Below are positions 1-64,000 of a stretch of DNA of 64,000 nucleotides, one piece after another (position 1 is the first letter of the stretch; the number at the start of each line of letters is the position of its first letter). The DNA is taken from positions 4,092,001 through 4,156,000 of the forward strand of contig AP018281.1 of assembly GCA_002368355.1 (NCBI GenBank). Direction: 5' to 3'. The stretch comes from Chondrocystis sp. NIES-4102 (GTDB lineage: Bacteria; Cyanobacteriota; Cyanobacteriia; Cyanobacteriales; Xenococcaceae). The notes under the pieces were generated by a model. It searched no databases. It was not told the origin of the DNA and saw nothing but the letters and a program-made list of their open reading frames with translations. Made by a program: the position numbers and the translations under genes.

Positions 1-266
1 AACAGCTAGAACCCGAACCAGGAGATATGCTGAAAAATAGAGAAGTAGTATTTGAAAAAGCCGAGGAAATGGCAGAGAAATATCGTCAGAAACTACTCGC
101 AGAGGCTGAAGGATTAACGTTAGATGAAGATATTCCATCAGCAACAGAAGAGATAGAAGAGTCAGAAGAAGTTGTTACTGAAGATACCGCAGTAACCGAA
201 GCAGAAGAAGAACAAGAAGAAGTTGATTCTGAAGGTGAAATGGTAGGAGCAGGAGCAGAAGAGTAA
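1..266 (+). CDS. rpsA: 30S ribosomal protein S1, C-terminal end (partial)
   Basis: Only the 3' end is in the window; the frame is open from base 3 and begins QLEPEPGDML before an internal Met. The stretch LEPEPGDMLKNREVVFEKAE followed by a helical segment and a long Glu-rich tail is how cyanobacterial S1 proteins end, after their S1 RNA-binding repeats. S1 helps 30S subunits bind mRNA. No S1 repeat is visible here, so the call rests on the conserved linker and acidic tail. A strong terminator follows within 30 bases of the stop, marking the end of the transcript. Confidence 0.75.
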   Translation, partial: QLEPEPGDMLKNREVVFEKAEEMAEKYRQKLLAEAEGLTLDEDIPSATEEIEESEEVVTEDTAVTEAEEEQEEVDSEGEMVGAGAEE

Positions 267-291
267 AAATAAACTCAGTGTTAAATATTAA

Positions 292-318
292 GGGAGGAGA
301 ATTTTCCTCTCTTTTTTT
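292..318 (+). terminator. Rho-independent terminator after rpsA
   Basis: A 7-bp stem (292-298 with 305-311, core GAGGA/TCCTC, one G-T pair) with a 6-nt loop runs straight into seven T residues. It ends the ribosomal protein transcript and argues that the next gene does not begin before about 330. Confidence 0.8.
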
Positions 319-346
319 ATTAATTATTAGTTACAGGAGAAAAACT

Positions 347-1087
347 TTGCCAGTTGCGATCGCTTGTCACCATCTTCAATTCTCTAATATCAGTGCAATT
401 ATTTTTGATAAAGATGGCACTTTGGAGGATTCTTTAAAATTCTGGCGAGAAGTGGGAATGCAAAGAGCGCGCCTAATTGATGCTCAAATACCAGGAATAG
501 GAGAGCCATTGTTAATGGCATTTGGAATACAAGATAATACCATAGATTCTCAAGGGTTAATGGCATTAGGTAGCCGTCTGGAAAATGAAATTGCAGCAGC
601 AGCTTACATTGCTGAGACAGGTAGAAGTTGGTATGAAGCTAAAAAAATTGCTCAGGCAGCTTTTGCTGAGGTAAATCAATCCCCATATTTATCCAAAACT
701 CCTACATCCGCACCCCTATTTCCAGAAGTTAAAGTTACTTTAAATAATTTAGTTAATGCAGGATTAAAGTTAGGAATTTTATCTGCCGACTCTAGTGCTG
801 GGGTTCAAGACTTTGTAGTAAGTCATCAATTACAAGAATATATTCAGCTAAGTATGGGAGTAGATGATCAAATTAGTAAACCAGATCCGCAATTACTTAT
901 ACAAGCTTGCCAAACTTTGCAAGTACCTCTAAATCAGACATTAATGGTAGGTGATGGAATTAATGATATGATTATGGCAAAAAAGGCTAAAGTAGCAGGA
1001 GCAATTGGTATTTGTCGTCAAAAAAATAGCCTACTTCCTCAAGCAGATGTTCAAATTGCCAGTTTAGCGGAAATTCAAGTTTTGTAA
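347..1087 (+). CDS. HAD-superfamily phosphatase
   Basis: Predicted HAD hydrolase of about 246 residues. Motif I is FDKDGTLEDS with the nucleophilic and acid/base aspartates, a Lys lies in SKPDP, and the metal-binding motif is VGDGINDMIMAKKA. The helical segment between motif I and the later motifs is a C1-type cap, as in phosphoglycolate phosphatase-like enzymes. Substrate cannot be told from sequence. I chose the TTG at 347 because AGGAGA lies about 6 bases upstream; the longer frame from 278 would have to read through the terminator hairpin of the previous gene. Confidence 0.8.
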   Translation: MPVAIACHHLQFSNISAIIFDKDGTLEDSLKFWREVGMQRARLIDAQIPGIGEPLLMAFGIQDNTIDSQGLMALGSRLENEIAAAAYIAETGRSWYEAKKIAQAAFAEVNQSPYLSKTPTSAPLFPEVKVTLNNLVNAGLKLGILSADSSAGVQDFVVSHQLQEYIQLSMGVDDQISKPDPQLLIQACQTLQVPLNQTLMVGDGINDMIMAKKAKVAGAIGICRQKNSLLPQADVQIASLAEIQVL

Positions 1088-1182
1088 TAAAGGAGACAAA
1101 CCTGTATTATATACTCTGATGCTCCGATGTTTAGGTTAAAATCTGGCATTAACGCTAAAATCTCACAGGGGAATATATAGAA

Positions 1183-2436
1183 TTGTCTCGTAACTACTTA
1201 TTTACCTCCGAATCGGTCACAGAAGGTCATCCTGACAAAATTTGTGACCAAATCTCCGATACTATCTTAGATGCTTTACTGTCTCAAGATCCTCTTAGTC
1301 GCGTTGCTGCCGAAGTTGTAGTTAACACGGGCTTAGTTTTGGTTACAGGAGAAATTACGACTAAAGCTCAAGTCAATTATGTAGATCTAGTTAGAAAGAA
1401 AATTGCCGAAATAGGCTATACTAATGCTGAAAATGGATTTTCCGCCAATAGTTGTTCAGTATTAATCGCCTTAGATGAACAATCTTCAGACATTGCTCAA
1501 GGTGTTACTTCTGCTCAAGAGCAAAGAGAATCATTAAGTGATGACGAGTTAGATAAAATTGGGGCTGGTGATCAAGGCATTATGTTTGGATATGCCTGTA
1601 ATGAAACTCCAGAGTTGATGCCTATGCCTATCAGTTTGGCTCACCGTATGTCTCGTCGTTTAGCACAAGTCCGAAAACAAGGGGAGCTATCTTATTTGCG
1701 CCCTGATGGGAAAACTCAAGTTTCGGTGCAATATGAAAATGGTAAGCCCGTTGGTATCGATACTATTTTGATTTCTACGCAGCACACAGAAACAATTGGT
1801 GATATTTCTGAAGGTAGTGCTGTACAGAAGAAGATTAAAGATGACCTTTGGTCTGCTGTAGTTCAACCTATATTTGCTGATCTAGATTTAAAGCCTGGTG
1901 ATCATACTCGCTTTTTGGTAAATCCTACAGGTAAATTTGTGATTGGTGGACCTCAAGGTGATTCTGGACTAACTGGTCGCAAAATCATTGTAGATACTTA
2001 TGGTGGTTATTCCCGTCATGGTGGTGGTGCTTTTTCTGGCAAAGATCCTACTAAAGTAGACCGCAGTGCATCTTATGCTTGTAGGTATGTTGCCAATAAT
2101 ATTGTAGCTGCTGGTTTGGCAGATAAATGTGAAGTTCAAGTTAGTTATGCCATAGGGGTTGCTAGACCTGTCAGTGTTTTTATTGAAACATTTGGCACTG
2201 CAAAAATAGCCGAAGAAAAACTTTTGCAATTAGTGCTAGAACATTTTGAATTGCGTCCTGCGGGGATTATTCAAACTCTTAACCTGAGAAATATTCCCCA
2301 ACAAAGGGGTGGTCGTTTTTATCAAGATGTGGCAGCCTATGGACATTTTGGTAGAAATGATTTGGATTTGCCCTGGGAGAAAATAGATAAAAAGCAATTG
2401 TTGCAAGAGTATTTACTCTCTTCTAGTGCAGTTTAA
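1183..2436 (+). CDS. metK: S-adenosylmethionine synthase (MetK)
   Basis: Full-length 417-residue methionine adenosyltransferase, which makes S-adenosylmethionine from methionine and ATP in the cytosol. The N-terminus [20 protein letters not shown] holds the ATP-binding His and metal-binding Asp. [12 protein letters not shown] is the signature hexapeptide region, and [16 protein letters not shown] is the second signature. Start is a TTG with GGGGAA about 10 bases upstream; the protein then reads [10 protein letters not shown], as expected for the family, so there is no missing N-terminus. A hairpin terminator follows. No SAM riboswitch was recognised in the 95-base leader. Confidence 0.97.
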
Positions 2437-2473
2437 AATCCTTTGTTTTAAATGTTAGTTTTAGGGTTTTGAG

Positions 2474-2503
2474 GGAGTTTAGTTTAACTAAGCTCCTTTA
2501 TTA
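2474..2503 (+). terminator. Terminator hairpin after metK
   Basis: Inverted repeat GGAG-N-TTAGTT / AACTAA-N-CTCC around a 1-base loop (2474-2496), followed by the T-rich tail TTTATTATT. Confidence 0.65.
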
Positions 2504-2713
2504 TTGAGGGATTTAAGGTGTTGCTGGTTTAAAGATAATAATTTTACCTTTCAGGCATTGCGATCGCTCTTGGTCAAATTTAACTAAAAGTAAGTAACTT
2601 GGTAAGAATAGCTAACTTTCACTCAATCATATTGATAAACTAACTATATTAAAAGTGACAGCAGACTATGCTTTAATTTACAGGGTTAAGCTCTTAAAGA
2701 TAAATTTTTAAAT

Positions 2714-3352
2714 ATGCTTTTTCTTCAATCATTAAACTCCTTTTTTAATAGACATAACAATCCTTTGAAATTCCAACTCAACCATTGCATTAAGATTAAA
2801 TATTTAATCAGCCAATTTTTGGTTTTGAGTTTATTTTTAATAGTTAGCATTTTTCCTTACTGGACATCTTCTGCCTTAGCAAGTATCAATGACGATCGCT
2901 ATGAGGGAAATATTTTTATTTTGTTTGGAGGGAATGGTTCATTAGTTCCACCTCGGATGAATTTACCTACTGCTCTTAAACGAGGTAAGCCAGCTATACT
3001 AGTATTTTATGTCGATGATAGTAGTGATTGTAAGCAATTTTCTAGTTTGGTTACTCGTATCCAAGAATTTTATGGACGAGCAGCTAGTATTATTCCCGTC
3101 ACTGTCGATTCCTTTGTCGAGCAAGCTGAATATACTCCTGAAGATCCAGCATACTATTATAATGGCGTTGTGCCAGAAACCGTTATTTTAGATCAACAAG
3201 GTAAAGTGGTTTATGACGGTAGAGGACAAGTTGCTTTTGAAGAAATAGATGATGCTTTACGACAAGTTTTTGACCTACTCCCACGTTCAGAATCTGTAGT
3301 TTTAAAACGTCGTTCATTTAATGAGTTTAATTCAGAATTAACTCAGGAATAA
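2714..3352 (+). CDS. Thioredoxin-like thylakoid protein, possible PSI accumulation factor
   Basis: 212 residues. An N-terminal hydrophobic segment (about 28-55, FLVLSLFLIVSIFPYW then ALAS) looks like a signal anchor or cleavable signal. The rest resembles a thioredoxin fold: KPAILVFYVDDSSDCKQFSS in the position of the active-site helix, and VPETVILDQQGKVVYDGRG matching the cis-Pro region and final strands. It has only one Cys and no CxxC, so it is unlikely to be a disulphide reductase. The architecture matches the cyanobacterial family annotated as thylakoid photosystem I accumulation factor (Tpa1-type); this assignment is from memory. A terminator follows. Confidence 0.6.
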   Translation: MLFLQSLNSFFNRHNNPLKFQLNHCIKIKYLISQFLVLSLFLIVSIFPYWTSSALASINDDRYEGNIFILFGGNGSLVPPRMNLPTALKRGKPAILVFYVDDSSDCKQFSSLVTRIQEFYGRAASIIPVTVDSFVEQAEYTPEDPAYYYNGVVPETVILDQQGKVVYDGRGQVAFEEIDDALRQVFDLLPRSESVVLKRRSFNEFNSELTQE

Positions 3353-3366
3353 AGTATTGCTAAATT

Positions 3367-3395
3367 TACCCTCAAAATCTGGGGGTAGACTTTTT
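3367..3395 (+). terminator. Terminator after the thioredoxin-like gene
   Basis: Seven-pair stem TACCCTC / GGGGGTA (3367-3373 with 3381-3387, one G-T pair), 7-nt loop, then GAC and a run of five T. Confidence 0.7.
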
Positions 3396-3507
3396 ACCTA
3401 GCTTTTATTAAAGTAAGTTAAATTAAAGTTAAATTTGGCTTAAGGAACTGTAAGCTTAAGCATGAATTTTGCATACTCAGTATTTTCTCGGCAGCTATAT
3501 AATCAGA

Positions 3508-4191
3508 GTGAACATATTTGATTATTCAATTCTTAATTTTTTTAATCACTTAGCAAAGCAATCAGCACAGTTCAATAATTTGGTGTTCGTTGTTAGTGAA
3601 AATGCCTTATTAAAAGGTGGTCTGATCGTTGCGCTACTTTGCTGGGCTTGGTTTGAAAAAACTAACCTCAAAACCTTACAAAGAAATCGAGAACATATTT
3701 TAATTACAGTTATAGCTAGTGCGGTGGCTATTATTGCTGCGAGATTACTAGCTTTATTACTGCCTTTTCGGTTAAGACCAGTGCATAATCCGAAAATTTT
3801 TTTAGAATTTCCTTTAGAAAAAGAATTTTTAGAAGGATGGAGTTCTTTCCCCAGTGATCATGCTATTCTATTTTTCACCCTAGCTACTGGTTTGTGTTTT
3901 GTTTCCCATACTTTAGGGAGAATTGCGCTCGCTCACGCTATTTTTGTGATTTCTCTTCCTAGAATTTATTTAGGACTACATTATCCTACCGACATTATAG
4001 TTGGAGCATTGATTGGAGTCGGTGTAGCTGTTTTTTTCAATAGAAAGCAAGTTAGAATTAAAATTCTTAAAATACCTTTGATTTTATTAGATACCAATCC
4101 CAGCTTATTTTACAGTATGTTGTTTCTGGTCGTTTTTGAAATTGCCGAAATGTTTAATAGTGTGCGTAATCTAGCAAGGGTAATATTTTAA
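3508..4191 (+). CDS. PAP2-family membrane phosphatase
   Basis: About 227 residues with several membrane helices. The three motifs of the type-2 phosphatidic acid phosphatase family are visible: LPFRLRP (C1), PSDHA (C2, first catalytic His) and RIYLGLHYPTD (C3, second catalytic His and Asp). Family members dephosphorylate lipid pyrophosphates or phosphatidate at the membrane; undecaprenyl-pyrophosphate phosphatase activity is possible but not proven. I chose GTG 3508, giving MNIFDYSILNFFNHLA, the usual N-terminal helix; a longer TTG start at 3469 is also open. No strong ribosome-binding site is seen for either. Confidence 0.8.
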   Translation: MNIFDYSILNFFNHLAKQSAQFNNLVFVVSENALLKGGLIVALLCWAWFEKTNLKTLQRNREHILITVIASAVAIIAARLLALLLPFRLRPVHNPKIFLEFPLEKEFLEGWSSFPSDHAILFFTLATGLCFVSHTLGRIALAHAIFVISLPRIYLGLHYPTDIIVGALIGVGVAVFFNRKQVRIKILKIPLILLDTNPSLFYSMLFLVVFEIAEMFNSVRNLARVIF

Positions 4192-4258
4192 AAGGTTTTA
4201 GTTTAACCAAAGCAATTTTTCCTTCAAACTCAACGTTTAAGCAATTTCCACTAATATA

Positions 4259-5077
4259 TTACGATCTTGCGGGTAATATACATTCGACCAGTGGCTTAAA
4301 TTGGGGTATTAATTCTGAACGACAAATTCCTAAACTAGGAATAGCAACATTACCATAGTCTTTTCCAGGTTGAAGTGGAAAAAGTAAATCATCTTCGAGA
4401 AAAACAAATTCTCCTCCAGCAGCTTTGAGAATTACCCAAACCGCAGCTATATCCCAAATCTTAGGTGTTGCTTCTACTCCACCAATAGCAATACCCGCAG
4501 CTACCAAGAGTAAATTATAACTGGCAACGCCGATCATTCTAATTTTACAAGGGAAGGGATGAGAAAAAATAGCTAGACTACGAGCGCAAAGATTGAATAG
4601 TTGGCTACCACTAGGATCATCTTGACTAGTATGTATTGGTTGCTGATTAAGATAAGATCCTTCATACCCTGATAACCCAGACTCGCCATACCAGTATCCA
4701 TGAAAAGTTTGCTTTAAAGGTGGTATGTAAATAAACCCAAATACAGGTGTTCCTTTATATAATAAGCCCAAAGAAATTGCCCAGATAGGTACACCACGAG
4801 TAAAATTAGTTGTTCCATCTATTGGATCTATAATCCAACACCAATCATTTTCAGGCAAAATATGAATTGTTTCTTCGCTCAATACACCATGAGTGGGAAA
4901 AGTATCTGCGATCGCTTGACGAATTTGTTGATCAGACCATTTATCCGCTTGCGTAACTAAACTACCATCTTCTTTTTGACTCGCCTGAATCTTTCCAAAT
5001 TCTTGCATTAGGCGATCGCTTACTCTTTCAGTAGTTTCAATAGAAAATTTTAATACCTGATCCCAAAATTCATTCAT
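4259..5077 (-). CDS. Inositol monophosphatase family protein
   Basis: 272-residue Li-sensitive phosphatase fold. Metal-binding motifs are SEET (about 67-70), DPIDGTTNF (84-92) and WDIAAVWVILKAAGG near the C-terminus. Such proteins hydrolyse inositol phosphate, fructose-1,6-bisphosphate, histidinol phosphate or 3'-phosphoadenosine phosphate; the sequence alone does not choose among them. The start ATG lies 20 bases after the stop of the small membrane-protein gene upstream, so the two are probably co-transcribed leftward. Confidence 0.88.
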   Translation of the reverse strand: MNEFWDQVLKFSIETTERVSDRLMQEFGKIQASQKEDGSLVTQADKWSDQQIRQAIADTFPTHGVLSEETIHILPENDWCWIIDPIDGTTNFTRGVPIWAISLGLLYKGTPVFGFIYIPPLKQTFHGYWYGESGLSGYEGSYLNQQPIHTSQDDPSGSQLFNLCARSLAIFSHPFPCKIRMIGVASYNLLLVAAGIAIGGVEATPKIWDIAAVWVILKAAGGEFVFLEDDLLFPLQPGKDYGNVAIPSLGICRSELIPQFKPLVECILPARS

Positions 5078-5097
5078 AGTTACAATAATTTTATTAA

Positions 5098-5337
5098 TTA
5101 GTTTAAAGAGCTTCTGCGAGTTTTTGCCTGACGAGCTAATAATAATGGGACAAACCAGCCTAATATCATCCCTATACTACTAAAAGAAGCAAGTAATACA
5201 CCGATAGGCATCTTAATAGATTCAAACATTAAAAATTTGAGGGAAACATCTTGAATATTTTGAATCGAAAATATAGCAATTCCTATTACCCAAGTGGCTA
5301 TTATTAAGGAATTAATTAGGTTAAGCAACGCTTTCAT
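5098..5337 (-). CDS. Small LapA-like (DUF1049) membrane protein
   Basis: 79 residues with two hydrophobic helices (about 9-28 and 43-67) joined by a short loop, and a basic C-terminus RQAKTRRSSLN. FSIQNIQDVSLKFLMFE followed by PIGVLLASFSSIGMILGW is the pattern of lipopolysaccharide assembly protein A domain (DUF1049) proteins, which sit in the inner membrane. First gene of a probable two-gene unit with the IMPase-family gene. Confidence 0.65.
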   Translation of the reverse strand: MKALLNLINSLIIATWVIGIAIFSIQNIQDVSLKFLMFESIKMPIGVLLASFSSIGMILGWFVPLLLARQAKTRRSSLN

Positions 5338-5699
5338 ATAGAATCTACAGTTAAATTATTAAAGTTATTAAGTATATTCCACTTTACAATGTTTTTCCAA
5401 TCTGTGGAATACACATTGTCTATGTTTTTAATTTTATAATTACTATTTGTCTAAAGTTATTCTCAATAAAAATAACGTACTATCTTTATATCCCAAGATA
5501 GAGCAATAACAATAGCATTCATATTTATACTATTCTATATAGACATATTAAATAATCAATATATTTTAAAATTCCAAGTGTTACAATGTTAATTTTATAA
5601 ATCCAATAATTCACCAAAATTTGCTTAATTATACTGTGAATTAGATATTATAATATCTAAAATTATGAATAATGACTTGGTATTTGGAGATAAAAAGAA
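5338..5699. other. Gene-free AT-rich spacer
   Basis: About 360 bases between divergent genes. Very AT-rich; it must carry the promoters for the leftward LapA-like/IMPase unit and the rightward DUF2294 gene. I see no open frame, strong hairpin or repeat. Confidence 0.6.
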
Positions 5700-6095
5700 A
5701 TGACTGAAAACCTACCAACACGCGGACAAGTAGAAAGAGATTTATCACAGAAAATTCAAGCTTTTTATCGTAATTATTTAAAGCATCCACCTTCCAAGGT
5801 AACTTGTCAATTATTTAGTGAAAAGTTAGCCATAATTATTGAAGATTCTATTACTAGTGCGGAGCAGATACTAATTAATCAGGGTAACGAAAATTTGGCT
5901 AAGGAAATTCGTTCTCATTTGGATGATGCTATTCAACCTGAGCTTAAAGATTTGATTGAAGAAGTTTTACAGGTAAAAGTTAGTGACTTATTAAGTGATG
6001 CTACTTTAGAAACTGGTCGTACAGGAATTATTATTGTTCTAGAAAGCTCCCCTAAATTAAAGAATCACAGTTCTAAAGATAAAAATAAAAAATAA
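5700..6095 (+). CDS. DUF2294 domain-containing protein
   Basis: 131 residues. The pattern TRGQVERDLSQKIQAFYRNY, then LIIxxxGxxxxAE-like helices and an ending around GRTGIIIVLE, is that of the DUF2294 family (small cytosolic proteins of unknown function in cyanobacteria and Bacillus). No signal peptide. The tail after LESSP is Lys-rich and probably disordered. ATG is preceded by GGAGATAAAAAGAA, a good ribosome-binding site. Confidence 0.75.
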   Translation: MTENLPTRGQVERDLSQKIQAFYRNYLKHPPSKVTCQLFSEKLAIIIEDSITSAEQILINQGNENLAKEIRSHLDDAIQPELKDLIEEVLQVKVSDLLSDATLETGRTGIIIVLESSPKLKNHSSKDKNKK

Positions 6096-6226
6096 TTCTA
6101 GGATACGATTAATTTAACAGCACTAATTTTAAATTTATAAATAAATTAAATACTGTTTATATACCACTGTAAACAAAATATTCTTGTATTTGATTATAAA
6201 AAATAACAAGCTTGCAACTAGCCTAA

Positions 6227-6646
6227 TTAACAATGCTCATAACTCAAAAAATATTTAAGTTTACTTTCTAATTCTTGAATTAAAAAAGGTTTACAAATAT
6301 AATCAGCACATCCAGCAGCCATAATTGCTGTTTGTTGTTCTGGAAAAGCCAATCCTGTTACTGCTATAACTGGAATATGACTAGTGATTGGATTAGTTTT
6401 AAGTAAACGGGTTATTTCTAAACCATTTATTTCTGGCATTACCATATCCAGTAAAATTAAATCTGGTGATTTCTCGATAGCTAAATCTATAGCTTGTTTA
6501 CCACTTAAAGAAACTATATGTTTCAACTTTAAGTTATCAAGTATACAGCTTACAAAAAAAAGATTATCCTGATCGTCATCTACCACTAAAGTTAGAGAAA
6601 GACTTTTAGGTAGTTTTCGTTGTAGTTGGACGTTACAGCTATTCAA
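6227..6646 (-). CDS. Single-domain response regulator (CheY-like)
   Basis: 139 residues, all one receiver domain: acidic pair VVDDDQDN, phosphoacceptor Asp in LILLDMVMPE, Thr in AVTGLA and Lys in CKPF. There is no output domain, so it must act by protein contact or phosphotransfer. Start is TTG, reading MNSCNVQLQRKLPKSLSLTLVVDDD. It is the leftmost gene of a signalling island reaching 13.1 kb. Cognate kinase unknown; the ethylene-receptor-like kinase nearby is a candidate by position only. Confidence 0.88.
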   Translation of the reverse strand: MNSCNVQLQRKLPKSLSLTLVVDDDQDNLFFVSCILDNLKLKHIVSLSGKQAIDLAIEKSPDLILLDMVMPEINGLEITRLLKTNPITSHIPVIAVTGLAFPEQQTAIMAAGCADYICKPFLIQELESKLKYFLSYEHC

Positions 6647-6934
6647 TGTTTTACCGAGCTTAATTGTTAATTAATAACTTAAAGCCTTTGTCCAGTGGTC
6701 TAGTTTACAGCACCAATCCAAAAGGGTTTAATGTACAGCCTAGGTAAAAACTCCTTATTTATCTTAAATAAAGCGAGCCAGAGTTAAGCTAGTGTATTAG
6801 TATTAATTTAATAATACTTAATTTTAATACATATTTAATTATGGAGTCAAATAAAGTTAATTATTGACAAAAGTATATTGTATTAATCAATTATTAAAGT
6901 ACATTCTATTATTAAAGAATATTTTCTTAATAAA

Positions 6935-7681
6935 TTATTTAACTAATCCAGCCCGTAAAGCTCTAACAGCAGCTTGAGTACGATCATCAGCACAAAGCTT
7001 ATTCAAAATATGACAGACATGGGTTTTCACTGTACCAACGGTAATATATAACTTTTCTGCAATTTCAGCATTGCTACAACCGCCGACAATCAATTCCAAG
7101 ACTTCCAATTCTCTTTCAGTTAGAGGATAAGTTTCTAACAACTGCTGATATTCCTCACCTACTGCGGTGATCGATTGAGTATCATTAAGATCATCAGGGG
7201 TATCACTATTAGTTTCGCTGGTGGGTTGAGCAATAACTTTAGTTTTACGAGCTTGTTTTAAGACTATGCGAGCGATCGCGGGATCAATCCAAGCATTTCC
7301 TTCATAGGTGTTGCGAATTGCCTGTACTAAATTATCCATGCTAACGTCTTTTAAGCTATAAGAATCTGCACCCGCAGCAAAAGCAGCCATCACTGAGTCT
7401 TCGCTACTGTGCATAGTCAGCATTAAAATTTTAGTTTTAAAATCTATATTTTCTAGTTCGTGTTGTTTAATTTTTTGAGTAATCTCAATGCCATCGATAT
7501 CAGGTAAACCTATATCTACTAAAGCCACATCAGGTTGATGGGTTTTAATTTTTTCCAGTCCATCTTTGCCATTAGCAGCATTATCGACAATATCAATATC
7601 TGGATATTGTTTGAGAGCAGCACACAAACCGATACGACTAAGATCGTGATCTTCAATTAAAACAACACTAATTTTATTCAT
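6935..7681 (-). CDS. NarL/LuxR-family response regulator
   Basis: 248 residues. An N-terminal receiver (VVLIEDHDLSRIG; phosphoacceptor in VALVDIGLPDIDG; TMHS; KDVS in place of KP) is joined by a Ser/Thr/Asp-rich linker (about 155-180) to a C-terminal LuxR helix-turn-helix, TERELEVLELIVGGCSNAEI then VGTVKTHVCHILNKL. Likely a DNA-binding transcription factor. It is transcribed divergently from the sensor kinase that starts near 7851, so the 170-base spacer could hold its own operator. Confidence 0.92.
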   Translation of the reverse strand: MNKISVVLIEDHDLSRIGLCAALKQYPDIDIVDNAANGKDGLEKIKTHQPDVALVDIGLPDIDGIEITQKIKQHELENIDFKTKILMLTMHSSEDSVMAAFAAGADSYSLKDVSMDNLVQAIRNTYEGNAWIDPAIARIVLKQARKTKVIAQPTSETNSDTPDDLNDTQSITAVGEEYQQLLETYPLTERELEVLELIVGGCSNAEIAEKLYITVGTVKTHVCHILNKLCADDRTQAAVRALRAGLVK

Positions 7682-7850
7682 CGATTATGGATAAATTAAA
7701 TATTTTTAATAACAGGGTTATAACTATTTTATTCCTAGACTGTCTAATATATTTTTAGCAATTCCATCATCCCCAAGATGTATATCTTTTGGTATAAGCT
7801 GCGATTAGGATTTAAGATCGAAGGCAATAGTTTAATTGCCTGTATATACA

Positions 7851-9902
7851 ATGAACGAGTTATTATTATCTATTGGGCTATCTCAGGAAATATATTATCT
7901 GGGAGGGCCTGAGGTTGGGATATTGCATCTAATCTGTAATGGAATAATCGCCCTTGCCTATTTTTTAATTTCTCTAACATTCTTGTATATTTTATATCGA
8001 CGGGAAGATGTGCCTTTTAAAGGTCTTCTGTTTTTATTTATAATATTTATTTGGCTCTATAGTGCTAGCTACGCTCTAGATATATGGGTATTTTGGCATC
8101 ATGATTACTTAATATCTGGTTTAACTAGACTAGTAACCGCGATAATTTCCTTTACCACAGCGATCGCTTTAATTCTTAAAATTCCAGAAATATTGCTGCT
8201 ACCTTCTCCCAAACAAGTTAATAATATCAATCAGGAACTGCAAAGAACAATTGAAAAACTAGAAGCCCAACAGATAATCGTCAATAAACAAAAACAAAGA
8301 TTACAACATCTGTTAGAAAATCATCAGCAAGCAGAAATAGAATTAGATCGTGAAAAGAACTTCTTACAAGCAATCTTAAGTAATCTCTCCGATGGAATTG
8401 TTGCTTGCGATCAAAATGGCATTTTAACTTTATTTAACCAGGCAACAATAGATTTTCATGGTCTACCTCATACACCTCTGACTGCTGATCAATGGTCAGA
8501 ACACTACAACTTATATCTGATTGATGGACAAACCCCGATGCCTAAAAATCAAGTTCCCCTATTTCGTGCTTTAGCTGGCGAATCGGTGCGCGATGTAGAA
8601 ATGAAGATTGTGCCTAAAGATGGTCAACCGCGTACTATTTTAGCTAACGGCGATCCGATTATTGCTCTTAACGGCAAGAGATTGGGTGCGGTGATAGCGA
8701 TGCGAGATGTCACTGAACTAAAAAAAACTCAACAAGCCTTGTGGGAAAGTCAGGCACAATTTTTGGAAATTTTTACCCATGCTGCTGTTGGTATGGCAAT
8801 TGTTGATCTTGATGGTAAGTGGATAGAAGTTAATCCCACTTTATGTCTGATGTTGGGTTATAGCCATAGAGAATTGCAAGCTACTAATTTTCAAGCGATT
8901 ACCTACAGCGAAGATTTAGATCAAGACTTGCTAAAAGTACAAGAGTTACTATCAGGAGAAATTGCTTCTTACCAGATGGAAAAACGCTATATCCATAAAC
9001 ATGGTAATCTTATCTGGATTAATCTTAGTGTCTCTTTAGTTAGAAATAAATTACAACAACCTTTATATTTCGTTACCCTACTCGAAAATATCAATCAACG
9101 CAAACAAGCTGAACTAGCATTAGCCCAACTTAATGAAGATTTAGAGGAAAGAGTAGAAAGACGTACCACTAAACTAGAAAAAATTAATAATTTACTGCGA
9201 CAGACAAGCGAACAACTAAAAAAAAGCAATCAGGAATTAGAACAATTTGCCTATATAGCGTCCCACGATCTCAAAGCCCCCTTAAGAGCGATCGCGAATT
9301 TATCTCAATGGCTAGAAGAAGATTTAGAAGATAAATTAGATGACACTAGTAGACATAATTTAAATCTATTAAGAGGTAGAGTTCATCGCTTAGAAAACTT
9401 AATTAATGGTCTGTTAGCTTATTCTAGGGTTGGCAAAGTTAAAAATGAAACAAAAAAGGTAATAATTGCCGATTTATTAGCAGATATTATTGACTTATTA
9501 GCTGTAGGGTCAAATTTTGAAATCAATATTCAAGGAACAATGCCAACCTTAATCACAGAAGAATTACCCCTACAACAAGTATTTAGTAACCTAATTAGTA
9601 ATGCCGTAAAACATAGCGATCGCCATGCTGGAAAAATTACCATTTCTGTAGTAGAACAACAAGAATTTTGGGAATTTGCCGTTGCTGATAATGGTCAAGG
9701 GATCGAGGCGCAATATCATGACAAAATCTTTACCCTCTTCCAAACTTTAAAGGCACGAGATGAGCAAGAAAATACAGGTATTGGTTTAGCGATTGTTAAA
9801 AAAGCTGTAGAAAATCAAGGAGGGCAAGTTACGGTTGAATCTGAGTTAGGAAAAGGAACTACTTTTCGTTTTACTTGGAAAAAAATTTCAAATAATAATT
9901 AA
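7851..9902 (+). CDS. Sensor histidine kinase with degenerate ethylene-receptor-type membrane domain
   Basis: About 683 residues. Residues 24-117 form three membrane helices that align without gaps to the ethylene-binding domain of ETR1 and cyanobacterial SynEtr1 (GIIALAYFLIS, EDVPFKGLLFLF, LDIWVFWH, TAIISFTTAIALI). But the positions of ETR1 Asp25, Cys65 and His69 are Asn30, Tyr70 and Tyr74, so copper and ethylene binding is doubtful. Two PAS domains follow (about 170-295 and 300-425), then a coiled coil, HisKA (ASHDLKAPLRAI) and HATPase (NLISNAVKHSD, DNGQGI, TGIGLAIVKKA). ATG 7851 was chosen; TTG at 7836 is the alternative. Neither has a strong ribosome-binding site. Confidence 0.87.
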   Translation: MNELLLSIGLSQEIYYLGGPEVGILHLICNGIIALAYFLISLTFLYILYRREDVPFKGLLFLFIIFIWLYSASYALDIWVFWHHDYLISGLTRLVTAIISFTTAIALILKIPEILLLPSPKQVNNINQELQRTIEKLEAQQIIVNKQKQRLQHLLENHQQAEIELDREKNFLQAILSNLSDGIVACDQNGILTLFNQATIDFHGLPHTPLTADQWSEHYNLYLIDGQTPMPKNQVPLFRALAGESVRDVEMKIVPKDGQPRTILANGDPIIALNGKRLGAVIAMRDVTELKKTQQALWESQAQFLEIFTHAAVGMAIVDLDGKWIEVNPTLCLMLGYSHRELQATNFQAITYSEDLDQDLLKVQELLSGEIASYQMEKRYIHKHGNLIWINLSVSLVRNKLQQPLYFVTLLENINQRKQAELALAQLNEDLEERVERRTTKLEKINNLLRQTSEQLKKSNQELEQFAYIASHDLKAPLRAIANLSQWLEEDLEDKLDDTSRHNLNLLRGRVHRLENLINGLLAYSRVGKVKNETKKVIIADLLADIIDLLAVGSNFEINIQGTMPTLITEELPLQQVFSNLISNAVKHSDRHAGKITISVVEQQEFWEFAVADNGQGIEAQYHDKIFTLFQTLKARDEQENTGIGLAIVKKAVENQGGQVTVESELGKGTTFRFTWKKISNNN

Positions 9903-10248
9903 ATTAAAAATATCTCTAACTTTTAGCCGACGACAAATATAAGCCCATAGATTAAGATAAATTTGTAAGAAATAATATACATATTTCGGTTATTGAGATA
10001 TCAATACAGCGTATTTTCACATATTTAAAGCATCAGAACATTGTTTGAATCAATTATAAAATTTTGATTTAATAATAAGTGGATAGCTGGAGAAAAATAA
10101 CTAGCAATAGAAAATATATCTCTTGCTTTTTATTTATTGCTTATTGTGTATCTACTGCATAATAATATAGATATAGATAGAGATTTTAAAACATACATCT
10201 TAGTTATCAAAAACTATATGTAATCCGACTAATTGCTAACAGATAATC
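9903..10248. other. Gene-free spacer in the signalling island
   Basis: About 345 AT-rich bases between the sensor kinase and the Rcp1-type regulator. No open frame or clear hairpin seen. It is long enough that the downstream genes probably have their own promoter. Confidence 0.5.
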
Positions 10249-10680
10249 ATGCAGGAAAAACCTATTAACATATTATTAGTGGAGGATGACATAGTTGATG
10301 TTATGAACGTAAAGCGAGCGTTTAGACAATATAAAATAACTAATCCTCTATATGTCGCCCATAATGGGATAGAAGCCTTGTCGATGTTACGCTCTCAACC
10401 AGGGAAACCAGCCGAAGTGCCAACAACTAGGAGATTAATTCTACTAGACCTAAATATGCCTAAAATGAACGGTTTAGAATTTCTCCAGGAGATTCGACAA
10501 GATCCAGAGTTAAAAAGAACTCCCGTTATCGTCTTAACCACCTCAGATGAGGATCGAGATAGAATAGAAGCATATAACTTTAATGTAGCAGGTTATATTC
10601 TAAAACCAGTTACCTTTGGTAGTTTTGCAGGGGTAATGGTAGCACTAACTAACTATTGGACTTTATGTGAAATGCCTTAG
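10249..10680 (+). CDS. Rcp1-type single-domain response regulator
   Basis: 143 residues. The opening INILLVEDDIVDVMNVKRAF, the phosphoacceptor in LILLDLNMPKMNG, VLTTS, and the ending GYILKPVTFGSFAGVMVAL are typical of the Rcp1 subfamily, small receivers paired with cyanobacterial phytochromes and PAS kinases. No DNA-binding domain. It lies only 14 bases before the next kinase gene, so the two are an operon; the receiver could be the target of that kinase or of the kinase just upstream. Confidence 0.9.
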   Translation: MQEKPINILLVEDDIVDVMNVKRAFRQYKITNPLYVAHNGIEALSMLRSQPGKPAEVPTTRRLILLDLNMPKMNGLEFLQEIRQDPELKRTPVIVLTTSDEDRDRIEAYNFNVAGYILKPVTFGSFAGVMVALTNYWTLCEMP

Positions 10681-10694
10681 ACAGTGATTACATA

Positions 10695-11963
10695 ATGATT
10701 GAAGAACACTTTTCTATTTTATTGGTTGATGATGATGAAGTTGATCGCCTAGCAGTGCAAAGAGCATTAAAAAAGGCTCAGGTTTCAATTGAGTTAATAG
10801 AAGCTAAAAATGGGACTGAAGCGATTTCTCAACTACAACTTTCCAAAAACAATCTAATTAAAGTAGTTCCTACTGATTATTCAATAGTTGGGTTTAATAA
10901 GCATATATTTGATTTAATTTTATTAGATTATCGTTTACCAGATATTAATGGGTTAAACTTAATCAAAGAAATACAAGCTGTCAATTTAGACTTACCGATC
11001 ATAGTTTTAACAGGGCAAGGCGATGAAGAAATAGCCGTAGAAATTATGAAAGCGGGGGCAGCAGATTATTTAGCAAAATCTAAAATAGAGCCAGCCATGC
11101 TAGCCAGAGCCATTACTAGTGCTATTCGGTTGCATAAGGCAGAACAAGCTGTAAAACTTGCTAATCAGTGTTTAGTTGCCAATAACGAATTATTAAAACT
11201 TAAGAACAAAGAATTAGAAAAACAACAAGAACAAATAAAAATACAGAATATAAAATTAAAGGAATCATATAATCTTAAATCAGAATTTCTAGCAACTATG
11301 TCCCATGAATTACGCACGCCAATGAATGCAATTATGGGATTTTCACAATTACTATTACGTCAGTATCCAGAACCTTTAAGCCCACAGCAGCAGAATCTTG
11401 TACAACGGATTTTTAATAATAGTAAGAATCTGCTAGATATGATTAATGAGATGTTGGATTTCTCTAAAATAGAAGCGGGGAAATTAGAGTTAAATATTCA
11501 AAATTTAGATTTAGCTAATATTATTACTATAACTGTTGAAGAATTACGGTCTCTAGCAGTGCAAAAAAACATAGATTTAGCGATCGAAATCAATCTTCAA
11601 GATCAAGTATTGATTCAAGATATCAACTTTATTAAACGTAGCTTAATCAATTTACTCTCGAATGCGATCAAGTTTACAGAAATAGGTTGTGTAAAAGTAA
11701 AAGCATGGGAAATAAATAACAATAGAATTGGAATTGCTGTAATCGATACAGGAATAGGAATATCTTTAGAAGATCAAGAGAAAATTTTTCAGGCGTTTCG
11801 CCAAGTGGATCAAAGTTTTACTCGTCATTATTCTGGCACAGGATTGGGTTTAGCAATTACAGAATCTTTAGTAAAAATGATGGGAGGAGAAATAACAGTA
11901 GAAAGTGAATTGGGTAAGGGAGCAACTTTTACGCTACAAATCCCTCGTAAGCATGATGGATAA
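10695..11963 (+). CDS. Hybrid protein: N-terminal receiver plus histidine kinase
   Basis: 422 residues. Receiver at about 5-140 (ILLVDDDEVDR, LILLDYRLPDING, VLTGQG, AKSK), then a Lys/Gln-rich coiled coil (about 155-195), HisKA with FLATMSHELRTPMNAIMGFS, and HATPase with SLINLLSNAIKFTE, DTGIGI and GTGLGLAITES. No membrane helix, so it is cytosolic. A receiver fused ahead of a kinase suggests it receives phosphate or is allosterically switched by it. Co-transcribed with the Rcp1-type gene; the next hybrid kinase follows 67 bases later. Confidence 0.92.
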   Translation: MIEEHFSILLVDDDEVDRLAVQRALKKAQVSIELIEAKNGTEAISQLQLSKNNLIKVVPTDYSIVGFNKHIFDLILLDYRLPDINGLNLIKEIQAVNLDLPIIVLTGQGDEEIAVEIMKAGAADYLAKSKIEPAMLARAITSAIRLHKAEQAVKLANQCLVANNELLKLKNKELEKQQEQIKIQNIKLKESYNLKSEFLATMSHELRTPMNAIMGFSQLLLRQYPEPLSPQQQNLVQRIFNNSKNLLDMINEMLDFSKIEAGKLELNIQNLDLANIITITVEELRSLAVQKNIDLAIEINLQDQVLIQDINFIKRSLINLLSNAIKFTEIGCVKVKAWEINNNRIGIAVIDTGIGISLEDQEKIFQAFRQVDQSFTRHYSGTGLGLAITESLVKMMGGEITVESELGKGATFTLQIPRKHDG

Positions 11964-12030
11964 TTAGAGGATAATTTTTTATTATGATTAACATTTAACA
12001 ATATGTTTAAAAATATTAACCATAATATAC

Positions 12031-13098
12031 ATGCCTGTAACAGAAGCAAGTAAAAAAAAATATATTTTAGCCGTCGATGATATTCCTGATAACCTTTTAT
12101 TAGTTCAATTGGCACTAGAACAAGAAGGACATCATGTTATTTTGGCTCATAATGGTGAAGCAGCTTTAAAACAAATTAAGTTAGCTCCTCCTAGCGTGAT
12201 TTTATTAGATGTAATGATGCCTGGAATGGATGGTTATGAAGTCACCCGAAGGATTCGAGAGGATCGCAATTTACCTTTTATTCCCATATTATTAATTACA
12301 GCTAGAGAAGAATCAAGTCTTATTGAAGGGTTAGATGCTGGAGCGGATGAATTTGTCAGAAAACCCTTTCAAATTGAGGAATTACAGGCGAGAGTACGTT
12401 CAATGCTACGGCTGAAAGAAACAATAGATCAAAGGGAAAATTTTGTTTCTTGTTTGACGCACGATTTAAGAACTCCTTTAATAGCTGCAAATCGAATGTT
12501 AGATTTAATTAGACAGCAAGCATTTGGTGAAATTAGTACTCAACAACAAGAAGCGATCGCGAGTATTGTTAGCAGTAATGATCATATGTTGGCGATGTTA
12601 AATACATTGTTAGAAACTCACCAGTATGAATCAGGACAAAAAGTATTGGGTTTTTTGCCTCTTGATTTAAAGTCTTTAATTGAGGAAATAATTACTGAAT
12701 TGACACCTTTAGCTAGGGAGAAAAAGCTAGAGTTAAAATCAGATGTAGTTGTAGAATCAATTGAGATAAAAGGCGATCGCTTAGAACTACGTCGCGCACT
12801 TACAAATCTCATTGCTAATGCTATTAAATTTACTGATCTAGGTGAGATTATAGTCTCTTTATCCTACAATGAATTAAAGGTAATCATCAAAGTTAGCGAT
12901 ACGGGCATTGGTATTTCTGCCCAAGAACAACAAGGCATTTTTCAAAGATATCATCAAGGTAATCATCGACGCTCTGGTAAAGGTTTGGGATTATATCTGT
13001 GTCAACAGATTATTAATGCTCATCGGGGCGAAATATTGGTAGAATCTCAACTTGATCATGGAACAACTTTTACTGTTTGTTTGCCAAAATCTAATTAA
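12031..13098 (+). CDS. Hybrid protein: N-terminal receiver plus histidine kinase (second copy type)
   Basis: 355 residues with the same order as its upstream neighbour but without the long coiled coil: receiver (ILAVDDIPDN, VILLDVMMPGMDGYEV, ITAREE, RKPF), HisKA with CLTHDLRTPLIAANRMLDLI, and HATPase with RRALTNLIANAIKFTD, DTGIGI and GKGLGLYLCQQII. Cytosolic. The THDLRTPL H-box and a G2 box with LGLYLCQ place it in a different kinase subgroup from the gene before it, so this is not a simple tandem duplication. Last gene of the signalling island. Confidence 0.9.
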   Translation: MPVTEASKKKYILAVDDIPDNLLLVQLALEQEGHHVILAHNGEAALKQIKLAPPSVILLDVMMPGMDGYEVTRRIREDRNLPFIPILLITAREESSLIEGLDAGADEFVRKPFQIEELQARVRSMLRLKETIDQRENFVSCLTHDLRTPLIAANRMLDLIRQQAFGEISTQQQEAIASIVSSNDHMLAMLNTLLETHQYESGQKVLGFLPLDLKSLIEEIITELTPLAREKKLELKSDVVVESIEIKGDRLELRRALTNLIANAIKFTDLGEIIVSLSYNELKVIIKVSDTGIGISAQEQQGIFQRYHQGNHRRSGKGLGLYLCQQIINAHRGEILVESQLDHGTTFTVCLPKSN

Positions 13099-13184
13099 AG
13101 CAATGATCCTAGATTACTTGCTACCCGATTAAATAAGTTGAGATATAACATATTTACTAACAACTCTCGATACTTATAAAAACA

Positions 13185-15095
13185 ATGCTTGATGCTAAAA
13201 TTCCCCCAGGTAGACTACAGGATAAATGGGACTACTATAAGGATCACTGTAAATTAGTTAGTCCTGCAAATAAGAAAAAATATACTATCTTAATAGTTGG
13301 TACAGGTTTAGCAGGTGCATCAGCAGCAGCAACCTTGGCGGAATTAGGCTATAACATTAAAAGTTTTTGTATTCAAGATTCCCCTCGTCGCGCCCATAGT
13401 ATTGCAGCCCAGGGAGGAATTAACGGAGCAAAGAATTATCCTAATGATGGTGATACAGTTTGGAGGTTATTTTACGACACCATCAAGGGGGGTGATTATC
13501 GTTCGAGAGAGGCAAATGTTCATCGTTTAGCACAGATTAGTAACCAGATTATCGATCAATGCGTTGCTCAAGGTGTGCCATTTGCCAGGGAATACAGTGG
13601 TTTACTAGCCAATCGCTCATTTGGTGGATCCCAAGTATCCCGTACCTTCTATGCCAAAGGACAAACGGGACAACAACTGTTATTAGGGGCATATAGTGCT
13701 ATGTCGCGCCAAATTGCTACGGGTAAAATTCAAATGTTTCCCCGACGTGAAATGTTGGATTTAGTAGTTGTTGAGGGCAAAGCTAGGGGTATTATTGTAC
13801 GTAACTTGATTACGGGCGCAATTGAACGTTATGCAGGAGATGCAGTTTTATTGTGTACAGGCGGATATAGTAATGTTTTTTATCTGTCTACTAATGCTCG
13901 TAACTCCAATGTAACGGCTGCTTGGCGATGTCATAAACGCGGAGCTTTATTTGCTAATCCTTGCTTTACTCAAATCCATCCTACTTGTATACCAGTCTCA
14001 GGAGAGTATCAATCTAAATTAACTTTGATGAGTGAGGGTTTGCGTAATGATGGGCGAGTGTGGGTATCGAAAATAGTAGGGGATAAGCGTCATCCTGCTG
14101 ATATTCCTGAAGATCAAAGAGATTACTATTTAGAAACTAGATATCCTAGCTTTGGTAATCTTGTTCCTCGTGATGTCGCCTCACGTAATGCTAAACAAGT
14201 TACCGATGAAGGTAGGGGAGTGGGAGAAACTGGTTTGGCTGTGTATCTTGATTTTAGAGATGCTATCAAAAAGTTAGGGCAACAGATAATTAGCGATCGC
14301 TATGATAATCTATTTCAAATGTATGAGCGGATCACTGGCGAAAATCCCTATGAAGTGCCGATGCGTATATATCCTGCCGTACACTACATTATGGGTGGTT
14401 TGTGGGTAGATTATAACTTAATGAGTACAATAGCTGGGTTGCACGTCTTGGGGGAAGCAAATTTTTCAGATCATGGAGCAAACCGCCTGGGTGCTAGTGC
14501 TTTGATGCAGGGTTTGGCGGATGGTTATTTTATTATTCCTTATACTTTGGGTAATTATCTGGCAACTCATGATTTACCCCCAGTTAATATTGATCACCCA
14601 GCCTTTGAATTATCGGAAGCAACAGTTAATAGTAATATTAGTAAGCTATTAAAAATAGAAGGTAAAAAAACTGTAACAGAGTTTCATCGTCAGTTAGGTA
14701 AAATTATTTGGGATTATGTAGGAATGTCGCGTAATCGGGCTGGATTAGAACAAGCGATCGCGTTAATTCAGGATTTAAGACAGGAATTTTGGCAAAATGT
14801 AACTATCCCTCAACAGCAAGATACTTTTAATAAAAATCTGGAATTTGCTGGTAGAGTTGCCGACTTTTTAGAATTGGGTGAATTGATGGCGCGCGATGCT
14901 TTAGCTAGGGAAGAATCTTGTGGGGCGCATTTCCGCGAAGAATATCAAACATCTGAAGGAGAAGCCCAACGTAATGATCGAGATTTTGCTTATGTTGCAG
15001 CTTGGCAATATCAGGGTAACGAACAAGTTCCTATTTTACACAAGGAAGCTCTGGAATTTGACCATGTGGAGTTAACACAGAGAAGTTATAAGTAA
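13185..15095 (+). CDS. sdhA: Succinate dehydrogenase / fumarate reductase flavoprotein subunit
   Basis: 636 residues. The FAD-binding [17 protein letters not shown] (about 39-55), [20 protein letters not shown] around the flavin-linking His, HPTCIP and RVIxPxDVASR-type active-site regions ([12 protein letters not shown]), and MGGLWVDYN with [20 protein letters not shown] identify the flavoprotein of the Bacillus-type complex II. It oxidises succinate to fumarate and feeds the quinone pool. The iron-sulphur and membrane-anchor subunits are not adjacent; cyanobacteria often keep them at separate loci. No terminator was obvious. Confidence 0.93.
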
Positions 15096-15249
15096 TTAAA
15101 TTTGGGCTGGTTTTTAGTTTTTAGCTTTTAGCTCTTAACATCCTAGATGATCATAATAATTACTAACTCCAGACTCTTTAGTTTTTACTCGCTGTTTACT
15201 ACCCACTACCCACTACCTATTTGCGCAGCTTATCCTTTAGGGCTACCTA
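15096..15249. repeat. CT-rich repeat tract (CCCACTA-type heptamers)
   Basis: Contains TTTTTAGTTTTTAGCTTTTAG near 15111-15132, also found in the element at 31.6 kb, then direct repeats of ACTACCC/ACTACCT around 15197-15222 and 15244-15290. The tract runs into the 3' end of the next gene and supplies its last codons. No clear inverted termini here. Confidence 0.55.
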
Positions 15250-16566
15250 CTACCTAGTCCCCCTACCTACTCCCTCAAGCATTTGTTGTAAAATTGCTAC
15301 CAAGCGATCGTTTAGTAGTTGGATATTATATTCAGTTTCTATTTTTTTCCGTCCTGCTTGCCCCATTTTCTGCCTTAATTGGGGATTAATGAGCAATTGT
15401 TCGATTTTTATGGCTAAATTGTCTATATCTTTTTCTGGTAGTAGGTATCCTGAAATGCCATCTTGAATTAATTCTGGTATCCCACTGTGATAGGTACTAA
15501 TGACAGGTAAACCTCGTGCCATTGCTTCCATTAATGATACAGGAATGCCCTCACAATCTCCAGTTTCACTAGTTACACTGGGTGCTAAAATTATATCTGC
15601 TTGAGCAAGAAGTGTAGCTATTTCTGGTTGTTGTTTCCAGCCTAAAAGTTTGATATTTTTAACTACATTTAGTTGTTGAATTAGTTGTTGTAGTTCGCTT
15701 TTTAATATTCCATCACCTATAATTTGATATTCTAAATTGGGGTAACGGGGTATTAATTGCGCCACTGCTTGAATACTATATTTTAAACCTTTTTTACTTA
15801 CTAAACGGGCGATACTTATTAGGCGTATTTCGTTATCTTTTTCTTGGGGAATTAGATATGGAAACTTCTGGCAATCTACACCCATATGATGAACTATAAT
15901 TTTATTTTTAGGACAGCCTAAACTTATTATTTTTTTTTGCCAATGTTGACTAATAGGTTGCAGTAAATCTGCCTCAATAAAAAGATTTTTATATATATTT
16001 TGGGAATAAAGATTTAAATAGCTACCGAGATCATAACCGTGGAAAAAAACCGTAATTTTGGCTTGTGTTAATCCTAAATCTTTTAGTAATATTGCCTTTA
16101 AACCATTGCGTCCATAATGACAAACAATAACATCATAGGGTGGCTGTTTTAGCCAAGGAATTGTGAGATATATAGGTCTTAGAAAACTAGCAGGTTCTCC
16201 ATAATTGCTACGATTATATTTAATTAGGTTAATAGTGCGTCCTAATATTTGGGGATTTTTATAGAAGTTAGAAATTAATAACCAAAATGCTTTTAAAACA
16301 CGCCAAATAAGATTAGCTGGTATAGGGGTATAGTAGGTGCGAGATAATAATTCATATTGTTGTACTTCTGAATGAATTGGTAGATTATTTTTATTTTGGC
16401 TAATGCCAATAGTTTCGCTAGGGGGATGGCGATTACTCTTTGGGTACGCTACGCGATCGCAATAAATATCTACTTCATGCCCACGGTCTATTAAACCTGT
16501 AATTTGATTTAAAATAAAAGTTTCTGATAAGGTGGGAAATTGATCTACAATAAATGCAATTCGCAT
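15250..16566 (-). CDS. Family 4 glycosyltransferase (GT-B fold)
   Basis: 438 residues. The N-terminal MRIAFIVDQFPTLSETFILNQ is typical of GT4 enzymes of exopolysaccharide pathways. The C-terminal nucleotide-sugar domain has RLVSKKGLKYSIQAVAQL, IIGDG, LLGWKQ, and the acceptor ExxxxxxxE-type motif in EGIPVSLMEAMARGLPVIST. Cytosolic, probably adding a sugar to a lipid-linked polysaccharide. It lies 37 bases after a methyltransferase and near a flippase, so the group builds a surface glycan. The last residues (about LEGVGRGTR) are encoded by CT-rich repeat DNA and are probably not ancestral. Confidence 0.88.
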   Translation of the reverse strand: MRIAFIVDQFPTLSETFILNQITGLIDRGHEVDIYCDRVAYPKSNRHPPSETIGISQNKNNLPIHSEVQQYELLSRTYYTPIPANLIWRVLKAFWLLISNFYKNPQILGRTINLIKYNRSNYGEPASFLRPIYLTIPWLKQPPYDVIVCHYGRNGLKAILLKDLGLTQAKITVFFHGYDLGSYLNLYSQNIYKNLFIEADLLQPISQHWQKKIISLGCPKNKIIVHHMGVDCQKFPYLIPQEKDNEIRLISIARLVSKKGLKYSIQAVAQLIPRYPNLEYQIIGDGILKSELQQLIQQLNVVKNIKLLGWKQQPEIATLLAQADIILAPSVTSETGDCEGIPVSLMEAMARGLPVISTYHSGIPELIQDGISGYLLPEKDIDNLAIKIEQLLINPQLRQKMGQAGRKKIETEYNIQLLNDRLVAILQQMLEGVGRGTR

Positions 16567-16603
16567 TTGGTAATTTATTATCTGGTTAAAGTTGATTTAG
16601 CAA

Positions 16604-17362
16604 TTAGAGATTTTTATATTTGGCTTTGATAAAAGGTGATAATAACCTTAGTTGATAATATTTTAGTTGACGTTGAAATTTAACCATTGAACTGGGTTTA
16701 GCTTCCGAAAAACAAGAACGTTGTTTACTAAAAACACAATGAATATATTGATTTTCTCTCCAGATATCAAGGTAAGTAAAATATTCTAAATTAAAACCAT
16801 ATTTTAAAGCATATTGCAGTAACATCTGAAGTTCAATTACTTCGTCAATAATTTGTAATTCTTGAGGCTGATATTCTCGAAGATACAATTGATATTCAGG
16901 ACTTGGATAAGTAAAAATTAATTTAGCGCGATCGCTGGTAATTTGACTTAAATTATTGAAAAGTTGCTCATAACTATAATTAGGTAAATGTTCAATTACA
17001 TCAACCATAGTTACTAGATCCACAGGAGATATTAATCGTTCCCGAATGGTGGCAAAATTTTTAACTATATCAACATTTAAAAACTCTATTTTATCCGATT
17101 TAATAGTTCTACGGGCATAATTAATATTGTTTTGGCTTAAATCACAGGCTAAAATTTTCCCTTGGCTTAATTTATTAGCCATTTGTTCGGCAACAATTCC
17201 AATTCCACAACCGAGATCTAAAATATTACTATCAGAATTTATATAATTATTAATTAACTGTATCGCTTGCTCAATACGTAAATTACCATACAGTCTATAT
17301 TCCAGCATCCTACTGGCAGTAAAATCATCGTAAAATTGTTTAACTTCTGTTGAGTCTGTCAT
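16604..17362 (-). CDS. Class I SAM-dependent methyltransferase
   Basis: 252 residues with a Rossmann methyltransferase core: motif I ILDLGCGIGIVAEQ (about 44-57), acidic end of strand 2 at ILACDLS, motif II region VTMVDVIEHLPN and post-motif LIFTYPSPEY. The VIEHL pattern is common in methyltransferases of polysaccharide and lipid gene clusters. Substrate not determinable; position beside a glycosyltransferase and flippase suggests modification of a surface glycan or its carrier. Confidence 0.85.
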   Translation of the reverse strand: MTDSTEVKQFYDDFTASRMLEYRLYGNLRIEQAIQLINNYINSDSNILDLGCGIGIVAEQMANKLSQGKILACDLSQNNINYARRTIKSDKIEFLNVDIVKNFATIRERLISPVDLVTMVDVIEHLPNYSYEQLFNNLSQITSDRAKLIFTYPSPEYQLYLREYQPQELQIIDEVIELQMLLQYALKYGFNLEYFTYLDIWRENQYIHCVFSKQRSCFSEAKPSSMVKFQRQLKYYQLRLLSPFIKAKYKNL

Positions 17363-17484
17363 GGTTGCACAGTAATAAAAATATCTAGTCTAATAAATCC
17401 TTGCTCTTTATTTAACTTTATCTTCACGTTACAAAAAAGATCCCGCGTGAGGGTGCAATTAAATTAATTAACACAAAACAGTTA

Positions 17485-17499
17485 TACCAAGCCTTGGTA
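17485..17499. promoter_or_regulatory. 15-bp perfect inverted repeat upstream of the methyltransferase gene
   Basis: TACCAAG-C-CTTGGTA lies in the 188-base spacer, about 120 bases upstream of the methyltransferase start. Its short loop is more like a protein-binding dyad than a terminator, and no T-run follows on either strand. Role is inferred. Confidence 0.35.
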
Positions 17500-17550
17500 A
17501 GACTCAAGTTATCACGGGTGGCATAAATAAAGCCATGACTATCTACTGAC

Positions 17551-19056
17551 TCAATTAGATTTTTTGCCAGCAACAACTAAAATATCTCTAATTTCCAATA
17601 AAGTTCTTTTTCCTCCTGGTAAAGTCACCCAAATTACTACATAAAGAAAAATATATAAGCAGCTAGCAACAAATAAACCCAAGACTAAATTAACAATACT
17701 CGATAAAACCAAATACCTTATACCCATCAAACCCATCACCGCCCCTATGGCAGCTATAGTAGGTCTGGCGATCGCAGCAAGAAAACTTTTAAACTTTAAA
17801 AATGTACCTAAATAGCAGTAATAAACCGCAATGAACATCAAAATAGGTTGTGATATCCCATAAGCTATAGCCACACCCTTTGCTCCCCATTGCACACTAT
17901 AAATAAATACTCCAGTAGTAATAAAAGCGACGATGACACCAAGACGTAACTGACGATCTGCTCTACCTAAAGATTGATATACCCATCCTGGGGCGACATT
18001 AAATGTACCGACAAAAGCTGCTGGCATCAAACATTGAAACAAAGGTACTGCTCCCAACCATTGTTTACCTAACATCAATAAAATAAATTGATCAGCACAA
18101 GCAAACATCAAGCCCACAACAGGCATACCTAAAGTAGTAATCAAAAGGATTGCTTTATAATAATATCGGCTATATTTCTCAGGTTCGTTTTGCAAACTAG
18201 CGAGGGTAGGTAAAGCAACGCTGGTAATAGGAATATTAATCTGTTGTATGGGTAATAATAAAAGTCTATATGCTTGGGCATAAAGTCCTAACTGTTGTGA
18301 CCCCCAACGACGACCTATTAAAAGATTATCCAGGTTGCGAGAAAAATAATTAACCAAGCCAAACCCAGTTAAATTACCACCGAAAGCCAACATAGAAGCC
18401 ACATCAGAATTAAAACTAGGTAGCCCAGGTCGCCAACTACAAGCTATCCAGACCCCAAGACAATTACTAAGTGATGTTGCAAGCAGCATCCAAACTAACG
18501 CCCAATATTGCCAACCGTAATAAGCAGTAATCATAGCTGTAACAATACCGATTACCAGAGAAATAATTTCAATTATTGCCAAGCTAATAAAAAACATCTG
18601 ACGACTTAACAATGCTTGATGCTGTACAGTCAAACCACCAAAAACAAAATTAATAGCCAAAGCTAGAGTAATAGATGTCAAACGAGGATCATGATAAAAA
18701 TAAGCGATCGCAGGTGCTAGGGCTGCCACAATTAAAGCTACTCCTAAACTGACTCCTAAGTTAACCCAAAATAAAGTACTGACTTGTCGATGATTAATTT
18801 GCGATCGCTGTATAGTTGCTGTCGATAAACCCAAATCTTTAAAATATTCCACTAAGCCGATAACTACTGTCACCATCCCAATTAGCCCATAGTCTTCGGG
18901 GGTCAATAAACGGGCTAAAATAGCTGTTGATCCAAATTTGAGACTGAATTTGCTTATTTGCGCTGCGATGGTAACTACACCACCATTAACCGAACGCTGC
19001 TTTAAATTTGCTTTTAAATGTGCTGTATCGAAATAGTTTTGCTTGAACTTGGACAC
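17551..19056 (-). CDS. Polysaccharide flippase (Wzx-like, MOP superfamily)
   Basis: 501 residues with about 12-14 hydrophobic helices. The N-terminal FGSTAILARLLTPEDYGLIG and the segment ARQLGLYAQAYRLLLLPIQQ-like region are typical of lipopolysaccharide/exopolysaccharide flippases (Wzx, MviN-related). It should carry undecaprenyl-linked oligosaccharide across the inner membrane. Start is GTG (MSKFKQNYFDTAH). It is the first gene of a leftward group with a methyltransferase and a glycosyltransferase. Confidence 0.87.
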   Translation of the reverse strand: MSKFKQNYFDTAHLKANLKQRSVNGGVVTIAAQISKFSLKFGSTAILARLLTPEDYGLIGMVTVVIGLVEYFKDLGLSTATIQRSQINHRQVSTLFWVNLGVSLGVALIVAALAPAIAYFYHDPRLTSITLALAINFVFGGLTVQHQALLSRQMFFISLAIIEIISLVIGIVTAMITAYYGWQYWALVWMLLATSLSNCLGVWIACSWRPGLPSFNSDVASMLAFGGNLTGFGLVNYFSRNLDNLLIGRRWGSQQLGLYAQAYRLLLLPIQQINIPITSVALPTLASLQNEPEKYSRYYYKAILLITTLGMPVVGLMFACADQFILLMLGKQWLGAVPLFQCLMPAAFVGTFNVAPGWVYQSLGRADRQLRLGVIVAFITTGVFIYSVQWGAKGVAIAYGISQPILMFIAVYYCYLGTFLKFKSFLAAIARPTIAAIGAVMGLMGIRYLVLSSIVNLVLGLFVASCLYIFLYVVIWVTLPGGKRTLLEIRDILVVAGKKSN

Positions 19057-19126
19057 TAATTATTTTGAAATAATGTTAGTAGGTGGAATTAAATATAAGA
19101 TGACTGTGGCAAGGATAGGTAGTAAG

Positions 19127-19204
19127 AGTCAGGAGTCAGGAGCGATGCAGCGCGGTCTTGGGGGTTTCCCCCATGAGTGACTGCATCAAGAAGTCAGGAG
19201 TCAG
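19127..19204. repeat. Nested-hairpin repeat flanked by GTCAGGA direct repeats
   Basis: An outer stem GATGCAG (19144-19150) / CTGCATC (19181-19187) encloses an inner stem TGGGGG-TTT-CCCCCA (19159-19173). Near-identical AGTCAGGAGTCAG copies flank it at 19127-19139 and 19192-19204. This looks like a small dispersed palindromic element placed inside a GTCAGGA heptamer tract. It lies between a divergent flippase gene and a rightward gene. Confidence 0.7.
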
Positions 19205-19284
19205 TAGTATTTAAAAGCTAAATATCTTTAATCGTTTCTACTTTATATATCATTGTGCAAAGCTACTTATATATCCCTACTTAA

Positions 19285-20067
19285 ATGTTAAACAGTTTAA
19301 TACCCGAACTACCGAATGTAAGTTTAGTAGCTTTTTATGGCGACAAATCAGCCGTTTTAAAGCAATTAATCAAACAAATACAAACCTATTTAATTAATCA
19401 TCAATTACTTAGTAAACAATTTATTCCCTATCAAATAGAACAAGTTCACGGCACAATTATTGGGTGTGAAGGAATTAAAACCGAACTTGGAATAATGAGT
19501 AAATGGTTTTATCAAAGCCGTGGGGAAACTAAAATGATAGATTGTGAAGGTTTGATCAATTATCTGCAAACTCAAGTTAATTTCCCGATTGATATCCGCA
19601 TAGGAGGTTATGATCTTGCTTACAATTACAAATTCCTGAGTCGAGATCAACATCCTTATTTACGTTCTTTTCAACTTCAGCCAGCAGCCGAGCAAACAAT
19701 ACCTGTAATTATAGGTTGGTCATGGCAAAATAATCATATTTCCCGACAAATAGATAATTTGCGTCGCAATTTACAACAATTCAACCTGTTACATAAATAT
19801 CATCTAAATAACCAAGCGATCGATAATGACTTTTATCTACGTTTAGGTACAATTAATTTTGCTTTAGATATTGAGGATCTACAAGTCCTGGCTAAGGAAA
19901 TTCGCGATCTACTGGCAAATCAACCTACTACACTACCAATAAATTTAAGTGATTTGGCTTTTGCTAACTATCAGGATTTAGCCCTAACTCCCCAAACAAC
20001 TACAGTTTTGCCTTTAAACAGCATCACCGCCAGTGAACTTAGACAACTTTATTTGACGCTAAAATAA
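19285..20067 (+). CDS. Uncharacterised cytosolic protein, possible distant 2H-phosphoesterase fold
   Basis: 260 residues, no signal peptide or membrane helix; not recognised with confidence. The segment IEQVHGTIIG (about 51-60) is a beta-strand with an HxT motif as in 2H phosphoesterases (LigT-like RNA ligases). A second strand later, FYLRLGTINFALD, sits where the second HxT would be but lacks the His. Alternating strands and helices fit an alpha/beta fold. If the comparison is right the active site is half missing, so it may bind rather than cleave. No operon partner is clear. Confidence 0.4.
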   Translation: MLNSLIPELPNVSLVAFYGDKSAVLKQLIKQIQTYLINHQLLSKQFIPYQIEQVHGTIIGCEGIKTELGIMSKWFYQSRGETKMIDCEGLINYLQTQVNFPIDIRIGGYDLAYNYKFLSRDQHPYLRSFQLQPAAEQTIPVIIGWSWQNNHISRQIDNLRRNLQQFNLLHKYHLNNQAIDNDFYLRLGTINFALDIEDLQVLAKEIRDLLANQPTTLPINLSDLAFANYQDLALTPQTTTVLPLNSITASELRQLYLTLK

Positions 20068-20222
20068 TGTATTGCTAGGTCTTATATAACTAACATTACC
20101 CACCAATTATCAGCAGAAAAAATACTTTTACCCCTCGTTAAACCAGTTCATTATACTTCGTGCAAGAAATCTGATAATTAGTTGTGGTAAAACATAAATA
20201 ACTTATTAAGTTTTCATAATCA

Positions 20223-20720
20223 ATGACTCATCCAGAACGTATTCAACCAAAAGCAGGTCAAGAATCAGTTTGGGATTACCCTCGCCCACCACGTTTAGAG
20301 CCTTCATCTAAACAAATTAAAATTATTTTTAACCAAATAACTATTGCTGATAGTTGTCGTAGCTATCGAGTGTTAGAAACTAGTCATCCCCCTGTATATT
20401 ATCTACCCCCAGAAGATATAAAGATGGAATATCTTCAATTAGCCAATTCCAGAAAATCATTTTGCGAATGGAAAGGGTTTGCTAGCTATTACGATCTTCA
20501 GGTAGAAAAACAAGTGAGTAATGCAGCCTGGTTTTACGCCGAACCAAACCTTGAATATGCTGCTATAAAAAACTATCTGGCTTTTTATCCTAGTAAAATG
20601 GATGCTTGTTATGTCGATGGAGAATTAGTTCAAGCTCAAGCAGGCGACTTCTATGGTGGCTGGATTACGCAAGATATAGTAGGGCCTTTTAAAGGTGGTT
20701 TGGGAAGTTGGGGATGGTGA
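20223..20720 (+). CDS. DUF427 domain-containing protein
   Basis: 165 residues. The DUF427 pattern is clear: IADSCRSYRVLETSHPPVYY, then SRKSFCEWKGFASYYDL, AAWFYAEP, and IKNYLAFYPSKMDACYVDGE. The family forms a small beta-barrel of unknown function in bacteria and fungi. The C-terminus GDFYGGWITQDIVGPFKGG is conserved in cyanobacterial members. Cytosolic; the next small membrane-protein gene follows after 54 bases in the same direction. Confidence 0.85.
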   Translation: MTHPERIQPKAGQESVWDYPRPPRLEPSSKQIKIIFNQITIADSCRSYRVLETSHPPVYYLPPEDIKMEYLQLANSRKSFCEWKGFASYYDLQVEKQVSNAAWFYAEPNLEYAAIKNYLAFYPSKMDACYVDGELVQAQAGDFYGGWITQDIVGPFKGGLGSWGW

Positions 20721-20774
20721 CGATAACCCTCATGGCAATTAAATAAATATAATTTTAGTAATTAAGGTGATCTC

Positions 20775-21068
20775 ATGCTTAAAGGATGGTTAGTTGGAGT
20801 CTGTATTTTATTTGTTTTGGCGGAATTTAGCATTTGGTTAAAACAATTCATGTTACCCTTGCCAATATATATTCTGGCGGGGGCATTTTTGGCGATCGCA
20901 TCTAATTATGAACAAGGTTTAATGGCTTTATTCCGTCGCCCCGAACCCACAACTACCGAGATTTTATCTCAAACTGCTACTTTAATTGAGCAAGCAAAAA
21001 ATCTACCCACTCATTCTCCTCAAGGGATTTTACCAGCAACAGCAGATAATTCAGAAGTAAATGTCTAA
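20775..21068 (+). CDS. Small uncharacterised membrane protein
   Basis: 97 residues. Two adjacent hydrophobic helices (about 4-24 and 28-46) are followed by a soluble tail of about 50 residues ending in a Pro/Thr-rich segment. No known domain recognised. ATG preceded by AAGGTGATCTC, an acceptable ribosome-binding site. Possibly in one transcript with the DUF427 gene. Confidence 0.6.
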   Translation: MLKGWLVGVCILFVLAEFSIWLKQFMLPLPIYILAGAFLAIASNYEQGLMALFRRPEPTTTEILSQTATLIEQAKNLPTHSPQGILPATADNSEVNV

Positions 21069-21304
21069 TTTTAAGTGCCATTAGACAACATTTAAACATT
21101 AAAAATTCAAACCACAGTCACAAAAAAGACACATAGGTTAGATACATTTTAAACATCACCTGATTTAGAAAAGCCAGGTAAAAGAAAAAACCTATGAAAC
21201 TTCTTTATTAATTATCAATTGTCAGTAAATAAATAATTGACAAATCCATTACCTATTTTAATCTCATCTTCAAATTATTAATACTATTATTGAGCTTCAA
21301 ACCT

Positions 21305-22519
21305 ATGACAACAACTAAATTTTGGAAACAAATAACCACTTCTCTATCATTAATCATATTAGGTGGAGGTCTCGCCCTAGGAGGTAAACATCTAATCAAT
21401 AGTTCCGAAAGCGTTGCCCAAGAAGTAATGCCCAAAGATAACCCCTCCAACACCATCAAAGCTAGAAATGTTGCCCAAACCCAAAGTGATCTGCAACCTG
21501 CGATCGCTGTACCGCAAAACTATGTTAGTCAAGTAGTACAAGAAGTGGGAGACTCGGTAGTTAGGATAGATGCCTCGCGCACCGTTTCTACTAATGCTTC
21601 GCCAATGCTCAATGATCCCTTTTTTAATGAATTCTTCGGGGGTCAAATACCCAATATTCCAGATAAACAGGTTCAAAGAGGCTTCGGTTCTGGGTTTATC
21701 GTCAGTTCCGATGGTTTGATTCTAACTAACGCTCATGTGGTAGATGGTAGTGATAAGGTAGAAGTTACCCTTAAAGATGGACGTAGTTTAAACGGTAAGG
21801 TAATGGGGAGTGATTCCTTAACTGATGTGGCGGTAATCAAAATCGATGCTCAAAATTTACCTGCTGTAACCTTTGCAGACTCAGAAACGCTACAACCAGG
21901 AGAATGGGCAATTGCGATCGGTAATCCTTTGGGTTTAGATAATACAGTTACTACTGGTATTGTGAGTGCTACTGGTAGAACTAGCGCACAAATAGGCGTA
22001 GCAGATAAACGAGTTAGTTTTATTCAAACCGATGCTGCCATTAACCCTGGTAACTCTGGAGGACCCTTACTAAATGCCAAGGGTGAGGTAATTGGGATGA
22101 ACACCGCTATCATTCAAAATGCCCAAGGTATTGGGTTTGCTATCCCGATTAATACTGCTCAAAATATCGCTGAAGAGTTAATTGCTAAAGGTAGAGCGGA
22201 TCATCCTTATTTAGGAATTCAAATGGCAGAAATTACCCCCGAATTAAAACAACAGTTAAAAAACCGAACTAATCTTGAGGTTAAAGCGGATAAAGGTATT
22301 TTGATTGTAGATGTCGTTCCTAATTCTCCCGCCGATAATGCAGGGTTAAGAACAGGAGATATTATCAAAAAAATAGCAGGGGAGTCTGTTACAACTACTA
22401 ATGATATACAGCAGACAGTCGAGAAAACAAAAAATGGTCAACCTTTAGCCTTGCTATTGCAAAGAAATGGCAAACAATTAAATATGGATGTTCAAGTTGG
22501 TGTCTTACCTAAATCCTAA
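21305..22519 (+). CDS. Deg/HtrA-family serine protease (HhoA/HhoB/HtrA type)
   Basis: About 404 residues: an N-terminal hydrophobic segment (about 10-30) for export, a trypsin-like domain with catalytic His in LTNAHVVDG, Asp in LTDVAVIKI and Ser in NPGNSGGPLL, then one PDZ domain (GILIVDVVPNSPADNAGLRTG). Single-PDZ architecture is that of the cyanobacterial Deg proteases in periplasm and thylakoid lumen, which remove damaged proteins under light and heat stress. ATG 21305 preferred over a TTG 15 bases earlier. A strong terminator follows. Which of the three paralogues it is cannot be told. Confidence 0.93.
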   Translation: MTTTKFWKQITTSLSLIILGGGLALGGKHLINSSESVAQEVMPKDNPSNTIKARNVAQTQSDLQPAIAVPQNYVSQVVQEVGDSVVRIDASRTVSTNASPMLNDPFFNEFFGGQIPNIPDKQVQRGFGSGFIVSSDGLILTNAHVVDGSDKVEVTLKDGRSLNGKVMGSDSLTDVAVIKIDAQNLPAVTFADSETLQPGEWAIAIGNPLGLDNTVTTGIVSATGRTSAQIGVADKRVSFIQTDAAINPGNSGGPLLNAKGEVIGMNTAIIQNAQGIGFAIPINTAQNIAEELIAKGRADHPYLGIQMAEITPELKQQLKNRTNLEVKADKGILIVDVVPNSPADNAGLRTGDIIKKIAGESVTTTNDIQQTVEKTKNGQPLALLLQRNGKQLNMDVQVGVLPKS

Positions 22520-22576
22520 AGTTTTGCTGACTAATTTTGCTCATTAACAGATTTTTAAATTTTCTCACACCATACA

Positions 22577-22620
22577 GGCGATAAGTTGAACTATATTCCA
22601 ATCTTATCGTCTTTTATTTT
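22577..22620 (+). terminator. Terminator after the Deg protease gene
   Basis: Stem of about 9 bp, core CGATAAG (22579-22585) / CTTATCG (22603-22609), followed by TTTTATTTT. Confidence 0.75.
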
Positions 22621-22677
22621 GATTAATAATCGGCTGAACTGTTATACCGTTTACCAATAATTGAATTGCCAAAGTTT

Positions 22678-22820
22678 CTATAGCAATACTAGATAAAGTT
22701 AGGACATTTTTTTACTGATATCTACTACCTATTACCCACTACCCACTACCTACTACCCACTACCCACTACCCACTACCCAATCACCCTAATTGTCCTAAT
22801 CTAATTTTGTATGGCTATAG
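22678..22820. mobile_element. MITE-like element A (CT-rich core, TA-flanked inverted termini)
   Basis: About 143 bp. Left end CTATAGCAATAC (22678-22689) and right end GTATGGCTATAG (22809-22820) are inverted repeats matching at 11 of 12 positions. Inside is a run of CCCACTA-type heptamers (about 22722-22780). The same ends and core order recur at 31590-31784, and the right end at 25218-25229. TA at each edge fits a target duplication like that of IS630/mariner elements. No transposase gene, so non-autonomous. Confidence 0.6.
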
Positions 22821-22844
22821 CTCGTAAAGTCCAGTAGTAATTCA

Positions 22845-24293
22845 TTATTTTTTTGTCTGCATCAACACCTCTAGGCTATTTATTGCAGGCTGGTAATCTG
22901 GCTTAATTTTTAAGGCTGTTTCTAATGATTGTTTTGCTTGTTCATCCCGACCGAGTTTATTAAGCACAAAAGCTTTATTTGTCCAAACAGTATAATCATC
23001 TGGATCTAATTCGGTAGCTTTATTATAAGCATTTAAAGAATCTTGATCTCGACCAACTGTTTCTAAGATTAATCCTTTAGTACTCCAAGCAGTTGGATAA
23101 CTTGAATCAATATTAATTGCCGTTTCAATATCTTCTAAGGCGAGTTGATGATTTCCTAATTCAAGCTGCACTAAAGCACGGTTATTATACAGTAGAGAGG
23201 AAGGGTGAAGATTTTGAGCTTTCCTTAATTCCGCAGCCTTATTAAAAGATTGTAGAGCAAGCTGATATTGACCTAGGGCGTATCTTAATTCTCCTTGTGC
23301 CATCCAATCAGCAGGGTTATCTGGACTGATATCTAGGGCTTGATTAAGACTATCTAAGGCTGGCTGAAATTGTTGCAAAGCTTGTAATGCTCCTGCTTTA
23401 CATCTATAGGCATCGTATTTATAACGAGAAGGAGTAACTTGAAGTTCAATCGCTTTTTCGCAAGCTTCTAGGGCTAATTCGTAGTTTTCATCAAAACCAA
23501 GAGCAAAACCTTTAGCAAACCAAGCTAAATATAAATCTTCTCTTAATTCAATTGCTTTATTATACGCACCTCTAGATTCAGCGACTCTGCCAATACGCCA
23601 TAGTTGATTGCCTTTTTCCAACCAATGATAGGGATTATTAGGATTATTAACAGCAATAGGCGGTTGCCATTGATCAACGAGATCTTGCTTAATTACCAGG
23701 GGGGCAGAACTTTCAATATTCAAATAGTTGTAAATAGGTTGATTTGATGCCCAAGCTAAAAAAGTCTGAATTGGTATACCTAAACTTAAACCAATTTTTA
23801 TTCGTACAGGAGAACCTACTTCGTCTAAATATTCTCGAATAATCTCATCTTCTTCACCTATTTTCCTGCCATCAGCCCTTCCATGAATACCAATAAGACG
23901 ACCTTGTGTATCCAATACTGCGCCACCACTCATACCTGGATGGGTAAGATTAGTATAAATCAACTCATAACCACCGAAGTTATTTTCATTTAAACTATCT
24001 GGTTGATATGAAATAGCTGTACCAGAATTGTCAAAGAGAAAACCACGAGCAAAAATCCGCCCTTTGACTTCTAAAGGGAAACCAGACACGAAAACATATT
24101 GTTTATCGTAAGCATTAGAAAATAACTTATTTTCATAGTCATTATTGCTATAAAGTCGATAATTAAATTTAGAAATAGTAGCAATTGGATACTGGCGATC
24201 GCTTTTAAATTGCAATAATAATAAATCGATCTTATTAGGCAATTTTTCAACTAATAGAAATGTTAAAACAATCAATCTCCTATCCCAGTACAC
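22845..24293 (-). pseudogene. Trypsin-like protease/TPR protein lacking its N-terminus
   Basis: 482 residues readable from a GTG. The middle part is a trypsin-like domain: Asp region VEKLPNKIDLLLLQF and Ser region THPGMSGGAVLDTQGRLIGI are present, but the signal peptide and catalytic-His segment expected before them are absent, and the frame is closed by TAA just upstream of the GTG. The C-terminal half has six or more TPR repeats (NPDDYTVWTNKAFVLNKLGR-like units). Cyanobacteria carry many intact S1-protease/TPR proteins; this copy seems 5'-truncated. The TPR part could still be made and bind partners. Confidence 0.65.
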
Positions 24294-24353
24294 TTAACTA
24301 AAGCAGTTTCTTTTTGGGATATTTTTCCTGAAGATGATCAGATATATAAGTTA

Positions 24354-25055
24354 ATGGTTCAAGCAAGGGCTTTTAAAGTTCTCTTCTCAGATATTAATCG
24401 TGCTACCAAAGAGCCTACTATTCGTTATCAACGTCAAACATCTGTCGGGCTGGAAAATGTTGATCTTGCTTCTAATTGGGAAGAAGTTTCGATAGGATTA
24501 GAAGTTCGCGCTTGTTTGGAGGATAAGGAAGAAATTGAACGTCAAGTTAATGCTATTTATGAATCAGCAACAACTGAAGCTCAAAAACAACAGCTAGATC
24601 AGCAGTTAACCGATTATCTCCAGCAACGAGCCAAAGATTTAGAAAAGTTAGGTGGCAAAGAATCTCCTGTCTATGTCAGAGAAAAAAATATTGTTGGTAA
24701 TGTAATTGAAAAATATAAATTATCAACCAGTCAAACTCAAACTACTTTCTCTATTCCTGTAGCAACTTCTCAACCACAACCCGTAGCTATTAAGATGAAT
24801 GGTGTTAGTGATACTCAACCAGTAGCAGTAGTAAATACGTCCGACTCGAACAACAAAATTAACTTCGAGCAACTAGAAAAACTTATAGAGATGTATAGTA
24901 ATGATTTTCTTAATAAGGAGGAATTTTTAGCTGCTAAAGTAAAGCTTTCAAGGGATAACTTTAAGCAACTAGAAAAACTCGTAGATATGTATAGTGATGA
25001 TTTTCTTTATAGGGAGGAATTTTTAGCTGCAAAGGCAAAACTTTTAGGAATGTGA
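24354..25055 (+). CDS. Uncharacterised protein with two tandem SHOCT-like C-terminal repeats
   Basis: 233 residues, no signal peptide. The N-terminal 120 residues (many charged, helix-rich) match no family I know. A flexible Gln/Val-rich linker follows, then two copies of a 32-residue unit, QLEKLxxMYSxDFLxxEEFLAAK, which resemble SHOCT (short C-terminal) domains. The DNA of the two copies (from 24867 and 24963) is 96 bp in period and highly similar, so the duplication is recent. The frame is open upstream to 24267 without another standard start. It starts head-to-head with the truncated protease gene. Confidence 0.5.
   Translation: MVQARAFKVLFSDINRATKEPTIRYQRQTSVGLENVDLASNWEEVSIGLEVRACLEDKEEIERQVNAIYESATTEAQKQQLDQQLTDYLQQRAKDLEKLGGKESPVYVREKNIVGNVIEKYKLSTSQTQTTFSIPVATSQPQPVAIKMNGVSDTQPVAVVNTSDSNNKINFEQLEKLIEMYSNDFLNKEEFLAAKVKLSRDNFKQLEKLVDMYSDDFLYREEFLAAKAKLLGM
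24867..25052 (+). repeat. 96-bp tandem repeat within the SHOCT-like gene
   Basis: Two adjacent units beginning at 24867 and 24963, both starting AGCAACTAGAAAAACT and both containing GAGGAATTTTTAGCTGC. The period is a whole number of codons (32 residues), so the frame is kept. Confidence 0.85.
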
Positions 25056-25391
25056 GGTTATGACATTTTTTAACTGTGGGCTTCTTAGTTCTAAATTGTT
25101 AAATGCTCGATCATTAATAATGATTGACTTGAGACTCCTTATTCCAAACTCTAGCCAAAACCCCACTAATTAATACATTCAATTGATAATCACTGGAATT
25201 GTCAAGCAACTAATTATGTATGGCTATAAGACAATTGATATTAAGATTTGCGCCAAGAGATTTAATTAAATGTCCTAATTTATCGTGATTGTTATTATAA
25301 TTACCTGCTTAGTTAATTATTTTTGTAATTAAGTATAAGTCGCCTGAAATATTGGTCAATTAGATGAACATCTTTTAAACATCAACTCAGG
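25056..25391. mobile_element. Gene-free spacer with degraded MITE-like element B
   Basis: The right end of the 22.7 kb and 31.6 kb elements is found here: TGATAATCACTGGAATTGTC through GTATGGCTATAA (25184-25229), about 80% like the copy at 31738-31784. At the left, TTATGACATTTTTTAACTG (from about 25060) matches the inner left part of element A, but the CTATAGC terminus and the CT-rich core are missing. The rest of the spacer, 25230-25391, shows nothing distinctive. Confidence 0.45.
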
Positions 25392-26000
25392 TTATCTACC
25401 TTGCCACCGTTTGAGAGCAATACAATCAATATCTAAAGTATCAAAAGCACGAGCCACTACAAAATCCACTAGATCCTCAATAGTCTGAGGATGATGATAC
25501 CAAGCAGGAATGGCAGGCACGATTTTAACTCCAGCTTCTGCCAAACTAGTTAAATTACGTAAATGAATTAAGCTAAACGGAGTTTCCCTAGGAACAACAA
25601 CTAAGGGCTTGCCCTCCTTAATTTGTACGTCTGCTGCCCTCTCCAACAGATCTGAGCTTAAACCTGTGGCAATTTTAGCGACAGTACTCATGCTACAGGG
25701 AATAATCATCATTCCTAAAGTCCGAAAAGAACCACTAGCAATATTATCTCCCACATCCCCCCAACGGTGACAATTAAGTGTTCCTCCTTGCATTACTTCG
25801 GCTTTTTCGCGCCAAAATAATTCTTGTTGTTCTGGCTCGGTAGGCATCCGAATGTTTTCTTCTGCTTGCCAAACCATATAGGTAGCACGAGAAGCAACTA
25901 GTTCTACTGTATAGTCAGCAGCCAAAAGATATTTTATAGCACGGACAGCATAAATTAGTCCTGAAGCACCACTCACACCAATAACCAGGGGTTTAGTCAT
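25392..26000 (-). CDS. ubiX: Flavin prenyltransferase UbiX
   Basis: 202 residues. The N-terminal VIGVSGASGLIYAVRAIKYL is the FMN-binding signature, and SGSFRTLGMMIIPCSMSTVAKIATG and VVVPRETPFSLIHLRNLTSL are the other conserved blocks. It makes prenylated FMN for UbiD-type decarboxylases, here most likely for plastoquinone or quinone synthesis. Its start lies 15 bases after the stop of a HEAT-repeat gene, so the two share a transcript. Confidence 0.95.
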   Translation of the reverse strand: MTKPLVIGVSGASGLIYAVRAIKYLLAADYTVELVASRATYMVWQAEENIRMPTEPEQQELFWREKAEVMQGGTLNCHRWGDVGDNIASGSFRTLGMMIIPCSMSTVAKIATGLSSDLLERAADVQIKEGKPLVVVPRETPFSLIHLRNLTSLAEAGVKIVPAIPAWYHHPQTIEDLVDFVVARAFDTLDIDCIALKRWQGR

Positions 26001-26015
26001 CTAATATTTTACGGG

Positions 26016-26732
26016 TTATATTAATCCTTCAAATTCCAATTCTTCGATCATCTGCAAACCGCGAGGATCACCGACTTTGAGGATAGCACTTCTAGCATCA
26101 TCTTTGACCCCAAAGTCCTCATCTTCCACTAAAGATTCAATTAAAGCATCGATCGCTGTGGCATAAATTACGTTGGAAGGTAATTCTCGACATAACTGTC
26201 CAATTGCCCAAGCACAATTACTTCTAACTGCTGCGGTGCTATCTCTTCTCAAACCCTGAATTAGTGGTGGAATAGCTGCAATAATATCATCATAATCTAG
26301 AGTGGCAATCTGGGCTAACCCACTAGCTGCCCAAAGTCTCACGGCGGAGATATCGGTTTTAAGTGCATGAATTAAAGGTTGGAGAGCGCGACGATCTTTA
26401 CTATTACCTAATGCCCAAACAATACCCTTGCGCACATACCCATTGAAGTCTACGGCTAGTAATTTAATTAAAGGTTCAACCGCATTATAAGCAGTGTTGC
26501 GCCCTAAAGCATAGGTTGTACTAACTCGCACCAAAGGGCAAACATCGTCTAATAGTTTGATCAGTATGGGGATAGATCGTGGATCTTTGATTTCGCAAAA
26601 AGCTCTAGCTGCTAACATCCGCTCTGACGCAGTTTCTGATTGTAATAACTCTAGCATTCGATTAGGGTCTGGAGGCGGAATTTCTGAGGCTGGTGCTGCT
26701 TCTATTATATTTAAGTCATCATTGTTCATCAT
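26016..26732 (-). CDS. HEAT-repeat protein (NblB/phycobilin-lyase-like superfamily)
   Basis: 238 residues built of about five HEAT repeats (units such as RSIPILIKLLDDVCPLVRVS and AVEPLIKLLAVDFNGYVRKG). In cyanobacteria this repeat superfamily includes phycobilin lyases of the E/F clan and the phycobilisome degradation factor NblB. Either role is possible; there is no phycobiliprotein gene next to it. The following ubiX gene is 15 bases away, which may only reflect shared transcription. Confidence 0.7.
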   Translation of the reverse strand: MMNNDDLNIIEAAPASEIPPPDPNRMLELLQSETASERMLAARAFCEIKDPRSIPILIKLLDDVCPLVRVSTTYALGRNTAYNAVEPLIKLLAVDFNGYVRKGIVWALGNSKDRRALQPLIHALKTDISAVRLWAASGLAQIATLDYDDIIAAIPPLIQGLRRDSTAAVRSNCAWAIGQLCRELPSNVIYATAIDALIESLVEDEDFGVKDDARSAILKVGDPRGLQMIEELEFEGLI

Positions 26733-27091
26733 CGCTTTTATCGCTCTTTAGCTATCTATTTGATTCATAGCAGGTTGTATAATAATTCTCATTACCGTTT
26801 AATAGATCGGTTTAAAGCCTTATTCGGCAAGAGTTGATTTTTTTTAAAATTGGGTAGATTTTCCTCTTTTAGCTGATCCTGCAAAGGAGAGAACCTTAAC
26901 TGTTAAAGTTAGAGTCTTGATTATTTATGTTCTCATACTACTATTTGATCGCTTTTGTACCAAATCAATAGCAATCTACTATCATAAATGAAGAGGCTAG
27001 GCTTATGATCAGTTGATTTTAAGCGATTAATTGTAGGCTCAGACCTTCAAGCTTAAGATAGCCTAAGCAAATATAAAGTAGATGACAGTAG
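26733..27091. other. Gene-free spacer
   Basis: About 360 AT-rich bases between two leftward genes. It should contain the promoter of the HEAT-ubiX unit. No open frame, repeat or strong hairpin seen. Confidence 0.5.
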
Positions 27092-28441
27092 TTAAGATTG
27101 TATAACTTGTTGCAGTGTCTCAACAAAATTAGGATAGGAAATAGAAGCAGCTTCCGCACGTAATATTGTTGTCTTCCCAGTCGCCTTGATTGCAGCGATC
27201 GCTAAACTCATAGCTATACGATGATCGGTAAAACTATCGACTTCTGCCCCTTGTAATGATTGACCACCAGTAATTTCTAGTCCATCAGGTAATTGGCTAA
27301 TTTTTACCCCCATTTTACTCAATTCTGTTGCCATTACTGCCAAGCGATCGCTTTCTTTTACCCTCAATTCTGCTGCATCTTTGATGATCGTCGTCCCATT
27401 ACCCACAGCAGCAGCCACCGCCAAAATGGGTATTTCATCTATAAGACGGGGTATTATATCTCCTGAAATTTCACAAGCTTGTAATTGGCTATATTTTACC
27501 CTTAGATCTGCTACGGGTTCACCTGCAACAATTCTCTCGTTTTCTCTAGTTATCTCTGCTCCCATCATCTCTAAGGCTTCTAATACACCAGTACGAGTAG
27601 GATTTACACCCACATTGGTAATTAATAAATTCGACCCAGGTACAATAGCTCCAGCCACTAGCCAAAAAGCAGCCGAACTGATATCTCCTGGTACAATTAC
27701 TTGTTGCCCAGTTAACTTAGGTTTGCCTGTTAAGGTAACACTATTGCTATCAGGATCTACTGTTAAAGTTGCACCAAAAGCTTGCAGCATTCTTTCGCTA
27801 TGATCTCTAGATAAAGCAGGTTCGGTAACTGTAGTTTGACCATCCACCATTAAACCTGCAAGCAAAATACAGGATTTTACCTGTGCTGAAGCGATGGGAG
27901 AGTGATAATGAATTGGTTTTAAACTTTGTCCTCTCACAGCCAAGGGTGCAAGGGAGTTACCTTTTCTACCCCAAATTTGCGCCCCCATTTGTTCTAATGG
28001 TTTTATGACGCGAGACATAGGACGCGATCGCAAGGAATCATCTCCTGTAACTGTAAATGTGCGCTCGCTGTGGGATGCTAATAAACCTAACATTAGGCGC
28101 ATAGTTGTCCCTGAATTGCCAGCATCTAAAACATTCTCAGGCTCTTGAAGATTCCCTAAACCAATACCTTTAACTATTACTTTTTCTGAGTTTAATTCTG
28201 AAATTTCTGCCCCCATTGCTCGAAAACAAGCTGCTGTGCTACGGGGATCTTCTCCTAATAATAACCCTTCAATTATTGTTTCCCCTGTTGCGAGCGCTCC
28301 TAACATTAAAGCTCTATGGGAAATTGATTTATCTCCTGGAATTGTAATATTACCTTGGACTGTTACCCCCTGAGCGGGAGGTTCTATGATTAAGGTTTGA
28401 TGGTTATTTTGATTTTCGAGGTTAACAATTGCAGAAGACAT
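27092..28441 (-). CDS. aroA: 3-phosphoshikimate 1-carboxyvinyltransferase (EPSP synthase)
   Basis: 449 residues, usual length for the class II-type enzymes. [18 protein letters not shown] (about 38-55) holds the catalytic Lys and phosphate-binding residues; [17 protein letters not shown] and [20 protein letters not shown] are the other signatures, and [14 protein letters not shown] and RVKESDRL lie near the C-terminus. It joins shikimate-3-phosphate and PEP in the aromatic amino acid pathway, whose aroE lies 32 kb to the right. The start ATG reads [11 protein letters not shown]. Transcribed alone. Confidence 0.96.
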
Positions 28442-28825
28442 AAGGTAATAGTAGGCAATAATTTCCGTTGCACATCTTAACTAAATTATGGGGTTGAAGC
28501 TGAATTAGATCAGGGTAAAAGTAATAAGAATTAATAATATTAGTAGTTTTTCTCGTACTTTGTCAGCAATTTATCCCCACCGATCGCTAAAAATTAGTAG
28601 AACATAAGAATCGTGCGATCGCGTCATCATTAATTTATCCATACTTTCTAAGAGAATATAGAACAATCGAAATCTTAAGATACAATTTGCTCAGATAAAT
28701 CAGTAATTTTAGCACTGTAATTTAATAAATAATCTTTTTAAGATTAAACCCTAACTAATCTCAAAAGCTTTTAGTCGCTGGCTAATAGTTTCTCAAATTA
28801 ATGCTAACTGATACAGGAGTTTAGA
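28442..28825. other. Gene-free spacer between divergent genes
   Basis: About 385 bases; contains one HIP1 octamer (28615-28622) and AT-rich sequence. It must hold the divergent promoters of aroA and the serine hydrolase gene. No open frame or strong hairpin seen. Confidence 0.5.
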
Positions 28826-30016
28826 GTGAATCCCAAAGGCAAAAAGTCTACTCTTCCCAAAACTTTAAAAAATGGGCATAAAAAACCAGGCATCTTAAAT
28901 TTTAAGCCTACAATATCCCTAGCATCGAAAAAAAGCCCAGTTAAGAAAATTAGCAATAATCAAGCTTTAATTAAAAAGACTGTAAAAGTTGGCAAGTCGC
29001 CAAAAACTCAACCATCGCGCCCATCAAGATCATCCTTCTGGTTAATTATTTATACAGTAATTATTACTGTGGGCATTAGTACCATTTTAGGTACAGTAAT
29101 TTCTCTTGCTAGTGAATTTCAACCGACTGTTGCTGAGTCTAATCAGAACATAAATACTGTTGCTTCAAACCCTAAACCAGAAATCAAATTAGATAGATTA
29201 TTTAGTATCACAGCTTTGGGTAAAGAAATTAATCCCCTCAAGCTAAAATTACAAGAATTAGGTCAACAATATCCTAGTCTTAAACCAGAAGTTTTTATAG
29301 CTGATTTAGATACCAAAGGTTTTGTCAATCTTGAAGCGAGTAATGCTATAGCTTCTGCTAGTACTATAAAGTTACCTATTTTGGTCGCATTTTTTCAAGA
29401 TGTAGATGCAGGTAAAATTAGTTTGTCGGAAAAATTAACCATAACAAAAGAGGATGTGGCTACAGGATCTGGTGATCTACAACATAAACCTATTGGTACT
29501 AAGTTGTCTGCTTTAGAAACGGCGGAGAAAATGATGGTTATTAGTGATAATACCGCTACTAATATGCTGATCAAACGTTTGGGGGGACAAGAAAGTTTAA
29601 ATCAAAGATTTACTAAGTTAGGTTTAACTGCAACTAAAATACGTAACCCCTTACCCGATTTAGATGGTACAAATACGACTACTCCCGAAGATTTAGGCAA
29701 TTTACTAATTAATATTTCCAATGGTGAATTAGTTTCCTTGCGATCGCGCGATCGCTTGTTAGGGATTATGCGTAATATCGTCAGGGATACTTTACTTCCT
29801 CAAGGTTTAGAACCTGGGGCAATTATCGCCCATAAAACAGGTGATATCGCCTCAGTCTTAGGAGATGTGGGAATGATTGATATGCCTAATGGTAAACGCT
29901 ATATTGCAGCTATCCTCGTCAAGCGTCCAACTAATTCATTTGAAGCTCAGGAATTTATCCAAAAAGCATCCCGTTTGACTTATCAGCACTTTAAATATGC
30001 TCAAAGTTCTTCCTAA
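28826..30016 (+). CDS. Class A beta-lactamase-fold serine hydrolase (membrane-anchored)
   Basis: 396 residues. A basic Lys-rich head (1-70) precedes one membrane helix (about 72-92); the rest is exported. The catalytic fold motifs are present: SxxK as SASTIKLPI, SDN as VISDNTATNM, and KTG as AHKTGDIASVLGD. The omega-loop Glu166xxLN of true class A beta-lactamases is missing: the region reads NPLPDLDGTNTTTPEDL and is shorter. A cell-wall peptidase or binding role is more likely than drug resistance. Start is GTG with CAGGAG about 8 bases upstream. Contains two HIP1 octamers end to end (29740-29755). Confidence 0.8.
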   Translation: MNPKGKKSTLPKTLKNGHKKPGILNFKPTISLASKKSPVKKISNNQALIKKTVKVGKSPKTQPSRPSRSSFWLIIYTVIITVGISTILGTVISLASEFQPTVAESNQNINTVASNPKPEIKLDRLFSITALGKEINPLKLKLQELGQQYPSLKPEVFIADLDTKGFVNLEASNAIASASTIKLPILVAFFQDVDAGKISLSEKLTITKEDVATGSGDLQHKPIGTKLSALETAEKMMVISDNTATNMLIKRLGGQESLNQRFTKLGLTATKIRNPLPDLDGTNTTTPEDLGNLLINISNGELVSLRSRDRLLGIMRNIVRDTLLPQGLEPGAIIAHKTGDIASVLGDVGMIDMPNGKRYIAAILVKRPTNSFEAQEFIQKASRLTYQHFKYAQSSS

Positions 30017-30028
30017 AGAATAATTTAG

Positions 30029-30904
30029 CTATTCCCAATCATCTGCGTCAGTTTGTTTATTTAACATCGAAATTGCCAAAGCCATAACTTTTTTAATTTC
30101 TTGATCATCCTCTTGGGAAACAGCCATTTCTAAGGAATCTAAGCAAGTGCGATCGCCGATTTTCATTAAGGATAAAGCTGCTGCTGATCGAGTCTGACCC
30201 CAACTATGATTAAGCAACTCTACTAATTTTGGTACTGCTGCTTGATATTTTAAATTACCTAAAACTGCTGCTGCTTCACTTCTTACGTTTGAGGCATCAT
30301 CTTCTAGAGATTTTACCAATAAATTTAAGGCTTTAGTATCTTGGCGATTTTCTTCTACTAATTTAGCGATCGCTCCTACTACCGCAGCCCGAACTTCAGG
30401 TGAGTCTGATTGATATGCACTATATAATTGAGCCTCAGCTTTTGCCCCAATAAATGCTAACGCCCATGCAGCATGACCTTTATGACTTTCACTAGAATCT
30501 GGTGAGGCTAATACTTGCAACAAAGGAGTTACTGCAGCTTCCCCTGTACGAGCTAAAGCACCAATAGCAGACCCTTGTACTACAGTATCTTGATCATGAA
30601 GTAGGGCATAAATTAAATGAGGTACGGCTTCTGGATCTTCAATTAAGGTTAAAGTCTTACCTGCTGCGCGTCTTACCACCACATTATCGTGGTTCAATAA
30701 AGCATCAATCAAGGGTTTAACGGCAGGTTTACCTACTTTACCTAATGCCTCAGCAAAGCCTAATCTTACTAAACCCCTAGTATCCCCTAACCCTTCAATC
30801 ATTTGTGCAATCAACCTTTGATCATCATAATTAAAAGATTTTTGCTCAATTTGTTGATTAACTATAGCTAGAAGTTTATCTGTTTGCGCCTGATCAACTG
30901 TCAT
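30029..30904 (-). CDS. E/F-clan phycobilin lyase, CpeF/MpeU-like (HEAT repeats)
   Basis: 291 residues of HEAT/PBS-lyase repeats (for example AVKPLIDALLNHDNVVVRRA, ASNVRSEAAAVLGNLKYQAA). In phycoerythrin operons this size class matches CpeF (formerly MpeV) and MpeU, which help attach phycoerythrobilin to beta-phycoerythrin; in Fremyella, CpeF acts at the doubly linked Cys50/61 site. Assignment to CpeF rather than CpeY rests on length (CpeY is much longer) and position after the cpeZ-like gene, 45 bases away. It ends 12 bases from the convergent serine hydrolase gene. Confidence 0.65.
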   Translation of the reverse strand: MTVDQAQTDKLLAIVNQQIEQKSFNYDDQRLIAQMIEGLGDTRGLVRLGFAEALGKVGKPAVKPLIDALLNHDNVVVRRAAGKTLTLIEDPEAVPHLIYALLHDQDTVVQGSAIGALARTGEAAVTPLLQVLASPDSSESHKGHAAWALAFIGAKAEAQLYSAYQSDSPEVRAAVVGAIAKLVEENRQDTKALNLLVKSLEDDASNVRSEAAAVLGNLKYQAAVPKLVELLNHSWGQTRSAAALSLMKIGDRTCLDSLEMAVSQEDDQEIKKVMALAISMLNKQTDADDWE

Positions 30905-30949
30905 CCTTGATTATTATTAAATATATTTATAAAAAATAAGCTCATCTAA

Positions 30950-31555
30950 TTAATTCTTATATTGCATCACCATTTCTAAACGGGATAAAGCACTGGTTGC
31001 CGACTCTCGAATATAAGTATCCGCAGATGAATCATTACTTAGCTTGGTTAATACTTCCACCCCTCTAGGATCACCCATCGAACCCAAAGCGTTTAAAATT
31101 GCCACCCCTACAGCCAAGTTATCAGTAGTATTTAAGGTTTCAACTAAAATATTAAATACAGGCGAACCTATTTCACCCAAAGTCATTACCGCAGGAATAT
31201 TAACTACTGGATTAGGATCATTTAAAGCTTGAGTTAATCCTTCAATAGCTACTTGGGGCATTTCCACATCTGGATAGTTTACCGCAATTTGGGCCAATAC
31301 CTTGGCACAGCTAGAACGCACCGTTGGATTATCGCTATTAATTAGTGAGTCTACTACAGGTGTGACTACATCTGTCCCAATCAATCCTAATGCTTTAACT
31401 GCTGCTCTTCTATAAGTAACATCCTCCTGATCAAGAACACTCATTAAACGAGGAATAGTGTTTTCATCTCTAATTTCCACAAGCTCGTGCATGGCTTTGC
31501 TTCGCAGATTATGATTAGGGTGTTTTAATTTTTCAAATAAAGCGTCAATAGTCAT
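30950..31555 (-). CDS. cpeZ: Phycoerythrin lyase or chaperone-like HEAT protein CpeZ
   Basis: 201 residues of HEAT repeats: LFEKLKHPNHNLRSKAMHEL, RRAAVKALGLIG, NPVVNIPAVMTLGEIGSPVF. Length and location just downstream of cpeBA match CpeZ (about 205 residues), which works with CpeY in attaching phycoerythrobilin to alpha-phycoerythrin. A repeat element separates it from cpeA, so it may need its own promoter or read-through. CpeY itself is not in the window. Confidence 0.7.
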   Translation of the reverse strand: MTIDALFEKLKHPNHNLRSKAMHELVEIRDENTIPRLMSVLDQEDVTYRRAAVKALGLIGTDVVTPVVDSLINSDNPTVRSSCAKVLAQIAVNYPDVEMPQVAIEGLTQALNDPNPVVNIPAVMTLGEIGSPVFNILVETLNTTDNLAVGVAILNALGSMGDPRGVEVLTKLSNDSSADTYIRESATSALSRLEMVMQYKN

Positions 31556-31589
31556 AAAAAATATTTACAATGATTAATTTATTTAACGG

Positions 31590-31784
31590 TTATAGCAATA
31601 CGAAATAAGTCAGGGATGTTTTTTATATTTTAGTTTTTGGCTTTTAGCTTCTGATCTACTACCTACTACCCCCTACCCCCTCCTGTCTCCTGTCTCCTAA
31701 CTTGTTATTCTTTATTTACTACCTACTACCTAAGAACCTGATAATCACCCGAATTGTCAAGCAACTAACCCTGTACCGCTATAA
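31590..31784. mobile_element. MITE-like element C between cpeA and cpeZ
   Basis: About 195 bp. Left end TTATAGCAATAC (31590-31601) and right end GTACCGCTATAA (31773-31784) are inverted repeats matching at 10 of 12. Core contains TTTTTTATATTTTAGTTTTT, CT-rich heptamers (CTACTACC, CCCCCTACC) and CTGTCTC repeats, in the same order as elements A and D. It fills most of the 358-base gap between cpeA and cpeZ; the rest, 31785-31913, shows no gene. Confidence 0.65.
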
Positions 31785-31913
31785 ATATACACAATAAGAG
31801 CTTTAAGACTGATACTCAAACCATTAATAAGTCAAAGCAGCAGACCTAAAGCCCCTATTTAAGAAATAGAAATATTATCTATTTATGACCCAATCAAACT
31901 AACAATCAGCTTC

Positions 31914-32438
<525 letters not shown>

Positions 32439-32498
32439 TCAAATCTCATGTATATCCAATGCCAATTATCGTCTAGGCATCGATACTAAGCCCAAAGC

Positions 32499-33089
<591 letters not shown>

Positions 33090-33100
33090 TTATCTATTTT

Positions 33101-33131
33101 GACAGATGTATTTAGATTAAATTTATCTGTC
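33101..33131. promoter_or_regulatory. Inverted repeat upstream of cpeB
   Basis: GACAGAT (33101-33107) and ATCTGTC (33125-33131) form a perfect 7-bp dyad spaced by 17 bases, 48-78 bases upstream of the cpeB start. Arm centres are about 24 bases apart, which fits a dimeric regulator or a 5'-UTR hairpin. Phycoerythrin operons are known to be light- and CpeR/Rca-regulated; whether this is such a site is inference. Confidence 0.45.
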
Positions 33132-33290
33132 GCTCTTGAAGATAAAAGATCAACCCACCCAAAATCTCTTTTATTAAAAACAAAGTAATAATCTGTAACG
33201 TTTTAGCAAATCCCTTTACACTTTGGCTAATGGAAAAAATCTTAGCACAACCATTGATACTAGTAAAATGATATAAAAATGATCATTACT

Positions 33291-34292
33291 TTACTTTTGT
33301 TTAACATCGGGTGATTGATTACTAGGTTGGAATCCTGGTAAGGTTTGACCACCCTGGCAATATTGACCTAACCAAGTAAGACCACTTAAGGAACGAAAAG
33401 GAATTACTGATAAATCAGTTTCAGGTACTTCTAAGTTGACTTGTGTTCCTGTACTTGTAACACCTAAAAGTTGTAATAATGGGGCTAAGTTGGCAGTTTC
33501 TACATTAATTTTACAAAATCCTTGTAGCCAAGCTGTCTGATTTTTTAGGGGTTGTATAGCTTCTGCTTGTACCGCCCGAATCGTCGCCTGCACTTCTGGA
33601 GATTCTTCAGCGATTATTGCTTCAAGTTCTTGGGGGTTCGATCCCAAACCTGCAGAAAGTTCTACAGTTTCGTAAAACATAGGTAAAACAAAGCTTTCTA
33701 CTAATCCAACGACTCCTTGAACAATGGAAACGAATTGACCTGCTTGCAATTTAATAGTTATGTCACCGTTAATATTTGACACTTTAACTAAACCCGCAGG
33801 GCTATCAGTTAATACCCCAACTAAAGAAGAATTATTAACAGGATTATGCTGAACAAATAAAGCTGTTCCTTGAGAAACTACTTTAGCCTGTGGAGTACTA
33901 ATGGTGCTTTGACCTTGTTGTGGGCGGATCATTATTAATGCAGCACCACTAGTTAATTCAAAATTACGTTTCCCTGGAGGAAAGCGAAATACAGTTCCTG
34001 CACCTGTTCTGACTAATGTACCTTCGTTAAACAAAATATCGGCGCGAGAATTAGCACCAGTGCGTACAGAATCCCTTGGAACAATCTGATCACCTACTTT
34101 AGCTTGATTCCAATTTGCTTGATTTTGCTGATTGATATCTACTTGGTTACGTACTTTATAAATTTCAGCTTGTTTAATAACAGTTTCAGCCACAGTAGGT
34201 TCAACAGCTATAAAAGTTAAACATAGGCTTGTTAATAGCTTAGTTAGGGAAGGAGAAATATTTTTTAGATGATTAAGACAAAATTGCTGCAT
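33291..34292 (-). CDS. Exported FecR-domain protein
   Basis: About 333 residues. An N-terminal signal peptide (hydrophobic LTKLLTSLCLTFIAVEPTVAE) is followed by a FecR/FecR-like beta domain: QIVPRDSVRTGANSRADILF, GTLVRTGAGTVFRF, ELTSGAALIMIRPQQGQSTI and TPQAKVVSQGTALFV. Such domains in cyanobacteria are periplasmic and sometimes fused to other modules; here there is no sigma-regulator partner, so it is not classic iron signalling. The C-terminal part, with Pro/Gln-rich end, is unassigned. ATG at 34292 chosen; a longer TTG start would spoil the signal peptide. Confidence 0.75.
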   Translation of the reverse strand: MQQFCLNHLKNISPSLTKLLTSLCLTFIAVEPTVAETVIKQAEIYKVRNQVDINQQNQANWNQAKVGDQIVPRDSVRTGANSRADILFNEGTLVRTGAGTVFRFPPGKRNFELTSGAALIMIRPQQGQSTISTPQAKVVSQGTALFVQHNPVNNSSLVGVLTDSPAGLVKVSNINGDITIKLQAGQFVSIVQGVVGLVESFVLPMFYETVELSAGLGSNPQELEAIIAEESPEVQATIRAVQAEAIQPLKNQTAWLQGFCKINVETANLAPLLQLLGVTSTGTQVNLEVPETDLSVIPFRSLSGLTWLGQYCQGGQTLPGFQPSNQSPDVKQK

Positions 34293-34477
34293 AAAAATTC
34301 TCAGCAGACGTATTAAGAAAGTAGGGTGGTTAGAACCAAAATACAATAAAGTCTGGATTTAACCAACCGAGCAAAATTATCCTCTATCTCGCTCAACCTA
34401 ATTAATAAATCGTAAATTTCTCCTGATAGTCACTAGCAGCCAAAAGAATTATTTTTATAGTGGAGTTGTACTAAATT

Positions 34478-34819
34478 ATGTTTAAGCAATCATTTTCTTT
34501 AATAGTTTTTTCGAGCATGATTACTTTATCTGCAATGTTAGCCAATGCGGAAGAAGTGAAGGTTAACACCGGTAATATGCAGGTTTCAGTTAAAAATGGT
34601 CAAGTTCAAGTTAATTCTAGCCCTACTACTAGAAACTCGTCTTGGTTAAATCGCATAACTCAAATAAGATTGTTTAATGGTCGTACTACTACACCTTCTA
34701 TTCAATCAGACTTAAAATGCGATCGCAAGAATTCTAGTTATTCAACTATTCGCAGAAGCAGTTCGGGTACAGGAATATCTCAAAGTAGTAGTTCGAGTAC
34801 CACAGTCAGTTGTAATTGA
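34478..34819 (+). CDS. Small exported Ser-rich protein
   Basis: 113 residues. A signal peptide ends near AMLANAEE (about residue 25). The mature part has a short beta-prone segment (VKVNTGNMQVSVKNGQVQVN) and a Ser/Thr-rich tail ending in CN, with two cysteines. No known domain. It lies tail-to-tail with the pterin dehydratase-like gene, 6 bases apart, and divergent from the FecR gene. A DR pair is encoded by a HIP1 octamer. Confidence 0.55.
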   Translation: MFKQSFSLIVFSSMITLSAMLANAEEVKVNTGNMQVSVKNGQVQVNSSPTTRNSSWLNRITQIRLFNGRTTTPSIQSDLKCDRKNSSYSTIRRSSSGTGISQSSSSSTTVSCN

Positions 34820-34825
34820 TATTGG

Positions 34826-35218
34826 TTATTTGTTATTCTCTCTTAACGGTACTAATTGAGATATGGTTTTAGCAAGGTCAAAATCTTTTTGGGATATACC
34901 CCCCGCATCCTCAGTTGTCAGAGAAACAGTAACTTTATTATAGGAAATTGCTAGATCTGGGTGATGGGCTGCTGCTTCGGCAGGTTCTACTAATTGATTG
35001 ACAAATGCGATCGCTTCTACAAAATTCTTGAATTTGAAGGTGCGAGTAATAGTTTTATTTTGCTGTTGCCATTGGGGTAAATTTTTTATTTGCTGCTCTA
35101 TCTCACTCTGGGTTAGAGTTATTTTTTCTGCCTTTAAAGGCTGTATAGCAAAGCATAAATTAATAGCGATCGCTAAAATTAGAAGTTTTATTTTTATTTG
35201 TTTTAGGTTGTTAAACAC
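34826..35218 (-). CDS. Pterin-4a-carbinolamine dehydratase-like protein with signal peptide
   Basis: 130 residues. The last 95 form a PCD/DCoH domain: LPQWQQQNKTITRTFKFKNF, EAAAHHPDLAISYNKVTVSL and DFDLAKTI, with the catalytic His-His pair and Asp. The enzyme dehydrates 4a-hydroxytetrahydropterin; the fold can also act as a dimerisation cofactor. Unusually, residues 1-30 (KIKLLILAIAINLCFAIQPLKAE) form a signal peptide or anchor, so the protein is probably outside the cytosol. The gene is transcribed alone toward the Ser-rich gene. Confidence 0.8.
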   Translation of the reverse strand: MFNNLKQIKIKLLILAIAINLCFAIQPLKAEKITLTQSEIEQQIKNLPQWQQQNKTITRTFKFKNFVEAIAFVNQLVEPAEAAAHHPDLAISYNKVTVSLTTEDAGGISQKDFDLAKTISQLVPLRENNK

Positions 35219-35664
35219 TGAAATTATGATTCTGGTCGTATAAGTTTAGTTTATAATAATTAGGCTCGATTATCGGGATTAGGTAGTGGGGAGTAGGTAA
35301 TTCCACAAGGGGACAATGTAGGTAGCAGGTAATAGATAGTAAGCTTAAAGATAAGAAACTAAAATATAAAAAATATGCTTTAATTATCTCGTATTACTAG
35401 CTATAAATTAATTTCTATTTACCCATGAAAATAATGACAGTAAAACAAGTACAGTAATTTTAATTTATCTTCTGCTAAATCTTTATTAATATACTAATTA
35501 TCCTGTCTTTATGCTCGCTAATAAGTCTGGCTTGATATTTAACCAGGTGTTATTTTCTAATATTAAATTTACCTTAAACAGAAATAAGAAAACATTTCAA
35601 GTCTAGCTGGGGATTTACTCTCAAAATATTTTAAATAATTATAGTTAACTATAAAAACAAAGTT
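35219..35664. mobile_element. Gene-free spacer with MITE-like element D (reverse orientation)
   Basis: Read on the minus strand, 35404 down to about 35270 runs TATAGCTAGTAATACGAGATA, then TTTTTTATATTTTAGTTT, then CTATTACCTGCTACCTA and CCCCACTACCTAATC, the same order as element C at 31.6 kb. The other terminus is degraded. The remaining 35405-35664 is AT-rich with no visible gene. Confidence 0.5.
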
Positions 35665-36591
35665 TTATACCGTTTCGGTTAACTCCGATCGATGGTTATT
35701 ATGCTGTTGTAGGGGAGACATGAGAGAGTAAAAAGGTTGATGTAAACTAATTAACTGTGCCAGGGTTTTTTTCAATTGAGTACGAGGCACAATAGAATCT
35801 ATAAAACCATGTTCTAATAGATATTCAGAAGTTTGAAACCCTTCTGGTAGCTTTTCCCTTAATGTTTGCTCAATTACACGTCTTCCTGCAAAACCTATTG
35901 TGGCTTTAGGCTCGGCTAAAATAATATCTCCCAGCATCGCAAAACTAGCTGTTACCCCACCCATAGTAGGATGAACAAGTACAGGAATGTATAATAATTT
36001 AGCTGTCTGATGACGTTGCAGTGCGCCTGAAATTTTTGCCATCTGCATCAAACTAAACATTCCTTCCTGCATTCTAGCACCACCTGAAGCACAAACTATG
36101 ACTACAGGGAAACGTTCGGCGGTGGCGTGTTCAATCAAACGACAAAGTTTTTCGCCCACAACCGAACCCATGCTACCACCCATAAAGCGAAAGTCCATCA
36201 CTCCCAGAGCCACAGGTAAACCATCAATTAAACCTGTACCTGTTTTTACAGCATCTGATAAACCTGTTTTTGCTTGATAATCCTGTAATCTTGTTTGATA
36301 ATCCTTGCGATCGCGAAATTTTAGCGGATCAATGGGATAGATATCTTCATCAAGAGCTTTCCATGTGTTAGCATCAATTAATTGCTTAATGCGATCGTCA
36401 CTATCAACGCGATTATGATAATTACAATCAGGACAAACTAATTGGTTAGCCTGTAAATCTTTGGTGTAAGCAACTGAACCACAAGAATCACACTTTGTCC
36501 ATAACCCATCAGCAATTTCTCGCTCTTGCTGTTTTTGCATGGGGGTTTCTGTTTTTCTACGGTTAGCAAACCAATCAAATAAAGAAGACAT
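35665..36591 (-). CDS. accD: Acetyl-CoA carboxylase carboxyltransferase, beta subunit
   Basis: 308 residues. A C4 zinc ribbon with Cys34, Cys37, Cys53 and Cys56 ([15 protein letters not shown]) leads the carboxyltransferase domain. [20 protein letters not shown] and [20 protein letters not shown] are the crotonase-fold oxyanion and CoA-binding regions. With AccA it moves carboxyl from biotin to acetyl-CoA, the first step of fatty-acid synthesis. Upstream by 24 bases is a DUF2007-type gene in the same direction. Confidence 0.97.
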
Positions 36592-36615
36592 AAATTTTTT
36601 TTTTTTAAGCAGTTT

Positions 36616-36834
36616 TTAATTTAATTCTGGACTATCTTCTGGAGGACTTAACAAAAGCAAGGCTGTCCACTGGTCTTTTGTTCTTACTTGTAGTGCAACT
36701 TGATCTCCTTCCCCACAGTATATCCCTGCACCAATATTAAGAACACGAGCAGGAATATTATATGCAGTTAATATCTGTTGCATTAATTCTGCCTCCCAGC
36801 GAGCTTTAGTTGTTTTTAATGTAATCCAAGACAA
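36616..36834 (-). CDS. Small DUF2007-like protein
   Basis: 72 residues. WEAELMQQILTAYNIPARVLN, then a short insert and VALQVRTKDQWTALLLL, is the ferredoxin-like beta-alpha-beta pattern of DUF2007 proteins (sometimes labelled signal-transducing). Start is TTG, reading MSWITLKTTKA. Followed after 24 bases by accD, probably on one transcript. Function unknown. Confidence 0.6.
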   Translation of the reverse strand: MSWITLKTTKARWEAELMQQILTAYNIPARVLNIGAGIYCGEGDQVALQVRTKDQWTALLLLSPPEDSPELN

Positions 36835-36946
36835 TTATTTTTATATGATTATTTAGGTAGTATTTTTTTGATAACTAACTTATATACCCAAATTAAGTAT
36901 AAAAGCTAATAGATATGACTATTAGCCAGAATTAGACAATTAAATT

Positions 36947-37489
36947 TTAGTAAGCATCCTGTAATTCGTAAAAATCAGGTGATACATAGTCCTTACGCAA
37001 AGGCCAACCAATCCAATCTTCATTCATCAAAATCCGCTTAAGATTCGGATGTCCTTCATATATAATACCGAACATATCGTAGCTCTCTCGTTCCTGCCAG
37101 TCGGCTGCTTTCCAAATCCAATAGACAGAAGCGACACGAGGATTTTCCCTAGGTAAGAATACCTTCAGACGTACCTCATCTGCTTGCTCGACATTATCAC
37201 CCACTTTAATTAAATGATAAAAACTAACTAGCTCTTTACCTGGCCCCAAATCATAAGCACCCTGACACTGAAGATAATTGTACCCATAAGCATACAAAGC
37301 AGTAGCGATGGGCAGTAGTAAATCTGGTTCTACTTTGATCATTTCTATATTAGAAACATCAGGTGCTAAAGCTTCATGCTCAAAACCATTATCAGTGAGC
37401 CAAATAGAAGTTTTACCAGCTACCACTATATCTGATGGCGCAGTATTTTCTGGGGGATTTTGATTTTCGTTATTAGTTTCTTGGGCCAC
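36947..37489 (-). CDS. ndhJ: NAD(P)H-quinone oxidoreductase subunit J
   Basis: 180 residues, 30-kDa subunit family. [20 protein letters not shown], then [36 protein letters not shown], with the final [11 protein letters not shown] signature. Part of the membrane-peripheral arm of thylakoid NDH-1, used in respiration and cyclic electron flow. Start is GTG inside the end of ndhK (17-base overlap), which suggests translational coupling. Third gene of ndhC-ndhK-ndhJ. Confidence 0.97.
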
Positions 37490-38216
37490 GTTCTACCTCC
37501 TCTGTTGCTGCTGATTCTATTGCAGGTAATGGCATACCCATTGATTCTGCTAATTCTTTGGGTGGTGCTTGACGAGTAGGTGATTGAACATATTGACCAG
37601 TTAGTATTGGTTGCACCGCTTTCATATTGTGAGTAGTGCTATAGTAACGGTGGGTTTGTTCTAAAACGTTAGCTCGCTCTTGCAAAGACTCGTTAGAAAC
37701 TTTTTTGCGTAATTTAATGATGGCATCAAAGATAGCTTCAGGGCGAGGGGGGCAACCTGGGATATAAACATCAACAGGAATAAGTTTATCTACACCTCTT
37801 ACTGCTGTAGTTGAATCACTACTAAACATTCCGCCAGTAATTGTGCAAGCACCCATAGCAATTACATATTTAGGTTCGGGCATCTCTTCATAAAGACGAA
37901 CCAAAGCAGGGGCCATCTTCATAGTGATCGTACCTGCGGTAATAATTAGATCCGCCTGACGAGGACTTGAACGGGGTACTAAGCCGTAACGGTCGAAATC
38001 AAATCTTGACCCAATTAAAGCTGCAAATTCTATAAAACAGCAGGCTGTACCATACAACATGGGCCACAAACTAGATAATTTTGCCCAGTTATAAAGGTCA
38101 TCTACCGTGGTTAAAATGACATTTTCCGATAAATCCTGAGTGACGCTACCAGGATTAATGGGGTTAAGTATTTTTTCCGTTTGTTGTTGTTCAAATGTTG
38201 ACGAATTCATGACCAT
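37473..38216 (-). CDS. ndhK: NAD(P)H-quinone oxidoreductase subunit K
   Basis: About 247 residues. The N2 iron-sulphur cluster ligands are seen in [23 protein letters not shown] and [11 protein letters not shown] chose ATG 38216, with AAAGGAG 7 bases upstream; another ATG at 38210 overlaps the ndhC stop as ATGA. The C-terminal 40 residues (Pro/Glu-rich) are typical of cyanobacterial NdhK. Binds the [4Fe-4S] centre that hands electrons to plastoquinone. Confidence 0.96.
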
Positions 38217-38569
38217 TCTAAAGCTCCTTTTCTCCACGCATATACTAAAGCAACAACCAAAATTGCAATAAAGATTAGGGCTTCTACAAACGCTAGCAAT
38301 CCTAAACGACTGAAAGCTACTGCCCAAGGATATAAAAATACTGTCTCGACATCAAAGACAACGAAAACCAAAGCAAACATATAATAGCGGATGTTAAACT
38401 GAATCCAAGCTCCACCAATAGGCTCCATCCCAGATTCATAGGTTGTTTGCCGTTCTGGACCACCGTTACTAGGTCTTAAAAGTTTAGAGGCAGTTAAGGC
38501 TAAAGCTGGGACTGCACTACAGATTAATAAGAAACCTAGGAAATATTCATAACCATTTAGAACAAACAA
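38207..38569 (-). CDS. ndhC: NAD(P)H-quinone oxidoreductase subunit 3
   Basis: 120 residues with three membrane helices. [30 protein letters not shown] is the conserved loop (read in two parts: [13 protein letters not shown] and [20 protein letters not shown]), followed by [13 protein letters not shown]. First gene of ndhCKJ; its stop TGA overlaps the ndhK start region. Start ATG reads [15 protein letters not shown]. Confidence 0.97.
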
Positions 38570-38712
38570 TTTTATCTTTCACTCCTAGTGTGGATTGTGT
38601 ACGTTTTGCTATATTTATTAACTTTGTCTCAATTGTAATGGAATTTGCAGGTTTAATTAAGTAAAATAACGATGAGGTTTGTCTATAAATGTGATAGATT
38701 ATGCGCTAATAA

Positions 38713-40020
38713 CTAATTGCCATAGCTAATGCGATAAATACGACCATTGCCATCTTCAGCCAGGAGAAGACTACCATCAGGCAAAACCAGAAGACCAACA
38801 GGACGCGCAAAAGCACTGGGCCCATCGGGATTAGTTAAAAATCCTGTTAAGAAATCTTCGTAATATCCCAATGGTTGGTTATCTTTATCGAAGGGAATAA
38901 AGACAATTTTATAACCTGTACCGCGATCGCGATTCCAAGATCCCCGAAAGGCTACAAATGCACCATTATGATATTTACTGGGAAATTTTTGTTGATCGTA
39001 AAATTGCACTCCTAAAGCAGCAGAATGGGCTTGAAATAAGACATCTGGGGTCAAAGTTTTAGCAGCTAGATCTGGTTGTGTACTTTGCTCACCCAGCAGA
39101 TGACGAGGATCTAAGAGGTTAGGAGCAAGATAGGCATAGGGCCAACCATAAAAACCGCCTTGTTTGACCTGGGTAAAATAATCTGGAACTAAATCATCTC
39201 CTAGCTGATCCCTTTCGTTGACTGTAGTATATAATTTGCCTGTGACTGGGTGAAAATCTAAGCCCACAGGGTTACGTAACCCGTAAGCATAGGTAGAACG
39301 TTGTGAACCATCTAAATTCATTACCTGGATAGAAGCGCGGGGTAACTCTTCAGTATCAGCATTGGATTTAGATCCTATAGAAACGTAGAGCTTTTGACCA
39401 TCGGGAGAGGTAACGATATTACGTGTCCAATGTTGATTATAGCCACCTGGGGTTAATTGGGTGATCTTCTCCCCTGCACCATCAAGTTTTAATTGTCCTG
39501 ACTGATAGTTGTAGCGTAGTACTTCCCCTGTATTAGCAACATAAAAAGATCCCTGAGAAAAAGTCATCCCTAAAGGCTGATCCAAACCGTTAGAGCGATC
39601 GCCAAATATTTGTCTATTTTCTGCTACTCCATCTTGGTTTTTATCTTGCAGTAAATTAATTTTATTTTGTTTAGATTGAACGGCTAATACATCACCTTCT
39701 GGAGTTAATGTTAGCCATCGAACATTGGGTAAATTATCGGCAAAAACATTCACTTTAAACCCTTCGGGAACATTTAAGACGGGGTTAGCAGGTACAGATA
39801 TCACTTTAGGAGGCTTACTTGCAGACTCTGTGGCGTAAGGTGCTGGTAAATCAGCCAGGGTAATTTTAATTGGGGTGGAGGTTAAAGGTTGGGTGAGGAT
39901 CTGATTAGGTGTAGTCTGAGGGTTAGAACTGACAGTGGTTGCTGAAGGTGTAGAATTACAGCTAGTTATTAAACTCATTAATCCCAGCCAGCTAAATATT
40001 ATTTTCCAATTAGTTAACAT
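38713..40020 (-). CDS. Lipoprotein of the glucose/sorbosone dehydrogenase (PQQ beta-propeller) family
   Basis: 435 residues. Signal peptide with lipobox ITSC (Cys about 21), then a Ser/Thr-rich linker, then a six-bladed propeller: GFKVNVFADNLPNVRWLTLT, GLDQPLGMTF, YGLRNPVGLDFHPVTGKLY, GRPVGLLVLPDGSLLLAEDG-like end. Family members oxidise aldoses or sorbosone with PQQ or are non-enzymatic; cyanobacteria generally do not make PQQ, so a sugar-binding or unknown role is likely. Membrane-attached facing the periplasm. No operon partner. Confidence 0.85.
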   Translation of the reverse strand: MLTNWKIIFSWLGLMSLITSCNSTPSATTVSSNPQTTPNQILTQPLTSTPIKITLADLPAPYATESASKPPKVISVPANPVLNVPEGFKVNVFADNLPNVRWLTLTPEGDVLAVQSKQNKINLLQDKNQDGVAENRQIFGDRSNGLDQPLGMTFSQGSFYVANTGEVLRYNYQSGQLKLDGAGEKITQLTPGGYNQHWTRNIVTSPDGQKLYVSIGSKSNADTEELPRASIQVMNLDGSQRSTYAYGLRNPVGLDFHPVTGKLYTTVNERDQLGDDLVPDYFTQVKQGGFYGWPYAYLAPNLLDPRHLLGEQSTQPDLAAKTLTPDVLFQAHSAALGVQFYDQQKFPSKYHNGAFVAFRGSWNRDRGTGYKIVFIPFDKDNQPLGYYEDFLTGFLTNPDGPSAFARPVGLLVLPDGSLLLAEDGNGRIYRISYGN

Positions 40021-40314
40021 TGACTTTTAAAGGGGTATGAAGTGAGGTTATTTGCGGTTATTAAGCCATTATCTATAAACTAAGTCTTGCTTAAAAACAT
40101 TTAATATCAAACCAAGCCTATTAACATTGCTTCTTACGTTATAATTCATTACTGTTTGTAAAATTACCAGTTGAAACTAGCTATAAGTTTTGCGTCGTCG
40201 AGAAATAAAAGACTAATCTTACTCTATGCCTTTAGGATTAAAGAAAGTTAGTTAAGCTTATTTAACAGCAAGCTTGAAGCTGCAAACAGAGAATACATAT
40301 TAATTATAGTAATA

Positions 40315-42036
40315 ATGGCAGCAGATAATTCCCAAAACCAGCCTCAAGGAGGCTCAAACCTAGACGAAATTCGTGCAACTAGAATTGAAAAAGTAGCCCA
40401 GATTAAGGAATTGGGTTTAAATCCCTATGCTTATAAATGGGAGAATAGCCATAATGCTGCCCAGTTACAATCAAAATATGTAGATTTACCCGCAGGTGAA
40501 GAAATAGCCGATTCAGTGGCGATCGCAGGTAGAATTGTGGCTCGTCGTGTTTTTGGTAAGCTGGCTTTTTTTGAATTGCAAGATGAAACAGGGAAAATTC
40601 AGCTATACCTGGATAAAAAAAGAATTAATCAAACTATGTCCGACTTGGAAGGGGCATTTAATCACCTGAAAAAGTTATCGGATACTGGAGACATTTTAGG
40701 GGTAAAAGGTACTGTTAAAAGAACTGATAAAGGGGAACTTTCCATTTATGTAAGTGAGTTTGAAATTCTGACTAAATCTTTATTACCCCTGCCAGATCAA
40801 TGGTATGGTTTAACTGATACTGAAAAACGCTATCGTCAGCGTTATGTGGACTTAATTGTCAATCCTAAAGTCAGAGAGACATTTCGTGTAAGAGCCAAAA
40901 TCACTGCTGCTATACGACGCTATTTAGAGAATAAAGAGTTTTTGGAAATTGAAACCCCAGTTTTGCAAACCGAAGCTGGTGGCGCAGATGCTCGTCCATT
41001 TGTTACCTATCACAATACCTTGGAGATGGATTTATATCTCCGCATTGCTACCGAATTACACCTCAAAAGATTAATTGTCGGTGGGTTTGAACGGGTGTTT
41101 GAACTTGGTAGAATCTTTCGTAATGAAGGGGTATCAACTCGTCATAATCCTGAATTTACTTCCATCGAAGTTTATCAGGCATATGCAGACTATCACGATA
41201 TGATGGCATTGACTGAGGATTTAATTAGTACCGTTGCCCAATCTGTTTTAGAGACAACTAAAATTACTTATCAAGGGCAAGAAATTGATTTAACTCCCCC
41301 TTGGCGAAGAGTCACTATGCACCAAATTGTACAGGATACTGTAGGTGTGGATTTTGCGCAGTTTACTGATTTTGATTCGGCAAAAACAGCAGCTAAAGAG
41401 GCAGGAATTAATGTACCTGCAGATTGTCAAACCATCGGTAAGTTACTGAATGAGGCTTTCGAGCAAAAAGTCGAGACAACCTTAATTCAACCAACTTTTA
41501 TTACAGATTATCCTGTAGAAATATCCCCCTTAGCCAAACCTCACCGAGATAAGCCAGGCTTAGTAGAAAGGTTTGAATTATTCATCGTTGGCAGAGAAAC
41601 CGCTAATAGTTTTTCCGAGTTAACTGATCCAATAGATCAAAGATCTAGATTAGAAGCACAAGCAGCCAAGAAAGCAGCAGGGGATTTAGAAGCCCAAGAC
41701 ATCGATGAGGACTTTTTAGCAGCTTTAGAATATGGAATGCCTCCCACTGGTGGTTTGGGTATTGGTATAGATCGTTTGGTGATGGTTTTAACTGATTCCC
41801 CTAGTATCCGTGACGTAATTGCTTTCCCTCTATTAAAAAGCAATAGCACTGTAATTAAAGAGTTTGATTATGATGAGACTCGTCAAATACTGCAAATTAG
41901 ATTTGCTAGCGGTAGTATCTATAATTATGCCGATGTACCTCCCACTATTTATCAAGAATTAAAATCAACTAGTTCAGTTGGTCAATATTTTAATTCCCAT
42001 ATTAAGGATAAATTCGGTTTTGATCGCCAGGTTTAA
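40315..42036 (+). CDS. lysS: Lysyl-tRNA synthetase with C-terminal KTSC domain
   Basis: 573 residues, about 60 longer than most bacterial LysS. An OB-fold tRNA-binding domain ([20 protein letters not shown]) precedes the class II core: motif 2 [20 protein letters not shown] and motif 3 [14 protein letters not shown]. After the usual end (AFPLLKS) comes a KTSC domain: [17 protein letters not shown], the YNY motif and [20 protein letters not shown] is named from such LysS tails and is thought to bind RNA. The stop is followed by a long spacer with a structured element. Confidence 0.96.
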
Positions 42037-42390
42037 CTGCTTTGTCCCTCGCATCAATATTAATCTTAAATGCTTACTAATGTTTAGTTTCCTTATGCAA
42101 GACGACGTTAACTTAGTATTATTGCTTTTTACTTAAGATGGAGAATCAAATATTTTATCTGCTATGATTACTAAAAATTGCCTTGGGGATAATCTCAAAA
42201 GAATTTTCTCTTAATCCGTTTAATCCCCCTCCCAGGGATAGGCATTTTTTGTAGAGCAAAACTAAGATACTATCTCCAATGAAGTTAGAAACAAGTTTGG
42301 CTCTTTTGTATGTTTAATAACTTGTGATCAGCAAAGGACAACATTTCTAATTTTTACTAATAGACTTTTTAAGCGAGAGGACAAAAATAC
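42037..42390. other. Spacer between lysS and sodB
   Basis: About 350 bases. It contains the structured element at 42178-42250 described separately and otherwise AT-rich sequence; the sodB promoter should lie in the last 120 bases. A 16-codon open frame from 42164 overlaps the structured element but has no ribosome-binding site I can see. Confidence 0.5.
42178..42250 (+). ncRNA. Structured RNA element or complex terminator
   Basis: TGCCT (42180-42184 region) pairs with AGGCA (42240-42244), and TGGGGATAA (42184-42192) can pair with TTAATCCCC (42219-42227); a small CCC/GGG stem lies near 42229-42238. Six T follow at 42245-42250. The closed outer stem plus U-run fits a terminated small RNA or an elaborate lysS terminator. 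No known RNA family recognised. Confidence 0.4.
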
Positions 42391-42990
42391 ATGGCTTACG
42401 AATTACCATCTCTTCCATACGATTACAAGGCGTTAGAACCCTTAATTTCTCAAAGCACTTTGGAATTTCATCACGACAAACATCATGCTACTTATGTTAG
42501 TAAATATAATGATGCTGTCAAAGGTACAGATTTAGATGATAAATCCCTCGAAGAAGTCATTAAAATGACTGCGGGAGATCAAAGTAAAAGTGGACTATTC
42601 AATAATGCTGCTCAAGCATGGAATCATTCTTTTTATTGGCAATGTATGAAACCTGGTGGTGGTGGTACTCCTACAGGTGAATTGGCTGAGAAAATTGAGG
42701 CTGATTTTGGTAGCTTTGAGAAATTTGTTGAAGAGTTTAAAAATGCAGGTGCAACTCAATTTGGTAGTGGCTGGGCTTGGTTAGTATTGGATAATGGTAC
42801 TCTCAAAGTTACTAAAACTCTAAATGCGGAAAACCCTTTAACTAGTGGACAAGTTCCATTGCTAACGATGGATGTTTGGGAACACGCTTATTATCTAGAT
42901 TATCAGAATAAACGTCCTGCTTACATTGACGATTTTCTTGGTAGTTTAGTTAACTGGGATTTTGTGGCTGAAAATTTGGCTGCTGCTTAA
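42391..42990 (+). CDS. sodB: Superoxide dismutase [Fe]
   Basis: 199 residues, cytosolic. Metal ligands lie in HHDKHHATYV, WNHSFYW and DVWEHAYYLDY. The AAQAWNHSFYWQCMKPGGGG segment and GSGWAWLV are typical of the iron form; the enzyme destroys superoxide from photosynthetic and respiratory electron leakage. ATG is preceded by GCGAGAGGACAAAAATAC, giving a GAGAGGA ribosome-binding site. Single gene. Confidence 0.96.
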   Translation: MAYELPSLPYDYKALEPLISQSTLEFHHDKHHATYVSKYNDAVKGTDLDDKSLEEVIKMTAGDQSKSGLFNNAAQAWNHSFYWQCMKPGGGGTPTGELAEKIEADFGSFEKFVEEFKNAGATQFGSGWAWLVLDNGTLKVTKTLNAENPLTSGQVPLLTMDVWEHAYYLDYQNKRPAYIDDFLGSLVNWDFVAENLAAA

Positions 42991-43046
42991 GTTGAAAATT
43001 TTGTTAGTGTTTTGCACAGTTATAGAATTCATTAAGTAGTTCAAAC

Positions 43047-43095
43047 GAGGTTGTGGGGTAGTTCAATATAGCAGAGTGTTCTATGCTGCAACCTC
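43047..43095. other. Long hairpin in the sodB-parA spacer
   Basis: GAGGTTG (43047-43053) pairs with CAACCTC (43089-43095); inside, AGCAGAG-TGTT-CTATGCT forms a second imperfect stem. No T-run follows. It may be a 3'-UTR structure or small repeat; the rest of the 290-base spacer shows nothing else. Confidence 0.4.
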
Positions 43096-43280
43096 CTAAC
43101 TGCAAAAAAAAATAAATATTATAATTTTCCAGCGTTGCAGTAATTCCTATAGATGCGAACAGATGTAAAGCATAAGTAAATTTAATTTTCAAAAAAACTT
43201 TAGGAAATATTATGATTTGCACTGCTTACCTATATCTTCTGGCACACTAACGTTAACTAAGAGTGTTAGGAATTTTAAAC

Positions 43281-44195
43281 ATGGGAACTATCATCAGCAC
43301 CGTCAACATGAAAGGTGGAGTCGGTAAAACTACTCTGACTGTTAATTTAGCTACCTGTTTGGCTAAAAACCATAAAAAACGTGTACTAGTTTTAGATTTA
43401 GACTCACAAATTAGTGCTACCTTAAGTTTAATTTCACCCCATGAATTTGCTAAATTACGTAAAAAAAGACACACCTTAAGTTATCTACTTGAAAATCTAA
43501 TTAACCCTAATCCTTATAGTAAATTAGAAGTTAAAGATATCATTGTTCCTAATATTTGCGATATTAATGGTTTGGAATTGTTGCCAGGAGATATTGAATT
43601 ATATGATGAATATCAAGTCTCACAAATGCTTCACCAACAAGCATTAGAAAATAACGAACAAGAATTTCAAAGGGTTTGGGATAATTTTGAGCGGGTTTTA
43701 GTTAAACAGATTCTCGATCCTATAATTGATCAGTACGATTTTGTAATTTTAGACTGCGCCCCAGGGTACAATCTTTTAACTCGTAGTGGTATTGCTGCTA
43801 GTAATTATTATCTTCTCCCTGCTCGTCCTGAACCTTTATCGTTGGTGGGAATTCAACTTTTAGAAAGAAGAATTGCTAAATTAAGAGAAAATCATAAGCA
43901 TACTCAGCCTATAGATGTAAATCTTTTAGGAATTGTCTTTATTCTTTCTGCGGGTGGATTAATGGGTAGGTATTATAAACAGGTAATGAAAAGAGTTAAG
44001 GATGATTTTCAGCCACACCAATTGTTTGAGCAAGCAATTCCAATGGATGTTAATGTCGCTAAAGCAGTTGATTTATTTACCCCTGTATCCCTCGCTATGC
44101 CTAATTCTGCTGGATCGAAGGCATTTGTCAAGTTGAGCGAAGAATTTTTGGCAAAGGCTTTAATTAAAAAACAAGAGCTAGTCGCTGTAAATTAA
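43281..44195 (+). CDS. ParA-family ATPase
   Basis: 304 residues. Deviant Walker A KGGVGKTTLTVN (about 12-23), Walker A' VLDLDSQ and Walker B FVILDCAP are all present, so it should bind ATP and DNA as a dimer. ParA/Soj proteins position chromosomes, plasmids or protein cargo such as carboxysomes (McdA). No ParB or centromere-like repeats adjoin it, so the cargo is unknown. ATG 43281 chosen, with AGGA about 9 bases upstream; a GTG at 43263 is open too. The next gene begins close behind. Confidence 0.85.
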   Translation: MGTIISTVNMKGGVGKTTLTVNLATCLAKNHKKRVLVLDLDSQISATLSLISPHEFAKLRKKRHTLSYLLENLINPNPYSKLEVKDIIVPNICDINGLELLPGDIELYDEYQVSQMLHQQALENNEQEFQRVWDNFERVLVKQILDPIIDQYDFVILDCAPGYNLLTRSGIAASNYYLLPARPEPLSLVGIQLLERRIAKLRENHKHTQPIDVNLLGIVFILSAGGLMGRYYKQVMKRVKDDFQPHQLFEQAIPMDVNVAKAVDLFTPVSLAMPNSAGSKAFVKLSEEFLAKALIKKQELVAVN

Positions 44196-44248
44196 GAAAA
44201 CTGAACTATATTTATTGGCTTTCACAAATTCAAAATTCAGAAAAACCA

Positions 44249-46477
44249 TTGGTTGGGGATCAACTATTCATTCTCAGCCAATTGCTTCAGCATTCATGCC
44301 CAATTTTGCCTGGTTTTGTTTTAGGAAATAATTTATTTAAAGAGTTTATTAGCAGTCTGGAGAATAATTTATCTAATTGTCTAGATATTTTGGATGTGGA
44401 TGATTATCAGGCTCTTGGGACGGTTGCTAAACATAGTCGTTGGTTAATTACTCAAGCAATATTTTCTCCTCAATGGCAACAAGAGATATTGCAAGCAGTG
44501 CAACAATTAAATTGCGATCGCTTGATTTTACAACCCTATCTAACTTTTCCCTTTCGACCACAACAGCAATCTAAGAGTCTTTGGCAACCAGTTACTTGTA
44601 CTACTGATCCCCAAGCTATTACCACAGCAATTAAACAAGTTTGGTCACAATTATTTAGCGCAAGCAGTTTATTGTACTGTTATAAATTAGGATTAAGTAT
44701 TGATCAAATTGGTCTAGCGGTGTTGGTTAGACCCCTCGCTGCTGTTTATGCTTCAGGGACTATTGAACTTACTTCTGAGATAGTTAGAATTCAGGCTACT
44801 TGGGGTTTACCAACAAGTATACTTCAAGGCGATGTTGAGGCTGATCACTATCATCTAGATCGTAATTCTCAGCAAATTATTTCTAGACATTTAGGTCATA
44901 AAAACTACGCTTATCGACCACTGTCTCATCCACTTATTAATTCTTCAATTGATTGTTTAGAATCTTATATTCCTCAAGAAGCAGAATCAGAAACCTATGT
45001 TTTAGACCCCAAAGCGATCGCTCTACTATTAGAATCGACACAAACTATTCTGCAACAACAACCTCAAATCCGTTATTTTGTTTGGACTCTCCCTAAACCT
45101 TCCCATCACCCTCACTCTCTACTCAATTTTTATTTCACCCAAATAGATGAGCATTTAATTTGTGCGAGTAATTTAACAGTTAAAACAACTCAAGCTTCCT
45201 TACCTTCATCTGTAGCACCATTATTAACTGGGGTGGGTGTTTCTCCTGGGAAGGTTATGGGATTCGTAGTAATATTGGATGAACATACTTTGCCACACAG
45301 TTTACCCCCCAATTCTATCTTGGTAACTAAATCTATTCTTCCCAAACATTTACCCTTACTAGAGCAGGTAAAAGGAATTATTACGGAAACTGGCGGTATA
45401 ACTAGTCACGGAGCAATAGTTGCTAGGGAATTAAATATTCCTGCTGTGGTGCAAGTTGCCGATGCGACTCATATTCTGCAAACAGACGTTAAAGTGCTTT
45501 TGGATGGGGATGAAGGTAAAATTTATCCTGCTAATATAGGCAAAAAATTGTCTTCCCTTGATTTTTCTTTTCAGGATGTATCTAACTCAAATTATCCCCT
45601 GGCTACTAAATTAATGGTTAATCTTTCTCAACCTGCAGGTATTGCTAAAGCTCTCAATTTGCCAGTTGACGGGGTGGGGTTATTACGCTCAGATCTTTTA
45701 CTATCTAATTTGCTGGCTTCTCAATCTACCGCTCAATGGCTAAAAAAACCTTCTCGTCAGCGTTTTATAGATACTTTAACGGGTTATCTGCGTGACTTTG
45801 TTAGTGCTTTTGCCCCTCGACCAGTATTTTATCGCTCTCTTGATTGGTATGCTCAAGATCAGGTAAATCAAGTTTTTAGTAACCGTGGTACTTATAATTA
45901 TCTGCAAGATCCGACCTTATTTGATCTGGAGTTGGAAGCTTTAAGGGTGATTATTAATGAAGGGTATAGCAATCTTAAGTTGATTTTGCCTTTTATACGC
46001 AGCGTAGAAGAATTTAAATTTTGTTATCGTCGTCTAGAAACCTTTGGTTTAACTACTTATAACTCGTTTCAGGTTTGGATTATGGCAGAAGTTCCCTCGG
46101 TAATTTTTTTGTTGCCAGAATATATTAAGGCTGGAGTTCAAGGTATCGCTATTGGTACTAATGATCTAACCCAGTTATTATTAGGGGTAAGTCGTGAACA
46201 AACAGAATTTAGCGATCGCGGTTTAAATGCTAATCATCCAGCCATGCAAAGTGCGATCGCCCAGTTAGTTACAACAGCAACAGCTAACAATATAGAATGT
46301 TGTATCTGCGGTCAAGCACCAGTAATATATCCTAGTTTGATAGATAAATTAATTAGTTGGGGGATTGGTAGTATTTCTGTAGAACCAGAAGCTATTGAGC
46401 AAACTTATTTAGCGATCGCCCGTGCGGAGAGAAGATTACTTTTACAAGCAGCAGTAGGTAAAGTCAATAGTGATTAA
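44249..46477 (+). CDS. PEP-utilising enzyme (PEP synthase/PPDK-like)
   Basis: 742 residues from TTG. The phospho-His swivel domain is clear, with ETGGITSHGAIVARELNIPAVV, and the C-terminal PEP-binding barrel has GIGTNDLTQLLLGVSREQTE-type sequence and CICGQAP, as in PpsA. The N-terminal ATP-grasp part is diverged and the whole is shorter than PpsA. Upstream in frame to 44168 there is no ATG/GTG/TTG, yet YWLSQIQNSEKP just before the TTG looks like the conserved start of this cyanobacterial family, so a CTG (44201) or ATT (44210) start is possible. Close behind parA. Confidence 0.8.
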   Translation: MVGDQLFILSQLLQHSCPILPGFVLGNNLFKEFISSLENNLSNCLDILDVDDYQALGTVAKHSRWLITQAIFSPQWQQEILQAVQQLNCDRLILQPYLTFPFRPQQQSKSLWQPVTCTTDPQAITTAIKQVWSQLFSASSLLYCYKLGLSIDQIGLAVLVRPLAAVYASGTIELTSEIVRIQATWGLPTSILQGDVEADHYHLDRNSQQIISRHLGHKNYAYRPLSHPLINSSIDCLESYIPQEAESETYVLDPKAIALLLESTQTILQQQPQIRYFVWTLPKPSHHPHSLLNFYFTQIDEHLICASNLTVKTTQASLPSSVAPLLTGVGVSPGKVMGFVVILDEHTLPHSLPPNSILVTKSILPKHLPLLEQVKGIITETGGITSHGAIVARELNIPAVVQVADATHILQTDVKVLLDGDEGKIYPANIGKKLSSLDFSFQDVSNSNYPLATKLMVNLSQPAGIAKALNLPVDGVGLLRSDLLLSNLLASQSTAQWLKKPSRQRFIDTLTGYLRDFVSAFAPRPVFYRSLDWYAQDQVNQVFSNRGTYNYLQDPTLFDLELEALRVIINEGYSNLKLILPFIRSVEEFKFCYRRLETFGLTTYNSFQVWIMAEVPSVIFLLPEYIKAGVQGIAIGTNDLTQLLLGVSREQTEFSDRGLNANHPAMQSAIAQLVTTATANNIECCICGQAPVIYPSLIDKLISWGIGSISVEPEAIEQTYLAIARAERRLLLQAAVGKVNSD

Positions 46478-46532
46478 TGAGAAGTGAGGAAGGGGATAGT
46501 AGGTAAGAGTTACCAGCTAAGAAGATCAAAAG

Positions 46533-46736
46533 TTAAATATATCTACTACTAAAGCAGTTTTCCCATCCCTTATAATCTACCCAGGCAATAGCAGACTCAT
46601 CACCTTTTGCACCACTATAAAGTTCTTTAAACCAACCTGTCGGCTCATTACGATCATAAGTTTGCTCAACGAAAGCTCTCGGACGGTATTTCTGATACTG
46701 CTTTTCATCAATTCTCAGAAAAGGACTTAAACCAAA
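46533..46736 (-). pseudogene. Remnant of a methyltransferase-like gene
   Basis: An open stretch of 67 codons on the minus strand, without a standard start, reads LRIDEKQYQKYRPRAFVEQT and then NEPTGWFKELYSGAKGDESA. The PTGWFxxLYxxAxGD pattern is like the N-terminus of some class I SAM methyltransferases in cyanobacteria (from memory). It stops abruptly at CT-rich repeat DNA (46480-46530), so the rest of the gene is gone. It lies just downstream of psb32. Confidence 0.45.
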
Positions 46737-46767
46737 TTAATTAATTTCCAATTATCCATTATATAAA

Positions 46768-47574
46768 TTAGGTTTCCGAGTCTGAGGTCGGATTTTGTAC
46801 AAATGAGGGCGAAAGAAAAGCCACAACCGCACCTAAAAGGAAACCAATGATATTGCGAAACACAGGTAAAAACTCTGGAGTACGAATGACTACAGGCCCA
46901 AGACCAAAAGCAATAAATAGAATTCCCCACAAAGGCGACATAATTAGACCCCACTGCCAAGCAATTAGCTGACCTTCTTTACGAGGTATTACAGCAACAC
47001 CTAAAATTATCCCACCAACAATTGAACTAATAAGAGTTAAAATCCATTGCTCTTGAGGTAAACCTGGGACGACATTACAACCGTTTTGTAGTAAACACCC
47101 TTTGACAACATCTAAAGCTTCTACAATCGAATTATTTTCTCCATGCTCGCGAATATAATACATATTACCGAAGCGAGTTTGAAGTTCAATCCAAAAATTG
47201 CGGGGTAATAATTCATATACATCGTCGCCAATACTAAAAGCCAAGAGGTTACCACCTCTGCCATCAGCTACTAGAAGGATACTTTTATCATCCAAGCCCC
47301 AAAACTGCTTAACTGCACGCCCAGGAGAGCGATCATATTGGGTCAATACCCTCATTTTCCAGCCTGTATCAGCTTCAAATTTTTCTAATTTACTATTTAA
47401 TGATTTCTCCTGTATTTCGGGCAGAAAATTGGCTAAATCTACTACTGGCGTTACTACATCAGGTAATAATTCTGGATTGTTAACTGCTAAAGCTGGAGGA
47501 GTCAACCAGGTTGTCAAAACTAGTAGACACGCACCCAAAGTAAGTATAAAAGGCTTAATCAACCTATTAGTCAT
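46768..47574 (-). CDS. psb32: Photosystem II repair protein Psb32 (TPM domain)
   Basis: About 268 residues. Signal peptide (LTLGACLLVLTTWLTPPALA), then a TPM domain: NFLPEIQEKSLNSKLEKFEADTG, VLTQYDRSPGRAVKQFWGLD, KSILLVADGRGGNLL and FSIGDDVYELLP. The C-terminal third has three or so membrane helices. It matches the cyanobacterial homologue of plant TLP18.3, which protects and repairs photosystem II under high light. ATG 47574 preferred to a TTG 39 bases upstream because it puts the signal peptide at the start. Confidence 0.85.
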   Translation of the reverse strand: MTNRLIKPFILTLGACLLVLTTWLTPPALAVNNPELLPDVVTPVVDLANFLPEIQEKSLNSKLEKFEADTGWKMRVLTQYDRSPGRAVKQFWGLDDKSILLVADGRGGNLLAFSIGDDVYELLPRNFWIELQTRFGNMYYIREHGENNSIVEALDVVKGCLLQNGCNVVPGLPQEQWILTLISSIVGGIILGVAVIPRKEGQLIAWQWGLIMSPLWGILFIAFGLGPVVIRTPEFLPVFRNIIGFLLGAVVAFLSPSFVQNPTSDSET

Positions 47575-47722
47575 GATGGTTTGAGGTAAAAATTTTTTGA
47601 TATACAATTTCAATTTAGTTTAGGGGTCTCTTATTTTTGTTACATTTATTTACTTTAACTTAAGGTTATCAGTAATCAGCCTTGGTGAAAACTATAATCA
47701 AGAAAATTCGTGACTATAAAAT

Positions 47723-48157
47723 TTAGCGATCGCTTTTAGCATTGGAGTCGATTAGGTCAGATTGATCTTGATCGGTAAAATCATTTTTAATCTCAAAATT
47801 GCGCCAAACTTGCCAAGCTACTCTAACTCCTGCTGCTATACCAAGGCTATTTTGTTGCACTTGCTGTAATTGTTGTTTGGCTTTAACTAATCCTTCATCT
47901 ACTTGTTGAATAACGCCAGTAGCATTATTTATCCCCTGATTAACTTCCTCTGTTAATTCTCCCACTTCTCTACCTGTAAGACGGATAGCTTCTAAAGTTG
48001 GTGGAAATTCACGATTTAGAGTATCGAATAATTTCTCGGCACTACGGGCAGCTTTTGCCACTTCTTGTAGGGTGGGAATAGTTACTAACAATACGGCAAA
48101 TAAACTAAAAGCAACTAGAAACAATGAAAGTCCTAGCCAAAATAAAGGGTCTATCAT
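47723..48157 (-). CDS. DUF948 membrane protein
   Basis: 144 residues. One N-terminal membrane helix (about 6-28) followed by a long helical, coiled-coil-prone segment (LREFPPTLEAIRLTGREVGE-like, then VNQGINNATGVIQQVDEGLV). This is the DUF948 family of small membrane-anchored proteins, often near YtxH genes. Its partner YtxH gene starts 62 bases upstream on the same strand. Function unknown. Confidence 0.75.
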   Translation of the reverse strand: MIDPLFWLGLSLFLVAFSLFAVLLVTIPTLQEVAKAARSAEKLFDTLNREFPPTLEAIRLTGREVGELTEEVNQGINNATGVIQQVDEGLVKAKQQLQQVQQNSLGIAAGVRVAWQVWRNFEIKNDFTDQDQSDLIDSNAKSDR

Positions 48158-48219
48158 AAACTATGAGCAATGGATCGCATTTTCTAATTTTAAAGGCGAT
48201 TATCCAAACTCCCTAGGAC

Positions 48220-48609
48220 TTATTCCGAAAATGGGTAAATTGAGTCATTAGGAGTCGATCCGTAAGGGCGAGTGGAAGTTGGGGAATTTAAATTTTGCTG
48301 AATGATTTTAGCTCTAGCAGCTTGACTAGTTTGGCGACTAGCTTCTATCCCTGCTGCGATCGCTTGTCTTAATCTTACTAATGTAACTTCCCAATTTGCT
48401 AAAGTAGATTCCGAAAGGCGATCTGCTTGCAATTGCAGGCTTGTAGATAGATCTTCGGCTATTTCTGGTAAAGCATCAGCAGATTTTCTCAATACTTTAC
48501 GAGTTTCTCTACCTGGGCGCGGGGCAATTAATAGTCCTACTGCTGTCCCTATTGCACTACCTAACATTAAACCACCAATAAACATTCCTGTGGAATTGCG
48601 CTTTGACAT
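48220..48609 (-). CDS. YtxH-domain protein
   Basis: 129 residues. A glycine-rich membrane segment FIGGLMLGSAIGTAVGLLIA followed by PRPGRETRKVLRKSADALPE is the YtxH signature; the rest is helical and charged. The family is linked to general stress in Bacillus. Together with the DUF948 gene it forms a small leftward operon. Confidence 0.82.
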   Translation of the reverse strand: MSKRNSTGMFIGGLMLGSAIGTAVGLLIAPRPGRETRKVLRKSADALPEIAEDLSTSLQLQADRLSESTLANWEVTLVRLRQAIAAGIEASRQTSQAARAKIIQQNLNSPTSTRPYGSTPNDSIYPFSE

Positions 48610-48735
48610 TGCTCTATTTTTTCTCCTGAATTTGGTTAAGTTAGATTGATCTGTTAAATACTAGCTCAATGGATCTGGCTGGATATTTTGCCAGCTTATT
48701 TTCTAACTATTATTTTAGTGATTAAAGCTCTATAA

Positions 48736-49548
48736 ATGTATTTAAATCAACAAACCTCTGCATCTAAGATAGTAATTTCTATACCAATCAATTTAAAATG
48801 TAGAGAAGAAATAGTTGAAGCTCTCTTTGATCAATATGGCACAAATTATTTGTTTTTAGAGGATATTTTTCTTGAGGTAACAACTAAGCAATATTGTTTT
48901 ATTAAGATTAGCGATCGCGATCTTTATAGCTTTACTAATCATGGTTATAGTTTATTGACAACTAATAAGATCAAATATACTCCTCGAACAGAATTAGCTA
49001 ATTCCTTTGCTTTTTTAGGACAAAATAAAATTTCAGAAAATGTCTTAAAAGAAATTGATAATTATCAACAGATTGTTTATTTAACTTCTCTGCATGTAGG
49101 ATACAATTACTGTCTTCAAATTGCTAAATTCAGCCAAATTATTTTAAGTCTTGGTGGAATTGCCCTTAAAGTAGAATCGGCAGGTATCGCCCATCAAGCT
49201 GATCACTGGTTAGCTCATTATCATTCTCAGGATATATTTGATATTTATTCTCTTTTTGTCGTCTTAATCGAAGGAGATGACTATTATTATTCCTGTGGTA
49301 TGCACAATTTTGGTATGGCGGATGTCATAGTAGACTTAGAGGAGGAGATGAGTTTAGCTATCTATGTTTTAAATGTCTTTAATTATTATCGTTTAACTGA
49401 ATTTCCTATAATCAAACAAGGGCAAACTTTTCAACCCGATATTACATCTCCAATTTATCAAATGCACTCTCGCTCTAATATCATAGCAGATAATAATTTA
49501 CTCTTTAATCCCTATGGTCAATGGCATTTAAAACGTTTTTCCAGTTAA
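48736..49548 (+). CDS. Uncharacterised 270-residue protein
   Basis: No signal peptide or membrane helix. Two alpha/beta halves: an N-terminal half (IVISIPINLKCREEIVEALF) and a C-terminal half with IVYLTSLHVGYNYCLQIAKF, GGIALKVESAGIAHQADHWL and DDYYYSCGMHNFGMADVIVD. His, Asp and Cys clusters in the last block could form a metal or active site. A distant link to DUF4261-type domains is possible but not established. It precedes the M42 peptidase gene by 37 bases, so co-transcription is likely. Confidence 0.5.
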   Translation: MYLNQQTSASKIVISIPINLKCREEIVEALFDQYGTNYLFLEDIFLEVTTKQYCFIKISDRDLYSFTNHGYSLLTTNKIKYTPRTELANSFAFLGQNKISENVLKEIDNYQQIVYLTSLHVGYNYCLQIAKFSQIILSLGGIALKVESAGIAHQADHWLAHYHSQDIFDIYSLFVVLIEGDDYYYSCGMHNFGMADVIVDLEEEMSLAIYVLNVFNYYRLTEFPIIKQGQTFQPDITSPIYQMHSRSNIIADNNLLFNPYGQWHLKRFSS

Positions 49549-49585
49549 TAACTCAAGCTTTATAACCTTTTTTACAATCAAACTT

Positions 49586-50665
49586 ATGCCAACTAATCCT
49601 CATCAAACTGATAATTATAATCGTCTTTTTAATCAAATTCAAACACTAGTTTTATGTCATTCCCCTAGTGGGGTAGAAAATGAAATTGATCAGGCTTTAC
49701 TTACAGAATTGGCAGCTTTAAAAATAGAATCTTGGCAGGATCAAGCAGGAAATATAATTGCTAAAATACCAGGACAAAATTCTAATAAAGCCATTGCTAT
49801 TACTGCTCATAAAGATGAGATCGGCATGATCGTTAAATCAATTAATCAAGACGGGTGTTTAATAGTGCGCCGTTTAGGAGGATCTTTTCCCTGGGTATAT
49901 GGTGAGGGTGTAGTAGATATACTCGGTGATTCCTTTTTAAATAATCCCACTTCAGGCGAAGTTATTCATGGTATCTTATCCTTTGGCTCTCGTCATGTCT
50001 CCCATGAATCTCCTCAAAAAGCCCAACAGCTTGATACACCTTTAAAATGGGAAGATGCTTGGGTAGAAACTAAATGTAGCTTAGAAGAATTAACTAGTGC
50101 AGGTGTACGCCCTGGTACAAGAGTAGTAATAGGTAAACATCGTAAGCAGCCTTTTCGGTTGAAAGATTATATTGCTAGCTACACTCTCGATAATAAAGCT
50201 TCGGTGGCAATCCTATTAGAGTTAGCCAAAAGAATTAAGAATCCGTCTAAAGATGTATATTTAGTTGCTTCAGCTAAAGAAGAAGTGGGCGCAATTGGAG
50301 CATTATACTTTACTCAAAATCAAAATTTAGATGCTTTAATCGCTTTGGAAATTTGCCCTTTAGCTAAGGAATATCCCATAGAGATGGGAGTTGCACCCGT
50401 CTTACTTTCACAAGATAATTATGGTGTTTACGATGAATTACTTAATGGTGAAATACGCCAAGCAGCAGATTTAGCTGATATTCCCCTTCAATTAGCAGTA
50501 TTAGATGGTTTTGGTAGTGATGCTTCGATCGCCATGAAATTCGGTCATGTTTCTCGGGCTGCTTGTTTAAGTTTTCCTACCCATAATACCCACGGATATG
50601 AAATTGCTCATTTAGGAGCGATCGCTAATTGTTTGGAAATTTTAATACAATACTGTAACGCTTAA
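49586..50665 (+). CDS. M42-family metallopeptidase (glutamyl/tetrahedral aminopeptidase type)
   Basis: 359 residues. Di-metal ligands and catalytic Glu appear in ITAHKDEIGMIV, SYTLDNKASVAILLEL, ASAKEEVGAIGALYF and LIALEIC, with the last His in SFPTHNTHGYEIAH. M42 enzymes form dodecameric aminopeptidases that clear peptides in the cytosol. Its stop overlaps by four bases with the stop of the convergent membrane-protein gene, at a CTTAAG palindrome. Confidence 0.88.
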   Translation: MPTNPHQTDNYNRLFNQIQTLVLCHSPSGVENEIDQALLTELAALKIESWQDQAGNIIAKIPGQNSNKAIAITAHKDEIGMIVKSINQDGCLIVRRLGGSFPWVYGEGVVDILGDSFLNNPTSGEVIHGILSFGSRHVSHESPQKAQQLDTPLKWEDAWVETKCSLEELTSAGVRPGTRVVIGKHRKQPFRLKDYIASYTLDNKASVAILLELAKRIKNPSKDVYLVASAKEEVGAIGALYFTQNQNLDALIALEICPLAKEYPIEMGVAPVLLSQDNYGVYDELLNGEIRQAADLADIPLQLAVLDGFGSDASIAMKFGHVSRAACLSFPTHNTHGYEIAHLGAIANCLEILIQYCNA

Positions 50666-51540
50666 GTAACTTTATTTGATCCATCTTCTTGTACTGAGGT
50701 AAACTGAGTGAAAACTCGCAAGAAATGTTTACTACCTCTAGCTAAACAAAAAGCAACAATTGATAATACTTGTAAGTTAGCTATTAAATAGAAATCCCGT
50801 TCATTAATTGCCAAAACTCCAAGTAATAAAAGATAAATAAGTAAACAATAAAAATAGCGTGGGAAATCCCAAGGCCAACTACTATTTTTTCCTCCCAAAT
50901 AACGATATAAAATATATTGGATTGAACGGGTTAAAACTTTACTAACTAATAAAATAAGACCGATAGTATTGGTAGGAATGATTATTAGATACCCACAATA
51001 ACGGCAAGTTTGTAAAATAGTATAAAACCAAATCCGACTCTGTTTATTAAGGTAATTATAAATATGGAATAAATATCTTGAAAGCACAAGAAATCCTAAC
51101 CAACAGATTAATTCATAGGAAAGCCAAGATAATTGCTCACTAGAACCTTCAAAAATGTTTAGGTTAATTTGATTATTTCCTGTAGTTAAATTTTTGCTTA
51201 AAATCAAGAGTCCTAATAGTGACAATGCCACAGCCCACAACCAAGGTTGCCACATAGGAAAGGAATTCTTTTTATATATTTGATAATTAGACGAGAGAAT
51301 AGCATTCTCTTCATATTGTTCCCCAATTAAATCATTTTCTATATATCCTAGTTCGTAGATACACCAAAAAGAAATTTGTAGTAAGAATAAACCGAGAGTG
51401 TTAGAAAGAGGATGATAGCTAAAATGATAAAAAGCTAGCAATATTATTATAAAATCTTCACCGATTACAGTAGTGAGAAAAAAGTTTTTGTCTGGTCTTT
51501 TTATTTTCTCTGAGTATAAAAGTGGGAAATATTTTTTCAC
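50662..51540 (-). CDS. Polytopic membrane protein of unknown function
   Basis: 292 residues with about seven hydrophobic helices. After the second helix comes YELGYIENDLIGEQYEEN, which has an acidic pattern somewhat like the first Asp-rich loop of UbiA prenyltransferases, but the second Asp-rich motif is not evident, so I do not call it UbiA. Start is GTG. It ends convergently on the M42 peptidase gene and is followed upstream by a long gene-free stretch. Confidence 0.55.
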   Translation of the reverse strand: MKKYFPLLYSEKIKRPDKNFFLTTVIGEDFIIILLAFYHFSYHPLSNTLGLFLLQISFWCIYELGYIENDLIGEQYEENAILSSNYQIYKKNSFPMWQPWLWAVALSLLGLLILSKNLTTGNNQINLNIFEGSSEQLSWLSYELICWLGFLVLSRYLFHIYNYLNKQSRIWFYTILQTCRYCGYLIIIPTNTIGLILLVSKVLTRSIQYILYRYLGGKNSSWPWDFPRYFYCLLIYLLLLGVLAINERDFYLIANLQVLSIVAFCLARGSKHFLRVFTQFTSVQEDGSNKVT

Positions 51541-52314
51541 GTGATATATTTTTTTTATAAATTTAAATGCTATTTAATCTAAATATTTTATTTGATAGCT
51601 CAAATCGAAACACATAAAATAATATTGCTATCTATTATAATACTTTTGTGCTTTTTTGCTTAATATCTAAATTATTGATAAATAGTAAAGATTATATGAA
51701 GTAAAATAAAATCAATCTAAAAATCAACTGTATTAAAATAGTTTTTGCTATCTGATTATCTTTGAGTTAAGTCTTTATTAAAGACAGCAAGTTACTGGCA
51801 TAAAAACTTTTAAAAACAATATTTCATCAAATTATAATAGGCTAGGCTTATCATACTAGATGATTATTGTACTATGTACGTATATACGTATTCAATGAAT
51901 AATAAACTATGTTCGTAAAAATTATGATTAGTAATCTGTTATACCTAGATGAAGAGCAAATGTAGTTCAACCATTAAACATCAAATTCCCTATAGATATA
52001 AGAGGGAGAGAGGCAAATATAAGTTTATAGTACAGGTTTAAGTTACAAGCCTAAATAAAACCAAAACCTATACTTTTTAATAGATTGCAAACTAAAGAAT
52101 CCTAACTATTAATTTAAAAATTTGAGATAAATTGCTGTTAATTACTAATCTTACACACTAATCTATAAATAGAAATACGATAAGACAAAATCAATAATCA
52201 ATTAAAGGTAATGGTAACTATTTTCTTTTCTCTCTAAAAGCCACAAGGGGGCAAAAAAATTGGCGTTGAGAAAAAAATCGTCAAAACCAAATGTAAAAAA
52301 TCAATAAAACTTTA
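51541..52314. other. Long gene-free region
   Basis: About 770 very AT-rich bases, the largest gap in the window. No open frame over about 15 codons with a start and ribosome-binding site was found by eye. A 14-bp perfect palindrome, TACGTATATACGTA, is at 51877-51890, and AGAGGGAGAGAGG is at 52000-52012. An unannotated small RNA is possible. The region should hold the promoter of the leftward membrane-protein gene. Confidence 0.6.
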
Positions 52315-53583
52315 TTAGCATGAGATCCAAGTTTTAATAACTTGTCCAGTAATTAGCTGATTATACCAGGGAGTATTAATAGCAGGAGATTGCAGACATT
52401 GAGAATTAGCTACCCAAACAGCATCAGGTGCAAACAAAATCAAATCAGTAGCAAGATCGAGAGCGATCGCACTAGGTGATTGCTGTAAACATTGACGGGG
52501 ACGACTACTTAAAGCTTGCCACAATTCTAAAGCAGACCATGTACCAGTGCTAACAAACTTCTGCCATAAAAGCGGTAAAGCTAACTGTAAACCAATAACT
52601 CCAGGTGGTGCTAGGGCAAAAGGAACAGTTTTCTCCTCATAAGTATAAGCCTGATGATCAATAGCGATCGCGTCAATTATACCTTGTTTTACTCCTGTAA
52701 TTAAGGCAGTTTGATCATTAACATCCCCGATAGGCGGGTGAAGACGTAAATTAGGATCATAACTAGCAATAGCCTCACTATTCCATAAAAGGTGCATCCA
52801 AGTAGTACTAGCCGTTAGGGGTAAACCTCTTTGTTTAGCATCAGCAATTAACTCTACACCGCGTTTAGTAGAGACACGCATAATATGTACAGGGGTAGGA
52901 ATAGCTGCCACAATTTCAATTACTGCTGCAATCATTGCTGCTTCGGCAAAACCAGGATACCCCACCATTCCATAACGGATCGAATCTAATCCCTCCCTTA
53001 CCACACCTGCATTTGCCAATTCATTAGTATGAAGTGCGATCGCCATAGTAGACTGCCAAGGGTGCAAATATTCTAATACCTGCTTAAACAAATTTAAACT
53101 TGCCAAACCGTAACTATCATAAAATCCAATTACCTCAGATTTCATCGCCCCCAATTCACTCATCTGTCGAGGTGTGGTAGCCTCAGTTGCCGAACCCCAA
53201 AACCTTATCTGAGGCGAAACTAAATTAGGACTATTCAAATGCTGAGTTTTATTAACCAAAGCAGCCAATACCTCAGAATTATCTATTCGAGGGATAGTAT
53301 CAGACAAAATACCAACTTGGGTAAAACCTCCAGCAGCAGCAGCATTAACCAAATCCCTAAGACTTTCTCGCCCCTCATTACCAGGTTCGCTACTATGACT
53401 ATATAAATCAACCAACCCTGTACCCAAAATCAAATTCTCACCTTTGAAGATTGTTGCACTGGCTGGATAATCCACAATTTTATCGGCGATCGCTTTAATT
53501 TTTCCCTCGACAATTAGCACGTCCGCTAGACGATCTATGCCTTGGCTTGGGTCAATAATTCTTACCTGTTGCAGTAATTCCAT
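52315..53583 (-). CDS. Dihydroorotase homologue lacking metal ligands
   Basis: 422 residues, dihydroorotase length. The framework is kept: RIIDPSQGIDRLADVLIVEG, LGTGLVDLYSHSSEPG, HIMRVSTKRGVELI, IDHQAYTYEEKTVPFALAP. But the metal-binding HxH is YSH (Tyr61-Ser-His63), the carboxylated-Lys region reads VIGFYDSYG, and the His of the HVST motif is Arg. So it should not bind the zinc pair. Such non-catalytic homologues are known, for example PyrC' partners of aspartate transcarbamoylase. A separate active PyrC is expected elsewhere in the genome. Confidence 0.8.
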   Translation of the reverse strand: MELLQQVRIIDPSQGIDRLADVLIVEGKIKAIADKIVDYPASATIFKGENLILGTGLVDLYSHSSEPGNEGRESLRDLVNAAAAGGFTQVGILSDTIPRIDNSEVLAALVNKTQHLNSPNLVSPQIRFWGSATEATTPRQMSELGAMKSEVIGFYDSYGLASLNLFKQVLEYLHPWQSTMAIALHTNELANAGVVREGLDSIRYGMVGYPGFAEAAMIAAVIEIVAAIPTPVHIMRVSTKRGVELIADAKQRGLPLTASTTWMHLLWNSEAIASYDPNLRLHPPIGDVNDQTALITGVKQGIIDAIAIDHQAYTYEEKTVPFALAPPGVIGLQLALPLLWQKFVSTGTWSALELWQALSSRPRQCLQQSPSAIALDLATDLILFAPDAVWVANSQCLQSPAINTPWYNQLITGQVIKTWISC

Positions 53584-53663
53584 TCTCTTGCTGACTTTTT
53601 AATTAATAACAGTTGACATTGTGTACTGCAAATAACCATAATAATAGTTTGTGTAAACTTTAG

Positions 53664-55016
<1,353 letters not shown>

Positions 55017-55127
55017 GTTGCTGCCAAGAATCTTAGAATCAATTACCGTTAAAAATTAATGCCCATAATTTGTGGATAGTTGAAATTTTTAACCATATTT
55101 ATTTATTAACGAACCAACAACAATACT

Positions 55128-55730
55128 ATGAACATTACAATTGAATGTAAAACTAGACCTGAAGGAAGTAAACCCAGAGCTTTACGGCGTGAGGGATTAA
55201 TTCCTGCTGCTTTATATGGTCATGATGGATCTAATTCTATATCTTTAACCATACCTGCTAAAGAAGCTCAATTGTTATTGAAAAGTGCAGCAGTTAATAA
55301 CACTTTAATCGATATTAAAGTTCCAGAGATTTCCTGGCAAGGTCAAGCGATAATTAGAGAAGTTCAAGCTCATCCTTGGAAAAAAACACTTAATCACCTT
55401 AGTTTCTTCTCTGTTTCTAGTAGTCAAATATTAGAACTTGTTGTACCAGTGGTAATAGTTGGAAAAGCTGTTGGTGTTAAGCAAGGGGGAATTGTTGAGC
55501 AAGTGGTTAATGAGTTGAATATTACTTGTGCTGCTGATAAAATTCCTGAATCTATTGAAATTAATATTGATGATTTTGAAATAGGTAAAATTCTTCATGT
55601 AGGAGAAGTGATCTTACCAGAAGGAATTACCGTATTAGATGACCCTGAAAGACCCGTTATTTCTGTGGTTATTCCTGCACAATCTAGTGACACTGAAGAA
55701 GAAACAGCAGAGGCAAGCTCCGCTAGTTAA
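55128..55730 (+). CDS. rplY: 50S ribosomal protein L25 (CTC form)
   Basis: 200 residues: an N-terminal L25 domain that binds 5S rRNA (ECKTRPEGSKPRALRREGLIPAALYG) and a C-terminal CTC beta domain (ELVVPVVIVGKAVGVKQGGI), with an acidic tail EEETAEASSAS. This two-domain form is the usual one in cyanobacteria. Separated from purA by 111 bases. Followed by a strong terminator. Confidence 0.95.
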   Translation: MNITIECKTRPEGSKPRALRREGLIPAALYGHDGSNSISLTIPAKEAQLLLKSAAVNNTLIDIKVPEISWQGQAIIREVQAHPWKKTLNHLSFFSVSSSQILELVVPVVIVGKAVGVKQGGIVEQVVNELNITCAADKIPESIEINIDDFEIGKILHVGEVILPEGITVLDDPERPVISVVIPAQSSDTEEETAEASSAS

Positions 55731-55785
55731 TCGAATAAATATAGTAATTTATTAGAGTGATTAATATCACTGTATCTCATTGATG

Positions 55786-55818
55786 ACCAAGGATAAACTT
55801 TTATTCTTGGTTTTTTTG
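55786..55818 (+). terminator. Terminator after rplY
   Basis: ACCAAG (55786-55791) pairs with CTTGGT (55806-55811), with an A-rich/T-rich inner part, followed by a run of T to 55817. Confidence 0.8.
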
Positions 55819-55824
55819 GTTTTC

Positions 55825-56202
55825 TTAAGACTTGGTATTTTTTGACTGATGTAAAATTAAACGATTACCTTCTGGATCATAAGCGTAAATTTCCTGACCA
55901 TGACTAGCTTTAATGATTTCACCTGGTACTGGATACCCTAAATCAGCTAAAGTGGCGATCGCTTCAACTAGATTTTCTACTTCAATACATAAACTCATAC
56001 TACTGCCAAAATTATTAAATTCTTTGTTGTCGATTTTAGGCTGAAAAATTCCCAAACGTAAGCTTTTTAAGTCAAATTCAGCATAAATTGAATTGCGATA
56101 AACAGTAGGTGACTGTCTAAATAGCTGAGTATAAAAGTTAACTAGTATTTCTATGTTTTTCGTAGCAATAGTCACGAAAACATCTTGATAATTGCAAGTC
56201 AT
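55825..56202 (-). CDS. VOC-family (glyoxalase-like) protein
   Basis: 125 residues, one vicinal-oxygen-chelate unit of paired beta-alpha-beta-beta-beta motifs: FVTIATKNIEILVNFYTQLF and SMSLCIEVENLVEAIATLAD, ending EIYAYDPEGNRLILHQ, where the Glu could bind metal. Enzyme class (lyase, dioxygenase, resistance) cannot be given. Cytosolic and apparently monocistronic. Confidence 0.8.
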   Translation of the reverse strand: MTCNYQDVFVTIATKNIEILVNFYTQLFRQSPTVYRNSIYAEFDLKSLRLGIFQPKIDNKEFNNFGSSMSLCIEVENLVEAIATLADLGYPVPGEIIKASHGQEIYAYDPEGNRLILHQSKNTKS

Positions 56203-56469
56203 TTGAGCTTCAAACTTTAGATAATCTTTTTTCGGATAGTAATTTAATTGAAATATTTTTAGATGATCGATGGTATATTAACATTAATTTAATTTATAAA
56301 TGTATTTTAAGCATTGGAAATATAAAGTAGCACTTAAAAAGTATTTCTATTCGTGACTATTAGGTTTGACCCTGATAATTTTAATTAGCTAATAGACAAA
56401 TTCTAAATAATACCTTGTTTTAAATTATTCACCTTTATAGCAAATTTATTTTAAATCGATTTAATTCTG

Positions 56470-57198
56470 ATGATCAAAGTCTTAATTGTAGACGATCAAA
56501 AAAGTGTTCACGAAATTCTCAAAAGCTATCTTGAGACAGAAGAAACTCTAGAAGTTGTTGGGTGTGCTAATAACGGTCAGGAGGCTTTAGATTTAATCAA
56601 AGTTCATCGACCAAATATTGTTCTAATGGATATTGAAATGCCCGTTTTAGATGGATTAACGGCGACTAAAATTATTTCTGAACAGTTTATAGATACTAAC
56701 GTGATAATTATTAGTGTTCATAATGATAATAGTTATTTAAATTCCGCCTTGCAGGTTGGGGCTAAAGGATATTTAAAGAAAAACACCCCTGCTAAGGAGT
56801 TAATTAACGCCATTTATTCTGCTTATAAAGGGTACTTTCAATTAGGACCAGGTTTACTAGAAAAATATCTTCATGAAGTACGGGAATCGCAATCTAACTC
56901 TCAAGAAATAGAACAGTTGAAATCAGTAATTTTAGAACAGTCCAAACTTTTAGAAAATTTAAATAATAATGGTTATACTGGACAGCAGACACAACGCTCT
57001 CATAAAAACAATAAAAGTCGCTCAACCAATCAATATTCTTTAGAAAATCAATACGCTAGTCTAGAAAAACAAGTTTACTATCTAAAAAATCGTTTAGATA
57101 AACTTGACAAAAAAACAGCCTTTTTGCAACAGTTTGGTGTATTAGTAATACTCTCTTGTGCTGTATTAGGTATATTATTATTATTGTTTAGTATATAG
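56470..57198 (+). CDS. Response regulator with coiled coil and C-terminal membrane anchor
   Basis: 242 residues. A NarL-like receiver (1-120; VLIVDDQKSVHE, IVLMDIEMPVLDG, SVHND, KKNTP) and its linker helix are present, but there is no LuxR DNA-binding domain. Instead a Gln/Asn/Lys-rich region (135-185) leads to a coiled coil (LEKQVYYLKNRLDKLDKK, about 195-215) and one hydrophobic helix at the very end (VLVILSCAVLGILLLLFSI). It is therefore probably tail-anchored with the receiver in the cytosol. Partners unknown. Confidence 0.82.
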   Translation: MIKVLIVDDQKSVHEILKSYLETEETLEVVGCANNGQEALDLIKVHRPNIVLMDIEMPVLDGLTATKIISEQFIDTNVIIISVHNDNSYLNSALQVGAKGYLKKNTPAKELINAIYSAYKGYFQLGPGLLEKYLHEVRESQSNSQEIEQLKSVILEQSKLLENLNNNGYTGQQTQRSHKNNKSRSTNQYSLENQYASLEKQVYYLKNRLDKLDKKTAFLQQFGVLVILSCAVLGILLLLFSI

Positions 57199-57470
57199 TC
57201 CTGATAAAAAAATATCTTCCTATTTTTGCCGAATTCGACCCAAAAAATCTATTATTTTAGTTGTCTAGTCTGTAATATAAAAAATACTTATTTAAAAAGT
57301 TTCCAATACCTGACAATATTTTAAAAATCTTTATATTGTGTATTGTTTATTAATCTGCTATCCATAGGATAATAAAAAGTCATTGAGATTATTACCTCTT
57401 TATTAGAATTAACATCTTTTAAATAAAGATACTCACTTACACACTTATACTTTAATTAAAGGAGAAAATA

Positions 57471-58772
57471 TTGGTTTCTACAACTTCCTTTAAAACGGCT
57501 AAATCAGAAGAAATTTTTAATGCTGCTCAAAAACTTATGCCAGGCGGTGTAAGTTCCCCTGTAAGAGCTTTTAAATCTGTAGGTGGTCAACCAATTGTAT
57601 TTGACCACGTTAAAGGAGCTTATATCTGGGATGTCGATGGTAATCAGTATATAGATTATGTTGGTACTTGGGGGCCTGCTATTTGTGGTCATGCTCATCC
57701 CGTGGTTATTCAAGCTCTCCATGATGCACTAGAAAAAGGCACTAGCTTTGGCGCACCCTGCGCTTTAGAGAATGTCTTGGCAGAGATGGTGATTGATGCA
57801 GTTCCTAGTATTGATATGGTACGTTTCGTCAATTCAGGAACAGAAGCTTGTATGTCTGTCCTGCGTTTAATGCGCGCCTTCACTGGTAGAGATAAAATTG
57901 TCAAGTTTGAAGGCTGCTATCATGGTCATGCAGATATGTTTCTTGTCAAAGCAGGATCTGGAGTTGCTACTCTGGGATTACCAGATTCTCCTGGAGTACC
58001 AAAATCTACTACCAACAATACTTTAACTGCTCCTTATAACGACTTAGAGACAGTTAAAAAATTATTTGCTGAACATTCCCAAGACATTGCGGGAGTCATT
58101 TTAGAGCCAGTAGTAGGTAATTCTGGATTTATTACTCCTGATGCTGGTTTTCTAGAAGGGTTAAGAGAAATAACTAAAGAACACGGTGCGCTATTAGTCT
58201 TCGATGAAGTGATGACTGGTTTTCGCATAGCCTACGGTGGGGCGCAAGAAAAGTTTGGTGTAACCCCTGATTTAACTACCCTAGGTAAAGTTATTGGTGG
58301 TGGTTTACCTGTAGGTGCTTATGGTGGACGTGCAGACATTATGTCTATGGTTGCACCAGCAGGGCCGATGTATCAAGCTGGAACACTTTCTGGTAATCCT
58401 TTGGCAATGACGGCGGGTATTAAAACTTTAGAGTTATTAAGAAAGCCAGGTACTTACGAACAGCTAGAAAAGGTTACTAATAAACTTACCCAAGGCATAT
58501 TAGCAGCAGCAAGAGAAGCTGGTCATCAGGTTACTGGTGGTAATATTAGTGCTATGTTTGGAATGTTTTTTACAGATAAAGAAGTTCATAATTATGACGA
58601 TGCTAAAACTTCCGACTTGAAGAAGTTTGCTCGTTTTCATCGTGGGATGTTGGAACAAGGTATTTATCTTGCTCCTTCCCAATTTGAAGCAGGATTTACT
58701 TCTTTAGCTCACACCGAGGAAGACGTTGAGCAGACAATAGCAGCAGCTAAAACTGTTTTATCGGCAATTTAA
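57471..58772 (+). CDS. hemL: Glutamate-1-semialdehyde 2,1-aminomutase
   Basis: 433 residues, fold-type I PLP enzyme. [20 protein letters not shown] is the family N-terminal signature, [18 protein letters not shown] holds PLP-contacting residues, DEVMTGFR is the metal/PLP Asp region, and the PLP Lys lies in [18 protein letters not shown]. It makes 5-aminolevulinate, precursor of chlorophyll, heme and bilins, including those on the phycoerythrin encoded 25 kb away. Start is TTG with AAAGGAG about 7 bases upstream. A hairpin follows. Confidence 0.97.
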
Positions 58773-58795
58773 CGCTTAGTGATTCTATCCTAGAC

Positions 58796-58824
58796 TAGAT
58801 AGGGAGTATTATTGCTCCCATCTA
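58796..58824 (+). terminator. Hairpin after hemL
   Basis: TAGAT (58796-58800) pairs with ATCTA (58820-58824) and GGGAG with CTCCC inside, with a 1-base bulge. The following CATTTAAT is only weakly T-rich, so this could be a protective 3' structure rather than an intrinsic terminator. Confidence 0.5.
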
Positions 58825-59339
58825 CATTTAATAAATCGCACAGTAATTGATTTAGGGTAAAATTAGGGATAATTGACCATTCAAAGGGTTGATTATTTAG
58901 TTAGATTGGATGATCGGCGATCGCTTTATTGATAGTTTTAGATTACAATTGATCAGCCTGCTCAACTATCAACAAGTCAGTAATAATTGCTTCTATACTA
59001 TCAATCAGCCCCAGTGATACTTAACCCAACAACTGAATTGATTTCTTACCTAATTTTAATAAAATTTAGCTACTAATCAAGTTGATTATCTAACTGATTG
59101 AAACGATCCCAGATAGATTAATCCCTTCTTGATATATACCTTTACTTCCAAAAAGCAATTGCACTTAGGCTTGAGGATGAACAGGCAGATATTTCCAAAA
59201 CATAGCTTATTAAACCTAATTTGGTAAATCTAACAAAAGTAACCTAGTTTTAGCACAACTCAAGCACTAATACAATTATTCTATTAATCTTGATATAAAA
59301 TAAATTTACTCAACAACCAGATCGCCAATCTTTTGTAAA
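58825..59339. other. Gene-free spacer after hemL
   Basis: About 515 bases. One HIP1-related site (GGCGATCGC) at 58916-58924 and otherwise AT-rich sequence; no open frame with a plausible start, no repeat family member recognised. Confidence 0.45.
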
Positions 59340-59582
59340 TTATAGAGATTGACGGGAAACAAACTTTTCTGAAATTGCTTGAGTTTCCTGTAGTAGCTGT
59401 TGTCTGCTACTTGCTACATTATTACTAATAAGATTTGGAACTAGATTACGTGCTTGTAATGCCATGTGTAATTGAAGTTGTGCAACATATTCCGCAATGT
59501 CTTCGCGCCCTAGTTCTTGAGCTTGGTTGTAGGGTTGAATCTCCAAAATCTTAAACTCCTGTATTTCTTGGGAACTGATCAA
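59340..59582 (-). CDS. Small protein, possibly 5'-truncated
   Basis: 80 residues from TTG at 59582 (MISSQEIQEFKILEIQPYNQ). It is helical and Gln-rich with no known domain, but codon use and lack of stops look coding. No ATG occurs upstream in frame, and an inverted-repeat element begins 10 bases before the TTG, so the native start may have been lost or replaced. An internal ATG (MALQARNL) would give about 40 residues. Not recognised as any family. Confidence 0.4.
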   Translation of the reverse strand: MISSQEIQEFKILEIQPYNQAQELGREDIAEYVAQLQLHMALQARNLVPNLISNNVASSRQQLLQETQAISEKFVSRQSL

Positions 59583-59591
59583 ATTACTTTG

Positions 59592-59635
59592 AGTGAACAG
59601 TACCCCGCCCCTGAAGGACGCAGCTTGCGTTCACT
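59592..59635. repeat. Compact inverted-repeat element
   Basis: AGTGAAC (59592-59598) and GTTCACT (59629-59635) are a perfect 7-bp inverted repeat enclosing a GC-rich core TACCCCGCCCCTGAAGGACG and a small ACGCA-GCT-TGCGT hairpin. Much more GC-rich than its surroundings. The core resembles ends of IS200/IS605-type elements in cyanobacteria (from memory), so it could be a relic. The remainder of the spacer to 60012 shows no gene. Confidence 0.45.
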
Positions 59636-60012
59636 TCGTCAAAATTAACACAAAGATTGACCATTTTGTTTAATTTTTGACCAAGTTAAAATATTTTGCA
59701 ATATTTGCTGCAAAAAAAGTTTACTTAAAATCAATTATCTTATGTAAAGTGGTTCGGGAGATTACAAGCTATAGGATGTTGTGCATTTAGTAAGATCAAG
59801 AGTATTACCCAAATTGTCAAACATCAATTAAAATTTATAGTTAAGAAATATTAACAAATGACTGTCAAGCCCAATCCTCAAGATAATATGGTCAATTACG
59901 CAAAAAAACACCATTATCTGAAAAAATCTTGCATAATGGATAAGGCACTATCTAACTAAGATAGTCTTGCTAATAATCTAAGTAATTTATCAATGGAATA
60001 AGGGTATAAAGA

Positions 60013-60378
60013 ATGGAAAAAATGGGAACTCATCTGGTTGTAGATGCTTGGCAAGCACCAGCTGAATTACTCAACGATCCCGAAGCGATACGTAGAGCAT
60101 TAATTGAAGCTATTACCGAGGGACAGGCTACTTTGATCGATTTATGCGTTCATCAGTTTAGTCCTCATGGTGTGACGGCTACGGCTACTCTGGCAGAGTC
60201 TCATATTGCGATACATACTTGGCCTGAACATGGTTATTTTGCAGCAGATTTATTTTTTTGTGGTGCAGGAAGACCAAAAGCAGCTATGGAAGTTTTACAA
60301 ACCGCACTCAAAGCGCAACAAGTAAGAATGCGTGAATTTGACCGAGGCTTTGCACCAGTCTTAGTAAATTCGATCTAA
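60013..60378 (+). CDS. speD: S-adenosylmethionine decarboxylase proenzyme
   Basis: 121 residues, prokaryotic class 1B size. The self-cleavage site is AESHIAIH, where Ser63 would become the pyruvoyl group; His68 and Cys83 (FFCGAGRP) are the other catalytic residues. It supplies decarboxylated SAM for spermidine synthesis, using the product of metK at the left end of the window. No speE nearby. A strong terminator follows. Confidence 0.94.
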   Translation: MEKMGTHLVVDAWQAPAELLNDPEAIRRALIEAITEGQATLIDLCVHQFSPHGVTATATLAESHIAIHTWPEHGYFAADLFFCGAGRPKAAMEVLQTALKAQQVRMREFDRGFAPVLVNSI

Positions 60379-60397
60379 AATCAAGAGAAATTATATA

Positions 60398-60441
60398 AGT
60401 GATGCACAAATACGAAAAGATAATGTGTATCACTTTTTTTT
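60398..60441 (+). terminator. Terminator between speD and aroE
   Basis: An 11-bp stem AGTGAT-G-CACA (60398-60408) with TGTG-T-ATCACT (60424-60434) is followed by eight T. It ends speD transcription; on the opposite strand the U-run is poor, so it is mainly one-directional. Confidence 0.8.
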
Positions 60442-60444
60442 ATT

Positions 60445-61308
60445 TTATATTTTCAAATAGTCCCTAAGCGAATCACGCATCACCTCAACTGGGATGGGCT
60501 GTTGCAACCAAATTTTTAAAGCAGCAACCCCCTGTTGTAATAACATTTCTAGTCCATCAATAGTTATAGCTCCTTGATCCTGAGCCTGTTGTAAAAATTG
60601 AGTGGGACTGGGAGTATAGATTAAATCATAAACGATCGCTTTGGGTTTAATTTTTTGCATTAAAGCTGCATCTATTGGGGAGGCGTCTATTTTAGGTGAC
60701 ATTCCCACAGGGGTTGTATTGACTAACAAATCCGCAGCAGGTACTAAACTACTAAGTTGATCCCAATCGTGAATTTTTAATTTAGCAGTAATTTGGGGCG
60801 CGTGTTGCCAACTGTGATAAAACCGTGCCAACTTATCACGATTACGCCCGACAACGTGAATTTGCGAACATCCCAAATTAATTAAACCTGCAATAACCGC
60901 CCTAGCAGCCCCACCGATACCTAAAATAACAGGGGTTATCTGACTCCAATTCTGGGACATAGATTTTAAAGGAGCAATAAAGCCTTCGGCATCCGTATTA
61001 GTACCATGCCAACCAGATGGAGTTCGCCAAACAGTATTAACCGCCCCAATAGACGCAGCATCGGCCCAAACCTCACTAAGAAAAGGAATAATTGCTTGCT
61101 TATGGGGAATAGTAATACTAAATCCCTGCACATCAATTGCACTAAAACCTGCGATCGCCTGTTCTAAATCTGCTTGTTTAACGGCAAAAGGGACATAGAC
61201 ATAATCTAAGCCCAGATGTGCGATCGCTGCATTGTGCATTACTGGTGAGAGAGAATGTTCTACAGGATCACCAATAATTCCCAACAATTTAGTTTTGCCT
61301 GTAATCAA
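60445..61308 (-). CDS. aroE: Shikimate dehydrogenase
   Basis: 287 residues. Substrate-binding SLSPVMHNAAIAHLGLDYVY, catalytic Lys in ITIPHKQAI, Asp in GTNTDAEGF, and the NADP-binding LGIGGAARAVIAGL with VGRNRDKLARF. It reduces 3-dehydroshikimate; aroA at 27.1 kb serves the same pathway but is unlinked. It follows the UbiB-family gene by 30 bases on the same strand. Confidence 0.95.
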   Translation of the reverse strand: MITGKTKLLGIIGDPVEHSLSPVMHNAAIAHLGLDYVYVPFAVKQADLEQAIAGFSAIDVQGFSITIPHKQAIIPFLSEVWADAASIGAVNTVWRTPSGWHGTNTDAEGFIAPLKSMSQNWSQITPVILGIGGAARAVIAGLINLGCSQIHVVGRNRDKLARFYHSWQHAPQITAKLKIHDWDQLSSLVPAADLLVNTTPVGMSPKIDASPIDAALMQKIKPKAIVYDLIYTPSPTQFLQQAQDQGAITIDGLEMLLQQGVAALKIWLQQPIPVEVMRDSLRDYLKI

Positions 61309-61338
61309 ATTACCTAATACCTATTAATTATTAACTAC

Positions 61339-63348
61339 TTAATATTTAACGGTAGCAGTCCTAGTCGCAGGTAGGGTAGGCAAATTTCTTTGAGGTGCAA
61401 CTTTAGGTTGTGTATCCTCAAGTAATAAATTTCTAATTAACCTAGCTGCCATTTTCTGTGCAAGTCCTTCGGCAACTTTTTGTCCTAAAACTTGAGTTTC
61501 TGGTTTAGTAATTATTTTAGAAACCACAGAAATCAAGCGAGTTGGGTTAAAACCTGGAGTTTGTTGCAAAATACCTACAATATTCTTCAAGTGAGTCATG
61601 GTGTAAGAATCCTCACGAAATTCGATTGGCGTTTCCTGTACAGCCAAACCAACTTGTTGACGAAAAGCAGTAGAAATATTATAAAAAGTTCTACGTCCTA
61701 GACTATCAATAGCGTTAACTAATTCTTGAGCAATACGATCTCGAATAAATACCCCGCGATCGCTATATAAATAATCTAAAGCTTGATCGACTACGCTATC
61801 AAAATCATAATCACGAGAATCGGTAGCATTTCTCAGCAAGTTTTCCAATCGATGCCAACGAAAACCTTCTTCTTTAAACAATAAATCTTTTAGGGAGGCT
61901 CGCAATTCGGGCGCAGGATCGGTTAATAAGCGTTTAGCAATATAGGGATAAGCTTTACTCAAGACTTTAAATTCAGGGTCTATACCAATGGCAATACCTT
62001 CTAAAGTCACCATTGAACGAATAATTAAAGCATAGTAGGCAGGTACAGTAAAAGGAAACTCATACATCATTGCCGACATCTGATCAGTGATGCTTTTAAA
62101 GTTTAATTCTGCAACTGTTGCTCCTAAAGCATTGCCAAATACATTAGCCAAGGCAGGTACAATGGGTCTTAAATCGACATCTGGAGTTAGAAAGTCTAAT
62201 TTAACGTAATCTTGAGATAGGGCTTCAAAATCACGATTAACCAAATGCACTACCGCTTCAATTAAACCGTATCTTTGATAGGGCTTAATACGGCTCATCA
62301 TGCCAAAATCTAAGTAAGCTAATCTACCATCAGCCATTGCTAGCAAGTTACCAGGATGGGGATCTGCATGGAAAAAACCATGTTCTAACAATTGTCTTAG
62401 GGAACATTCTACTCCCACCTCCACAAGATGAGTAGCATCAATTCCTTGAGCCTGCACCGCTTCTATATCGGTAAGTTTAGTTCCAGTAATCCATTCCATA
62501 GTTAGAACTCGCTTACCAGTGTACTCCCAATAAATCTTAGGTACATAGATTTCTTCTATATACCCATAAAGCCTTTGGAATTTTTCAGCATTACGACCTT
62601 CTTGTCTATAATTAGTTTCTTCAAAGATTCGCTCTGCTAATTCATCAATAATTGCTCTGAGGTTAGAACGAACTTGCTTAATATTGTCCTGTATCCAACC
62701 TGCTAATTTCCTCATGATATAGATATCAAGGCTAATAACACGATTTAAATCAGGACGTTGAACTTTAACGGCTACTTCTTCGCCTGTTTTCAATCTACCT
62801 CGATAAACCTGTCCTAATGACGCAGCAGCAATGGGTTGGGGTGAAAGTTCTGCATAAATATCTGTGGGCGATTGTCCTAACTCCTCTTCGATGAAACGAA
62901 ACGCTACTTGATTGGGAAAGGAAGGAATCTTATCTTGTAGTGTAGTTAACTCCTCTAAATAAGTGGGAGGAACAACATCAGGTCTAGTGGACAATGCTTG
63001 ACCAATTTTAATATATGCAGGGCCGAGCTTAGTTAGGGTTTTAATTAATTGACGCGCTCTTTTTCGTTGTTTTAGGGTTGTATTTCCTGTAAAGTTATCC
63101 CACCATACACCTAAAGCAAAGGTAGTGAAGGGGAAAACAATGTTGATCAATCTACCTAAAACTGTAAAAGGACGATTGCGATATTTAGCATTATTAGTTT
63201 CTGGGTTGTAACGCCAGTCTGCATCTGGCTCATCATATGCCAAGTCGGTATCTGCGTAAGGATCGATCGCTACTTTGCTAGGAGGTGCAATTTCTGTAGA
63301 TGGTACGGTGATAGTATTTGTGGTAGGTAATAATGTCTGTTGAGGCAT
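61339..63348 (-). CDS. ABC1/UbiB-family atypical kinase
   Basis: About 669 residues from ATG 63348. Atypical-kinase marks are present: KIGQALSTRPDVVPPTYLEE (KxGQ), AAASLGQVYRG (Ala-rich loop), VAVKVQRPD (Lys), FFADPHPGNLL-type catalytic loop as FHADPHPGNLL, and YLDFGMMSR metal-binding. C-terminal half is cyanobacteria/plastid type with helical region to the end. Such proteins support plastoquinone/tocopherol metabolism in plastids and cyanobacteria. A longer GTG start at 63474 is open, but its extra 42 residues look non-coding. Transcribed before aroE. Confidence 0.88.
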   Translation of the reverse strand: MPQQTLLPTTNTITVPSTEIAPPSKVAIDPYADTDLAYDEPDADWRYNPETNNAKYRNRPFTVLGRLINIVFPFTTFALGVWWDNFTGNTTLKQRKRARQLIKTLTKLGPAYIKIGQALSTRPDVVPPTYLEELTTLQDKIPSFPNQVAFRFIEEELGQSPTDIYAELSPQPIAAASLGQVYRGRLKTGEEVAVKVQRPDLNRVISLDIYIMRKLAGWIQDNIKQVRSNLRAIIDELAERIFEETNYRQEGRNAEKFQRLYGYIEEIYVPKIYWEYTGKRVLTMEWITGTKLTDIEAVQAQGIDATHLVEVGVECSLRQLLEHGFFHADPHPGNLLAMADGRLAYLDFGMMSRIKPYQRYGLIEAVVHLVNRDFEALSQDYVKLDFLTPDVDLRPIVPALANVFGNALGATVAELNFKSITDQMSAMMYEFPFTVPAYYALIIRSMVTLEGIAIGIDPEFKVLSKAYPYIAKRLLTDPAPELRASLKDLLFKEEGFRWHRLENLLRNATDSRDYDFDSVVDQALDYLYSDRGVFIRDRIAQELVNAIDSLGRRTFYNISTAFRQQVGLAVQETPIEFREDSYTMTHLKNIVGILQQTPGFNPTRLISVVSKIITKPETQVLGQKVAEGLAQKMAARLIRNLLLEDTQPKVAPQRNLPTLPATRTATVKY

Positions 63349-63524
63349 AGGTTTTGGACTGACGCTGACAACTTTTGTGAATAATTGTAACAAGTTATGG
63401 AGATAAACTTCTCTCTCTTTAGATTTAGAGTTCCTCAAATTAAGAATTTTTAGACAAAACTTAGTCGAATCCACGTTAAATTAAATATCTGTGTAATTGT
63501 TTCAAACAATTTAGTTATGTAGTT

Positions 63525-64000
63525 ATGAATACAGTTGTTAATCCTGAAGTTGTGCTTAGTTTCTGGTTTGCTCCCCAAGTGCAATCATTCTGGTTTGAAA
63601 AAAATGTGGATTTTGATTATTTAATCAAGCAAAGATTTCTAGATATTTATCAACAAGCTGTAGCAGGGGCATTAAATCATTGGCGAGATAATGCTCGTGG
63701 TACTTTGGCTTTAATTATTATTTTGGATCAATTTCCGCGTAATATGTTTCGTGATACTCCTCAAGCTTATGCAACAGATCACCAAGCAGTGGAATTAACC
63801 AAATATGCCTTAAATCGTAATTATGAAAAAAATCTCTCAATAGAAGAACAAGTATTTCTTTATATGCCCTTGATGCACAGTGAGAGTCAGACAGATCAGA
63901 CGCAATGTGTGAAACTTTTTACTAAATTAGGAAAAGAAGACAATTTAAGATTTGCCCTAAGACATCAAGAAATCATCGATCGCTTTGGTCGTTTTCCCCA
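63525..64000 (+). CDS. DUF924 domain-containing protein (partial)
   Basis: The first 158 codons are present and the window cuts off the rest. VVLSFWFAPQVQSFWFEKN, LALIIILDQFPRNMFRDTPQ, YATDHQAVELTKYAL and FLYMPLMHSESQTDQ are the DUF924 (all-helical) signatures. Function unknown; cytosolic. It is divergent from the UbiB-family gene, with 176 bases between the start codons. Confidence 0.88.
   Translation, partial: MNTVVNPEVVLSFWFAPQVQSFWFEKNVDFDYLIKQRFLDIYQQAVAGALNHWRDNARGTLALIIILDQFPRNMFRDTPQAYATDHQAVELTKYALNRNYEKNLSIEEQVFLYMPLMHSESQTDQTQCVKLFTKLGKEDNLRFALRHQEIIDRFGRFP

Follow-up and report, generated by a model that had tools for sequence, protein, structure and literature searches.

The window, that is, the entire stretch of 64,000 nucleotides of Chondrocystis sp. 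NIES-4102 DNA that was analyzed, encodes on its forward strand (7851..9902) a predicted sensor histidine kinase of 683 amino acids, in which open reading frame and Pfam analysis delineate an N-terminal membrane domain of the ETR1 type, a linker, two PAS domains, a HisKA domain and a HATPase_c domain. The frame starts with ATG, and a TTG further upstream, at 7836, is a possible alternative start. The membrane domain, correctly placed at 7851-8220 in the initial annotation, matches the ETR1_N family (PF25487, the ethylene-binding-domain fold) over residues 23-115 (7917..8195, forward strand) at 94.3 bits (cut-off 27) and an E value of 5.7e-27, far above chance, which bears out the family membership proposed there. 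Downstream of it, all on the forward strand, are PAS domain 1, which is common to the orthologs (residues 176-291, 8376..8723, Pfam PAS_4), PAS domain 2 (residues 305-410, 8763..9080, Pfam PAS), the HisKA dimerisation/phosphoacceptor domain (residues 463-527, 9237..9431) and the HATPase_c kinase domain (residues 571-677, 9561..9881). Both kinase domains exceed their Pfam cut-offs (40.1 versus 26.9 bits for HisKA and 97.9 versus 26.4 bits for HATPase_c), and the domain composition is that of a predicted sensor histidine kinase, with the two PAS domains and the retained kinase that had been described.

AlphaFold2 models built from 7 sequences, which are monomers of modest to moderate confidence, predict three transmembrane helices in the places expected for ETR1_N (20-50, 57-82 and 86-116; best mean pLDDT 70.8 and pTM 0.60, with the five models spanning 52.2-70.8), and a canonical control domain (L053), modeled with the same 7 sequences, yielded helices at 20-50, 57-79 and 87-116 (pLDDT 69.0, pTM 0.50). 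A sequence search of the PDB gave no match for the window domain at E <= 1 and a single match for the control at E 0.39, taken as chance, and a fold search gave 14 matches, none of them at E <= 0.001. Against NCBIfam, the membrane domain alone matched no family above cut-off, the only 16-bit match, to a 20-position peptide model, being attributable to chance. In its own genome (completeness listed as 100%, 7 contigs), this domain is the only ETR1_N match above cut-off; further weak matches (G000:C1:51503-51619, E 0.01, and G000:C2:87314-87442, 13 bits) span a stop and were dismissed as chance.

The kinase gene is flanked by a divergently transcribed LuxR/NarL-type response regulator (6935..7681, reverse strand; Pfam Response_reg and GerE), a possible partner by position only, and, on the downstream side, by a single-domain response regulator (10249..10680, forward strand; Pfam), which is about 80-82% identical to its counterparts in four loci of the genus (G388, G387, G396 and G390). 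Two receiver-kinase proteins (10695-11963 and 12031-13098, together 10695..13098, forward strand) belong, by Pfam and locus comparison, to the same conserved neighborhood. A 131-amino-acid protein (5700-6095) and a small response regulator (6227-6646) also accompany the locus in several genomes of the genus, with 63-68% and 37-56% identity, respectively.

Residues of the copper site and binding pocket

The window domain aligns with ETR1 without gaps and with an offset of +5 from helix 1 through the end of helix 2. The landmarks named in the initial annotation (YF at 37-38, P55 and W79) fall into register, Y37/F38 corresponding to Y32/F33, P55 to P50 and W79 to W74, and I40 and I67 likewise match I35 and I62. 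The same ungapped alignment reproduces the three annotated replacements, namely, Asn30 (AAT, 7938..7940, forward strand) in the position of Asp25, Tyr70 (TAT, 8058..8060, forward strand) in the position of the copper ligand Cys65, the very change found in etr1-1, and Tyr74 (TAC, 8070..8072, forward strand) in the position of the copper ligand His69. Two further changes came to light, Ser41 (7971..7973, forward strand) in place of Pro36 and Ser71 in place of Gly66.

We take the seven binding residues of ETR1 to be D25, Y32, I35, P36, I62, C65 and H69 (a set assembled in part from PMC8879215, PMC11819568 and PMC6586836). Three of these are kept in the window protein (Y37, I40 and I67) and four are changed: both copper ligands are tyrosines, and, among the other five, D25N and P36S are replaced and Y32, I35 and I62 retained. 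Seven residues of ETR1 are said to be required for ethylene binding (PMC6682694), copper is modeled beside C65 and H69 (PMC6586836), and binding is diminished in Y32A, F61A, I62A, C65Y and H69A (PMC8879215). Cys65Tyr is the Arabidopsis ETR1 allele etr1-1, for which loss of both copper and ethylene binding is described (PMC9011138), and mutation of the comparable cysteine abolishes ethylene binding in SynEtr1 (PMC11819568). With regard to Asp25, the published statements differ: mutation of this residue, like that of Cys65, is reported to eliminate binding in ETR1 (PMC11819568), whereas a review states that an Asp-to-Asn receptor is functional, with an approximately 100-fold lower affinity, and that natural D25 variants exist (PMC13012798).

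The initial annotation treated the three replacements as a single set accompanying the loss of binding, and this holds for Cys65 and His69 but not for Asn30. Among 19 other domains that carry the motif HGMCYLW, all 19 keep the cysteine and the histidine, and the D25 position is occupied by Asn in 15 and by Asp in 4; this receptor group is defined by the motif rather than by a tree, and the window domain, which lacks the motif, is assigned to it through its nearest relatives. We accordingly rejected D25N as part of the ligand loss, since Asn is common in domains that retain both ligands. Given this prevalence and the reported functional but weaker Asp-to-Asn receptor, Asn30 was probably inherited, and the HGMCYLW group may consist of low-affinity ethylene receptors. 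When the seven binding positions are compared across these 19 domains and the window (20 rows), only the replacements of Cys by Tyr, His by Tyr and Pro by Ser are particular to the window. In the HGMCYLW domains generally (for example, L083:10070-12052 and L291-L300), which are candidate low-affinity receptors, Asn usually takes the place of Asp25 and Arg often that of Lys91. Arg at the K91 position accompanies Asn in 13 of 21 domains and Asp in 20 of 157, only K or R partners being counted (Fisher p 2.4e-6, shared ancestry ignored); we set this association aside as evidence because the p value is uncorrected for shared ancestry.

Candidate alternative Cu(I) ligands are present in the window protein, namely, Cys29, His26, His83 and His84, and unusual Cu(I) ligation, for instance, by Cys29, His26 or His83/84, is possible. 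A conserved substitute copper site at Cys29 or His26, which the initial annotation had named as one finding that would overturn its reading, was rejected: Cys29 occurs in none of the 19 other HGMCYLW rows, and His26, invariant in the 7 aligned rows, is general in the family. A sequencing error was likewise discarded as the source of the replacements, as the two orthologs used for comparison depart from the window protein at 51 and 50 of 105 residues, yet the frame is open.

Orthologs in the genus and divergence of the membrane domain

The closest matches of the membrane domain within the genus are six domains (L035-L040) with 48-54% identity, all six with the cysteine and the histidine, and with Asp in two and Asn in four at the D25 position. 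A scan of the genome collection yielded 6 relatives, with Asp, Cys and His in all of them, and among 388 genomes drawn from the order, equally similar domains, with up to 55% identity, occur in other genera (G410 and G612). In G388, the divergent LuxR-type and the single-domain regulators are both 81% identical to those of the window and the two receiver-kinases 74 and 76%; the receptor itself is 44% identical overall and 70% in the kinase core. By segment, identity to seven orthologs amounts to 65-75% in the kinase core, 47-62% in PAS domain 1 (in the six of the seven sequences with a match) and 50-55% in the membrane domain (in the four of the seven that match there). PAS domain 2 has no match at E 1e-3 among the seven ortholog sequences tested, and the membrane-nearest PAS domain of the orthologs is absent from the window protein. 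The closest kinase, with 75% identity, lies at the start of a contig (C123) of G392, in which a membrane domain with Asp, Cys and His lies at the end of another contig (C564), and we infer that the two are parts of one gene. Judging by the synteny and the kinase identity of 65-75%, the window gene is orthologous to receptor genes in which Cys and His are retained.

The genus comparison covered 13 genomes, some of them fragmented or incomplete (G395 81%, G392 82% and G394 91%), so that absences in these carry less weight. The LuxR-type regulator was detected in 12 of the 13, the 11 other copies being 81-84% identical to that of the window, and it had no match at E <= 1e-60 in G389. Next to the regulator, a receptor with both ligands is encoded in four genomes (G388, G392, G393 and G070), and the de-liganded state was seen in the window. 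In five of the 12 regulator-bearing genomes, the receptor does not adjoin the regulator: three have the regulator but no such receptor next to it (G387, G396 and G391), and in two (G386 and G390) a receptor with Cys and His resides on a contig apart. The frame in G390 is split in two, the domain and the kinase being encoded separately in overlapping frames (L087:8831-10416, contig C99) and the regulator lying on another contig without the receptor. Finally, in G394 (L142:991-2598) and G395 (L143:4299-5927), the kinase adjoins the regulator and begins at the linker (MNNVNQQL and MNDINQQL), without a membrane domain, no remnant of which was found when the short stretch upstream was read in all three forward frames. 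For these two genomes, we infer deletion of the domain, as opposed to its gain elsewhere. A species tree based on SdhA and the regulator is poorly resolved near the window (support of 18-27 at the three surrounding nodes), and a kinase-core tree puts G392 beside the window with a support of 84, other nodes there having 50-100.

In the lineage of the window, the membrane domain changed fast relative to its own kinase, by a factor of about 2-3. Among six orthologs, the ratio of maximum likelihood distances between membrane domain and kinase core was 1.89-3.03 in the 6 pairs that include the window versus 0.45-1.12 in the 15 other pairs, and without G392 it was 1.87-2.34 in 5 window pairs versus 0.45-1.12 in 10 others. 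The dN values in three window pairs were 0.33-0.37 for the domain and 0.22-0.24 for the kinase, compared with 0.11 and 0.17 for the pair of G388 and G070; dN/dS on the window lineage was abandoned as a measure, dS being saturated or nearly so.

Despite this divergence, the helices have stayed apolar. They contain 4 polar residues (DEKRNQH), against means of 8.1-11.3 under simulated neutral drift, and 4 or fewer were reached in 12, 6, 3 and 0 of 1000 runs under four settings, which started from G388 or G070 and applied either the full observed number of changes or half of it, extant orthologs standing in for the ancestor and some of the change perhaps preceding the ligand loss. Charged residues alone give a weaker sign (140, 60, 42 and 32 of 1000 runs as low), and in hydropathy only helix 1 is clearly apart from drift (7-14 of 1000 runs, compared with 64-103 for helix 2 and 63-528 for helix 3). 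Since the polar residues are fewer than in nearly all drift runs, something still selects for the membrane domain; in our reading, selection goes on maintaining a membrane domain, which is no proof of a sensor.

Ligand loss among ETR1_N domains

A census was compiled of 194 distinct ETR1_N domains, each aligned over 80 positions or more (196 rows, of which 2 shorter ones were dropped; loci L001-L259). All seven binding residues are present in 137 of the 194, Cys65 and/or His69 is missing in 17, and both are missing in 2, fractions that do not represent frequencies because the set was chosen by hand with weak matches over-sampled, the weakest rows, L155 and L158, being doubtful alignments. The two domains without either ligand are that of the window and L154, which has Trp and Ser. 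Across aligned columns, the identity between the window domain and the 16 other ligand-lacking domains is just 18-41%, and, given this low identity, loss of ligands probably arose more than once. The initial annotation had proposed an alignment that would ask whether Asn/Tyr/Tyr marks a conserved subfamily. No such subfamily emerged: the set occurs in 1 of the 194 domains, that of the window, and in none of 13 loci read by residue from a longer match list (2 of which the census had not covered), all 13 of which keep Cys and His.

Single replacements by tyrosine were encountered elsewhere, His to Tyr in three weak domains from the same family but different genera (L150, L151 and L152) and Cys to Tyr in L045. 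The weak, altered domains L147, L148 and L151 of one genus (g144) and L150 and L152 of another (g145), with changes of Cys to Gly, His to Asn and His to Tyr, are distant from the window. The domain L045 belongs to a second locus of G070 (L089:9206-11242, contig C40), which encodes a diguanylate cyclase with ETR1_N, PAS and GAF domains; it has Cys65 replaced by Tyr and Pro36 by Ser, keeps His69, and represents a second, separate natural change of the etr1-1 kind in the genus. In L047, its 85.5% identical counterpart, the Cys65 and Pro36 positions are intact. The dN of the L045 domain is barely above that of the rest of the protein (0.080 versus 0.074), unlike the situation in the window.

Functional implications and relation to known receptors

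Taken together, these observations make it fairly probable that the window gene is the ortholog of an ethylene receptor that has lost the copper site and, with it, the ability to sense ethylene, the PAS region having been rebuilt and the membrane anchor kept. The loss of ethylene binding that the initial annotation considered probable is, indeed, likely, with tyrosine in the place of both copper ligands. Without Cu(I), the domain would no longer bind ethylene, and the kinase would be blind to it; the membrane domain would stay as an anchor and dimeriser, the cytosolic PAS domains would set the kinase activity, and the signal could be handed to the neighboring LuxR-type regulator, a putative partner by position only. 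By analogy only with the plant etr1-1, the receptor might be locked in the ethylene-free output state. Against this reading stand the retention of three of the seven binding residues and the apolar helices, which imply selection.

The same two features, together with the intact kinase domains, would suit a repurposed sensor, in which the two tyrosines line the old copper site, a different small ligand, hydrophobic or redox, occupies the pocket and the kinase is still driven. That helices so divergent remained apolar, that Y37, I40 and I67 persist and that tyrosine is a repeated replacement (in L150, L151, L152 and L045) are compatible with such a change of ligand; however, the Tyr pair recurs in no second genome among the domains examined, the other ligand-lacking domains show little similarity to that of the window, and a relaxed constraint would account for both the faster divergence and the lack of the domain in genus mates, so we regard this alternative as rather unlikely. 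Its more explicit version, in which the domain would detect some different small molecule without copper, Tyr-Tyr and Asn30 forming a new pocket that acts through the PAS domains on the kinase and on the LuxR-type regulator, is likewise unlikely. The proposal in the initial annotation that the protein may sense something else thus finds no positive support, as the accelerated divergence and the domain-less kinases of G394 and G395 fit loss of function equally well or better. Continued binding of ethylene, either copper-free or with other residues as copper ligands, would be in line with the domain family, the three kept binding residues and the presence of Cys29, His26, His83 and His84, but it is quite improbable because changes of Cys65 and His69 in ETR1 remove or diminish binding (PMC8879215, PMC9011138) and no conserved substitute site is apparent. 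Least probable is a decaying gene heading for loss and without current function, to which the rapid divergence of the domain, the separation of receptor and regulator in several genomes and the split frames in G390 could be ascribed, but which is at odds with an open frame of 683 codons, kinase domains above cut-offs, a kinase core so similar to those of the orthologs and helices kept apolar.

Plants and many bacteria are known to possess ethylene receptors. The putatively ethylene-blind window protein is an ortholog with a clear pedigree that combines the etr1-1 substitution, arisen naturally, with the loss of the second ligand. Since the only ETR1_N match above cut-off in this genome lacks the ligands, judging by the mere presence of the domain would exaggerate the extent of ethylene sensing. 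Moreover, intact, de-liganded, domain-less and receptor-less states coexist beside a conserved regulator within one genus, which makes the role of the kinase without the ethylene sense testable. We found no report of bacterial ETR1-type domains devoid of both copper ligands in searches of the open-licence PMC literature, which is weak evidence of absence.

The closest known counterparts are the genus orthologs (G388, G392, G393 and G070), which adjoin the same LuxR-type regulator, share 65-75% of the kinase core and, by nearest relatives, belong to the same receptor group; unlike the window protein, they keep Cys65, His69 and the HGMCYLW motif, have another PAS set, and are only 48-55% identical to it in the membrane domain. 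SynEtr1 of Synechocystis (slr1212) and GeiEtr1 and GeiEtr2 of Geitlerinema resemble the window protein in being cyanobacterial histidine kinases with an ETR1-type membrane domain at the N terminus (PMC6682694); they differ in that they contain GAF or cyanobacteriochrome domains, and, moreover, ethylene binding has been measured for SynEtr1, which has another partner regulator (slr1213), whereas GeiEtr1 and GeiEtr2 keep all seven binding residues. The kinases of G394 (L142) and G395 (L143) adjoin the same regulator, with 66-68% kinase identity, but differ from the window in lacking the membrane domain and starting at the linker. The change in the window is natural and includes the replacement of His69, whereas etr1-1 is a mutant allele of a plant receptor in which His69 is unchanged. 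What the two share is the tyrosine in the same position, for which loss of copper and ethylene binding is reported in Arabidopsis (PMC9011138).
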